This document shows, one piece after another, positions 1 through 40,154 of a DNA stretch of 40,154 nt. A model generated the notes under the pieces. That model ran no database searches. It was not told the DNA's origin and saw only the letters and a program-made list of their open reading frames with translations. Every line of letters starts with the position of its first letter. Within the stretch, counting starts at the first letter, position 1. The position numbers and the translations under genes were made by a program. The stretch covers positions 1-40,154 of the forward strand of contig JABWCO010000032.1 in NCBI GenBank assembly GCA_013360185.1. Direction: 5' to 3'. Source of the DNA: Bdellovibrio sp. Its GTDB lineage: Bacteria; Bdellovibrionota; Bdellovibrionia; Bdellovibrionales; Bdellovibrionaceae.

Positions 1-1795
1 TGTCTTGCAATTGATGAAAGACTCCAAGCTTTGCCCCCTTAAAATGGGCTACGTTAAATACCGGAGAATTATTATTCATTGCACTGATGCTATCGCCAAA
101 AATATTCAGGGCAATAGCGCGAGTCACAGGATAGTTCACACTTTCTCTGAACGCAGTTAACAGCGTGGGTCCTGCCACGCTGACAACACACCGGAACTGA
201 GTTGAATTGTCAGGCCGAGTCGCTTGATGAAGCGCCAGGTGTCCGCCCGCAGAAGAACCTGCAATGGATATTCTGGAAGTGTCTCCGTTCATAATGTGGA
301 CGTTACTTTTCAAGTACTCAATAAAAGCTTTTACATCATTCGGCCCAATGCTGTACGGAGTTGCCGGTAAAGAAAAATTAGGAAATGCCACTCCTGAAGG
401 CGGCGCTAAAGTGTAGTTGATATTAAAAACCAAAAATCCAAGCTCTGCAAAAAGCCGCGCAGTGGGGCGATCAATTTCTGCGTTCCCCCCGGTCCATCCT
501 CCGCCGTGAATCCACACCATGATAGGAATATTTAAGAGCGAGCTATAATTAGAGGGAAAATGCATTTCATAAGGAATCTGGTTCCCATTAGCACCCGGAT
601 AAGTGCCATCTGTCTTTAAGTTAAAAGCGCTGCTCACGGCTAAGCTCGGTGTCACGATCACATCTGGAGAAGGACCGAAAGACGATAAGACTCCACCCGA
701 GACCCCGATTGAGCTTCCCGGTAAAATCGATATGGAAACCGCGCCGGGCCCTTGGCATCCCGCAAGAGTCACCGTCCTTGTGGCCGAGCCCGAGCCAGAA
801 ACTGACTTTGTGCATCCGGCAGCGCCAGGTCCCAGCACCTGCACGTGGCTTGCCGAAAGAGTCACATTCGAAGAACCCATATAAAAGACATTAAAGGTGA
901 CGGACTCTGATGCCTTAATTGAATATCGTGACGGCACACTGATGAAACCACTATGCACCGAGACCGGACATGTTAGCAGTCCGTTGCTCCAGCACCCGGG
1001 TAAAAAACTTGCGTAATTTTTTGCAAAGGTAGGGTTATCAAAACAGATACCACGAAAGGACGTGTACGCATCAGCAGCACAAACGCGGCAAGCACTCCAC
1101 ACCCCCGAATTCAGTCCCTGAGTTCCCACTTTGCCATTCACCGTGCAACTGCGATTGTCGTATTCAGGAACGCAGGCCCCGCCTTCTAAGACAGAGCCCG
1201 AAGCACACTGAGAAATAACACAAGCACTCCATGCATTATTGGTCCAACTTTGTATTCCACTTCCTTGCGCCGCAGAACAAGCTCGTTGGTTGCTTTGGCA
1301 AGAATTGTTTTCTAAGTGAAAACCCGTAACACAAGAAATCGCCTGGCACTGATTCCAAGAGTTCCCGTTCCAGGCACGTTGACCAGTCCCTTGCGCAATG
1401 ATGCACGACTGAGTGTTCGCAACACAGCTATTGTTTTCCAAATGAGATCCCGCGCTGCACTGACTGACAACACAAGGGTCCCAACCGCTACCGTTCCAAG
1501 TTTGCGTGTTATTCACGGCGGACCCGGCACAATTCCGAACATTGCTTACACAAAGGCCATTTTCAAGATGAAAACCGGCATCACAAGAAACAACTTCGCA
1601 ATTAGAAAGTGCGTTGACAACACCTTGTCCATTAGTAATGGCACAGGTCTCAGAGGAAGAATTTAAGGACCTAAATTCGAGTGCCTGCTCGTTTATTTCA
1701 AACGGTTGACCACAATTTTGAAAGCCAAAAATAAGCAGGAACAGAAATGCAAACTTAAGAAGATTTTTGAAAGCTTTTTTTCTATTTATTGCCAA
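1..1795 (-). CDS. Lipoprotein with Cys-rich repeats and C-terminal alpha/beta-hydrolase (esterase) domain, partial
   Basis: The open frame starts at TTG (1795-1793) with GGGAG six bases upstream and runs off the left edge, so the C-terminus is missing (598 codons present). The N-terminus is a lysine-rich signal peptide ending in GFQNC (lipid Cys about residue 28). Four to five Cys modules follow over roughly 1080-1640, each with a C-x2-G-x-H-L-E-N-x2-C core and a later W-x2-C. The rest is an alpha/beta hydrolase of the HSL/carboxylesterase type: oxyanion motif HGGGW at residues 430-434 and nucleophile elbow GSSAGG with Ser about 515. The catalytic Asp and His would lie at or beyond the edge. 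By family this should hydrolyse an ester. The Cys modules are probably disulfide-bonded surface modules (inference). The TTG start explains why an ATG-based gene call would miss the N-terminus. Confidence 0.85.
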   Translation of the reverse strand, partial: MAINRKKAFKNLLKFAFLFLLIFGFQNCGQPFEINEQALEFRSLNSSSETCAITNGQGVVNALSNCEVVSCDAGFHLENGLCVSNVRNCAGSAVNNTQTWNGSGWDPCVVSQCSAGSHLENNSCVANTQSCIIAQGTGQRAWNGNSWNQCQAISCVTGFHLENNSCQSNQRACSAAQGSGIQSWTNNAWSACVISQCASGSVLEGGACVPEYDNRSCTVNGKVGTQGLNSGVWSACRVCAADAYTSFRGICFDNPTFAKNYASFLPGCWSNGLLTCPVSVHSGFISVPSRYSIKASESVTFNVFYMGSSNVTLSASHVQVLGPGAAGCTKSVSGSGSATRTVTLAGCQGPGAVSISILPGSSIGVSGGVLSSFGPSPDVIVTPSLAVSSAFNLKTDGTYPGANGNQIPYEMHFPSNYSSLLNIPIMVWIHGGGWTGGNAEIDRPTARLFAELGFLVFNINYTLAPPSGVAFPNFSLPATPYSIGPNDVKAFIEYLKSNVHIMNGDTSRISIAGSSAGGHLALHQATRPDNSTQFRCVVSVAGPTLLTAFRESVNYPVTRAIALNIFGDSISAMNNNSPVFNVAHFKGAKLGVFHQLQD

Positions 1796-1924
1796 ATGTG
1801 ACTCCCAAAAAATCGGGGCCATGTCCTTGTGAAAACAAAGATAAACTGGATTCCCCTAAACTCTTATCGGATTAAGGTCCAGGCATCTTTAAGTAAAAAC
1901 ATGGCTCAATCTGAGAATCTTGGC

Positions 1925-1930
1925 TATAAT
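1925..1930 (+). promoter_or_regulatory. TATAAT -10 element just upstream of the small secreted protein gene
   Basis: A perfect TATAAT lies six bases before the ATG at 1937, so transcription would begin near the start codon and the mRNA could be leaderless. No good -35 hexamer is visible 17 bases upstream, and no Shine-Dalgarno sequence precedes the ATG. Confidence 0.35.
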
Positions 1931-1936
1931 ACGGAC

Positions 1937-2188
1937 ATGAAACACACAGGGATTTTTTCCTTTATCTTAGTTCTCTCTTTACCTGTTGCCGCCCAACTTG
2001 GTGCGAAACAACGCGTGGATCTAGATGATGTGCAGATCAAGGGTGAAGCTCAAAATCGCGGAATGAGTGTTCTTTCTAGAACTAAAAATTCTTTAGATGG
2101 CAGGATCACCATTCGGACTAATTTTAAGAACGAAATCATCGATGAAATCCCAGAGTATTTTTCTACGAAAAAGAAAAGCACGAACTAA
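1937..2188 (+). CDS. Small secreted hypothetical protein (83 aa)
   Basis: I chose the ATG at 1937 because it opens a clean signal peptide (MKHTGIFSFILVL..., cleavage probably after VAAQ). The longer frame from 1829 would place 36 unlike residues in front of it. The mature part is about 60 residues, hydrophilic, with an acidic LDDVQIKGE stretch near its start and a Lys-rich C-terminus. I do not recognise a domain. It converges on the AglS-like gene with 41 bases between them. Short secreted proteins with a similar DDVQIKGE-like motif may accompany gliding clusters in related bacteria, but that is recollection, not something shown here. Whether it is translated depends on the unusual TATAAT placement and the absence of an SD. 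Confidence 0.55.
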   Translation: MKHTGIFSFILVLSLPVAAQLGAKQRVDLDDVQIKGEAQNRGMSVLSRTKNSLDGRITIRTNFKNEIIDEIPEYFSTKKKSTN

Positions 2189-2229
2189 CAAGCGGCACGC
2201 ATTAAGCGTACGCAGAATAGTTTAAGGAC

Positions 2230-2802
2230 CTATTTTGTCGATGGATCGACGATAAAGTTAATGCCGGTCCAACCTTCATCGATCAACACACGCATCACTT
2301 TTTTAACATCTTCCACTGGCGCATTCACGTCGGCCTGGATATTGACTTGTCCTTTAAAATTCTTTTCCCCGCCGATTTGCAATTCAATTTGCTTCATGCG
2401 ACGAAGCATGGCGCGCAACTTAGGAACCTGCAGATCATTAGGTTCCTCCACATAGACGTTGTTTTCTCCGGCAACACTTTCTGCATCAAAGGCTACTTTG
2501 TTACCGAGGACGGATATCAAGGGGTAACTTTCCATAGGAACACCCTTGGTGGCTTTGGGAATCGTAATATCTTTTGAAATGAAAAAGACTTCTCCTGACG
2601 ACGAAAAATTCATAATCAGATAAATCACCAGAATGGAAAACATATCCACCATGGGCGCTAAGTTTAGGGCAAAATATTTTTTCTTATTTCTGCGCTCTTC
2701 TAATAAATGGCGCAAATGAACAAGATCATATTGCGGTCGAATATGATATCCGGGAATTTGCACTAAGCGATGACCTGAACCTTTGACTTTATCTGCCGAC
2801 AT
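2230..2802 (-). CDS. ExbD/TolR-family proton-channel subunit (AglS-like)
   Basis: This is a 190-residue biopolymer transport protein. A cytoplasmic N-terminus of about 45 residues precedes a single membrane span at about 46-66. The span begins LNLAPMVDMFSILV; Asp53 matches the proton-carrying Asp of ExbD/TolR/MotB-type proteins. The C-terminal 120 residues form the periplasmic domain. The N-terminal extension is longer than in typical ExbD. The gene follows the other ExbD-like gene by six bases and has its own SD (AGGAAATT-ATG). With the TolQ-like gene upstream it makes a three-gene motor unit, the same composition as the AglRQS motor that powers gliding in Myxococcus by proton motive force. 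Exact assignment to AglS or AglQ is inferred from order and context. Confidence 0.85.
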   Translation of the reverse strand: MSADKVKGSGHRLVQIPGYHIRPQYDLVHLRHLLEERRNKKKYFALNLAPMVDMFSILVIYLIMNFSSSGEVFFISKDITIPKATKGVPMESYPLISVLGNKVAFDAESVAGENNVYVEEPNDLQVPKLRAMLRRMKQIELQIGGEKNFKGQVNIQADVNAPVEDVKKVMRVLIDEGWTGINFIVDPSTK

Positions 2803-2808
2803 AATTTC

Positions 2809-3255
2809 CTATTGGGGATTGATTCCCACATCCGGCCAGTCTGAAGCCACCAGCAAATCGTACATTTTAATCATATCCCCATACAACACACTGGCATCCG
2901 TGTTTAGCACCACATCTTTCTTTTTTGGAAAGCGCTGCCGCCAGGTCCCTAACAAAGTTTGAATCCGATCCTTGGCGACGTCCCCACCTAAATTCGGCAC
3001 CACTGTTTCAATTTCGTCTTCTTTTAGTACCACTCGGTCTTTAAAAACTGTGACCGCCAATGAAACTTTCTTTTCGTCGTTCACAGGTGGCGGAGCTTCT
3101 GTGGGAGGAGCTTCACTCGTCGTGGTCTTTTCAATACTGGTCGGCATTGACTCCAATTGCACCCACGCTGCCGTCATCAAAAGAAAGCAAATCAACACTG
3201 AAAACAGGTCGATAAAGGGGGTTAGATTTGGCTCGTTACCACCACCACCAGACAC
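2809..3255 (-). CDS. ExbD/TolR-family proton-channel subunit (AglQ-like)
   Basis: This is a 148-residue ExbD/TolR protein with a very short Gly-rich cytoplasmic N-terminus. A membrane span at about 12-31 starts PNLTPFIDLFSVL, and Asp16 is the expected proton-binding residue. A Pro/Thr/Glu-rich linker (residues 45-60) leads to the periplasmic domain. The start is GTG at 3255, supported by AAGGG about eight bases upstream; the TolQ stop lies three bases before it. Having two different ExbD-like proteins with one TolQ-like protein is characteristic of gliding motors of the AglRQS type rather than of TonB-ExbBD. Confidence 0.85.
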   Translation of the reverse strand: MSGGGGNEPNLTPFIDLFSVLICFLLMTAAWVQLESMPTSIEKTTTSEAPPTEAPPPVNDEKKVSLAVTVFKDRVVLKEDEIETVVPNLGGDVAKDRIQTLLGTWRQRFPKKKDVVLNTDASVLYGDMIKMYDLLVASDWPDVGINPQ

Positions 3256-3258
3256 GGA

Positions 3259-3906
3259 CTATCCCTTCATGATTTTATCTTTGTTGACCAAGATAAAATT
3301 CAAAGTCGCCACGCTGGCCTCATGGACATCATCAATAACTCGTGTGGACCAAGACACCAGCCAACCCCACGCGGCAAATAATACGATAGAAACCAACAAT
3401 CCAAATCCTGTCGCATTCAGGGCCTCAGCAATAGAGCTGGCAAGAACTTTGGCCTTGTCCGCCGGCGGAAGATTAGCAACAGCTCCGAAGGCGGCAATCA
3501 TACCACTCACCGTTCCCAGCAATCCCAAAAGAACAGCTACGTTAGCTAACGCAGATAATAGGTCAATACGTCGACCTAGCCGGGGAATTTCACGTAACGC
3601 AACGGCATCCATCGCCGTCTGCACTTCTTCAGCACTAGAGCCATTCGCCACCGACACCAGTCCGGCTCTGACGATATTGGAAAGGGGCCCTTTGCTTTGC
3701 GAGACCGCGCTGATTGCTCTCTGCAACTGTCCCTGCATGCAGTAGGATTGAATAAAATTAAGCAGTTCATCCTTATCCACCGACGACGCTGCCTTTAAAG
3801 TCATAGCTCTTTCGACAACAATGGCGACACCCGCCGCCGAACAGCCTGCAATTGGGAACATAATATACCAGTGTCCAAGAAACACTTCCCCAAATTCTTT
3901 TAACAT
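3259..3906 (-). CDS. MotA/TolQ/ExbB-family proton-channel protein (AglR-like)
   Basis: This is a 215-residue inner-membrane protein of the MotA/TolQ/ExbB family. The first hydrophobic segment is at about residues 13-33. The two other segments lie in the second half and contain the small-residue-rich stretch ALANVAVLLGLLGTVSGMIA, typical of the family core. I placed the start at the ATG at 3906, which has GGAGAG six bases upstream, rather than nine codons further upstream where no SD is seen. It heads the three-gene motor unit and lies 114 bases downstream of the GltG-like gene, with a palindrome between them. The expected role is the stator of a proton-driven motor coupled to the trans-envelope Glt complex. 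Confidence 0.87.
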   Translation of the reverse strand: MLKEFGEVFLGHWYIMFPIAGCSAAGVAIVVERAMTLKAASSVDKDELLNFIQSYCMQGQLQRAISAVSQSKGPLSNIVRAGLVSVANGSSAEEVQTAMDAVALREIPRLGRRIDLLSALANVAVLLGLLGTVSGMIAAFGAVANLPPADKAKVLASSIAEALNATGFGLLVSIVLFAAWGWLVSWSTRVIDDVHEASVATLNFILVNKDKIMKG

Positions 3907-3936
3907 ATTCTCTCCATAAAAAAAGGAACTCATCCG

Positions 3937-3955
3937 TGTACATTCAAATGGTACA
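3937..3955. repeat. Imperfect palindrome upstream of the motor genes
   Basis: TGTAC and GTACA arms flank an AT-rich centre immediately upstream of the TolQ-like gene. It could be an operator or chance; there is no independent support. Confidence 0.25.
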
Positions 3956-3983
3956 TGAGCAATGAGTAGAAATCAAAACACAG

Positions 3984-4003
3984 AAAGAGAGAACACTCTC
4001 TTT
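3984..4003. terminator. Hairpin between GltG-like and AglR-like genes
   Basis: A perfect 8-bp stem (AAAGAGAG / CTCTCTTT) encloses a four-base loop. A T-run follows on the plus strand (to 4007). On the minus strand, which carries the genes, only three Ts lie within the stem and CTGTG follows, so termination would be weak. It may attenuate transcription between the structural genes and the motor genes. Confidence 0.4.
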
Positions 4004-4020
4004 TTTTGAAAATAAGTGCT

Positions 4021-5892
4021 CTAGTTTTTACCGAATGGGAAACCGATATTAGCCACGGTCGACTGACCATTCTTCGAGGCCGGGAATCTCATTTTTCTAA
4101 AGACACCCATAACGCAGTTATTAAGAACTTCGCCTTGGCCAAGCTCCGATCTCTTCACAGAGACATTAGTGACAACTCCTGCTGCGGAAATAGACCACTC
4201 GTACTCTACCCTGCCAGCTAGACTTGAATCCTGAAACAAGGCCCGTTCGTAGCAGCGATGGATGTCATTCAAGTGACGATTGACGATCTTCATCACTTCC
4301 GTGTTATTCAAACCTTGAGGGGCCGACGGTGTTTCAAATTTTGGCGTACCTAAGACGGCGCCTCCGACTCGGCGTTTGCCGGCCATCCCACCTGCAGCTT
4401 GCGCATACCCTTGTTGACCTGCTCGCTGGCCAAGACTTGGAGCTTCGCCCGACGAAGCTGCCGCTTGCCCCACTTTTGATTTAAGTGCGCCGACCAAACC
4501 AGAGGTTTTTAACGACGGAGCTCCCGCCGCTGAGGGGGCATTGATCTTTAAATTGGGAGCACTTGGTGCAGCTGCAGGCGCCGCTGAATTAAACACATCT
4601 GCAAAACTGTCCGCCGTTGTCGTGGGCTTTGCTGGAGCAGGCGCCGCCGGGGCTGGCTTAGCTACAGCTTTTTGCGGCGCTTGAGGAGCCGGGGTCCGCA
4701 CAAATTTTTCGACGGGCTTTTTAGGAGCTTTCGGCTTTGGCTTTGTCACAATTTTCTGCTCAGGAACAACAGGCTGTGGCTTTGGTTCTTCAACCGGCGG
4801 AGGTGGTTCTGGTTTTGGCGGCAATGGCGGAGCTGCTAAAATCTGCACCGGTGGTGCAACCAAAAGTTTTGCAAATCGCGGAGGAACATTGTCCACCTTG
4901 GGTGCCTCATTCTTTGGCGCGGAAAATAGCACAACCAGGCTGACCACAAGGTGAATTGCGACTGAAATCTGAATGGCCTTTTTAAAGACTTCCCGATTTT
5001 CAATCCACGTCTTGGTCACTAACGGCCTGGGTACCTCGACATAGCGCATGTGTAAACTTACGTCTTCACCCAAGTCAAAAGTAGCCACGTCCTTCAATCT
5101 TAACTGAAATGCGTAAGAACTTCCTTGATCCTGAGCCAGGCGTTTTTCAACGGCTTGCTCTTTTGAATAGTCAAAGTCGGTGCCCGAAAGACGCCACTTC
5201 AAACCTTTTGGAATCTTAAAATATCCAGCACCAGCAACATTTTTTCCAAGATTCAGTTTGTGGCCCAGTGAGGGAACATAGATGGGCTCAAAAGGTGTCT
5301 TACCCACTATAAATTCATCGCCCGCCATAAATTGCCGAACATCTAAGATGTCCTGACCCCAAGTAACCACTCCCTGCAAAACAATACCCTGCATCTGCAA
5401 GGCATTGATATCTTGTTCAGATTCCAACTGCAAACTTTTGGACACCTTGTGCAGACGCCGCGACACTTGGGTCAAGGCAAAGGGGTCTTCTTCGTCAGCA
5501 GCCTGAGGAGCGACCGGAATTGCGGGAGCTGATGCTTTCGCAGCCACAACAGCGGGTGCTAAAGTTTGCTCATCATCCCCCACCACATCTTCAAAAATAA
5601 CTTCAAAAATCAGTCGTCCTGCTTCAAATGATCCGCTTTTTAACAATCGCACTTCGTGACGACGCTCTCCCCTTACAAAAATCCCATTGGTAGAATTCAG
5701 GTCAGCAACAAGCACTTGCTTCTTATCCACAGAGATAGAACCGTGTGCCCGCGACAAATGACTATGATCCGGTAAAGAGATATGGCATTGAGGACCACGT
5801 CCAAAAACGACGGGAAACTGCGCGAATTGTGCAGAATAAATCACACCCGTTCTATTTTTGACATTAACTTTAATTCGCCCATTGCCATTCAT
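4021..5892 (-). CDS. FHA-domain trans-envelope protein with AgmX/PglI (TonB-like) C-terminal domain, GltG-like
   Basis: This is a 623-residue protein. An N-terminal FHA domain (about 26-90) contains GRG at 31-33, SRAHG at 47-51 and DLNSTNG at 64-70, the phosphothreonine-binding signature. A cytoplasmic region follows, then one membrane span at about 305-325 and a long Pro/Lys/Ala-rich periplasmic stretch (about 340-430). The C-terminal domain (about 525-620) has the pattern CYE...L...GRVEYEWSI...G.V...V and a final FPFGKN, as in AgmX/PglI C-terminal domains. This architecture matches GltG of the Myxococcus gliding complex, where the inner-membrane protein spans the periplasm. It starts 12 bases after the large TPR gene and is probably co-transcribed. 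The SD is weak. Confidence 0.88.
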   Translation of the reverse strand: MNGNGRIKVNVKNRTGVIYSAQFAQFPVVFGRGPQCHISLPDHSHLSRAHGSISVDKKQVLVADLNSTNGIFVRGERRHEVRLLKSGSFEAGRLIFEVIFEDVVGDDEQTLAPAVVAAKASAPAIPVAPQAADEEDPFALTQVSRRLHKVSKSLQLESEQDINALQMQGIVLQGVVTWGQDILDVRQFMAGDEFIVGKTPFEPIYVPSLGHKLNLGKNVAGAGYFKIPKGLKWRLSGTDFDYSKEQAVEKRLAQDQGSSYAFQLRLKDVATFDLGEDVSLHMRYVEVPRPLVTKTWIENREVFKKAIQISVAIHLVVSLVVLFSAPKNEAPKVDNVPPRFAKLLVAPPVQILAAPPLPPKPEPPPPVEEPKPQPVVPEQKIVTKPKPKAPKKPVEKFVRTPAPQAPQKAVAKPAPAAPAPAKPTTTADSFADVFNSAAPAAAPSAPNLKINAPSAAGAPSLKTSGLVGALKSKVGQAAASSGEAPSLGQRAGQQGYAQAAGGMAGKRRVGGAVLGTPKFETPSAPQGLNNTEVMKIVNRHLNDIHRCYERALFQDSSLAGRVEYEWSISAAGVVTNVSVKRSELGQGEVLNNCVMGVFRKMRFPASKNGQSTVANIGFPFGKN

Positions 5893-5904
5893 AGCTGTTT
5901 ACCA

Positions 5905-8900
5905 CTATTTCAATTTTGCCCAAGGATGTACAATTCCCGTTAACGAACCTGCAGCTTTTAATCGCGATCCAAGTTGTCCCGCCTTTTTATCAAACTTAAA
6001 TTTTCGGTACATACCCGTAAATCCTGCTAAAGCCACAGCTTGTCGCGGATTCTTTTTCAAAGCTTCTTGAAAAGTACTTGCCGCAAGATCCAGTTGGTTC
6101 ATATACAAATAAATCATTCCGATTTGCGCAATGACTCCCGCGTCACCGGGTGCGATTTCCAACATGCGATTTAAAACCACAAAAGCAGCGGGATAATCTT
6201 GGCCTCGCACAAAACTTTCTGCTAAACGCTGCAGAAGTTGCAAATTGCGGGGATCTTTATAAAGACCTTTTCTTAGACTTTCTATTTCCGTTGGCATTCC
6301 ATTGCCAGCCTTTAAGATGGTGCGGGTCTCTTGCGATTCATCCACAGTCACAGCACCGAGGGTCCGGCAGGACTCCACGAAACGCGTAAAAATATCGTAA
6401 GCTTCTGCTGATTCCATGCACTTTTTAAAATAGCTTTTAGCAGACTGAGTGTAATTGGCGATCTGCGGGCTTAGTACTTTCCCTAACTGCTCGCGAGTCA
6501 TACCCGCAGGCGTCGGAGCATTTTTTAGAAATCCAACGAAATCTAAATGCGCCTGACCGACCATCGACAAAGAGGCAATGGCCCAACGGCCTACGCCCAG
6601 ATTCATCACGGACTGCATCTGTCTTTCGAATTCTTGCAAGGCCTTGATTTTTTGCTGCAGCAACTGGGGCGTGAATGACTCGCCTTTGCCAAAGTTCTTA
6701 AATTGATTCAGCTCTTGCAAAGCGACGATAAAACTTGCATGACCTAACATGTTTTTTTCGACATCACTGTGGGCCGACTGCTGTGCCGCTTTCCTTAAAA
6801 GGGCAATCGCATCTATACCTGGTGCACGTCGATAGCTAGCAATACCTTGATAATAGGCCCCCGGCAAACCACCTAACTTACTCGCAACTTTATCGAGCTC
6901 GCTCCATCGACCCGCCATAAAAAGAACCCGCGCCGCATTTTCGTTTTGACCGACTTGTAAATACATTTGCGCTGCATCCTCGCTGTCTCCCAGCTGCTCA
7001 TACAGAAGGGCTGACTGTTGGGCGTATTCTTTTGCACTCGGATCCGAGGCAAACTTTTGCGAAAAAGCCCCAAGATAGCCTGCAGCCCTACGATAATCTG
7101 CGGTGACCAAAGCCATTTGTGCCATCGACAACAACACTTCTTTAGCTTTGGCAGAACTTGCAAACTGACCTAAAAATTGCTCACCAACTTCAAAGGCCTT
7201 AAAGTCATTATTCGCCTTCAAGGACGTAAACGCCTCTAACAAAGCATTTTCTCCGACCGAGGAGCCTTTATTATTTTGTGCAAATTTTAAAAATTTGTCG
7301 GCATAGTCCTTAGAAGAAAAGTCGCCGGCGATAGAGCGCACGTTTTTAAGTTGTGCCTGTCCCATGACCGTTTGAATTTCATTCTTGACCTCTTGACTCA
7401 GCGGATTGCGCGCCACTAAAGCATTGCCCGCTTGAACCAGGCCTTTCATATCGTCGCGAAGATAATAACAGTCCAAGACTAACAGTGCCGCTTGTTTCAC
7501 ATAGATATCCCGCGGAAAGCGACCGATATAATACTTCAAAGCTTTCACTGCTGCGGCATAGTTCTGCTCGTCATAAAGACTTTTTCCTAAATTGTACGTG
7601 ATCTTCGGTATCTCAGAATCCTGGGGATACTTCTTGAGATAGGCATTAGCTGAGGCTCTAAAACCATGCCGTCCTTGCACCTTATCGATATTCGAAAGAC
7701 TGTTAATGTCTTTAAAGGATTCGATAAAGGACTGAATCGATGATGATAAATAGTCCTTCGCCTTTTTGGGATCTTTCGTTCGGGTCGCTAAAGTTTGATA
7801 ACCAATTCCCGACTCCACATAGTGGCCGGCGTGAAAGTTCGCTTCCGCTTTATTGATTTCCATTTCAGTGCGATATTTACTTTTTTTAAATATCCATAAA
7901 TAACTGTCATAGGCCGCCACAGCTTGCAGCAAAGAATCTTTTTGTTTTCGTTTCATTGCCTGGGAATGCGTTGCCGTAGCAATGTCTCTTAGAAGAGGTT
8001 CATATTTAGCAAAGTCTTTGTTCTCGCCCTTTAATATCCACAAGGTCTGTGCGACTTCTTTGGCAGAATCCTTCGGATAATCAACAAGTTTTGCCACCTT
8101 AAAGGCTTGATAGAAGTTTTCCATCGCCTCACGCTTTTGACTTGAATCATCCGCTAAACGCAAAACCTCGTACCAAGCTTGGGCCGCGTCCGCATGCCGA
8201 CTCTTAACTGAAAAACGACGTCCCAATCGCATCAAAACTCGGCGATAACTCGCTTTATCGAAGGCCGCTTTGCGATAGTATTCAATCGGCCGCGCGTACT
8301 GGGGATTCTGCGCAAGCTCAGCGGGTTTCAATTCAGTTATTGGCCAGACGCTGCCAATGAGAGCTTCCTCACGAATATCACTTTTTTTGGATTGATCGTT
8401 TTCTAATGTCAAAACTTGATTAAATGCCGCCATTGAATCCACGAACTTATCAAGCTGGATGTAACTCATCGCCGCTTTGTAATAGGCCGCGGACGTAATG
8501 GGGCTCGTAGGCCGCTTAAGAACATTAAGATACTGCTCCAACGCGAACTCGTAATCTTTTTTATCAAAATAAATATTTCCGACGATGTACTGAGACTCAT
8601 CGATAAGAGCACTCTGTGGAAACTTGTCGATAATTTGCTTATAAACCTTTAAAGCGTTCTCCGGCTCTCCTAATTCTCTGTACTCATGGGCCAACGCAAA
8701 CATCGCTTTATCTAAAGCCGTGTATTGAGGGTATCGGTCGATCAACGCTTTATAGGACTCAATAGCGTCCAACTTAGGACGCTTTTCACCGGTAAAATCT
8801 AACTCTTCCGCAGGAGTGTTAGGATTGGCTTCAACTTTTATTGAATACATATAGCGGGCTTTATCGGCATAAAGCTCTGCTAACATCAAATACAAATCTG

Positions 8901-9081
8901 GCAAGAACTGAATCTCTTGCGGGTTCTTCATACGAAGCTTCGTCACTTCGATCGACTTCTCGATGCGCTTTAAATTATCTTTTAACTGCAAAAGACCTTT
9001 AGAGTCCTTCTTTTGCGCCACGGCCGAAAAGGAAACAGCGAAAACAATGAAACCACTCATGGCACCAGACCAAAACTTCAT
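5905..9081 (-). CDS. Large periplasmic TPR-repeat protein of the gliding locus (GltD/GltE-like)
   Basis: This is a 1058-residue exported protein made almost wholly of tetratricopeptide-like helical repeats. I chose the ATG at 9081 because AGAGGAA lies just upstream and a signal peptide (MKFWSGAMSGFIVFAV..., ending SAVAQ) begins there. Its ATG overlaps the TGA of the upstream TPR gene as ATGA, so the two are translationally coupled. Clear repeats lie near residues 125-190 (motifs such as YKQIIDKFPQSALIDES) and at the C-terminus near 940-1030 (LNRMLEIAPGDAGVIAQIG). Proteins of this kind in Glt systems connect the inner-membrane complex to the outer membrane. Which Glt TPR protein it matches cannot be settled by eye. 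Confidence 0.82.
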   Translation of the reverse strand: MKFWSGAMSGFIVFAVSFSAVAQKKDSKGLLQLKDNLKRIEKSIEVTKLRMKNPQEIQFLPDLYLMLAELYADKARYMYSIKVEANPNTPAEELDFTGEKRPKLDAIESYKALIDRYPQYTALDKAMFALAHEYRELGEPENALKVYKQIIDKFPQSALIDESQYIVGNIYFDKKDYEFALEQYLNVLKRPTSPITSAAYYKAAMSYIQLDKFVDSMAAFNQVLTLENDQSKKSDIREEALIGSVWPITELKPAELAQNPQYARPIEYYRKAAFDKASYRRVLMRLGRRFSVKSRHADAAQAWYEVLRLADDSSQKREAMENFYQAFKVAKLVDYPKDSAKEVAQTLWILKGENKDFAKYEPLLRDIATATHSQAMKRKQKDSLLQAVAAYDSYLWIFKKSKYRTEMEINKAEANFHAGHYVESGIGYQTLATRTKDPKKAKDYLSSSIQSFIESFKDINSLSNIDKVQGRHGFRASANAYLKKYPQDSEIPKITYNLGKSLYDEQNYAAAVKALKYYIGRFPRDIYVKQAALLVLDCYYLRDDMKGLVQAGNALVARNPLSQEVKNEIQTVMGQAQLKNVRSIAGDFSSKDYADKFLKFAQNNKGSSVGENALLEAFTSLKANNDFKAFEVGEQFLGQFASSAKAKEVLLSMAQMALVTADYRRAAGYLGAFSQKFASDPSAKEYAQQSALLYEQLGDSEDAAQMYLQVGQNENAARVLFMAGRWSELDKVASKLGGLPGAYYQGIASYRRAPGIDAIALLRKAAQQSAHSDVEKNMLGHASFIVALQELNQFKNFGKGESFTPQLLQQKIKALQEFERQMQSVMNLGVGRWAIASLSMVGQAHLDFVGFLKNAPTPAGMTREQLGKVLSPQIANYTQSAKSYFKKCMESAEAYDIFTRFVESCRTLGAVTVDESQETRTILKAGNGMPTEIESLRKGLYKDPRNLQLLQRLAESFVRGQDYPAAFVVLNRMLEIAPGDAGVIAQIGMIYLYMNQLDLAASTFQEALKKNPRQAVALAGFTGMYRKFKFDKKAGQLGSRLKAAGSLTGIVHPWAKLK

Positions 9082-10553
9082 CTTGTTCCTCTTTTCCCTG
9101 GTGCTTCGCAACGATCAGAAAGAATCATACGATAGCTTTTAAATTCTTCTCGCCAATACTCACCCGAAACAGGCCAGTACAAAACATCAAAAGATCGTGT
9201 ATCTGCTTTCGCCGCCTCATAGGTGCGTTCTTCAAATACTTGTTTGATCCGATATTCATCTAGTTTAGAAATATACTCGAGAAGTTTGACCTGATCCCAG
9301 CTTGCTAAGAATCCATCTGCTTGGCGGCGCAAATCTGCTTGCATGGCGTGTTCAACCCGCCCACGCAATTCCCGTTCGTTGCCTTCATAAGCCTTCATCA
9401 CGGCGATAACTGCGGGACTTTTTTGATAAGACTTAAAAACATTTTTTGCCACGACCTGTTCTTTCTGAACGGCATCAATCACATCTGCAACATCGCGAAA
9501 TACAGGTTTCTGTAAAGTCATCCACATCAAAGCAGGACTTTCCGTTAAGGCCTTGCCTTTTTTTATAAGGTCGTAAGTTCTTTGATAAGAATTGCGAAAC
9601 TCTGCGGATAAACGAACCACTTCAGGATAGTAACAAATTTCCCGATAGATCAGCATTGCTAAAATCGTCTGCTCCGGATTACTAAAAATACGAAATGCCG
9701 GGGCCTTCAGGGATTCCAAAAGACCTAAGGCCGAAGAAAAATCGCGCTGATAATACTTTCCCCAAGCCCTTTCCAAAAGAACCCGTCCATAAAGCCGACC
9801 AGGGAACTCTTGTGCTGTGTAAGTCGCTTCGGCCTTTTCAAATTCATTGCGCTCGATAAAAATGCGCGCCCGTTGCAATTGAATACGCCACAACAATGAC
9901 GCCTGCATATCCTTTTGCTCTGACAAAGTCTTAAGTTCTTGTTCTGCCACGGCCAGCTGACCTGAACGATACTGCTCCAAAGCCTTAAAATACTTAAATC
10001 GATAGCCCCAGTACCCTGTTTCAGAAATTTTTTGTGTGCCCTTTTCTGCCCACCGGTAAAGACCTTTTTTCATGTCGTCCGTTGCAGTATAAAAGTACAA
10101 CATGTTTTCTAGGCCTTCTGGAACTTCCACAAAGGCCGCCTGATTTATTACTCGCGAAAGTTCACCTTCGTCAAAACTTCCACTCTGCAAAAGTTTGTCT
10201 ATTTCCAGGAGGGCCTTTTGCGCCATTGCCGAACCCGGATGATTCTTTAACACCTGCAAATAGATATGAAAGCTCGCTTGCGGCAAAGCCAAACTTTGCA
10301 AAGTATCGGCGAATGCTAAGTACTGTTCAGCTCCGGACACCATAGTTAAATCTGACTTTGCCGAAATCCTGCCCAATACAAAATCTAAGGTATCCGCTGG
10401 GTTTGCTTTGCTATTCAAATCGCTGAGAGTTTCCCAAAAGGCTTCATCCTTAGGAAGATACTTCCATCCTTTGACAGACTTGTATTCCTGCGATTGCCCC
10501 ACGCTCGCGGCAAAAAATAAAAATGAGAAAATTAAAGCTTTATTAAATCGCAT
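9078..10553 (-). CDS. Periplasmic TPR-like protein of the gliding locus
   Basis: This is a 491-residue secreted helical-repeat protein. The signal peptide is MRFNKALIFSFLFFAASVG, with probable cleavage after QSQ. The rest shows TPR-like helix pairs, for example around residues 85-115 and 215-290 (SLLWRIQLQRARIFIERNEF). Its start overlaps the end of the beta-barrel gene by 11 bases, and its TGA overlaps the next ATG. The three genes are therefore one coupled unit. By context it is a structural part of the Glt-like envelope complex; a specific Myxococcus counterpart (GltC/GltE type) is only inferred. Confidence 0.75.
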   Translation of the reverse strand: MRFNKALIFSFLFFAASVGQSQEYKSVKGWKYLPKDEAFWETLSDLNSKANPADTLDFVLGRISAKSDLTMVSGAEQYLAFADTLQSLALPQASFHIYLQVLKNHPGSAMAQKALLEIDKLLQSGSFDEGELSRVINQAAFVEVPEGLENMLYFYTATDDMKKGLYRWAEKGTQKISETGYWGYRFKYFKALEQYRSGQLAVAEQELKTLSEQKDMQASLLWRIQLQRARIFIERNEFEKAEATYTAQEFPGRLYGRVLLERAWGKYYQRDFSSALGLLESLKAPAFRIFSNPEQTILAMLIYREICYYPEVVRLSAEFRNSYQRTYDLIKKGKALTESPALMWMTLQKPVFRDVADVIDAVQKEQVVAKNVFKSYQKSPAVIAVMKAYEGNERELRGRVEHAMQADLRRQADGFLASWDQVKLLEYISKLDEYRIKQVFEERTYEAAKADTRSFDVLYWPVSGEYWREEFKSYRMILSDRCEAPGKRGTR

Positions 10554-11091
10554 CTTTTTTTACTTCATCGCCGAATTCAAAAGCCAGCCCTACGCTCAGA
10601 TCCAAAAGAAAGTTGCTGCTCTTACCTGCAGCAGAGGTGTAATAAAGACGCCCATCAAATTTATAAGAAAACTTGCGACTTTTATAGACGCGAAAAATTG
10701 CGCCACCACCAAACATCGGAGCCGACTCTCCCGAATTAAACGCCACCATGCCGCCGCCTAAAACAAAACTTGTTTCGCTGTGAAGCACGTCTTTATTGAA
10801 GAAAAGACTTTTAGAGTAAATCGGCGTGAACGCGGCATTTGCGTTGATAATCTCCCAGCCCAGATAACTTTGAAACTGAGTTGTATATGAAAGCCCTAAT
10901 GTCAGAGCTTTGTAAAATGCATCTAAGGGCAACACTCCCAAATGCACTGCAAGATCTCTTTGTGGCACAAAAAGTTTACTTTCTACCGCGGCAACTTGAG
11001 GCACCTCGTACGCATTTACATTTGACTGAGCCCACACTGAAGGCCCCAGAAAAAATCCAACAACTAAGCCAATTGATAATAGTTTGTTCAT
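10543..11091 (-). CDS. Outer-membrane beta-barrel protein of the gliding locus (GltA/GltB-like)
   Basis: This is a 182-residue secreted protein with signal peptide MNKLLSIGLVVGFFLG and cleavage after VWA. The mature part alternates polar and aromatic residues and has Gly-rich turns (VLGGGMVAFN, MFGGGAIF), as expected of a small beta-barrel. It includes the stretch GVLPLDAFYKALTLGLSYT. I recognise that pattern from delta-type outer-membrane proteins encoded beside gliding or TPR genes. It is the first gene of the minus-strand run and shares a 95-base divergent region with the protease gene at 11187. In a Glt system such a barrel would be the outer-membrane end of the machine. Confidence 0.72.
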   Translation of the reverse strand: MNKLLSIGLVVGFFLGPSVWAQSNVNAYEVPQVAAVESKLFVPQRDLAVHLGVLPLDAFYKALTLGLSYTTQFQSYLGWEIINANAAFTPIYSKSLFFNKDVLHSETSFVLGGGMVAFNSGESAPMFGGGAIFRVYKSRKFSYKFDGRLYYTSAAGKSSNFLLDLSVGLAFEFGDEVKKDAI

Positions 11092-11186
11092 ATATTTATT
11101 ATCGCGGAAAATATCTCAATTTGAAACGACAATTGGAGCTTAAGTCTTAGGTCGGGCTCGCCGATAGGATACTATAGGGGGAATTA

Positions 11187-13067
11187 GTGAAGCTCATCAG
11201 TAAACGAGTCCGTTGGGGCGTTTATTTTCTTCTGCCTTTGTTTGCGTATAATAACTGTGGTCGCCCTGGTTTCTATGCAAACACCGATAATGCTCCCAAT
11301 TCTTCTAATTCGGAAACGCTTCCTTCTTCCGGAACAGACAATTCGAGTTATCTACTATCCTGTATCTCAAAAAAGACTTTTGCGAAAGTTTCTGATTCAC
11401 AGCCGGCCGTAAAGCAGAAGTGGGCCTCCGATCTTTTTGCGTCGCTTGAAAAAGCGGATTCCTTTGTAGGCCTCAAACAAAAAGCCTCGGTGAGCAACGC
11501 GGACTTAGAGCTGCCCTCGACCTTTCTCGTGGACATAGATCACGAATGCCTGCAAAAATCTGGACCACAAAGCATCATCACAGACCTAGCGAAAATTAAG
11601 AATGCCACAGCCGCGACACGACAAATGGTCCACACCCTTCAGCAAAATGACTTTCCAAACTTCTCAGCAGAACAATTTCGCGATGCTGTGGAAAATGATC
11701 CCTGCATCAGCTTCGTTGATAAGACGGCGTCCTTTAAACTTTCAGCAGTCACCGCCAATGACACCTACATTGCGCAACAGATGCACCTGCAGAGTATTAG
11801 TTTTAACTCGATATTTGAAAGAGTTTATAATTCTCAAAATGGCGTAAACCGTGATGTTCGCATCGCCATTCTTGATTCAGGTCTTGACGCCGCCCATCCG
11901 GATCTTGCCGCGAACGTACTGAAGGATGGTCAAGGAAACGTGGTTAGTTATAATCCCTCCGCTAACAATTCTGATGTTTCAGATTCCGGCTTTCACGGAA
12001 CCCACGTTGCAGGAATTGCCGCCGCGGTTACAAATAATTCCAGCGGTGTCGCCGGAGTGATGGGCGTGAATGCAAAAATTATTGCGGTAAAAGTTTCCCC
12101 GGACGGCAAAAACGTCAATCTGGATGACGTGATTAACGGCATCCGCTGGGCGGTGGACCAAGGGGCCGAAGTCATCAACATGAGTTTTGCAAGTAACAGA
12201 GCTGATGATGACCGCCCCAGCTTTCGCGCCGTAATAGAATATGCTTTATCCAAAGGCGTCGTTCTGGTGGCCGCGTCTGGGAATTCGAATCTATTAATTA
12301 CCTCAGACTCACATTTGTACCCGGCAAAATATTCGGCACTTTATTCTGGCTTTATTACGGTCGGCTCCGTAGATGCGGCGAGCGCCACCTCGGCACGCAG
12401 CAGTTTTTCAAACTACGGACCGAAGTTTGTAAAAATAATGGCCCCCGGACAAAACGGCACGGCCGGGGTTCTGTCGACGGTACCTGCGCATTTAAACGCC
12501 TCGGGCTTGGCCTCTAAAGCAAACGGCAATCCTATTCACGGAACTTCGATGGCCGCCCCCGTGGTGGCTGGTGCTGCCGCCATAGCGATAGGCATGGCAA
12601 AATCACGAGGCTATAATGCGACCCCGGATCAAATTGAAAAGTTATTATTGCAAGGAGCACAAAAAATCGGTTCTCTCAGTTCAAGCTCCCTTAACGGAAA
12701 CAAACTAGATCTTTTGACAATGGTAAATCTGTTAGACTCTGATACAGGAATAAGCTCGAGTACGGCGACAGATCGAAAGTACGCAAAAGGATCCGTCACT
12801 ATCCAAACGCAACCACAAAATCAACAAGCCCTCATCGGGACGCCAGTCGAATTCAGTGTAGAGACCTCTGCGTCCAGCAGTATTCTTTTGAATTATTCGT
12901 GGACCAGAAATGGCATGGTCATCGCCGGTGAAAAACAAAAGAAGCTAAAAATAACACCGACACAATCGCGGGATGCCGGACTTTATGAAGTTGTTATTCG
13001 GGCGGGAAGTACTATTGTTCAGAGTCAGAGGGTCAAACTAGAGCTAGCCCCCACATATTGCCCCTAA
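11187..13067 (+). CDS. Subtilisin-like (S8) serine protease lipoprotein with Ig-like C-terminal domain
   Basis: This 626-residue protein starts at GTG with GGGGGAA just upstream. The signal peptide ends FAYNNC, so Cys24 is the likely lipidated residue. An N-terminal prosegment-like region (about 50-190) precedes a complete peptidase S8 domain: Asp230 in AILDSG, His270 in FHGTHVAG and Ser454 in HGTSMAAP. The C-terminal ~90 residues (about 530-622) read as an immunoglobulin-like domain, with the phrases LNYSWTRNGMVI and DAGLYEVVI. It is expected to be an outer-membrane-anchored or surface protease. The stop codon TAA ends exactly on the first base of the insertion sequence, so the original C-terminus may have been shortened or altered by the insertion. 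Confidence 0.9.
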   Translation: MKLISKRVRWGVYFLLPLFAYNNCGRPGFYANTDNAPNSSNSETLPSSGTDNSSYLLSCISKKTFAKVSDSQPAVKQKWASDLFASLEKADSFVGLKQKASVSNADLELPSTFLVDIDHECLQKSGPQSIITDLAKIKNATAATRQMVHTLQQNDFPNFSAEQFRDAVENDPCISFVDKTASFKLSAVTANDTYIAQQMHLQSISFNSIFERVYNSQNGVNRDVRIAILDSGLDAAHPDLAANVLKDGQGNVVSYNPSANNSDVSDSGFHGTHVAGIAAAVTNNSSGVAGVMGVNAKIIAVKVSPDGKNVNLDDVINGIRWAVDQGAEVINMSFASNRADDDRPSFRAVIEYALSKGVVLVAASGNSNLLITSDSHLYPAKYSALYSGFITVGSVDAASATSARSSFSNYGPKFVKIMAPGQNGTAGVLSTVPAHLNASGLASKANGNPIHGTSMAAPVVAGAAAIAIGMAKSRGYNATPDQIEKLLLQGAQKIGSLSSSSLNGNKLDLLTMVNLLDSDTGISSSTATDRKYAKGSVTIQTQPQNQQALIGTPVEFSVETSASSSILLNYSWTRNGMVIAGEKQKKLKITPTQSRDAGLYEVVIRAGSTIVQSQRVKLELAPTYCP

Positions 13068-13089
13068 AAACTGGTCCCTTATATTGTTG
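13067..13089 (+). repeat. Left terminal inverted repeat of the IS
   Basis: It begins AAAACTGGTCCCT and ends ATTGTTG. It pairs with 14101-14079 at 20 of 23 positions, and its first base is the last base of the subtilase stop codon. Confidence 0.85.
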
Positions 13090-13102
13090 TTAACAATTAT
13101 TG

Positions 13103-13134
13103 AGATCCCCTTAGTCCTCTGGGGATCTATTTTT
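13103..13134 (+). terminator. Rho-independent terminator inside the IS left end
   Basis: An 8-bp stem (AGATCCCC / GGGGATCT) with a 10-base loop is followed by ATTTTT. It would stop plus-strand transcription arriving from the subtilase. Lying within the IS, it may also shield the transposase gene from transcription entering from outside. Confidence 0.75.
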
Positions 13135-13155
13135 CGTTTTCTGAATGCTCAACGA

Positions 13156-14046
13156 CTATCTTGCCGGATGATGGATAATAAATAAATTGTGATATAATGA
13201 ATACATCGCCAGATGCAGAGCAAGGCGTTCTGGCTTCTTCGTCGTATTCCAGGTTCGTCGGAAAATTCTGTTCACATTTGCTCTGAACATCGCATAAGAA
13301 TGGTTCAAGCTAAAAAGAGGATCATAACCTCTCCCCTTCAGCTCCCCCTGACCCACGACACAGCCACGCTGTCCCTTAAACGGCATATGAGTGGCCAACG
13401 GAAAGAACTTCTTAACATCAGAAGGATAATGAGGACTCTCGTCTGACTTCAATAGGGAATGCTCGCAGATATGTGGTTTTATCTCTGAAAAAAGAGCTCG
13501 CCTTTTTTCTTTACGCTCATCTTTTCTGAATCCGTACTTTTTCAAAGACCTTCTAACCAAGAGTCCTTTCGCTGGCATTCGAGCCACTCGAAAACCCAAA
13601 ATTCTACGCGTCCCGGATTCTACGGCAGCAATTACTGATAACGGCTTTAATTTACTGTGCTCAAATGTTTCAAGATCATCGAATTCAATTTCGACTGCAG
13701 GAGGATGTTGCATTCTGTCTTCCTGAAGGTAGTGATAGGACGCAAGCCCCAAGAAGATAAACTTTCGAACAATAGTTTTACGATTTACTTTCAATAAAAA
13801 GGCCGCCCTTCTTTGCGAAACCCCACTGACTAGTTGTTCAAAAAGACGTTGGTTTAGATGACGCTTCTTTTGCCGATAACACGGTGAAAAGGTAGCTAAT
13901 GAGAAATGTTTTCCGCATGGTTTGCACAGAAAACGACAAACCTTAGCGGTGTCGCTTTTACGAAAAAAAGATCCGTGCGACGTTATTACTTCCCGAGACT
14001 CGGACGAAGGGTTCTGTTGTTGGCAATAGGGACACTTAATAGACAT
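13156..14046 (-). CDS. IS1/IS1595-like DDE-superfamily transposase
   Basis: This 296-residue protein has an N-terminal zinc ribbon (Cys5, Cys8, Cys41, Cys44) and a helix-turn-helix-like region at about 65-95 (SGVSQRRAAFLLKVNRKTIV). A catalytic core follows with Asp123/Asp124 in EFDDLETF, Asp202 in LKSDESPHY and, where IS1 has Glu, Asn248 in SLNHSYAMFRANVNR. A D-D-N triad is described for part of the IS1595 group, so this need not mean inactivity. The residues after the third position are Arg-rich, as in IS1 InsB. The frame is intact. No convincing SD precedes the ATG, consistent with low expression of transposases. Confidence 0.8.
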   Translation of the reverse strand: MSIKCPYCQQQNPSSESREVITSHGSFFRKSDTAKVCRFLCKPCGKHFSLATFSPCYRQKKRHLNQRLFEQLVSGVSQRRAAFLLKVNRKTIVRKFIFLGLASYHYLQEDRMQHPPAVEIEFDDLETFEHSKLKPLSVIAAVESGTRRILGFRVARMPAKGLLVRRSLKKYGFRKDERKEKRRALFSEIKPHICEHSLLKSDESPHYPSDVKKFFPLATHMPFKGQRGCVVGQGELKGRGYDPLFSLNHSYAMFRANVNRIFRRTWNTTKKPERLALHLAMYSLYHNLFIIHHPAR

Positions 14047-14078
14047 ACGGCAAGGAACTTACGCAAGTTCTTTGCCGC

Positions 14079-14101
14079 CAACAATTTTAGGGGCCAGTTT
14101 T
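14079..14101 (-). repeat. Right terminal inverted repeat of the IS
   Basis: Read on the minus strand it begins AAAACTGGCCCCT and ends ATTGTTG, matching the left end at 20 of 23 positions. It lies 6 bases from the stop codon of the gene at 14108. Confidence 0.85.
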
Positions 14102-14107
14102 CAGATT

Positions 14108-14857
14108 TTAAGAGCCTGGAGGCGCCACCACAGGAGGCGGCGAAGGAGGCTCGGGCTCCGGCGTAGGCTGCTGAGGCTCTGGCGCCGAAGGCCCTGGGGC
14201 TGGCCCAGGTGACGGTGCCGGAGATGGTTGAGGTGACGGTGCTGGCGATGGGCCAGGCGATGGACCAGGAGAGGGGCTTGGTTGCGGCGATGGGCCTGGA
14301 TCCGGAGGAGGAGGACACGGATCATCCGCAGGACAGGCACCCGCACCCACCGAACACTCTTGCAATTCAATATTTTGACAAAGTGCCAGTGTGGAGGCAC
14401 CCGTCAACTGATGCTGGGCGGTGATTTGTGGGCGAGGATTAGGTTCGGCGCGCCAATAAGAAGCCGGAGGACACGTTTCAAAACAGCACTGTTTATTACG
14501 ACCAATCAAACGAGATACAAAATTCAACGTCTGCGGATCTTTATAACAACCACGATGCATTAAACGACAACAAGGTACAGTGGTGTTAGCCCCACCCACA
14601 CATTGAGTGGAAGTCGAGTTCCCCCAAAAGGCCTGACCTTGAGAAGCCACTACGTGATACGTACATTGCATCGACGGACGTTTTTCTAACGGAGGACAAC
14701 AGCCCTCTAGATGCACACCTTCAATCCGGGGACAAAAATTATCCAAATCTATTCGCCCGGCCCACTCTCCACTACACATAGAGAATGTCCTCGTCTGAGC
14801 CGACACTTCAAAAGCGCAAAGTAAAATAGCTAAACCAAATAAAAAACCATTTTTCAC
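14108..14857 (-). CDS. Secreted Cys-rich protein with Pro-rich C-terminal tail
   Basis: This 249-residue protein starts at GTG, whose GTGA overlaps the upstream stop. The signal peptide ends SAQ. The mature N-terminal ~160 residues contain 16 cysteines including three CC pairs, suggesting a compact disulfide-bonded domain. The last ~70 residues are almost entirely Pro, Ser, Gly, Ala and Glu in PSPGP/PSPAP-like repeats, an extended and probably flexible tail. No family is recognised. It is the last gene of the four-gene vWA/TSP3 operon and ends 6 bases from the IS. A role as a secreted partner of the three lipoproteins is inferred from coupling only. Confidence 0.8.
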   Translation of the reverse strand: MKNGFLFGLAILLCAFEVSAQTRTFSMCSGEWAGRIDLDNFCPRIEGVHLEGCCPPLEKRPSMQCTYHVVASQGQAFWGNSTSTQCVGGANTTVPCCRLMHRGCYKDPQTLNFVSRLIGRNKQCCFETCPPASYWRAEPNPRPQITAQHQLTGASTLALCQNIELQECSVGAGACPADDPCPPPPDPGPSPQPSPSPGPSPGPSPAPSPQPSPAPSPGPAPGPSAPEPQQPTPEPEPPSPPPVVAPPGS

Positions 14858-15804
14858 GGTTCGACTTCTCCTGCTTTAACAAACTGATTCACGTCTAAAA
14901 CAAACTCCGGAATATCCGCATTTATTTTCAATCCCTTAAATAAGATCATTGGATTTCCAGATTGTCCAACTTGGGGACGTAACTTTAGATAAATAAGTAT
15001 GACATTTTCATTTTTTGCATGGGACAAACTTAACGCGCCGACAGGATTAGAGCTGTCCGTGGTATCGACAAATTCCGGTATTCTAACAAAGGGGATTTGA
15101 TCAATGTTAATCTTCCAAACTTCACCACCCGCGCAGCTAGTACTTGAAGTTTTAGAAATGCTTGCCAGTACTCTGGTCAAAACAGATGCATTGCGATCTG
15201 AATAGATTGGATTGGTGCCGCGTAAAATTTCATTGCTGTTTAATATTTGATCGCGATCGGTGTCGTCAGTTTCGTCACGAATGTTTGGATTTGTCCCGCG
15301 CAAAATTTCGACCAAATCAGGAATTCCATCTTTGTCCGAATCTAAACCCTGCTGAGGATGAGAATATAAGGAATGCAAATTTAAAGAACGATAATCACAA
15401 TCGGTGAGCCCTAGTCTGTTCGGAGTTTCCGTGCAGCCTCCAGGACGAATCACCTCGCAACTATTAGTTCCCGTCAAAGACGAGCACAAACTGTCTAAAA
15501 TGCCACCGCTGCTTCGACGCTTTAACGGATCAAAGCCAAGAGCAGATTCATCTCCGTCAGACAAACCATCGGCGTCCGAATCTAAAACCAACTTATCTTC
15601 TTTAAAGCCAATATTCAAATTCACCACATAAAAGGAATCTACCGTATAATTCGCATAGGGCCCGCTAAGACAGATTTCGCCCTGCCCTTTGCCATAATAG
15701 GGTTCTTCTCCCGGAAGGTCTTTTTGCAACGGAACTTCCGCGCAATTCTGATAAAAAAACAAGATGGGAATAGTGACGATAATTAAAAACAAGGATTTCT
15801 TCAC
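14854..15804 (-). CDS. Lipoprotein with thrombospondin type-3 calcium-binding repeats
   Basis: This 316-residue protein starts at GTG, overlapping the upstream TGA as GTGA. The signal peptide ends FFYQNC (lipid Cys21). TSP3/EF-hand-like repeats include DSDADGLSDGDE, DSDKDGIPDLVE and DTDRDQILNSNE, each followed by G-x-[DN]-P. A Cys-containing module (C..L.GTNSCE...C, then LGLTDCDYRSL) sits between the first and second repeats. The C-terminal ~120 residues resemble the end of the next gene upstream: ILIYLKLRPQ here and LIYYRLTPQ there, with final motifs GEVEP and GRVQP. It lacks the vWA domain of its two operon partners. It is probably an outer-membrane, calcium-stabilised surface protein. Confidence 0.87.
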   Translation of the reverse strand: MKKSLFLIIVTIPILFFYQNCAEVPLQKDLPGEEPYYGKGQGEICLSGPYANYTVDSFYVVNLNIGFKEDKLVLDSDADGLSDGDESALGFDPLKRRSSGGILDSLCSSLTGTNSCEVIRPGGCTETPNRLGLTDCDYRSLNLHSLYSHPQQGLDSDKDGIPDLVEILRGTNPNIRDETDDTDRDQILNSNEILRGTNPIYSDRNASVLTRVLASISKTSSTSCAGGEVWKINIDQIPFVRIPEFVDTTDSSNPVGALSLSHAKNENVILIYLKLRPQVGQSGNPMILFKGLKINADIPEFVLDVNQFVKAGEVEP

Positions 15805-17651
15805 GGCTGAACCCGCCCCAGGATGACAAAGTCTTCCGTGCTCACTCGGTTCTGAGAGGCCGCGACGACCTCTTCTTTGCCTGAACGCGAATAATTAATT
15901 TTAACAATGGACCCATAAAATTCTGCGACCGGGGCATTAGCATTTTGCGGAGTCAGTCGATAGTATATCAACATGACATGCTGATTCTGCGAGTGCACCC
16001 ATTGACCACTCATAATACCAGATGAACCTAACTCTAAAGTCCCTGCAACCTGCAAGCGACCGATACTAATCGCCCAACTTTCGTAATCACACACTCCGCC
16101 CTCTTTCGGCGGCAAGGCCCCCACGCTGACATTATTTAAAATAGTTAATGGCGTCTGTGCGTCCGCAAAGAATGGATCGGTACCCTTTTGGATCTCTTCC
16201 AGATTAGCCACCCCGTCTCCGTCAGGATCCGAAGTCATGTCAGCTACGGCGGGGTTGCTGCCTTTAATGATCTCGACATAATCAGGCATTCCGTCACGAT
16301 CACTGTCAACGCCCCAGTCATCTTCACTTTTCTTTGGCAACTTATCTAAGCTAAGCATTTTATAATCACAATCAGACAAACCAAAGGAGTTGAGCTTGTT
16401 CGGGTCACAAACAATGGAACTTCTCTTCGCCTCACAAGCCGGTACGCCACCTAAACGATCACAAATTCCATCCAAGACACCAGATACATTTAGGCTGCGT
16501 GGTGATTGTGGATCCCAACCCAGTTTTACTTCTTCACTATCCGGCACACCATCCATATCTGAATCGACCAGCAGTTGATCTTGGCGGCGCAGTGTTGTCA
16601 GCGTGATCGCCGAAAACACATCTGGCCGATAGCTGACAGAAAGCTTACTGATTACCAAATCACAAAGTGCCTTTTGGTTGCCTTCAAAAGAACTCAGTTT
16701 CATTGCGCCCGATGTACCGCCATCTCGCGAAATCGCTTCAAGATGAATTGGTACATTTGGATTTTCACCATAAAAGACGCCATAAATTCGCAAATCCTTC
16801 GCTTTCGCGATAGCTGCCTGGCGCATATAGGCCGACGACGACAAAGAGCCTTCCATGTGACAGTCACTGCTTTGCTGAGGTGTCATATTCGCTTTATTAC
16901 AACCGCTGCCACGCAAGTCCATCGGCACACCATCGGAAATCAAAAACACATGATAGGCCTGAGTAGCGTTCACTCCAGAAGCCGTTAGGTCATCGACAAC
17001 GATTTTTTCAACACAATCTAGGGCGCTGACATAACTGGTAACAGAAGATATAGGTGGAAAATTAGGGTCTGATAAGTACTTACCTATGCTGCGCTTCCAC
17101 TGCGTGAACCACGTTGTCTCAGCGTCCTGCACGGCCTTTAAAGTGTCTAACTGACCCGACGCCTGACTGGCTCCGACAAACCCCGCGTTACTACAACTTA
17201 AAGCCGCGCTGGGGCCGCTACCTTGTAAAATACCTGCTGTCTTACTAAAACCCACCACCGCAAACTGTGCCCCGGTTTGTCCGGCACAGTTTTCAAGAAA
17301 ATATTTGACCGCTTTAAAGCGCTCTCCGCGAGGATCGGTCGCTTTTGTCGCATCAAAGTAACTGGGTGGTGTCGCCCCACCGGGGCCCACGGGATCCGTA
17401 TCCCAATCACCGATATTTGAAATCGACATATCAATAGCAAAAACAAACTTTGCCGACTCTGGCATTAAAGATCTTGCATCGGGACAGACCACGGCTTTGA
17501 GATCTAGTTCCGGTGCTACATAGTCCGCTTCTTTTAATGCACTCTCTAAAGGCACCCGCGCACAGTTCTGAAATGAAAGTAACGCTAAGGATCCACCCAA
17601 GGTCAGCAAAACAAAATAAGGCCACTTTCGTTTTGGAAATAATGACCTCAC
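15801..17651 (-). CDS. von Willebrand A / TSP3 lipoprotein (616 aa)
   Basis: The start is GTG at 17651, sharing its first base with the upstream stop (TAGTG); GGAG lies shortly upstream. The signal peptide ends LLSFQNC (lipid Cys30). A vWA domain spans about 66-330: the MIDAS motif DMSIS (Asp74, Ser76, Ser78) follows the strand KFVFAI, and a later strand reads VFLISDG. TSP3 repeats follow (DSDMDGVPDSEE, DSDRDGMPDYVE, DPDGDGVANLEE) with the same intercalated Cys module as the downstream gene (FGLSDCDYKML). A C-terminal domain ends GRVQP. vWA domains with an intact MIDAS bind ligands through a divalent metal, so an adhesin or complex-assembly role at the outer membrane is likely. Confidence 0.9.
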   Translation of the reverse strand: MRSLFPKRKWPYFVLLTLGGSLALLSFQNCARVPLESALKEADYVAPELDLKAVVCPDARSLMPESAKFVFAIDMSISNIGDWDTDPVGPGGATPPSYFDATKATDPRGERFKAVKYFLENCAGQTGAQFAVVGFSKTAGILQGSGPSAALSCSNAGFVGASQASGQLDTLKAVQDAETTWFTQWKRSIGKYLSDPNFPPISSVTSYVSALDCVEKIVVDDLTASGVNATQAYHVFLISDGVPMDLRGSGCNKANMTPQQSSDCHMEGSLSSSAYMRQAAIAKAKDLRIYGVFYGENPNVPIHLEAISRDGGTSGAMKLSSFEGNQKALCDLVISKLSVSYRPDVFSAITLTTLRRQDQLLVDSDMDGVPDSEEVKLGWDPQSPRSLNVSGVLDGICDRLGGVPACEAKRSSIVCDPNKLNSFGLSDCDYKMLSLDKLPKKSEDDWGVDSDRDGMPDYVEIIKGSNPAVADMTSDPDGDGVANLEEIQKGTDPFFADAQTPLTILNNVSVGALPPKEGGVCDYESWAISIGRLQVAGTLELGSSGIMSGQWVHSQNQHVMLIYYRLTPQNANAPVAEFYGSIVKINYSRSGKEEVVAASQNRVSTEDFVILGRVQP

Positions 17652-19822
17652 TACTGTCTCCGATCTAAAGCACGGATCTGCTTAAACTGAGACAAATCAA
17701 TTTGTGGCTGCGCAATGCTTTGTTTCACGTAAATGTCGGATTTATAAATGCGCCAGTATGTTCGATTTGGATCATCCTTATCTATGATGCGAGCTAAAGC
17801 TAACAGTTTGTTAGAGCGAGGTTCTGCCGTATAAGTTAAAAGTTGATAGCTTGGCGCAATCAAGTTTTTATCCCTCACAGAAGCGTCCACTGACACCCGC
17901 GCCGAATACAACGGCACCTGATCCGCTTCTTTCACCATCATCGTTTCGGCGGTGGGCAAATAGCGAATTAAAAGCTGATATAGCTCAACCCAAACTTGTC
18001 CAAAGAACTCATCCTGGATCTTTTCTTTCCCTTTACTGTTCACGGCATAATCACTGCGCAATATTTCACCAACTCCCGCAAAAGCCACATCCGGGGGTAA
18101 ACCCGTCGCAAAATTTACTAGATTAGGAAATCCGTCCGCATTAGAGTCCCGATCCGCATCCGAAAGCAAAGGATTAAATCCATAAATCCACTCTAAGGAA
18201 TCAGGAATAGAATCTCCATCGGAATCAAAATTAAATGGATCTGTGCCGAGCAGCGCTTCTTCACATTCGTTCAAAGAGTCTCCGTCAGAATCTAAGTTCG
18301 GATCGCACGATTTCGCTTTCGATAAAGCTTGGCATCGCTCAGAAAATGCAGGGTTAACTAACAGACTGTCCAGGCAATACCCATTAGTCCTCGCCAAATG
18401 CAGACTCGTTCCCATCGTACTCTCTTCGGAATCAAAAAGCCCGTCGCCGTCAGAATCCGCTTCGATCTTTTGTGTTCTTTTGTCAAACCGGGCGTTGGGG
18501 TTTAACACATACATGTGGGTCATTTTAAAGCTGACGGCGTTGTTCGCACTTCCGGGCAAAACATAAGTGGATGTTTGTTCATCAAAGCGCGCCTGCCAAA
18601 TTCCCGCTTTGCGTTTCTTTTGTTCAAAGAGTGGCAACAACTTTTCAAAATAGGGAATTTCCCCTGGGCGGGTCGCTAGCAGACGTTCTTTGTTCAGCTG
18701 CACAAAATTAATTCGCACTTGCCCTGTACCAAAATACATCGGCAATGCCTGAATCATCCCAAAATTAAAGTCTAAATTGTCAATCTCATTGGGGGCCGGA
18801 GATCCCCATGCCGCTTCCATTTTTTGAACCAGTTTTGAACAAACTCCAGCACACGATTTCAAAACAGAAGCACAACTTGCACACTGACTGTAAAACTTCA
18901 AAACCTTGGTGAAATCTTTGTATTCTGGATTGATAATTCCATCCGTTAAATGGACAAAGTCGTACTCTGCGAAAGTCAACTGCCCCTTTGCATTCAGGGC
19001 CTTCATGTCCAAAAACATCGCTTCGTAAATCGGCTTAAGAACCGTTCCCGGAGACGTTGTTCCCATGGTTGTCGTTTCATAACGATAAACGTCGTCACTT
19101 TGTACCAAGTTCAAGTTGCGAGCATGTTCACGCTCAAGCAAATCCAAGGTTGCAAGATGGATAGGGTCCCCGACCAACTTAAACTGAAACGGGTTCGTGA
19201 TACTCAACTCTGCTTTTAAGAGATTTAGGATTTGCGTTTGCGAAACGCCTCCCGAAACTGGGATTAACATTAATCTAATATGCGCTAAAGCTTCTGGCGT
19301 AGAATATTTAACCACGTCGGTAAGCCACTTGCGCACAGTCTTAAATCTGATCCCCTCGTGATCTGCCCCCAAGTGAGTTAAATAAAAAACAGGAGGCGTG
19401 GCACTGATATCTGGCGAGCCCGACGTGATACTATTTCGGTTGATAGCAAGTTCTTTTGAGACTCGGCAATCAACACCGTCGGCGCGATGGTCGTGACGGT
19501 CTCCTGCATTCTTATTGGGATCATAGATTTGATAAGAGCCATTGCCTTCACTAAAAACAATATTTGCATCAACGTCTTGCGGGCACGGGCCCGAGATCAT
19601 CGAATTCGACATATCCACCAAAATTACATAGCGGCGAATAATCGGATAATCCTTAGGCGGTTCTAATTTAAAGGGATTGTCACTTAACGAGGAAAAAGCG
19701 GTATCTTTCGCAAATTCCAAAGGGGTTTGTGAGCATTGCTGACCAAATACGACCAGACACGCAAATATGAAGATTCCAACAAAAGTCATCGGCTTACGCA
19801 GAAGACCTATCTTGCATGTCAT
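17651..19822 (-). CDS. von Willebrand A / TSP3 lipoprotein (723 aa), first gene of operon
   Basis: I placed the start at the ATG at 19822, which has GGGGGAAA six bases upstream, rather than 15 codons earlier. The signal peptide ends VVFGQQC (lipid Cys30). The vWA domain begins at about residue 62 with RRYVILVDMSNSM; the MIDAS is Asp70, Ser72, Ser74, and a later strand reads FVHLTDG. TSP3 repeats in the second half include DSDGDGLFDSEE, DSDGDSLNECEE and DSDGDSIPDSLE, with a Cys module between the first two. The C-terminal ~130 residues are of unknown fold and end LDRRQ. It is the probable adhesin-like head gene of the operon, preceded by a strong palindrome in the leader. Confidence 0.9.
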   Translation of the reverse strand: MTCKIGLLRKPMTFVGIFIFACLVVFGQQCSQTPLEFAKDTAFSSLSDNPFKLEPPKDYPIIRRYVILVDMSNSMISGPCPQDVDANIVFSEGNGSYQIYDPNKNAGDRHDHRADGVDCRVSKELAINRNSITSGSPDISATPPVFYLTHLGADHEGIRFKTVRKWLTDVVKYSTPEALAHIRLMLIPVSGGVSQTQILNLLKAELSITNPFQFKLVGDPIHLATLDLLEREHARNLNLVQSDDVYRYETTTMGTTSPGTVLKPIYEAMFLDMKALNAKGQLTFAEYDFVHLTDGIINPEYKDFTKVLKFYSQCASCASVLKSCAGVCSKLVQKMEAAWGSPAPNEIDNLDFNFGMIQALPMYFGTGQVRINFVQLNKERLLATRPGEIPYFEKLLPLFEQKKRKAGIWQARFDEQTSTYVLPGSANNAVSFKMTHMYVLNPNARFDKRTQKIEADSDGDGLFDSEESTMGTSLHLARTNGYCLDSLLVNPAFSERCQALSKAKSCDPNLDSDGDSLNECEEALLGTDPFNFDSDGDSIPDSLEWIYGFNPLLSDADRDSNADGFPNLVNFATGLPPDVAFAGVGEILRSDYAVNSKGKEKIQDEFFGQVWVELYQLLIRYLPTAETMMVKEADQVPLYSARVSVDASVRDKNLIAPSYQLLTYTAEPRSNKLLALARIIDKDDPNRTYWRIYKSDIYVKQSIAQPQIDLSQFKQIRALDRRQ

Positions 19823-20234
19823 AAACTTTCCCCCAACTAAATAATATGCAATTTTATGCGAATTCACAACGATCTCAGGTTATTTACTCAACCTGAGATC
19901 ACCTCTTTGCTCCCAGTACTTTCTAATAGTGAGCACGACCCGATAAAGGTAGGGCTTTACGAGGACTTCGTCTCAAGACAAGACAACACGCACGAAAGCC
20001 CTCTTGAAGAGAACCCATCCAATCCATTCAAAAAAAGTCCCTCATCCAAAAGACACTGTTGGACTAACGCCCAGCGCACAATACGTTTCGTTTTGAGACT
20101 TGAAGAAAAAATAGCCAACCCACCGCCAAAAAAGAGCATCAAACTTTATCGCACGATGTAAATGCAATCCTAAAGGTTCTCAGGTCTGTTTTATTGGAAC
20201 GATTGTGGCATTAATCCCACCTAAGGAGATTTTC
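19823..20234. other. Intergenic region with divergent promoters; no convincing gene
   Basis: These 412 bases separate the vWA operon (minus) from the lipoprotein gene at 20235 (plus). They hold the 11-bp inverted repeat at 19871-19900. A 101-codon plus frame (19856-20161) lacks an SD, a signal peptide or recognisable composition. CTCAGGT from the palindrome occurs again near 20179, close to the plus gene. I see no clear sigma-70 promoter. Confidence 0.5.
19871..19900. repeat. Perfect 11-bp inverted repeat in the vWA operon leader
   Basis: GATCTCAGGTT and AACCTGAGATC flank an 8-base loop. No T-run follows on either strand, so it is not a standard terminator. It lies about 50 bases upstream of the vWA operon start and could be an operator or an mRNA leader structure. 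Confidence 0.6.
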
Positions 20235-21581
20235 ATGAGCCTTAAAGTTTCATCTGCAGTGATCAGTGCCGCTCTTCTATTGAGTAACGCTGCCTGCACA
20301 CAAAAAAGAGACGTCGTCCCTGACGTGGTAAAAGACGGCCCCTCCGCTCCTAGGATCCCTGTCAATATCGACAAAGCCGCGGGTTTTAAAAATAAAGACA
20401 CTGAAATTGATACGCAAAAAAAATCCAAAGGCTCGGATAACTCGGGCTCAACACCTCAACAATCAAGTGTGCACCCTGTTGGCGCAAAGCCGGCCGCTGC
20501 GATGTCTCCTAGTGGTAATGGCGCAACGGAAAAACAGCCTTTTGCTTGGAACATCCCTGTTGTCGCCGCAAAATCTGCACGCATTAGCATTAATGGTTTA
20601 GAAAGAATGAATGAGCGGCCAGCGGCCAAAGAGGAAGCTCCTGCCCCGACCGAAACTAAGCCAACAATTGACTATTCTTCTGAAGCTATCAAAAGAGAAG
20701 CCTTCGCAAAAATTTCTTTCGAGAGTCCTGAGGAATTAGTCGATCTTATGAAAAATCCAGACGCCGTAATTTACAAAGGCCAAGTCGCGTCTGAAAAACT
20801 CATGGCCGGAAAAATTAAAACCCTTAATGAAGAAAGCTATTGCAAGGTCTCTTTTCAAGGCGAGGTCCGCAAAAGTGACTTCTTCAGGCTTGATATTGAA
20901 AGCTTAAGCACCACGCCAATTGACACAGAAAATGTTGTGAATATCTTTAAAGCCACTTACAAGAACTCAAGCGGTGAAATCTTATTAACTTGCACCCACA
21001 CCACTTCAAACTTTTTCATGCAAGCCGCACAAATTGACTTGGCCAAATGGATCACCTTTTATGAATTCTCCGGTAACAAAATCGAAACTCAAGGCTACAA
21101 AAATCCTTTGACGGAGGAACGCAAGGTCGAAGCTGTAAGAATCAAGGATCCGGAGAAGTTTAAAAAAGTTATTCTGGATGAAAGCTCCAAAGACACCTTC
21201 GCCCTCTTAAAGGGGGAGATTGTGGATATGGCCGAAGGCTTCGGCGCCGTGGCGAATAAAAAAGACACACAGTCATGCATCATCAATGATGTTGCGGGAG
21301 TTGTTACGAAAGATCTCGTTTATGTGCGCGTCGCCAAAGGGATCTTAGAACCGACTCCCCCAGAAAATCCAAATGCTAACATGTATGTTACGTATCGCGC
21401 CGATGCTGAGAACTTTTTTATCATGAGTTGCATTATGGCAAAATCAGAGAGCTGGACAAAGCTGATGGACACAACCCAAGGGGTCTTAGAATTTGGTGCC
21501 CTGGATAGAGTCCCTCTTCTTAAAAAAGGGCCTGAACTGCAAAAAATCCAAAGTGCTTACGAAGCAAGTCTTAGAAACTAA
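20235..21581 (+). CDS. Lipoprotein of unknown function (448 aa)
   Basis: The ATG at 20235 is preceded by AAGGAG at good spacing; a frame beginning ten codons earlier has none. The signal peptide ends LLSNAAC, a canonical lipobox (lipid Cys21). A low-complexity Lys/Ser/Pro/Ala-rich region (about 25-160) follows. The remainder (about 165-445) is a mixed alpha/beta domain with scattered cysteines and aromatic-rich stretches such as ENFFIMSCIMAKSESW. No family is recognised. It is transcribed alone and converges on the gene at 21598 with 16 bases between them. Confidence 0.82.
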   Translation: MSLKVSSAVISAALLLSNAACTQKRDVVPDVVKDGPSAPRIPVNIDKAAGFKNKDTEIDTQKKSKGSDNSGSTPQQSSVHPVGAKPAAAMSPSGNGATEKQPFAWNIPVVAAKSARISINGLERMNERPAAKEEAPAPTETKPTIDYSSEAIKREAFAKISFESPEELVDLMKNPDAVIYKGQVASEKLMAGKIKTLNEESYCKVSFQGEVRKSDFFRLDIESLSTTPIDTENVVNIFKATYKNSSGEILLTCTHTTSNFFMQAAQIDLAKWITFYEFSGNKIETQGYKNPLTEERKVEAVRIKDPEKFKKVILDESSKDTFALLKGEIVDMAEGFGAVANKKDTQSCIINDVAGVVTKDLVYVRVAKGILEPTPPENPNANMYVTYRADAENFFIMSCIMAKSESWTKLMDTTQGVLEFGALDRVPLLKKGPELQKIQSAYEASLRN

Positions 21582-21582
21582 T

Positions 21583-21609
21583 TAAAAAGGGGGGCTGCTA
21601 GTAAGCCCC
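21583..21609 (-). terminator. Rho-independent terminator for the gene at 21598-22410
   Basis: On the minus strand GGGGCT and AGCCCC form a 6-bp stem with a 7-base loop, followed by CCTTTTT. The loop and stem contain the TAG stop codon of the gene it ends. Confidence 0.65.
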
Positions 21610-22410
21610 ACCCCATTGACCGTTATCGGGGTTCGAAATCAAATCGAACATACTGACATCAAAATACATCGTCCGCCCGTGGGCTTTATATTCAAAACAG
21701 CCGTCTTTCTGAGCGCTTAAATTAAATCCGCCACCCCACCAAAAGTATCCAGGAACCTCGCTGACAGTATTGGCTTTGCTAGCAGGATTTTGCAGCACGA
21801 TTAAGTCTGCAGTGGGTTCTATGTCACCGACAATATTGCGAGTTTTATAGCGCCATTTGATTTTTTCATCGTTCTTTACGTTGCCGTTCTCATCTAAGGT
21901 CTTAAGTTGTTCAGCCGTGTGATAAAGAACTTTGACTCTTCCGTCCGTGAACATTTCTTGAAACATTCCAGCCATATCCGCTATGGGATAACGGTCGTAC
22001 TTTTCTTTCATGATCTTTTCAGGAATTAAAAAGTGTGAATGTCCCATATCCGGAAAAAAAATGCCATCGACATAATTCAACTCCAAAGCCCGCTCGACAT
22101 GGCGAACGATACTTTGTACGAAAGTTTCAGAAATCTGAATATCACCGCCACGTTCCGCATCGTACGGCAGCTTTAAGACGCCCATATTAGCATCCCAAAA
22201 TGCCCGTCTTGGCAAACGCTTAGACGATTGATAAATTTCCGTGAATTTCAAAAGCATGCTCGGGATATCATAGTCCCACCTAAACTCACTAGAGTAAAGG
22301 GGGCTTTCTCCTGCAGACAAAGGCCCACATCGCTGCGAAATCTCCTTTAAAGAGTTCCCGGCCCACACACTTTGACTTACAAATAAAACTAAGAAAATCC
22401 ATTTGATCAT
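21598..22410 (-). CDS. Secreted protein of unknown function (270 aa)
   Basis: The signal peptide MIKWIFLVLFVSQSVWA is followed by about 250 residues. The body is rich in aromatic and charged residues, with motifs FFPDMGHSHFLIP (about 120-132) and GYFWWGGGFN (about 223-232) and a single C-terminal Cys. A His-containing MGHSHF segment and several acidic residues could bind metal, but no family is recognised. It appears monocistronic: its own terminator overlaps the stop codon, and 102 non-coding bases separate it from the next gene on the same strand. Confidence 0.78.
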   Translation of the reverse strand: MIKWIFLVLFVSQSVWAGNSLKEISQRCGPLSAGESPLYSSEFRWDYDIPSMLLKFTEIYQSSKRLPRRAFWDANMGVLKLPYDAERGGDIQISETFVQSIVRHVERALELNYVDGIFFPDMGHSHFLIPEKIMKEKYDRYPIADMAGMFQEMFTDGRVKVLYHTAEQLKTLDENGNVKNDEKIKWRYKTRNIVGDIEPTADLIVLQNPASKANTVSEVPGYFWWGGGFNLSAQKDGCFEYKAHGRTMYFDVSMFDLISNPDNGQWGGAY

Positions 22411-22512
22411 GGCCCAAGTTTAGCCCCGCTCTTGCCATAAAACAACTTGTGCCTGAGCTTAGATGATTTTTACCGGGTTGTTTGATTTTTAGTCACCCAG
22501 ACCCCATACCCG

Positions 22513-23229
22513 CTATTCTTTTAGTTCTAATGTGGATTCAGCTAGATTATTTTGCTGACGGGCTTTCACGTTACTCCAAATTTTCTGACTGGCTGGCCCC
22601 GGCAACATTCCCTCAATCTCAGCGACACTGTCTGGATATAACGAGGTAAACTGGAAAACGATTTCCGCCTTAATACCTCCCAGGGTTTCCCGGACTTCTT
22701 TTGACAGTGACGTGTCTTCCACTAAATTATCAGCAACAATATTTTTTAAAATCTCAGCCGCAATACCGGATTCAGAGCTTTGCAGAGATTCTAAGAGAAT
22801 ATCTAACGCCGCATTCTGTAACGCTTCCTGATCGCGATTCGAAGCCGGAACTTTAAGCAAGGCCTCTAACGACCTAAGGATTTCTTCATTAGCAAAAAGC
22901 TCTTGGCGAAAAATTTTATCTTCTTCCGACAAAAATACTTTGCCTTGCAAGCCGTGATACTTCTCTACGTGTTCTTTGTGAGCGAAATCTTTCCACACTT
23001 TGGCTTTAGCTTCGGGATCCGCGGCTAAAGTCATCACGGACACCTGTGTCGCTGGTTTGACCTCGTTCTGCGCTTCTACCACCGGAGCCATCAAAGGTTC
23101 TGGTGAATGCTCTGACAAACCCGACAGCGAATCTCGTTGTGGCGTTTCTGCGGCAGGGACCATCAAATAGATGATCCCTCCCAACCCTAAGGCAGCTGAT
23201 ACCAACAGAATCGTCAGGCGCTTGTTCAT
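22513..23229 (-). CDS. Membrane-anchored helical protein coupled to the Hint lipoprotein (238 aa)
   Basis: The N-terminus MNKRLTILLVSAALGLGGIIYLMV is a signal anchor or uncleaved signal peptide. A Pro/Glu-rich linker (about 28-65) and a long alpha-helical region (about 75-230) rich in Glu, Leu and Lys follow. The helical part resembles HEAT-like or coiled repeats in composition only. Its ATG lies one base after the stop of the Hint-domain lipoprotein gene, with AAGGAG nine bases upstream, so both are made from one message. The pairing suggests it assists display, processing or tethering of that lipoprotein (inference). No family is recognised. Confidence 0.78.
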   Translation of the reverse strand: MNKRLTILLVSAALGLGGIIYLMVPAAETPQRDSLSGLSEHSPEPLMAPVVEAQNEVKPATQVSVMTLAADPEAKAKVWKDFAHKEHVEKYHGLQGKVFLSEEDKIFRQELFANEEILRSLEALLKVPASNRDQEALQNAALDILLESLQSSESGIAAEILKNIVADNLVEDTSLSKEVRETLGGIKAEIVFQFTSLYPDSVAEIEGMLPGPASQKIWSNVKARQQNNLAESTLELKE

Positions 23230-23230
23230 A

Positions 23231-25957
23231 CTAGAACGCTCCTTGAGTCATCGTTTTGCGGAATAAAGATCTGTTCAACTCTTTAGCTCCATCATTTTGG
23301 AAGTAAGCTGAACCGTTCAAGTATCCATTCAGTACCAGGATATTGTGATGGATCGCTGACGATTTCACGAACACATTATAGACCTTGCCTAAGTGTTTCG
23401 CTGGAGTGATTGATACGATCGGATCCAAGACTCCACCCAACTGCACTAAGTGCTCGCCTACCTTAAAGTCCTTAGCTACTTTCATATAGCCATTGGAAGC
23501 AACCAAGGTATGGTTCGTCGTAACTTTAATTTCGCGACCTGACTTCATGCGGAAGACTAAGATGTCATGTTCTGAGTCCAACAACTCTGTCACCCACTGG
23601 TCGACTTTAGTTTTTTGCACTGCTTTACTTCCCATGGATTGTGAACTTTGCAATGAAGCTACAAAGCCATAGTTTTTAGTCAACGCCTCGATGAAAGGCA
23701 CGTACTTCATGTTTTTGCTGTTAGCTGCTTCTTCAGCCAAGATCAACTGTTCCGGCGTTGCACACGATGACACACACACTGTTGCTACGTATGCTGTTGC
23801 TGGCATTGAGCAGGCCGCTTTTTTATTTTTCGGAGCAATCCAAGCTTTCTCTGGATTTGTTGCACGGTTCATGAAGCTTGGGTACAGATGTTGACCTTTA
23901 GAGTCGATGGCATATTTACCTTTTTGCACTTCATCAAAGTTTTCTAAGAATTCTTTGACGATCGGCAACTGGTCTTTACATTTCACCATCCACTCGTAAC
24001 GACCCTGTGCTTCTGAGTTACTTAAGCTGTCATGGGAACAACGGCGCGCCACATAGTCACGGCAATATTTTTCTTCAACCCAAGGACCATTGACTACGGA
24101 TTCGCTTTCCAACTGAACCGAGTGATCGATGCAGGCATAAACTTTGGTTGTCGTTACCTCACGAGTGCTGACCACAACCCCAATTTGATTTTTAGGACAT
24201 ACTTGAGATCGGTTGCCTTCTTCTGTTGTCACGGCAGATTCAGAGCGACGAACGGCCTCTGGATTGGCATCACAAAGACGCTCCTCGACTGGAGCCACCC
24301 CTGAACAACGGTTTGAATCAACCACTTTACCTGAATCATCTTTACAGATGAAGATGCGCGACTGCTTACCACCGCAATCGGCAGAACAGGCCGTGAACTC
24401 TTCTGATGGTACATAGCTGTAAACAGGACATGCACCTGCTGTTTTAATTGAACCTTTGCGAGTATTTGAACTTACAATCTGACCATCTTTACAAAGCTGA
24501 TCTGAAACTTCGTTGAAAAGATTAAAGAAGCCTTCTTCACCGAAAGAACACTGTAGCGCTTCTTTTACTTCACCAGTAACCACGTCTGTCTTAACAGTGC
24601 CGTGAACTCCGAAATCGCCACAACCATTATTACAAATCAATTGGTTAAAGTTATCTGCTCCTGACAATACACCATTTTGACATACTCGACTCGCACTTAC
24701 CGAAGCACAGGTGCCCACTGGCAATGATGTTGAATAAAGGACTTTCGACCCACCGTCGGCAAGGACGCTGCCATCCGGAAGTTTACAAGATTGACCTTGG
24801 CAAGCACCTTCATTTGTTAATTCTTTAGTACGAGAAATCTCGACCCATTTCAAACGCTCTGCCACGACTTGGCATTGCTCTTTGATAAGGTCACGATAGG
24901 ACATTTCTTTTGAACCATTCAACCCACAAGACAACGTTTCAGAATAGAGCTCACTGTGAGACTCACGAATTTGATCGCGTGTGGAACAAGCCAGTGGTTC
25001 TGGTTGCTCTGGTTCTGGTTCTGGAACAACATCACCCTCCGTCACATTTACGGAATGCTTTAAGGTGAATAGAACTTCGTTTGAATCACCCTTATAAAGA
25101 ACCGCTGTCACTTCATAAACGCCTTTAGCCGCATAAGCATGTTGTACCGTTTGCCCAGATGCCATCGAGCTATCACCAAAGTCCCAACGAATGGCACCTA
25201 CTTGATCGGCCAAACATTGCGGCATATATAGTGATAACGTCACGGACTCAGAAACTTTTGCTTCTGCAGGACCTGAAATCGCTGCGGCGGCACTGCACAC
25301 AATATCATCAGGTTCAGTGATCGTAATCGTTTGGGTTAGCATTTTTTCACCACCAGGGTTGCCCACGGCAACGACTTTCAAGGTGTAGATACCTGGATTT
25401 TGATAGGTGTGTTGTAATGGTCCCTTATCCAGCACAGACGCGGAACCGTCCCCGAATGTCCAATAAGCTTCTAACAATGTGATATTGCTGGGTACGGCCA
25501 ATTCAACCGTAATAGGTTGACCAGCGACGCCCACTTGTGGAGCCGAGATCACGATAGAGTCTGAAGCCACCACTGTTTTATATGAAAGCTCTTGCGAGGT
25601 CGTACTTGTAGCAGAGTCTTGAACTTTTGCAGTCAACACATAGGTGCCGGCTTTCTTATATACTGACGTGACCGCAGCTCCTACTTGAGCTGCACCGCCT
25701 GGGGCTTTCCACACCACTTCTTGGGTGCTGTCACAAGCTAATTGCTCATTCAGTTTATAATTGACGGCTTGACCCGCGTTACCAACAGAAGGCCCCTCAA
25801 TTTCAAGGTCATTGGTGCTGACCTTTTGAGACCCGGGTTTACAACTCATTATTGAGTTGGAGCTTTGCAGCTCTGTCGTACTGTCCGCTTGTGGTGTTTT
25901 AGAACAACTTGCGGATAGCGCACATATTCCTAGTATTAACAAAATCCTTTTGTTCAT
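23231..25957 (-). CDS. PKD / TSP1-like lipoprotein with C-terminal Hint (hedgehog/intein) domain
   Basis: I chose the ATG at 25957 (AGGAG five bases upstream; signal peptide ending LSASC, lipid Cys18). The 908-residue protein has three PKD/Ig-like domains at about 45-305, including YWTFGDGSA and IRWDFGDSS, then an acidic Pro-rich linker. A Cys-rich region (about 325-700) includes a TSP1-like TACSADCGGKQSR. The C-terminus is a Hint domain of about 165 residues: block-A Cys at 728 or 732 (CVSSCATPEQ), block-B VTTNHTLVASNG with His816, GKVYNVFVKSS, and H-H-N at 870-872 before ILVLNG. Hint domains cleave or splice their host chain or transfer it to a nucleophile. Only about 35 residues follow the last block, so a splicing extein is short. 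It is coupled to the gene at 22513. Confidence 0.87.
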   Translation of the reverse strand: MNKRILLILGICALSASCSKTPQADSTTELQSSNSIMSCKPGSQKVSTNDLEIEGPSVGNAGQAVNYKLNEQLACDSTQEVVWKAPGGAAQVGAAVTSVYKKAGTYVLTAKVQDSATSTTSQELSYKTVVASDSIVISAPQVGVAGQPITVELAVPSNITLLEAYWTFGDGSASVLDKGPLQHTYQNPGIYTLKVVAVGNPGGEKMLTQTITITEPDDIVCSAAAAISGPAEAKVSESVTLSLYMPQCLADQVGAIRWDFGDSSMASGQTVQHAYAAKGVYEVTAVLYKGDSNEVLFTLKHSVNVTEGDVVPEPEPEQPEPLACSTRDQIRESHSELYSETLSCGLNGSKEMSYRDLIKEQCQVVAERLKWVEISRTKELTNEGACQGQSCKLPDGSVLADGGSKVLYSTSLPVGTCASVSASRVCQNGVLSGADNFNQLICNNGCGDFGVHGTVKTDVVTGEVKEALQCSFGEEGFFNLFNEVSDQLCKDGQIVSSNTRKGSIKTAGACPVYSYVPSEEFTACSADCGGKQSRIFICKDDSGKVVDSNRCSGVAPVEERLCDANPEAVRRSESAVTTEEGNRSQVCPKNQIGVVVSTREVTTTKVYACIDHSVQLESESVVNGPWVEEKYCRDYVARRCSHDSLSNSEAQGRYEWMVKCKDQLPIVKEFLENFDEVQKGKYAIDSKGQHLYPSFMNRATNPEKAWIAPKNKKAACSMPATAYVATVCVSSCATPEQLILAEEAANSKNMKYVPFIEALTKNYGFVASLQSSQSMGSKAVQKTKVDQWVTELLDSEHDILVFRMKSGREIKVTTNHTLVASNGYMKVAKDFKVGEHLVQLGGVLDPIVSITPAKHLGKVYNVFVKSSAIHHNILVLNGYLNGSAYFQNDGAKELNRSLFRKTMTQGAF

Positions 25958-26249
25958 GGCGACTCCTGCTCTTTGCATACATCAATCATTGATCCAACCA
26001 ACAAGTTCCTCAACTTTTTTAGGGACAGTGAATCATCATGAATAGGTGCTCTCACTAAAGTTTTGACGCTTTATTGAACTCTCAAAAGATGTTTATTTTT
26101 TTGTCGAAAGTTTATTCAGTTCACAGTGCAGGATTGGGACGATCCTCATAGCCTTATTAGAGCCATTTAAGGGTAAAAACACCGTCTTTGTCACAAGAAC
26201 CTCCTCCCGCTCCTAATAGATAAAAACCGAATCCAACAAAGGACCCTGC
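25958..26249. other. Divergent intergenic region
   Basis: These 292 AT-rich bases lie between the Hint lipoprotein operon (minus) and the efflux operon (plus). I see no RNA gene or ORF of merit, and no clear -35/-10 pair. The first efflux gene has AAGGA before its ATG. An imperfect palindrome (GAATCATCATGAAT) lies near 26030. Confidence 0.4.
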
Positions 26250-26669
26250 ATGAAAGTAATTATACTGATTTTAAGCGTTTGCGCGTCTTTGAATGCCCTG
26301 GCTCACGGCGAAGATCGCCTTGGACCCAATGGCGGCTATGTAAGAATGCCCGGCGCCTATCATACTGAAATTGTTTTAGACGGTAAGAATAAGCTCAAGG
26401 TCTATCTTTTAGATATTGATTGGAAGAACCCCACCACGAAAAACTCTTCCGTGGAAGCAGTTCACTTGCCGCAACAAAAAGAAGCCGTGAAGTGCCAAAT
26501 GCAAGTCACTTACTTTGAGTGCGTCTTTCCCACAGGGATAAATCTTACCAAAAAAGGTCAGATCGTTTTACGCACTCAGCGCGACGGGCAAAAAGGCAAT
26601 GAAGCCACTTATGATCTTCCCTTAAAGCTTGTTAAGTCAGATGATGGTGGGCACGGTAATCATCACTAG
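26250..26669 (+). CDS. Small His-rich periplasmic protein of the RND efflux operon
   Basis: The signal peptide (MKVIILILSVCASLNALA) precedes a mature part starting HGEDRLGPNGGYVRMPGAYH and ending GGHGNHH. His residues at both ends suggest metal binding. The core (about 35-130) has beta-strand-like phrases such as TEIVLDGKNKLKVYLLDID and two cysteines. Domains of this look occur at the N-termini of some heavy-metal efflux adaptors, so it may be a free-standing metal chaperone or adaptor part (inference). It opens the operon; the pump gene starts 35 bases downstream. Confidence 0.78.
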   Translation: MKVIILILSVCASLNALAHGEDRLGPNGGYVRMPGAYHTEIVLDGKNKLKVYLLDIDWKNPTTKNSSVEAVHLPQQKEAVKCQMQVTYFECVFPTGINLTKKGQIVLRTQRDGQKGNEATYDLPLKLVKSDDGGHGNHH

Positions 26670-26704
26670 TTTGTAAGCACGCGCGCCCCTGAAGGAGCCC
26701 ACCT

Positions 26705-29700
26705 ATGTTAGATCAAATCATTCGCTTTTCTCTAACAAACAGACTTTTCGTTCTTGCGGTGAGTGTGTTGATCACGATTTACGGACTGTTTACCGTCACG
26801 AAAATGCCGGTGGATGTTTTTCCTGATTTAAATCGTCCCACTGTGAACATTCTCACTGAAGCCACCGGCATGGCTCCGGAAGAAGTTGAAACTTTGGTGA
26901 CGCTGCCCTTAGAGACTGTTCTTAACGGTTTACCCGGAGTTGAAAGAGTGCGCTCCTCAACCGGTATTGGCTTGTCCGTCATTTATGTCGAGTTTGGCTG
27001 GGATACAGATATTTACCGCAATCGGCAGTTGGTCTCTGAAAAACTACAATTAGCAAAAGACAAACTTCCTCGGGGCGTCACTCCGGTGATGGGACCCATT
27101 TCTTCTTTAATGGGAGAAATCCAACTGGTCGGTCTTTCTGCCCCCGAAGGCAAAGTCAGTCCTTTAGAACTAAGAACCATCGCCGATTGGACGCTGCGCC
27201 CACGTCTGCTCTCAATTCCGGGAGTCGCCCAAGTCATCGCCATCGGTGGCGGAGTAAAGCAATATCAAGTTTTACTGTCAGCAGAAAAAATTCAGAAAAC
27301 ACAGTTGGCCCTAGCCGATATTGAAAGTGCCCTTTCAAAGATCAGCATGAACACCACCGGTGGATACATCGACCTTGATAAAAAAGAACTTTTAATTCGT
27401 AACATCGGCACCATCCGTTCTGAAGACGACATTCGCAACACTGTTGTAGGCATGCACCTGGGGCGCCCTGTTCTGGTCAAAGACATCGCAGAGGTTAAAA
27501 TCGGTGCTCAGATCAAGCGCGGTGACGGCAGCGTGAATGGCAAGCCCGCTGTTATTTTAAGTATCCAAAAACAGCCCGGCGCAAACACTATCGAGCTGAC
27601 TAAGAAAATCGACCTCGCCCTGCAAGATTTAGAAAAGTCCTTGCCAGAGGGTGCGATACTTTCAAAAGACTTATTTAAACAATCTAACTTTATTCAAGCT
27701 GCTACAAACAACGTCATAGAAGCCTTAAGAGACGGTACGTTTTTAGTTTTTATCATTCTGTTTTTGTTCTTAATGAACGTCCGTACGACCATCATCACCC
27801 TGACGGCCATCCCTTTGTCGTTGCTCGTAACGGCTATCGTCTTTCATTACTTTGGTCTTTCGGTCAATACAATGACCCTTGGGGGCTTAGCGGTGGCCAT
27901 TGGGGAGCTTGTCGACGATGCTATCGTTGACGTAGAAAACGTCTTCCGAAGACTTAAAGAAAATAAACTTGCGGGAAATCCATTGTCGACCTTGCAAGTC
28001 GTTTACAACGCTTCCTCTGAGGTCCGCAACTCCATCGTTTTCGCAACCATCATTGTCGTGCTCGTCTTCGTACCACTCTTTTATATGAGCGGCATCGAAG
28101 GACGCCTGTTCATCCCCATGGGTATTGCTTATATTATTTCCTTAATCGCTTCACTCATCGTTTCCTTAACCGTAACGCCAGTCCTTTGTTCTTATTTGTT
28201 AAGCAAGGACAAGTTGATTGAACACAAAGATGGCTTCTTAGTCCAAAAACTAAAACACTGGGATCGCAAGCTGTTAGTTGCCTCCCTGGAAAATCATAAA
28301 GTCGTTTTGTCTGGGGCCGCAATCTTGTTGATTGCATCCCTGTCTTTGGTGCCTTTTATGGCAAAAGACTTTCTGCCAAAATTTAACGAAGGAACTGCGA
28401 CTATCAACATTTTATCTCAGCCTGGTATTTCTTTAGAGGAATCCAATCGCATAGGTGCCGAGGCTGAAATTCTGATTCTGTCAGTACCTGAAGTGAAGTC
28501 CGTCGCCCGCCGTACGGGGCGTGCAGAACTGGATGAGCATGCTGAAGGTGTGCACTCTGCGGACGTGGACGTCGACTTTAAAGAGGGCGGGCGCGACAGA
28601 GAGCTCGTTCTGCAAGACATTCGCGAAAAGTTAAAAGCCCTGCCAGGAATTTATGTCAACATTGGTCAGCCTATTTCTCACCGCCTGGATCATTTACTTT
28701 CCGGAGTGCGAGCGCAAATAGCAATCAAAGTTTTCGGCAACGATCTCAACGTTCTGCGTGCCAAGGCTGCGGAAATTGCCAAGGCCTTAGAGGGCACTCC
28801 CGGTCTGGTGGACCTGCAGGTCGAACAACAAGTGTTGATCCCACAAATCAAAATTCAACTGCTGCGTGAAGATGCTGCAAAGTACGGTATTGTGATTGGT
28901 GAGTTGTCGGAAACCTTAGAAAAAGCTCTGAACGGAGAGGTCATCAGTCAAGTGTTGGACCAACAGCGCACCTTTAACGTGTACATGCGCTTTGATGATC
29001 AGTCCCGTGCGAATTTGGAGCTGATTCAAAAGACCACTTTAAAAACGATGCCGGATGGCACGCGTATAACTTTAGAAAAAGTGGCTGACGTGTACGAATC
29101 AAACGGGCCTAACCAAATCAGTCGCGAAAACGCGCAACGCCGGATTGTTGTGTCAGCGAACTCTCAAGGTCGCGGCATTGATAGCTTAGTGAAAGAGATG
29201 CAAAAACGCATTGAAGCCAATGTGGAATTGGCTCCGGGATATTTCGTCCAGTACGGAGGGCAATTTGAAAGCCAACAAGCTGCCAGCCGTTTGATTTTGC
29301 TCTTAGGAATCTTGTCTCTGACGGCGATCTTTATTGTTCTTTACGCGCACTTTAAATCGTCGTTTATTGCCATTCAGATTATGCTAAATATTCCCATGGC
29401 TTTGATTGGCAGCCTGGTGGCGATTTACCTTTCCAGCCGCACCTTTTCAATTGCATCGATGGTTGCCTTTGTTACGCTTTGCGGGATTTCAAGTCGTAAT
29501 GGCATTATGATGATTTCCCATTATCTGCATCTCATGAAACATGAAGGCGAAAAATTCACCAAAGAAATGGTCATTCGTGGATCCTTAGAACGCCTGGTGC
29601 CTGTCTTAATGACAGCCCTGACTGCGGTACTAGGACTTTTACCTCTAGTATTTGCAAGTGGCGCCCCGGGAAAAGAAATTCTGCATCCCGTCGCCGTCGT

Positions 29701-29836
29701 GATCGTGGGTGGCTTGATCAGCTCAACCCTGCTAGATATGTTTGTAACGCCCACTGTGTTTTATCACTTTGGTCGCAAGTCCGCAGAAAAGAACTTAACT
29801 GAAAAAGAAAATGAACTGCAACCGACACCCCATTAG
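26705..29836 (+). CDS. Heavy-metal-type RND efflux pump (CzcA/CusA-like)
   Basis: This 1043-residue protein has full RND length and starts at ATG with AAGGAG upstream. The first membrane span is at about 13-32. A porter loop, a central block of spans (about 340-490), a second loop and C-terminal spans (about 870-1020) follow in standard order. Early motifs include [17 protein letters not shown] and [13 protein letters not shown]. Span 4 reads [18 protein letters not shown], with Glu401, Asp404, Asp405, Asp409 and Glu411. Asp404 and Glu411 match the Asp and Glu of the CzcA relay, but the first CzcA Asp is Ala398 here while Glu401 and Asp409 are extra. It should export a metal ion or small compound by proton antiport. 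The substrate cannot be told from sequence alone. Confidence 0.93.
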
Positions 29837-29846
29837 GAGATCCACC

Positions 29847-30236
29847 ATGAAAAGTCTTATCCTTACTCTTTCTTTGCTGACAGCCATCCCTGCTGCGTAC
29901 GCCCATGAAGGCCATGAAATGCCTGGAGTGATTAAAGCTGCTCACGGTGGCATCGTCGTTGCGGGAAAAGAATTTAATATGGAATACATGCAGTCAGGTA
30001 CAGAGATCAAACTATATCCTCTGCCTCATCCTGGTGACACCTTTGACTTTAGCAAAGTGAAATTCACAGCCACCGCAAAAGCACCCAAAGAAAAGGAATC
30101 TGAACTGAAGCTTGAGAAAAAAGAAAACGCCTTCGTTACCACTGTCGATTTCAAAAAGGCCTATCGCCTAGAAATCATCGTAACCTCAGACAACGCTGGC
30201 AAAAAAGATAAGTTCAAGTTCCAAGTGGAAAAATAA
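29847..30236 (+). CDS. Second small periplasmic protein of the efflux operon
   Basis: I chose the ATG at 29847 (GGAG six bases upstream, signal peptide MKSLILTLSLLTAIPAAYA) over an earlier start inside the pump gene. The mature protein begins HEGHEMPGVIKAAHGG, with four His in the first 16 residues. It continues with a Lys-rich beta-type domain (about 30-129) with no cysteines. It sits between the pump and channel genes, where adaptor components are usually encoded, but at 129 residues it is far too short for a membrane fusion protein (usually 350-450). A metal-binding periplasmic accessory is likely (inference). Confidence 0.78.
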   Translation: MKSLILTLSLLTAIPAAYAHEGHEMPGVIKAAHGGIVVAGKEFNMEYMQSGTEIKLYPLPHPGDTFDFSKVKFTATAKAPKEKESELKLEKKENAFVTTVDFKKAYRLEIIVTSDNAGKKDKFKFQVEK

Positions 30237-30249
30237 TAAAGAGGCTTTT

Positions 30250-31473
30250 ATGAAAACATGTTCCTTCCTGCTCACCCTCCTTTTGGGAACTTCTGCTTAC
30301 GCATTAGAAGGTTTAAATCCTTTGGAAGCAAAGCTGAACGAAAAAAATCAAACTTTGCTTGCCCTAAAAAATGATGTCGCAGCCAAGGAACAAATTCTAA
30401 AGTCTTCTTACGCCACCTTTTACCCAACCCTCGACGCTGTCGCAGGTTGGGGGGAAGATCGTTTGGTGGATCCCGGGGATCGTCATAAAGGTTATTTTGG
30501 CTACTTAGATGGTCGCTTAAATATATTCAGAGGCTTTGGCGACAGCGCCATTTCTCGGCAAAAAGAGCTGGCTCTTGATGTTGCAAAAATAGAGCATGAA
30601 AAAAAGCAGCGTGAACTTCGCCAGCAGCTCATTGATGTCACCAGTGAAGTGATTTTTTTGCACAGACTTCAAGAAATTTTAGTCAGTGAAGCCAACGTTA
30701 CCAAAGAACATCGCAAGATGGCCGCTAAAAAAGTTTCTTCGGGGCTTACAAGTTCCGTCGACAACTTAGAATTTGATTTGCGCGAAGAAGAGCTCAGCAT
30801 CCAAAAACGCCAAATCGCCCAACTTCACGACGAAGCCCATCAGAAAATACTGCAGCTTTTTGGTGAAGATATTTCAGAAGAGATCTTAGACAGTGTTCAA
30901 TACGGAAGCTTTGCAAGTTTAAGTAGCATCCCCACATACAATCCTGAAAAAAACTTAGACTTACAAAAAGCCCAATTAAATTTGCAACTAGCAGAACAAG
31001 AGAAAAAAGAAGGGCGCGCAGGCTATCTGCCCTCTGTGGACTTCGTCTATAGCTTCGGTCGCTTAACGCCTACAGAAGAGTCCTCCATGGATTTTAACGA
31101 ATCTCGATATGCGGTTAAACTGACCATCCCCTTGTTTTCGGGATTCGATACCCGGCATAAACAACAAGCCGCAAAATCTTTTGTCCAAGCCCGTAAAGCC
31201 GAGTCGTTACAATCTTCCAATGATTCACGTAGCGCCTACAATACCCTGAGCCGCAAGATCAGCGAACTTTCAGACCTTTACAAAATTAACGAGCGCAAAC
31301 TAGAAACCTCTAAAAAATATTTTGAGATGACCGTAAACGAATACAAGCGTGGAATTAAGAACTCCCCTGACTTGGTCACCGCAACAGAGCGCTGGTTTTC
31401 TTCGCAGAAAAGAAAATACGAAATCTTAAAAGAACTTGAAATTGCGCAAATTAAGATCCAAAACTTGAATTAA
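30250..31473 (+). CDS. TolC-family outer-membrane efflux channel
   Basis: This 407-residue secreted protein (signal MKTCSFLLTLLLGTSAYA) shows the long amphipathic helices of outer-membrane efflux proteins. Features include the duplicated pattern YLPSVDFVYSFG in the second half and YPTLDAVAGWGED in the first, plus coiled-coil-rich stretches at about 100-180 and 295-400. The length is near the TolC family norm. It completes the pump and channel pair. The start is 13 bases after the preceding stop, and the stop overlaps the next start as TAATG. Confidence 0.88.
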   Translation: MKTCSFLLTLLLGTSAYALEGLNPLEAKLNEKNQTLLALKNDVAAKEQILKSSYATFYPTLDAVAGWGEDRLVDPGDRHKGYFGYLDGRLNIFRGFGDSAISRQKELALDVAKIEHEKKQRELRQQLIDVTSEVIFLHRLQEILVSEANVTKEHRKMAAKKVSSGLTSSVDNLEFDLREEELSIQKRQIAQLHDEAHQKILQLFGEDISEEILDSVQYGSFASLSSIPTYNPEKNLDLQKAQLNLQLAEQEKKEGRAGYLPSVDFVYSFGRLTPTEESSMDFNESRYAVKLTIPLFSGFDTRHKQQAAKSFVQARKAESLQSSNDSRSAYNTLSRKISELSDLYKINERKLETSKKYFEMTVNEYKRGIKNSPDLVTATERWFSSQKRKYEILKELEIAQIKIQNLN

Positions 31474-32141
31474 TGAGTTCCATCAATCCGCATTTCACTT
31501 TTAATTACCAACAGCCCAAAGACTATCGTTTTTCCCACGACTCTGTGTTCTTAGCGCGTCGGGTGTTTGAAGAGTATGCAGACAAAGAAACTAGCTCCCT
31601 CCGAGGTCTTGATCTTTGCGCCGGCTGCGGAATTATTGGCTTGGACTTTCTTTTTCATCTGAACAAAGAAAAAAATAAAGCCTTGGCTTCTTTCGACTTT
31701 CTTGAAATCCAAGACGTCTATGCCCCTTTCTTCGCCGCCAATGCACAGCACCTCAGCACAACCCGTACCTCTTTGCACTTTGTGCAAATGAACTATGCGG
31801 CTCTCTTACAACCCAACAAAGAAAATTCTTATGATCTTATTGTGTGTAACCCCCCTTACTTTCATCTGCAGCAAGGTAAACTTTCACCTTCCGAATTTAA
31901 GAATCGCTGCCGCTTTTTTATTGATTCTGATTTTGCGACTCTATTTAAGGGCCTTGAGAATGCTCTCAAACCCCAAGGTCAGGCCTACGTTCTTGTTCGC
32001 AATCAAACGGAACATGGCTGGGATGCCTTGCAAGAGGCCCAAAAAATTCTTTCGTCCCAGGTCAAGTGTACGGTTCTAGACGACGTTCGTGGTACGGATC
32101 TGTTGCGCATCACCAAGTCCAGTGCGCCCCCACAACTCTAA
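31473..32141 (+). CDS. TrmN6/YfiC-like SAM-dependent N6-adenine methyltransferase
   Basis: This 222-residue Rossmann methyltransferase has an early YRFSHDSVFLARRV motif typical of the YfiC/TrmN6 family. SAM-binding motif I is LDLCAGCGIIGL (about 46-57), and the catalytic NPPY is at 126-129, as in N6-adenine methylases. By family it modifies an adenine in tRNA (A37 of tRNA1-Val in E. coli). The start overlaps the TolC stop (TAATG), so it is translationally coupled to the efflux operon, an unexpected partner. No separate SD is evident. The tRNA substrate is inferred from the family. Confidence 0.8.
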   Translation: MSSINPHFTFNYQQPKDYRFSHDSVFLARRVFEEYADKETSSLRGLDLCAGCGIIGLDFLFHLNKEKNKALASFDFLEIQDVYAPFFAANAQHLSTTRTSLHFVQMNYAALLQPNKENSYDLIVCNPPYFHLQQGKLSPSEFKNRCRFFIDSDFATLFKGLENALKPQGQAYVLVRNQTEHGWDALQEAQKILSSQVKCTVLDDVRGTDLLRITKSSAPPQL

Positions 32142-32182
32142 ACTGCCAACTTATGTAAAACCTCAGGCTCTCTCCATTTATT

Positions 32183-32211
32183 TTGTCTCAGCCCCATTTC
32201 CTTCTTATAAG
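32183..32211 (+). promoter_or_regulatory. Sigma-70-type promoter for the gene at 32234
   Basis: TTGTCT (32183-32188) and TATAAG (32206-32211) are separated by 17 bases. The gene starts 23 bases after the -10, with AAGGAGGA as SD. Confidence 0.6.
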
Positions 32212-32233
32212 AATGTAAACTCAAGGAGGAAAC

Positions 32234-32671
32234 ATGAAGTTTCTTATCGTCACCTTTTTAGGGATGCTCGTCAGTGCACAGGTTTTTGCTACGGAAATTA
32301 CTCCCGAAAGACTGATCGGTCATTACACCGCCGATGCTCGCGTGTTGTTTCAAAAGGTCCATTTACGTTTACGCGTCCTAACGACGACACAATTTCAAGT
32401 GCAAAGAATTTTCCCTAACGGCAACGCTGGCGAAATTTGCGATGGGACCTTCACAATGACACCTCTGGCTTTTTTATTCGAAGACGTCGTGGCCATGGGT
32501 CAAACTTTTCGAGGGATTGCGACCTGTCCTTCCAATCGCTCCGAAAATTTAACTTTCAATCTGCAATTGGTGAATAAAACCATGGAAGACCTAGAAGCCG
32601 GCACCAATGTCAGCTTAACAACCTCGTTAGCCCCAGGGCGCATCGACGCCTACGTCAAGAAACAACCCTAA
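32234..32671 (+). CDS. Small secreted protein of unknown function (145 aa)
   Basis: The signal peptide MKFLIVTFLGMLVSAQVFA is followed by a 126-residue mature domain beginning TEITPERLIGHYTADARV. It has two cysteines (in GEICDGTF and GIATCPSN) that may pair, and a beta-rich pattern suggesting a small lipocalin-like or beta-sandwich fold. That is a guess from spacing only. An excellent SD (AAGGAGGA) and a promoter precede it, so it is probably well expressed on its own. No family is recognised. Confidence 0.82.
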   Translation: MKFLIVTFLGMLVSAQVFATEITPERLIGHYTADARVLFQKVHLRLRVLTTTQFQVQRIFPNGNAGEICDGTFTMTPLAFLFEDVVAMGQTFRGIATCPSNRSENLTFNLQLVNKTMEDLEAGTNVSLTTSLAPGRIDAYVKKQP

Positions 32672-32716
32672 AATAGGATTGATGGAAGTAGTTTCGCATA
32701 AGAACTTAATTTAGGA

Positions 32717-32995
32717 TTAAGTGTTACCAGAAGATCTTGCGTGAATACGCAGGATCTGTTCAGCCACACCTGCGACAGACGCCTCTCGGGACATCAGCAA
32801 CCGCGAGGCTATAACTAAGGTGATTCTGTCTGCAGGACAGAATCGCTGACAGCCCGTGGCCAGAAGACACCAAGGAACCTCTGGACAACGCTCGGACAGC
32901 ACCTTTTGCACGTCCTCAATAAACTTCTGCACCTCAATCTGAGACTGCACATCCGCGGAACTGCGAATGCACGAGGTACAAAGGTGAACTTCCAT
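32717..32995 (-). CDS. Small Cys-rich putative metal-binding protein (DUF1636-like)
   Basis: I chose the ATG at 32995, which overlaps the stop of the protease gene as TAATG. The 92-residue protein opens MEVHLCTSCIRSSAD. Further cysteines at about 37, 43, 49 and 54 lie in ERCPEVPWCLLATGCQRFC, followed by PADRITLVIASRL. CxxC plus a later Cys cluster resembles the DUF1636 or thioredoxin-like ferredoxin families, which bind an iron-sulfur cluster or metal. It is cytoplasmic (no signal peptide), unlike its exported operon partner. Confidence 0.7.
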   Translation of the reverse strand: MEVHLCTSCIRSSADVQSQIEVQKFIEDVQKVLSERCPEVPWCLLATGCQRFCPADRITLVIASRLLMSREASVAGVAEQILRIHARSSGNT

Positions 32996-33891
32996 TATTT
33001 TAACTTGTTCATTCCGTCTGTGATCCATTTTTTGAACTGAACCGCATTCGTATAAATACCTATGCGATCACACATCACACTACCGCGGCTAGTGATACCG
33101 AAAAGAAAAAACTTTCCGTTGCTTTCAACAAAAGCTGGACCACCAGAATCTCCAGCGCACGTACCGTGACCTTTTGATTCATCCAAAATAACTTCCGTCT
33201 CATGAACAGAAGCCACGGGAGCCTCAGTTTCATGCAAAATACCGTCGCCAGACATTTCAATCTTCAAACAGTTTTTGTTTTTATCGTCACACATAACTTC
33301 GCCGTACTGCAAAGCTTCTTCAATATTTGGGACATCTTTAGCATCAATCGCCGAGTATTCAACCTTCGTCACCCCAAAACCGGCAACTTTGACTGTGGTT
33401 CCGCGCTTAAGCACAGAATCATCTTTTAAGAACTCCACGGGCTTATAGCCCTCTGGAATCGAGCCACTGAACTTAATCAAGGCAATGTCAGACCAATCCG
33501 TTTTTTTATCGTAGTTCGCTTCTTGGTCATAGTCTTCGTGAGGCAAAAGGGCTAGGACTTTACGAACGTACTCAGCCTGGATATCTGGTTCTCGAGCATT
33601 GATGGTCTCATCTAAGTCCAAGCCAAACACGATTTTCAAGTTCGCCGGCTTTGTTTGCACACAATGCGCAGCGGTTAAAACCAAGCCTTCGCCAATCAAA
33701 GAACCCGTACAGATGCTGTGATCTTTTGTGTCGTAGATCGCAACGATCCCTTGTGCCAATGACGAGTTCGCGGCCACCAATTGGCCCCCCATAATCCCCT
33801 GCCGCGTGGACACATCGGCATTAAAAGCGGACTTCTGGTTAGTACAAGAAAGCAAAGACAATACTAAAAATAAAGAAATCAATCGCGACAC
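32995..33891 (-). CDS. Trypsin-family (S1) serine protease lipoprotein
   Basis: This 298-residue protein starts at GTG with GGGGAGA upstream. The signal peptide ends LSLLSC (lipid Cys16). The catalytic triad is His76 in TAAHC, Asp135 in WSDIALIK and Ser249 in GDSGGP. IMGG at 33-36 stands where the mature N-terminus of S1 enzymes forms, but the residue before it is Gly, not Arg or Lys. The residue at chymotrypsin position 189 is Gly243, so trypsin-like Arg/Lys specificity is not expected. Paired cysteines (61/77, 245/274) fit standard disulfides. It is probably surface- or periplasm-facing, and is coupled to the small Cys-rich gene at 32717. Confidence 0.9.
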   Translation of the reverse strand: MSRLISLFLVLSLLSCTNQKSAFNADVSTRQGIMGGQLVAANSSLAQGIVAIYDTKDHSICTGSLIGEGLVLTAAHCVQTKPANLKIVFGLDLDETINAREPDIQAEYVRKVLALLPHEDYDQEANYDKKTDWSDIALIKFSGSIPEGYKPVEFLKDDSVLKRGTTVKVAGFGVTKVEYSAIDAKDVPNIEEALQYGEVMCDDKNKNCLKIEMSGDGILHETEAPVASVHETEVILDESKGHGTCAGDSGGPAFVESNGKFFLFGITSRGSVMCDRIGIYTNAVQFKKWITDGMNKLK

Positions 33892-34016
33892 AAACTCTCC
33901 CCAAATTGAGGGGGTCTTATAGGAACTCCGTTACCAAACGGCAAGACATTTCTTACAAAATTCTTGTGCGCCGACAGGGACTTGTCTCCCCCCCTCTGAA
34001 AGCATAAACTTTCACT

Positions 34017-35567
34017 ATGAAAAACTTTTATCAAGACGGCCCACGCCTGACGAACACCTATCGCAGCGACGAAACTCTGCAAAAGTTCCTGCGCAATTTT
34101 TTGCCCGTGGAAGTTCAAAAAGAAGCTTTGCCCCACCTTGAGCACTTGGGCGAAAAGGCCTCCTCTGACATGCTGCATTGGGCGGAGGATGCAGAGGCAA
34201 ACACGCCACAACATATTCCCTTCAGTCCCTGGGGAAAAAGAATCGACCAGATAAAAACCTCCACAGGTTGGCAGCAACTCGAAAAAATGGCGGCCGAGGA
34301 GGGCCTCGTTGCCACCGCTTATAAAAGAACCCACGGAGCGTTCTCACGCGTTTACCAAATGGCCATGCTATATCTTTACTCACCAAGCTCCGCGTTCTAC
34401 TCTTGTCCCTTAGCGATGACTGATGGGGCCGCCAGGGCGCTAGAGATTTTCGGCAGTGATGATCTGAAAAAGCGTGCGCTGCCTCATTTACTTTCTACGG
34501 ATCCAAAATTTTTTTGGACTGCGGGGCAGTGGATGACTGAAAGGACCGGAGGCTCTGACGTCAGCAGCACATCGACCGAGGCCCGTCTCTTTTCGGGTCC
34601 CAGCGATTTTGGCGCCACCCACGAGCTGCGCGGCACGAAGTGGTTCACGTCAGCTACGACCTCACAGATGGCTTTGACTTTGGCTCGTCCTGAAGGCGCG
34701 TTACCTGGCTCTAAGGGATTAAGTTTATTTTATCTAGAATTGCGTAACCCCAACGGTGAGCTGAACAATATCGAAATCCACCGTCTTAAAGATAAACTGG
34801 GCACCAAAGCCTTACCCACCGCCGAGCTCAGTCTGCAAGGCACACCCGCAAAATTAGTCGGCAGCGAAGGCGACGGAATTAAAAAAATTGCCAGCGTCCT
34901 CAATATCACTCGTATCTACAATTCAGTTTGTGCCACAAGCCACATGTGCCGCGCTTTAGACTTGGCCACAGACTATGCGAAGAGGCGCCAAGCGTTTGGG
35001 AAGCTCTTAATTGAACATCCCCTGCACCAAGAAACTCTCAGACAACTTGAAGAAGACTTCCGCCGCTCTTTCGTCTTTTGTATGTTCGTCGCCCACCTGC
35101 AAGGTCAAGACGAAGTCGGAGAAATCTCGGCCTCGCGCCGGATTTTACTGCGCACCCTGACACCAATTCTAAAATTGTACACGGGCAAGAAGGCGATAGA
35201 GATCTCAAGCGAAGTCTTGGAATCGTTCGGAGGAGCTGGTTATATCGAGGACACCGGAATACCTAGATTGCTTCGTGACGCCCAGGTGTTTTCAATCTGG
35301 GAAGGCACCACCAACGTCTTAGCACTGGATATGTTAAGGGCTTTTGAAAAGGAACAGGCTTTACCAGTTCTTTTAGAGTACTTAAAAAATTGTCCTGCGA
35401 TGAAAAATTCAGTCACTACTTTTTCAGAGAAATGGACTACTCTGCAGGGGCTTTTGGCTCACCTGACAAGCTCGGCCCCCGAAATCTGGGAAGCACAAGC
35501 ACGGCGTTTGGCTTTCTTAGTCGCTGATGTCGTCACAGAAGCCTTGCTGCACGAATATTCTTTATAA
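34017..35567 (+). CDS. AidB-like acyl-CoA dehydrogenase
   Basis: This 516-residue flavoprotein of the acyl-CoA dehydrogenase family has an N-terminal helical domain. A middle beta domain follows with FFWTAGQWMTERTGGSDVSS (about 161-180), a signature shared with AidB-type enzymes. The C-terminal helical domain includes GGAGYIEDTGIPRLLRDAQV and SIWEGTTNVLALDMLRA. The length and the IWEGTTNV motif fit the AidB/long-type subgroup rather than the ~380-residue fatty-acid enzymes. It oxidises an acyl-CoA or acts in alkylation-damage response; the substrate is unknown. SD support is weak. It is transcribed alone and converges on the repeat-protein gene. Confidence 0.87.
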   Translation: MKNFYQDGPRLTNTYRSDETLQKFLRNFLPVEVQKEALPHLEHLGEKASSDMLHWAEDAEANTPQHIPFSPWGKRIDQIKTSTGWQQLEKMAAEEGLVATAYKRTHGAFSRVYQMAMLYLYSPSSAFYSCPLAMTDGAARALEIFGSDDLKKRALPHLLSTDPKFFWTAGQWMTERTGGSDVSSTSTEARLFSGPSDFGATHELRGTKWFTSATTSQMALTLARPEGALPGSKGLSLFYLELRNPNGELNNIEIHRLKDKLGTKALPTAELSLQGTPAKLVGSEGDGIKKIASVLNITRIYNSVCATSHMCRALDLATDYAKRRQAFGKLLIEHPLHQETLRQLEEDFRRSFVFCMFVAHLQGQDEVGEISASRRILLRTLTPILKLYTGKKAIEISSEVLESFGGAGYIEDTGIPRLLRDAQVFSIWEGTTNVLALDMLRAFEKEQALPVLLEYLKNCPAMKNSVTTFSEKWTTLQGLLAHLTSSAPEIWEAQARRLAFLVADVVTEALLHEYSL

Positions 35568-35597
35568 AAAAAGGCCACCGAGTTCATCGGTGGCCTT
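35564..35597 (-). terminator. Rho-independent terminator for the repeat-protein gene (possibly bidirectional)
   Basis: An 11-bp perfect stem (AAGGCCACCGA / TCGGTGGCCTT) with a 5-base loop lies between two converging genes. On the minus strand it is followed by TTTTTTT. On the plus strand the following bases are GCCAAGAG, so it is weaker for the dehydrogenase gene. Confidence 0.85.
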
Positions 35598-35621
35598 GCC
35601 AAGAGTTCTATTTTTTTCTGC

Positions 35622-38591
35622 CTAGAACTGCACTGGAGTCATATGTGGCAATCTGCCGACATCTGAGTTCCCGATAATCATACCGCGAACTTTGGAATGT
35701 CTTGTTGCCGGATTGAATGGAAGACCTTTGTACTTAGGATTCGAGTAATTCGGAGCCCAACGTCCTTCGCCATCCACCATCCACTCACGGAAGTACATCG
35801 AGATGTAAGTTCCCTCGATCAGGTAATCAACCCCGATGCCAGGACCTGCTAACTTCATAGCCGTTCTGAAAGTGAATAAGTTTTCCGCCATACCTTCACC
35901 GAACTCTGCATAAGCGGCAGCAAATGCTTTCGGATTCGCGTTCATCGTTTGCCCCATAGCCACTAGCGCAGAATGCATTTTGCGAGCAGCTTTGGTCGTA
36001 TTCCAAGTCAATGTGTTCATACAGCTTACGCCCCCGTCATAACCAGCTTGGGAGTTATTGCTGTTTGCACAATAGTGATATGGATCACGATGAACAGTGA
36101 CGTAATCTTTAATTTTCGCGGTCGTCATGGCCACGAAAGCGTCTCGACTCATACTGCGTGCCGCAGACATCAATCTAAGAGTATTGTCGTCACTAAAGTT
36201 CACGTTGAATTCAAGGCCCGTGTAACCTAATGGTTTATTCGGAATACCTACCATCAGCGTCGTCAGACCTGTTTTCTTAATCAGCTCGGTAATGCCGTCT
36301 CTTAAACGACTTGCATCACTGTTTTCATGTCGGAATGAATAGCTGTACGTTCCGAACATGCCGCTCATCTGTGCTTTTGTATCCCAGTTTTCAACAGAGT
36401 ACTTAGCGCCATAGAACATAAACGCTTTTTCCTTATGTCTTGTCCAGAAGCGAGTGCTTTCAGAATCCGTGAAGACCCCGTAATTTGCGCGCGCCGTATT
36501 GCGATCAAGATACATGTCCGAAGTTGTGAACGAGTTCACACGACCACGACTGTAAGTGGCATCCCAAATGATCGGCAAGAAAAGTGATCTGCTCGCCACT
36601 TTGCCCGACGACACACTTCTGAAAGTTTCCACTTTCAAGACCGGAGCACGTTCCACAAAATTTGTTGGTTTTTGTGCTACGAAGCTTTCTGATGCAAAAA
36701 CGTTTCCGCGCACCATATCTTCATAAGCTTTACGCCCAACTTCTGTCGTTAAGTCGTAAACGAAAGAGAAACCGTCATCCGCGGCGTTGAATTCACTTAA
36801 ACTCAAACTCACGATTGACGCACTTGTGTACATTGAATAGCTATCCAATTTTCCACGAGTCATTTTGACGTAAGCTCGTTCCATTCCAACTTTTTCAACA
36901 TAAGTTTCCCACGAACCCGAAGCGAATTTCGCCACACCGATACCGATCGGTCCGATGCCAGTTCCGGCAAAGAAACCCACGCCTCCACGACTGACGTAAG
37001 TAATACTGTCTCCAGCATCCCAACGATCCAAATCACTCGCGTATTTAGGCACTTCCCAACGTCCGCCCATCGCTTTCGCTTTATCAAGCGTGCTGCTATA
37101 GCGAACAGATTCCGTGTCTTTTCCAATCATTGGCAAGACACCAATATTTAACCAGAAGTCCTTGCGAATTCCTGTTGCGTTGTCATACCAGAATGAAACT
37201 TGGGCTCCAAGTCCCGCTTCCATACTTCCGTAAACGTTTTTTTGGAATCCGTCAGTAAAATCACCATAAACCAGTGTGTCTTGCGATGCCATTGGGCGCG
37301 CATCATATTTCACCAATGATGTTTTCTTCGGTTGAATCACTCTGAATTGAGGCGTCAAGTTTACGATGTAAGAACCGTAATCGAAGCTTAAGTGGAACAA
37401 AGGTTTCAATTTTGCGCGTAACTTATTCTTCTCTTCTTCTTCAAATCCATTTGTTGCAGTGTCACCAGTAGTCGAAGTGGTTTCTTCTGCCGTGGTTTCT
37501 TCACCAGTTGTTTCTTCGCCTGTTGTCTCTTCACCAGTAGTCGTCGTTGTATCCTGCGTACCAGTGTCTTGAGTACCAGTGGTTTCTTGAGTGCCTGTGT
37601 CTTGAGTTCCGGTAGTTTCTTGAGAACCAGTATCCTGAGGACCGGTATCGTCACGGCCAGTATCATAAGGTCCCGTGTCTTGCGGACCGGTGTCATCACG
37701 ACCTGTATCATGAGGTCCTGTGTCGTCCTTACCCGTGTCGTCTTTGCCTGTATCATGGTGGCCGGTATCATCGCGACCAGTATCGTGATGACCGGTGTCG
37801 TCCTTACCCGTGTCATCTTTGCCTGTATCATGATGACCGGTATCATCGCGGCCCGTATCATGGTGGCCAGTATCATCACGACCTGTATCGTGATGGCCGG
37901 TGTCGTCCTTACCTGTGTCATCTTTGCCTGTATCATGATGACCGGTATCATCGCGGCCCGTATCGTGGTGGCCAGTATCATCGCGACCTGTATCATGATG
38001 TCCTGTATCGCCATGGCCGGTGTCATCACGGCCCGTATCATCTTTTCCAGTATCATGATGTCCCGTATCGCCATGACCAGTATCATCGCGACCCGTATCG
38101 TGATGTCCCGTATCGCCATGACCAGTATCATCGCGACCCGTATCGTGATGTCCCGTATCACCATGGCCCGTATCATCGCGGCCCGTATCGTAATGTCCCG
38201 TATCGCCATGTCCTGTATCATGGCCGCCGCCGTTGTTTCCACCGCCGCCGTTGTTTCCGCCACCGCCGTTGTTTCCACCGCCGCCGTTGTTTCCGCCACC
38301 GCCGTTATTTCCGCCGCCACCGTTATTTCCGCCGCCGCCGTTATTTCCGCCGCCGCCTGGGGCGCTTAGTTTTTTGCAGTCGACAAGTTTTTTATTTATT
38401 AAACATTTTTCTTTCAGCTGCTCCTCAACTGAGGGTCCAATGTTTATTAAACCATTTCCTCCGACACTAATAATTGGTCGCTTTCCCGTTCCCTTTAGTA
38501 CAGGATTCGTCATTGGGCTATTCGCTAAAGCGATACTTGCCACAAATGAAAATCCAACAACTAAAGAAAGCCTCTTTGACCTGCTAGCCAT
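35622..38591 (-). CDS. Large secreted repeat protein with GGGGNN and xDTGx repeats
   Basis: I chose the ATG at 38591 (AAGGAG upstream, signal peptide MASRSKRLSLVVGFSFVASIALA); an upstream in-frame ATG lacks this. The 989-residue protein has about 60 residues of unique sequence, seven GGGGNN hexapeptides, about 40 xDTGx pentapeptides rich in His, Asp, Arg and Lys, and a Thr/Glu/Gln-rich stretch (TGEETT-like). A ~590-residue C-terminal domain has no recognisable family, many aromatic residues and Gly-rich phrases (GVGFFAGTGIGPIGIGV). The repeats look like an extended, possibly metal-binding or glycosylated stalk. The C-terminal part may be a beta-rich surface domain. It is transcribed alone with a strong terminator. 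Confidence 0.87.
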   Translation of the reverse strand: MASRSKRLSLVVGFSFVASIALANSPMTNPVLKGTGKRPIISVGGNGLINIGPSVEEQLKEKCLINKKLVDCKKLSAPGGGGNNGGGGNNGGGGNNGGGGNNGGGGNNGGGGNNGGGGNNGGGHDTGHGDTGHYDTGRDDTGHGDTGHHDTGRDDTGHGDTGHHDTGRDDTGHGDTGHHDTGKDDTGRDDTGHGDTGHHDTGRDDTGHHDTGRDDTGHHDTGKDDTGKDDTGHHDTGRDDTGHHDTGRDDTGHHDTGKDDTGKDDTGHHDTGRDDTGHHDTGKDDTGKDDTGPHDTGRDDTGPQDTGPYDTGRDDTGPQDTGSQETTGTQDTGTQETTGTQDTGTQDTTTTTGEETTGEETTGEETTAEETTSTTGDTATNGFEEEEKNKLRAKLKPLFHLSFDYGSYIVNLTPQFRVIQPKKTSLVKYDARPMASQDTLVYGDFTDGFQKNVYGSMEAGLGAQVSFWYDNATGIRKDFWLNIGVLPMIGKDTESVRYSSTLDKAKAMGGRWEVPKYASDLDRWDAGDSITYVSRGGVGFFAGTGIGPIGIGVAKFASGSWETYVEKVGMERAYVKMTRGKLDSYSMYTSASIVSLSLSEFNAADDGFSFVYDLTTEVGRKAYEDMVRGNVFASESFVAQKPTNFVERAPVLKVETFRSVSSGKVASRSLFLPIIWDATYSRGRVNSFTTSDMYLDRNTARANYGVFTDSESTRFWTRHKEKAFMFYGAKYSVENWDTKAQMSGMFGTYSYSFRHENSDASRLRDGITELIKKTGLTTLMVGIPNKPLGYTGLEFNVNFSDDNTLRLMSAARSMSRDAFVAMTTAKIKDYVTVHRDPYHYCANSNNSQAGYDGGVSCMNTLTWNTTKAARKMHSALVAMGQTMNANPKAFAAAYAEFGEGMAENLFTFRTAMKLAGPGIGVDYLIEGTYISMYFREWMVDGEGRWAPNYSNPKYKGLPFNPATRHSKVRGMIIGNSDVGRLPHMTPVQF
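37621..38222 (-). repeat. Tandem 15-bp repeats encoding xDTGx
   Basis: About 40 units encode D-T-G plus two variable residues, mostly HH, RD, KD or HG. Higher-order 30-45-bp patterns (HHDTG-RDDTG, KDDTG-KDDTG) show recent duplication. Confidence 0.85.
38223..38358 (-). repeat. Tandem 18-bp repeats encoding GGGGNN
   Basis: Seven units differ only at synonymous positions (AAC/AAT and GGC/GGT), giving an uninterrupted Gly/Asn linker. Confidence 0.88.
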
Positions 38592-38716
38592 GCTCTCTCC
38601 TTGTTTTTTTTTCTTATGTGAAAAAATCTGTAAAGAATTTAAAACGCGACTAACATCCTTAAGCATCTTAAATAAATGTTATTTCAATGTTTTAATTTTT
38701 TTCGAGGAACTTCTGC

Positions 38717-38722
38717 TGTCAA
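38717..38722 (-). promoter_or_regulatory. Candidate -35 element for the repeat-protein gene
   Basis: A perfect TTGACA on the minus strand lies 126 bases upstream of the start codon and overlaps one arm of a 9-bp inverted repeat (TCTGCTGTC / GACAGCAGA). The matching -10 is poor (AAAATT at 17-base spacing). Confidence 0.35.
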
Positions 38723-38798
38723 TCCACAGAACGCGAGAAGGACAGCAGAGCAAAGATTAAATTTATGAGTACATGCCAAGGTACAAATTAAGAGACCC

Positions 38799-39728
38799 TT
38801 AAGCGATAGACGCCTTAAGATATTTTTTCTGCGAATTTTTCAGACGAATTAACAGCAACTCAAGATCCCGTGAATCAACCATAACCAGCATCGTTGCAAT
38901 CATGATCCACTCAAAAAGCGGAATACTCATCGTCACCTCAATCCCCAGATGCAAACCTACCCCCGCTAACAAAACCCAATAGCGCAGTTCTTTCACCCAC
39001 ACTAACGTGCCTAGCATAAATTCCACAACTAAAGTGCTCCAGGTCAGAAACTTCAACACCAAATAGTTGTTTAACAAGCTCACAGGCACTCGTAAGAATT
39101 CATCCAGCCGTGTCGCAAAATACACCGCCGTGCCATCAGCCCACTCTTGCCCCTTCATCTTAAACAAGACTGTCGAAATATAAATGACGGAAAACTGAAT
39201 CTGCATCAACCGCAACGCCCAGGGACTGCGCTCTGGAATTCCTGGTCCAGCTGTTCCTCGGCGGACAGCCAGCCATCGATCCATCGAAAACATGTCTCCG
39301 CAAGGCGCAAAGAACATAAGGAACAAAAAGTTTCTTAAGACAATATCGGCACTGTTCAGCACATAGGTGTTACGATTATGAAACGAAAATAAAATTATGA
39401 AAGTCAGTGCCACCGAAGCGCGCGTGAACAGTCCCACGGTCATACTCACCGCGGCTAGCAAAAGCAAAATCGCCAAGATTTCCGGCACCCAGGCTTGCTC
39501 CGGCAATATTGCAAATAAATTGAAACGATAGGGGGCTGAATACTTTAGTGCTGTCGAAAGCGAGACGATTCCGTCTACACCCCAAAGCGTGTGCAAGTTT
39601 TGCCACATTCCAAACCAACCAATAATCACAATAACACCTAAGGCGATTCGCAACAGAACCACGCTGTGAACTGGCTGCGGTTTAAAGAAAAAACTATCGA
39701 GCGACTTCTGTATTGTACTTAGTTTCAT
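38799..39728 (-). CDS. HTTM-domain multipass membrane protein
   Basis: This 309-residue protein has about seven to eight hydrophobic segments, including VVLLRIALGVIVIIGWFGMW near the N-terminus. The order and length match the HTTM (horizontally transferred transmembrane) domain related to vitamin K-dependent gamma-carboxylase. Motifs include NRNTYVLNSADIVLRNFLF and LMQIQFSVIYISTVLFKM. I chose the ATG at 39728 (AAAAGG six bases upstream). The start still overlaps the preceding gene by 35 bases. The reaction is unknown; many bacterial HTTM proteins lack proven carboxylase activity. Confidence 0.85.
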   Translation of the reverse strand: MKLSTIQKSLDSFFFKPQPVHSVVLLRIALGVIVIIGWFGMWQNLHTLWGVDGIVSLSTALKYSAPYRFNLFAILPEQAWVPEILAILLLLAAVSMTVGLFTRASVALTFIILFSFHNRNTYVLNSADIVLRNFLFLMFFAPCGDMFSMDRWLAVRRGTAGPGIPERSPWALRLMQIQFSVIYISTVLFKMKGQEWADGTAVYFATRLDEFLRVPVSLLNNYLVLKFLTWSTLVVEFMLGTLVWVKELRYWVLLAGVGLHLGIEVTMSIPLFEWIMIATMLVMVDSRDLELLLIRLKNSQKKYLKASIA

Positions 39729-40154
39729 AACGTACCTTTTCATTCACATTAAATTGAAAGAGTTCTTTCGAGTTGTATTTAGAGCTTTTTTGTCCGTGCG
39801 GGATAATGAAGACTTCTGGATCCTTAATGTAATTATAATGCCTCACGAACGAAATCCGCTCTAACTGGCGTTTCTGTCCACTTTCTTCTATCCATTGCAC
39901 CTCTCGAGTCACAAACTTGCCTAGATCATTCCATAACAATGGCAACTCTAAGGTTCTGAGATACTCCTGTTGAAATTTACGAAACCTTTCTCCGGACAAG
40001 AATCTTTGTCCCGACGACATCTGCGATGGGCGTGGAAAAGTCCACTGTTCACTCGAACCATCCGCGAACTTTAAATTTGCTATGATATAAGAGTTTATGC
40101 GTGAAGGGTTGGGCGCAAACATACGCCACGCCTGACTTAGGCCGAACACCTGCT
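39694..40154 (-). CDS. HTTM partner protein, partial (N-terminus beyond window)
   Basis: The frame is open to the right edge, so the N-terminus, probably containing a membrane anchor, is missing. The visible part begins QVFGLSQAWRMFAPNPSR. The W-x-M-F-A-P-N-P motif followed by an extracytoplasmic beta-rich region resembles DUF5819-type proteins that are often encoded beside HTTM genes. It ends KYNTEVAR and overlaps the HTTM gene, so the two are translationally linked and probably form one complex. Family assignment is from the motif only. Confidence 0.7.
   Translation of the reverse strand, partial: QVFGLSQAWRMFAPNPSRINSYIIANLKFADGSSEQWTFPRPSQMSSGQRFLSGERFRKFQQEYLRTLELPLLWNDLGKFVTREVQWIEESGQKRQLERISFVRHYNYIKDPEVFIIPHGQKSSKYNSKELFQFNVNEKVRYETKYNTEVAR

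Follow-up and report, generated by a model that had tools for sequence, protein, structure and literature searches.

A Bd2400-type BIL lipoprotein with a C-terminal Hint domain, and its linked gene DN1, in Bdellovibrio sp.

The locus and its identity with Bd2400

The window analysed here is a stretch of 40,154 nt of Bdellovibrio sp. DNA, and the gene of interest lies on its minus strand, immediately followed by a second gene that we call DN1. The features are as follows.

23231..25957, minus strand: Bd2400-type BIL lipoprotein gene; 908 aa, uninterrupted ORF with the stop codon within the coordinates
25904..25957, minus strand: signal peptide with lipobox LSAS-C18, from the sequence; the lipobox is kept in most orthologues
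25028..25810, minus strand: PKD-type beta-sandwich region, residues about 50-310, from Pfam PKD/PKD_4; limits approximate
24266..24403, minus strand: TSP1-like Cys-rich module, residues 519-564; Pfam TSP1, sub-threshold in the window protein
23765..24064, minus strand: four-Cys module abutting Hint, residues 632-731 (C640, C660, C716, C728); conserved, and standing alone in Hint-less paralogues
23291..23764, minus strand: Hint domain, residues 732-889, from the family profile and the AlphaFold2 fold
23762..23764, minus strand: Cys732, predicted N-S acyl-shift nucleophile, with predicted scissile bond Ser731-Cys732; conservation and superposition
23510..23521, minus strand: block B TTNH (Thr813, His816); conservation
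23375..23383, minus strand: block F VYN, with Asn861 at the intein Asp position; conservation and alignment to the KlbA intein
23309..23314, minus strand: block G position, with Gly882-Ser883 replacing His-Asn; structure superposition and family alignment
23234..23308, minus strand: conserved 25-aa C-terminal tail (QN..K..NR.LFR..LT.G), whose final codons contain the SD of the next gene
22513..23229, minus strand: DN1, 238 aa; predicted N-terminal TM anchor, disordered linker and all-helical domain, from AlphaFold2 and linkage

There is an SD sequence (AGGAG) 6 nt upstream of the ATG at 25957, and this start was therefore chosen in place of the longer ORF from an in-frame ATG at 25978. The N-terminal part had been put down as PKD/TSP1-like in a preliminary description of this DNA. 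Pfam PKD/PKD_4 matches three stretches of the protein (E 2e-25), which bears out the PKD assignment. The TSP1 match scores 19.1 bits in the window protein against a cut-off of 23.8 bits, and reaches 25.6 bits, which exceeds the cut-off, in a Bd2400-type orthologue (L032). A lipoprotein at the outer membrane or surface is the best explanation for the 908-aa protein. The genes upstream (26250-31473, plus strand) are divergent and include one for a 1043-aa RND-type efflux pump-like protein; within the genus they are common only to one other locus (L028 of genome G020).

The preliminary description raised the possibility of an undescribed system. This has to be given up, because published bd2400 qPCR primers (PMC11271337) fall on the coding sequence for the orthologue's nucleophile motif, and literature from 2009 covers C-type BIL. 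The forward primer encodes ATPEQQI of that motif, and in two genomes of the same genus the primers lie about 120 bp apart on the orthologue with 1+0 (G006) and 0+0 (G023) mismatches. The window protein and a bd2400-type protein (P0001) are 56% identical over 901 aligned residues. On sequence grounds, the 908-aa protein is the orthologue of Bd2400, encoded by a single-copy gene, and a C-type BIL. Bd2400 reportedly consists of a signal peptide, two PKD domains, PPS-1 and the C-type BIL, and is said to undergo N-terminal autocatalytic cleavage in vitro and stage-dependent processing. The window protein has the same order of signal peptide, PKD domains, Cys module and Hint, but the flanking genes of Bd2400-type loci differ from those found here.

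The four-Cys module at residues 632-731 is probably the published PPS-1 domain. The association of C-type BIL with PPS-1 is named in PMC9185962, and C-type BIL in B. bacteriovorus is the subject of Dori-Bachash et al. (2009; doi 10.1007/s10142-008-0106-7). Bd2400 is expressed in attack phase (PMC2797640) and bd2400 is absent from one Bdellovibrio genome (PMC5941755). In the Bd2400 and BIL literature outside the 2009 primary paper we found no mention of DN1, of the Cys parity or of the Hint-less paralogues described below. The kind of protein is thus already described (Bd2400, 2009), and what is new is the DN1 partner, the Cys pattern, the Hint-less paralogues and the relatives in Vibrio and Shewanellaceae.

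The Hint domain and its expected chemistry

When searched alone, the window protein gives sub-threshold matches to Pfam Intein_splicing (E 0.0018) and NCBIfam intein_Nterm (E 0.0088). Its relatives score up to 5e-6 against Intein_splicing, and 18 of 21 match intein_Nterm. A profile made from these 21 relatives has 15 matches in the PDB up to E 1 (best 2e-6), all of which are inteins, intein-containing chains or the BIL 2lwy. For PT-HINT (PF07591) there are weak sub-threshold profile matches among the relatives; a search of the own genome with this family gave no match, the Hint family being sub-threshold for single-sequence Pfam. An AlphaFold2 model of residues 620-908 (mean pLDDT 77; Hint mostly 70-96) has a Hint fold, which answers the structure prediction proposed at the outset for residues 720-908. 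The modelled domain superposes on inteins, BIL2, 2lwy and hedgehog with Z 16-18 and rmsd 1.7-2.4 over 133-143 residues (hedgehog, Z 16.0; Tetrahymena BIL2, 6y75, Z 16.8), and Foldseek gives a best E of 1e-9. Taken together, the relatives' profiles, the PDB matches and the fold show that the 908-aa protein truly ends in a Hint domain, beyond chance, as had been proposed from the sequence.

The motifs first picked out (Cys728, Cys732, TTNHT with His816, VYNVFV at 859-864 and HHN at 870-872) are at the positions given for them. Model residue 113 (Cys732) superposes on residue 1 (Cys1) of inteins and on hedgehog Cys258, the known catalytic Cys. HHN was taken as a Hint hallmark, but it varies within the family, and its candidacy as block G is ruled out by structure and conservation. 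The terminal Asn of inteins aligns with model residue 264, which is Ser883, and the penultimate His with Gly882; in Mtu RecA, GyrA and gp41-1 this Asn is residue 440, 198 and 125, respectively.

In an alignment of 69 distinct family members, Cys732 is present in 68/68, His816 in 69/69 and Thr813 in 67/69 (Ser in the other two). Asn861 and Gly882 are each conserved in 69/69 and Gln887 is near-invariant. Cys728, at -4 to Cys732, is kept in 67/68. The residue preceding Cys732 is Ser or Gly with a single exception (Asp), and almost every member has Ser, Thr or Asp at position 883. In one genome (L138:2414-8290) three secreted Hint genes stand one after another; they are divergent, and CxCGC-F surrounds their catalytic Cys.

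The fold, the N-terminal nucleophile and block B TxxH place the domain in the HINT superfamily, and its end sets it apart from the known classes. Splicing inteins have a C-terminal His-Asn followed by Cys, Ser or Thr and BILs of type A end in His-Asn, but Gly882-Ser883 occupies the block G position here. Hedgehog Hog shares the Hint fold, the catalytic Cys (Cys732 on Cys258) and the lack of a terminal Asn, and cleaves off an exported N-terminal part, as is predicted here. It differs in having a sterol- or adduct-recognition region after Hint, in place of which there are 19-25 residues beyond the fold, and the window protein is bacterial and its N-terminal part is already lipidated at the N-terminus. 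Tetrahymena BIL2 (6y75/6tmm) also has the common fold and is a precedent for conjugation, but it lies between ubiquitin-like domains, which the window protein does not have, and keeps the terminal Asn. Pretoxin HINT (PF07591) precedes a C-terminal toxin, whereas here the ORF stops after a 25-aa tail and is followed by DN1, in which Pfam finds no toxin homology. A subgroup of secreted bacterial Hint proteins with two conserved upstream Cys (MXAN_6253, plu1731 and others) was defined by Buerglin (2008; PMC2362128). These have signal peptides, a C-terminal Hint and two upstream Cys like the window protein, the likeness being one of description only.

Since the His-Asn of block G is replaced, neither splicing nor C-terminal Asn cyclisation is expected. 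The residues for the N-S acyl shift are fully retained, and the protein should be cut at the predicted Ser731-Cys732 bond. Hedgehog-type self-release was one of the outcomes suggested earlier; the residues for N-terminal cleavage being intact, it is likely to be the chemistry of this lipoprotein. In block F the family has Asn where inteins carry Asp, which might make the reaction slower or lead to another acceptor. A more specific outcome than hydrolysis is suggested by the conserved 25-aa tail, by the invariant Gly882 and by the near-invariant Gln887, which, like the conserved Asn861, call for an explanation.

The loss of block G and the change of Asp to Asn in block F would also fit a relict domain, in which the Hint fold serves structure or binding and cleavage is lost. 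However, the catalytic Cys, Thr and His are essentially invariant across the phylum and into Vibrio, far beyond structural need, and we regard this explanation as extremely improbable. Autocatalytic N-terminal cleavage, as reportedly seen for Bd2400 in 2009, also counts against it.

Cysteine parity and the Hint-less paralogues

The family has a short and a long type. Short-type members (about 290 aa) consist of a signal peptide, the four-Cys module and Hint, and have exactly five mature Cys (four in the module and the catalytic one), or seven in a divergent subgroup. Among long-type members with a placeable lipobox, several others being uncountable, the number of Cys after the lipobox is 25, 27, 29 or another odd number; the window protein has 29, counted from C18. 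L123 is an even-Cys exception. In 32/32 long-type proteins there is no Cys beyond the catalytic one. Because nearly all countable members are odd in mature Cys, Cys728 probably sits in a disulphide, with Cys732 left free. The simplest reading is that two disulphides would form inside the module, leaving Cys732 as the sole free thiol.

Five proteins with the four-Cys module but no Hint are encoded beside or near Hint genes:

L060:1843-2190, plus strand: Hint-less module protein
L122:4379-4951, minus strand: Hint-less module protein
L061:5483-5842, minus strand: Hint-less module protein
L061:5896-6537, minus strand: Hint-less module protein
L067:4080-4643, minus strand: Hint-less module protein

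Those of L060, L122 and L061 have four Cys per module and end 2-9 residues past the equivalent of Cys728, and one Hint-less protein carries the module twice. These paralogues stop where cleavage by Hint would fall and look like natural versions of the predicted processed product.

Cys728 and Cys732 had both been named as hallmarks of the domain. Cys732 occupies the catalytic position; for Cys728 a second catalytic role is unlikely, as the Cys parity of the family indicates a structural disulphide. The Hint-less paralogues likewise speak against its acting as another nucleophile. The near-invariance of Cys728 at -4 (67/68) could alternatively reflect a redox switch, in which a Cys728-Cys732 (C-x-x-x-C) disulphide would keep the nucleophile inactive until its reduction, for instance upon entry into the prey periplasm. 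There is a precedent among the structural matches (3nzm), a DnaE intein in which the N-extein takes part in a disulphide redox trap. However, with the four module Cys and Cys732 the total is odd in almost every case, and the Hint-less paralogues retain the Cys728 equivalent without Cys732. Both observations argue for a different bonding partner of Cys728, and a redox switch of this kind is very doubtful.

DN1, distribution and proposed mechanism

DN1 begins 1 nt after the stop of the Hint gene, and its SD (AAGGAG) is embedded in the final Hint-gene codons. Part of the reason why the tail ends in a conserved G-[AV]-F may lie in this overlap. A DN1 homologue lies directly downstream of 33/33 long-type genes examined. 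For the short type, an iterated profile (E < 1e-3) finds DN1 within 4.5 kb downstream in 23/36, and several of the genes without a match sit near contig ends. With profile A3, DN1 is found in 49/369 phylum genomes and all 49 are among the 80 that are Hint-positive; the probability of this co-occurrence in a random draw is about 4e-40, a figure that is inflated by shared ancestry. In the own genus DN1 is present in 14/14 Hint-positive and 0/10 Hint-negative genomes.

The AlphaFold2 model of DN1 has a pLDDT of 84, with the helical domain mostly above 90. Structural searches gave nothing informative (E 0.1 at best in Foldseek; in VIA, HEAT/TOG-like helical repeats with Z no higher than 8.3), Pfam searches of DN1 homologues gave no family common to more than one member, and we found no text on DN1 in the literature. 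Gene order and layout are like those of a lipase-foldase-like steric chaperone, but there is no foldase among the structural matches and this candidate is not favoured. DN1 is predicted to be anchored in the inner membrane and to face the periplasm. Judging from this architecture, it would be the dedicated partner of the Hint protein, most likely acting as holder, chaperone or gatekeeper of the precursor. Downstream of DN1 there is a gene for a predicted secreted 270-aa protein (21598-22410, minus strand), which has no Pfam match and is not conserved beside the pair elsewhere.

Relatives of the Hint protein are present in 80 of the 369 sampled genomes of the phylum, and the gene is absent from 10 of 24 genomes of the same genus (the own genome being among the 24). 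Outside Bdellovibrionota there are relatives in Vibrio sagamiensis (L061, L062) and in a Shewanellaceae MAG, UBA2521 (L067); in the order of V. sagamiensis 6/295 genomes match, mostly weakly. Because of these relatives, neither the module nor Hint is predator-specific, and the restriction of the 'predator-specific' upstream domain to predators probably does not hold. The wider neighbourhood of the pair varies, and within the genus it takes at least seven different forms. One plasmid carries relatives: pBdHAGR2 of Bdellovibrio sp. HAGR004 (L155, AP029178.1), on which the Hint lipoprotein and DN1 are adjacent and both annotated as 'hypothetical proteins'. None of the 29 candidates on viral contigs is a relative.

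Many distant relatives have a short-type operon in which Hint is followed by a lipoprotein with a subtilase domain (about 650 aa; Pfam S8 up to 3e-18) and then by DN1; an LRR/Kelch protein of about 950 aa often completes it:

L042:7396-13829; L043:622-7030; L104:5165-12280; L114:666-6873; L119:5803-12115: examples of the four-gene operon

Other short-type loci carry Hint and DN1 alone, so these two form the core pair. The subtilase lipoprotein was considered as a split-off PKD/Cys-rich N-terminus and no similarity was found. The Kelch/LRR protein was considered as part of the window system and set aside, as it is not adjacent here and its matches in the genus are weak.

The observed sequence, fold, conservation, linkage and co-occurrence are the basis of the mechanism that we propose. 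The protein would first be exported, after which the four module Cys would form two disulphides and Cys732 would stay free. Thr813 and His816 would activate the 731-732 peptide bond, and Cys732 would accept the acyl group (N-S shift) to give a thioester. A nucleophile, most simply water, would then resolve the thioester and separate the lipid-anchored N-terminal part from Hint and its tail. Neither splicing nor C-terminal cleavage would follow, as the His-Asn of block G is missing. The co-translated DN1 would probably hold or license the precursor. We consider it highly probable that this is a Bd2400-type lipoprotein with N-terminal self-cleavage driven by Cys732 in this species and with DN1 as its partner.

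The thioester at Ser731 could instead be passed to an acceptor group (an amine, a hydroxyl or a lipid) of the predator envelope, of DN1 or of prey, so that the N-terminal lipoprotein or the short PPS-1 module would be covalently attached, as with hedgehog and cholesterol or BIL2 and lysine. The retention of all N-S shift residues after loss of those for splicing, the small -1 residue (Gly or Ser) as in hedgehog, the conserved tail and the dedicated partner gene are consistent with such surface conjugation. Additionally, Tetrahymena BIL2, one of the structural matches (6y75), forms isopeptide bonds (PMC8616854). However, nothing found favours attachment to prey or host over hydrolysis and there is no candidate acceptor, the sterol-recognition region of hedgehog is much longer than the 25-aa tail, and the existence of Hint-less paralogues shows a use for the module that needs no thioester chemistry. 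We therefore think conjugation unlikely, and self-cleavage resolved most simply by water is preferred.

Bacterial Hint domains that act outside the cell have been little studied. The partner gene, the single, presumably free, catalytic Cys and the Hint-less mimics of the product make the function of this one testable. In its most far-reaching form, which we hold to be quite improbable, the Hint lipoprotein and DN1 would be a mobile two-gene cassette that builds an extracytoplasmic thioester on a disulphide-rich adhesive module and conjugates it, under the control of DN1, to a specific acceptor on the predator envelope or prey. If this were true, the cassette would be an ATP-free bacterial counterpart of hedgehog ligation.
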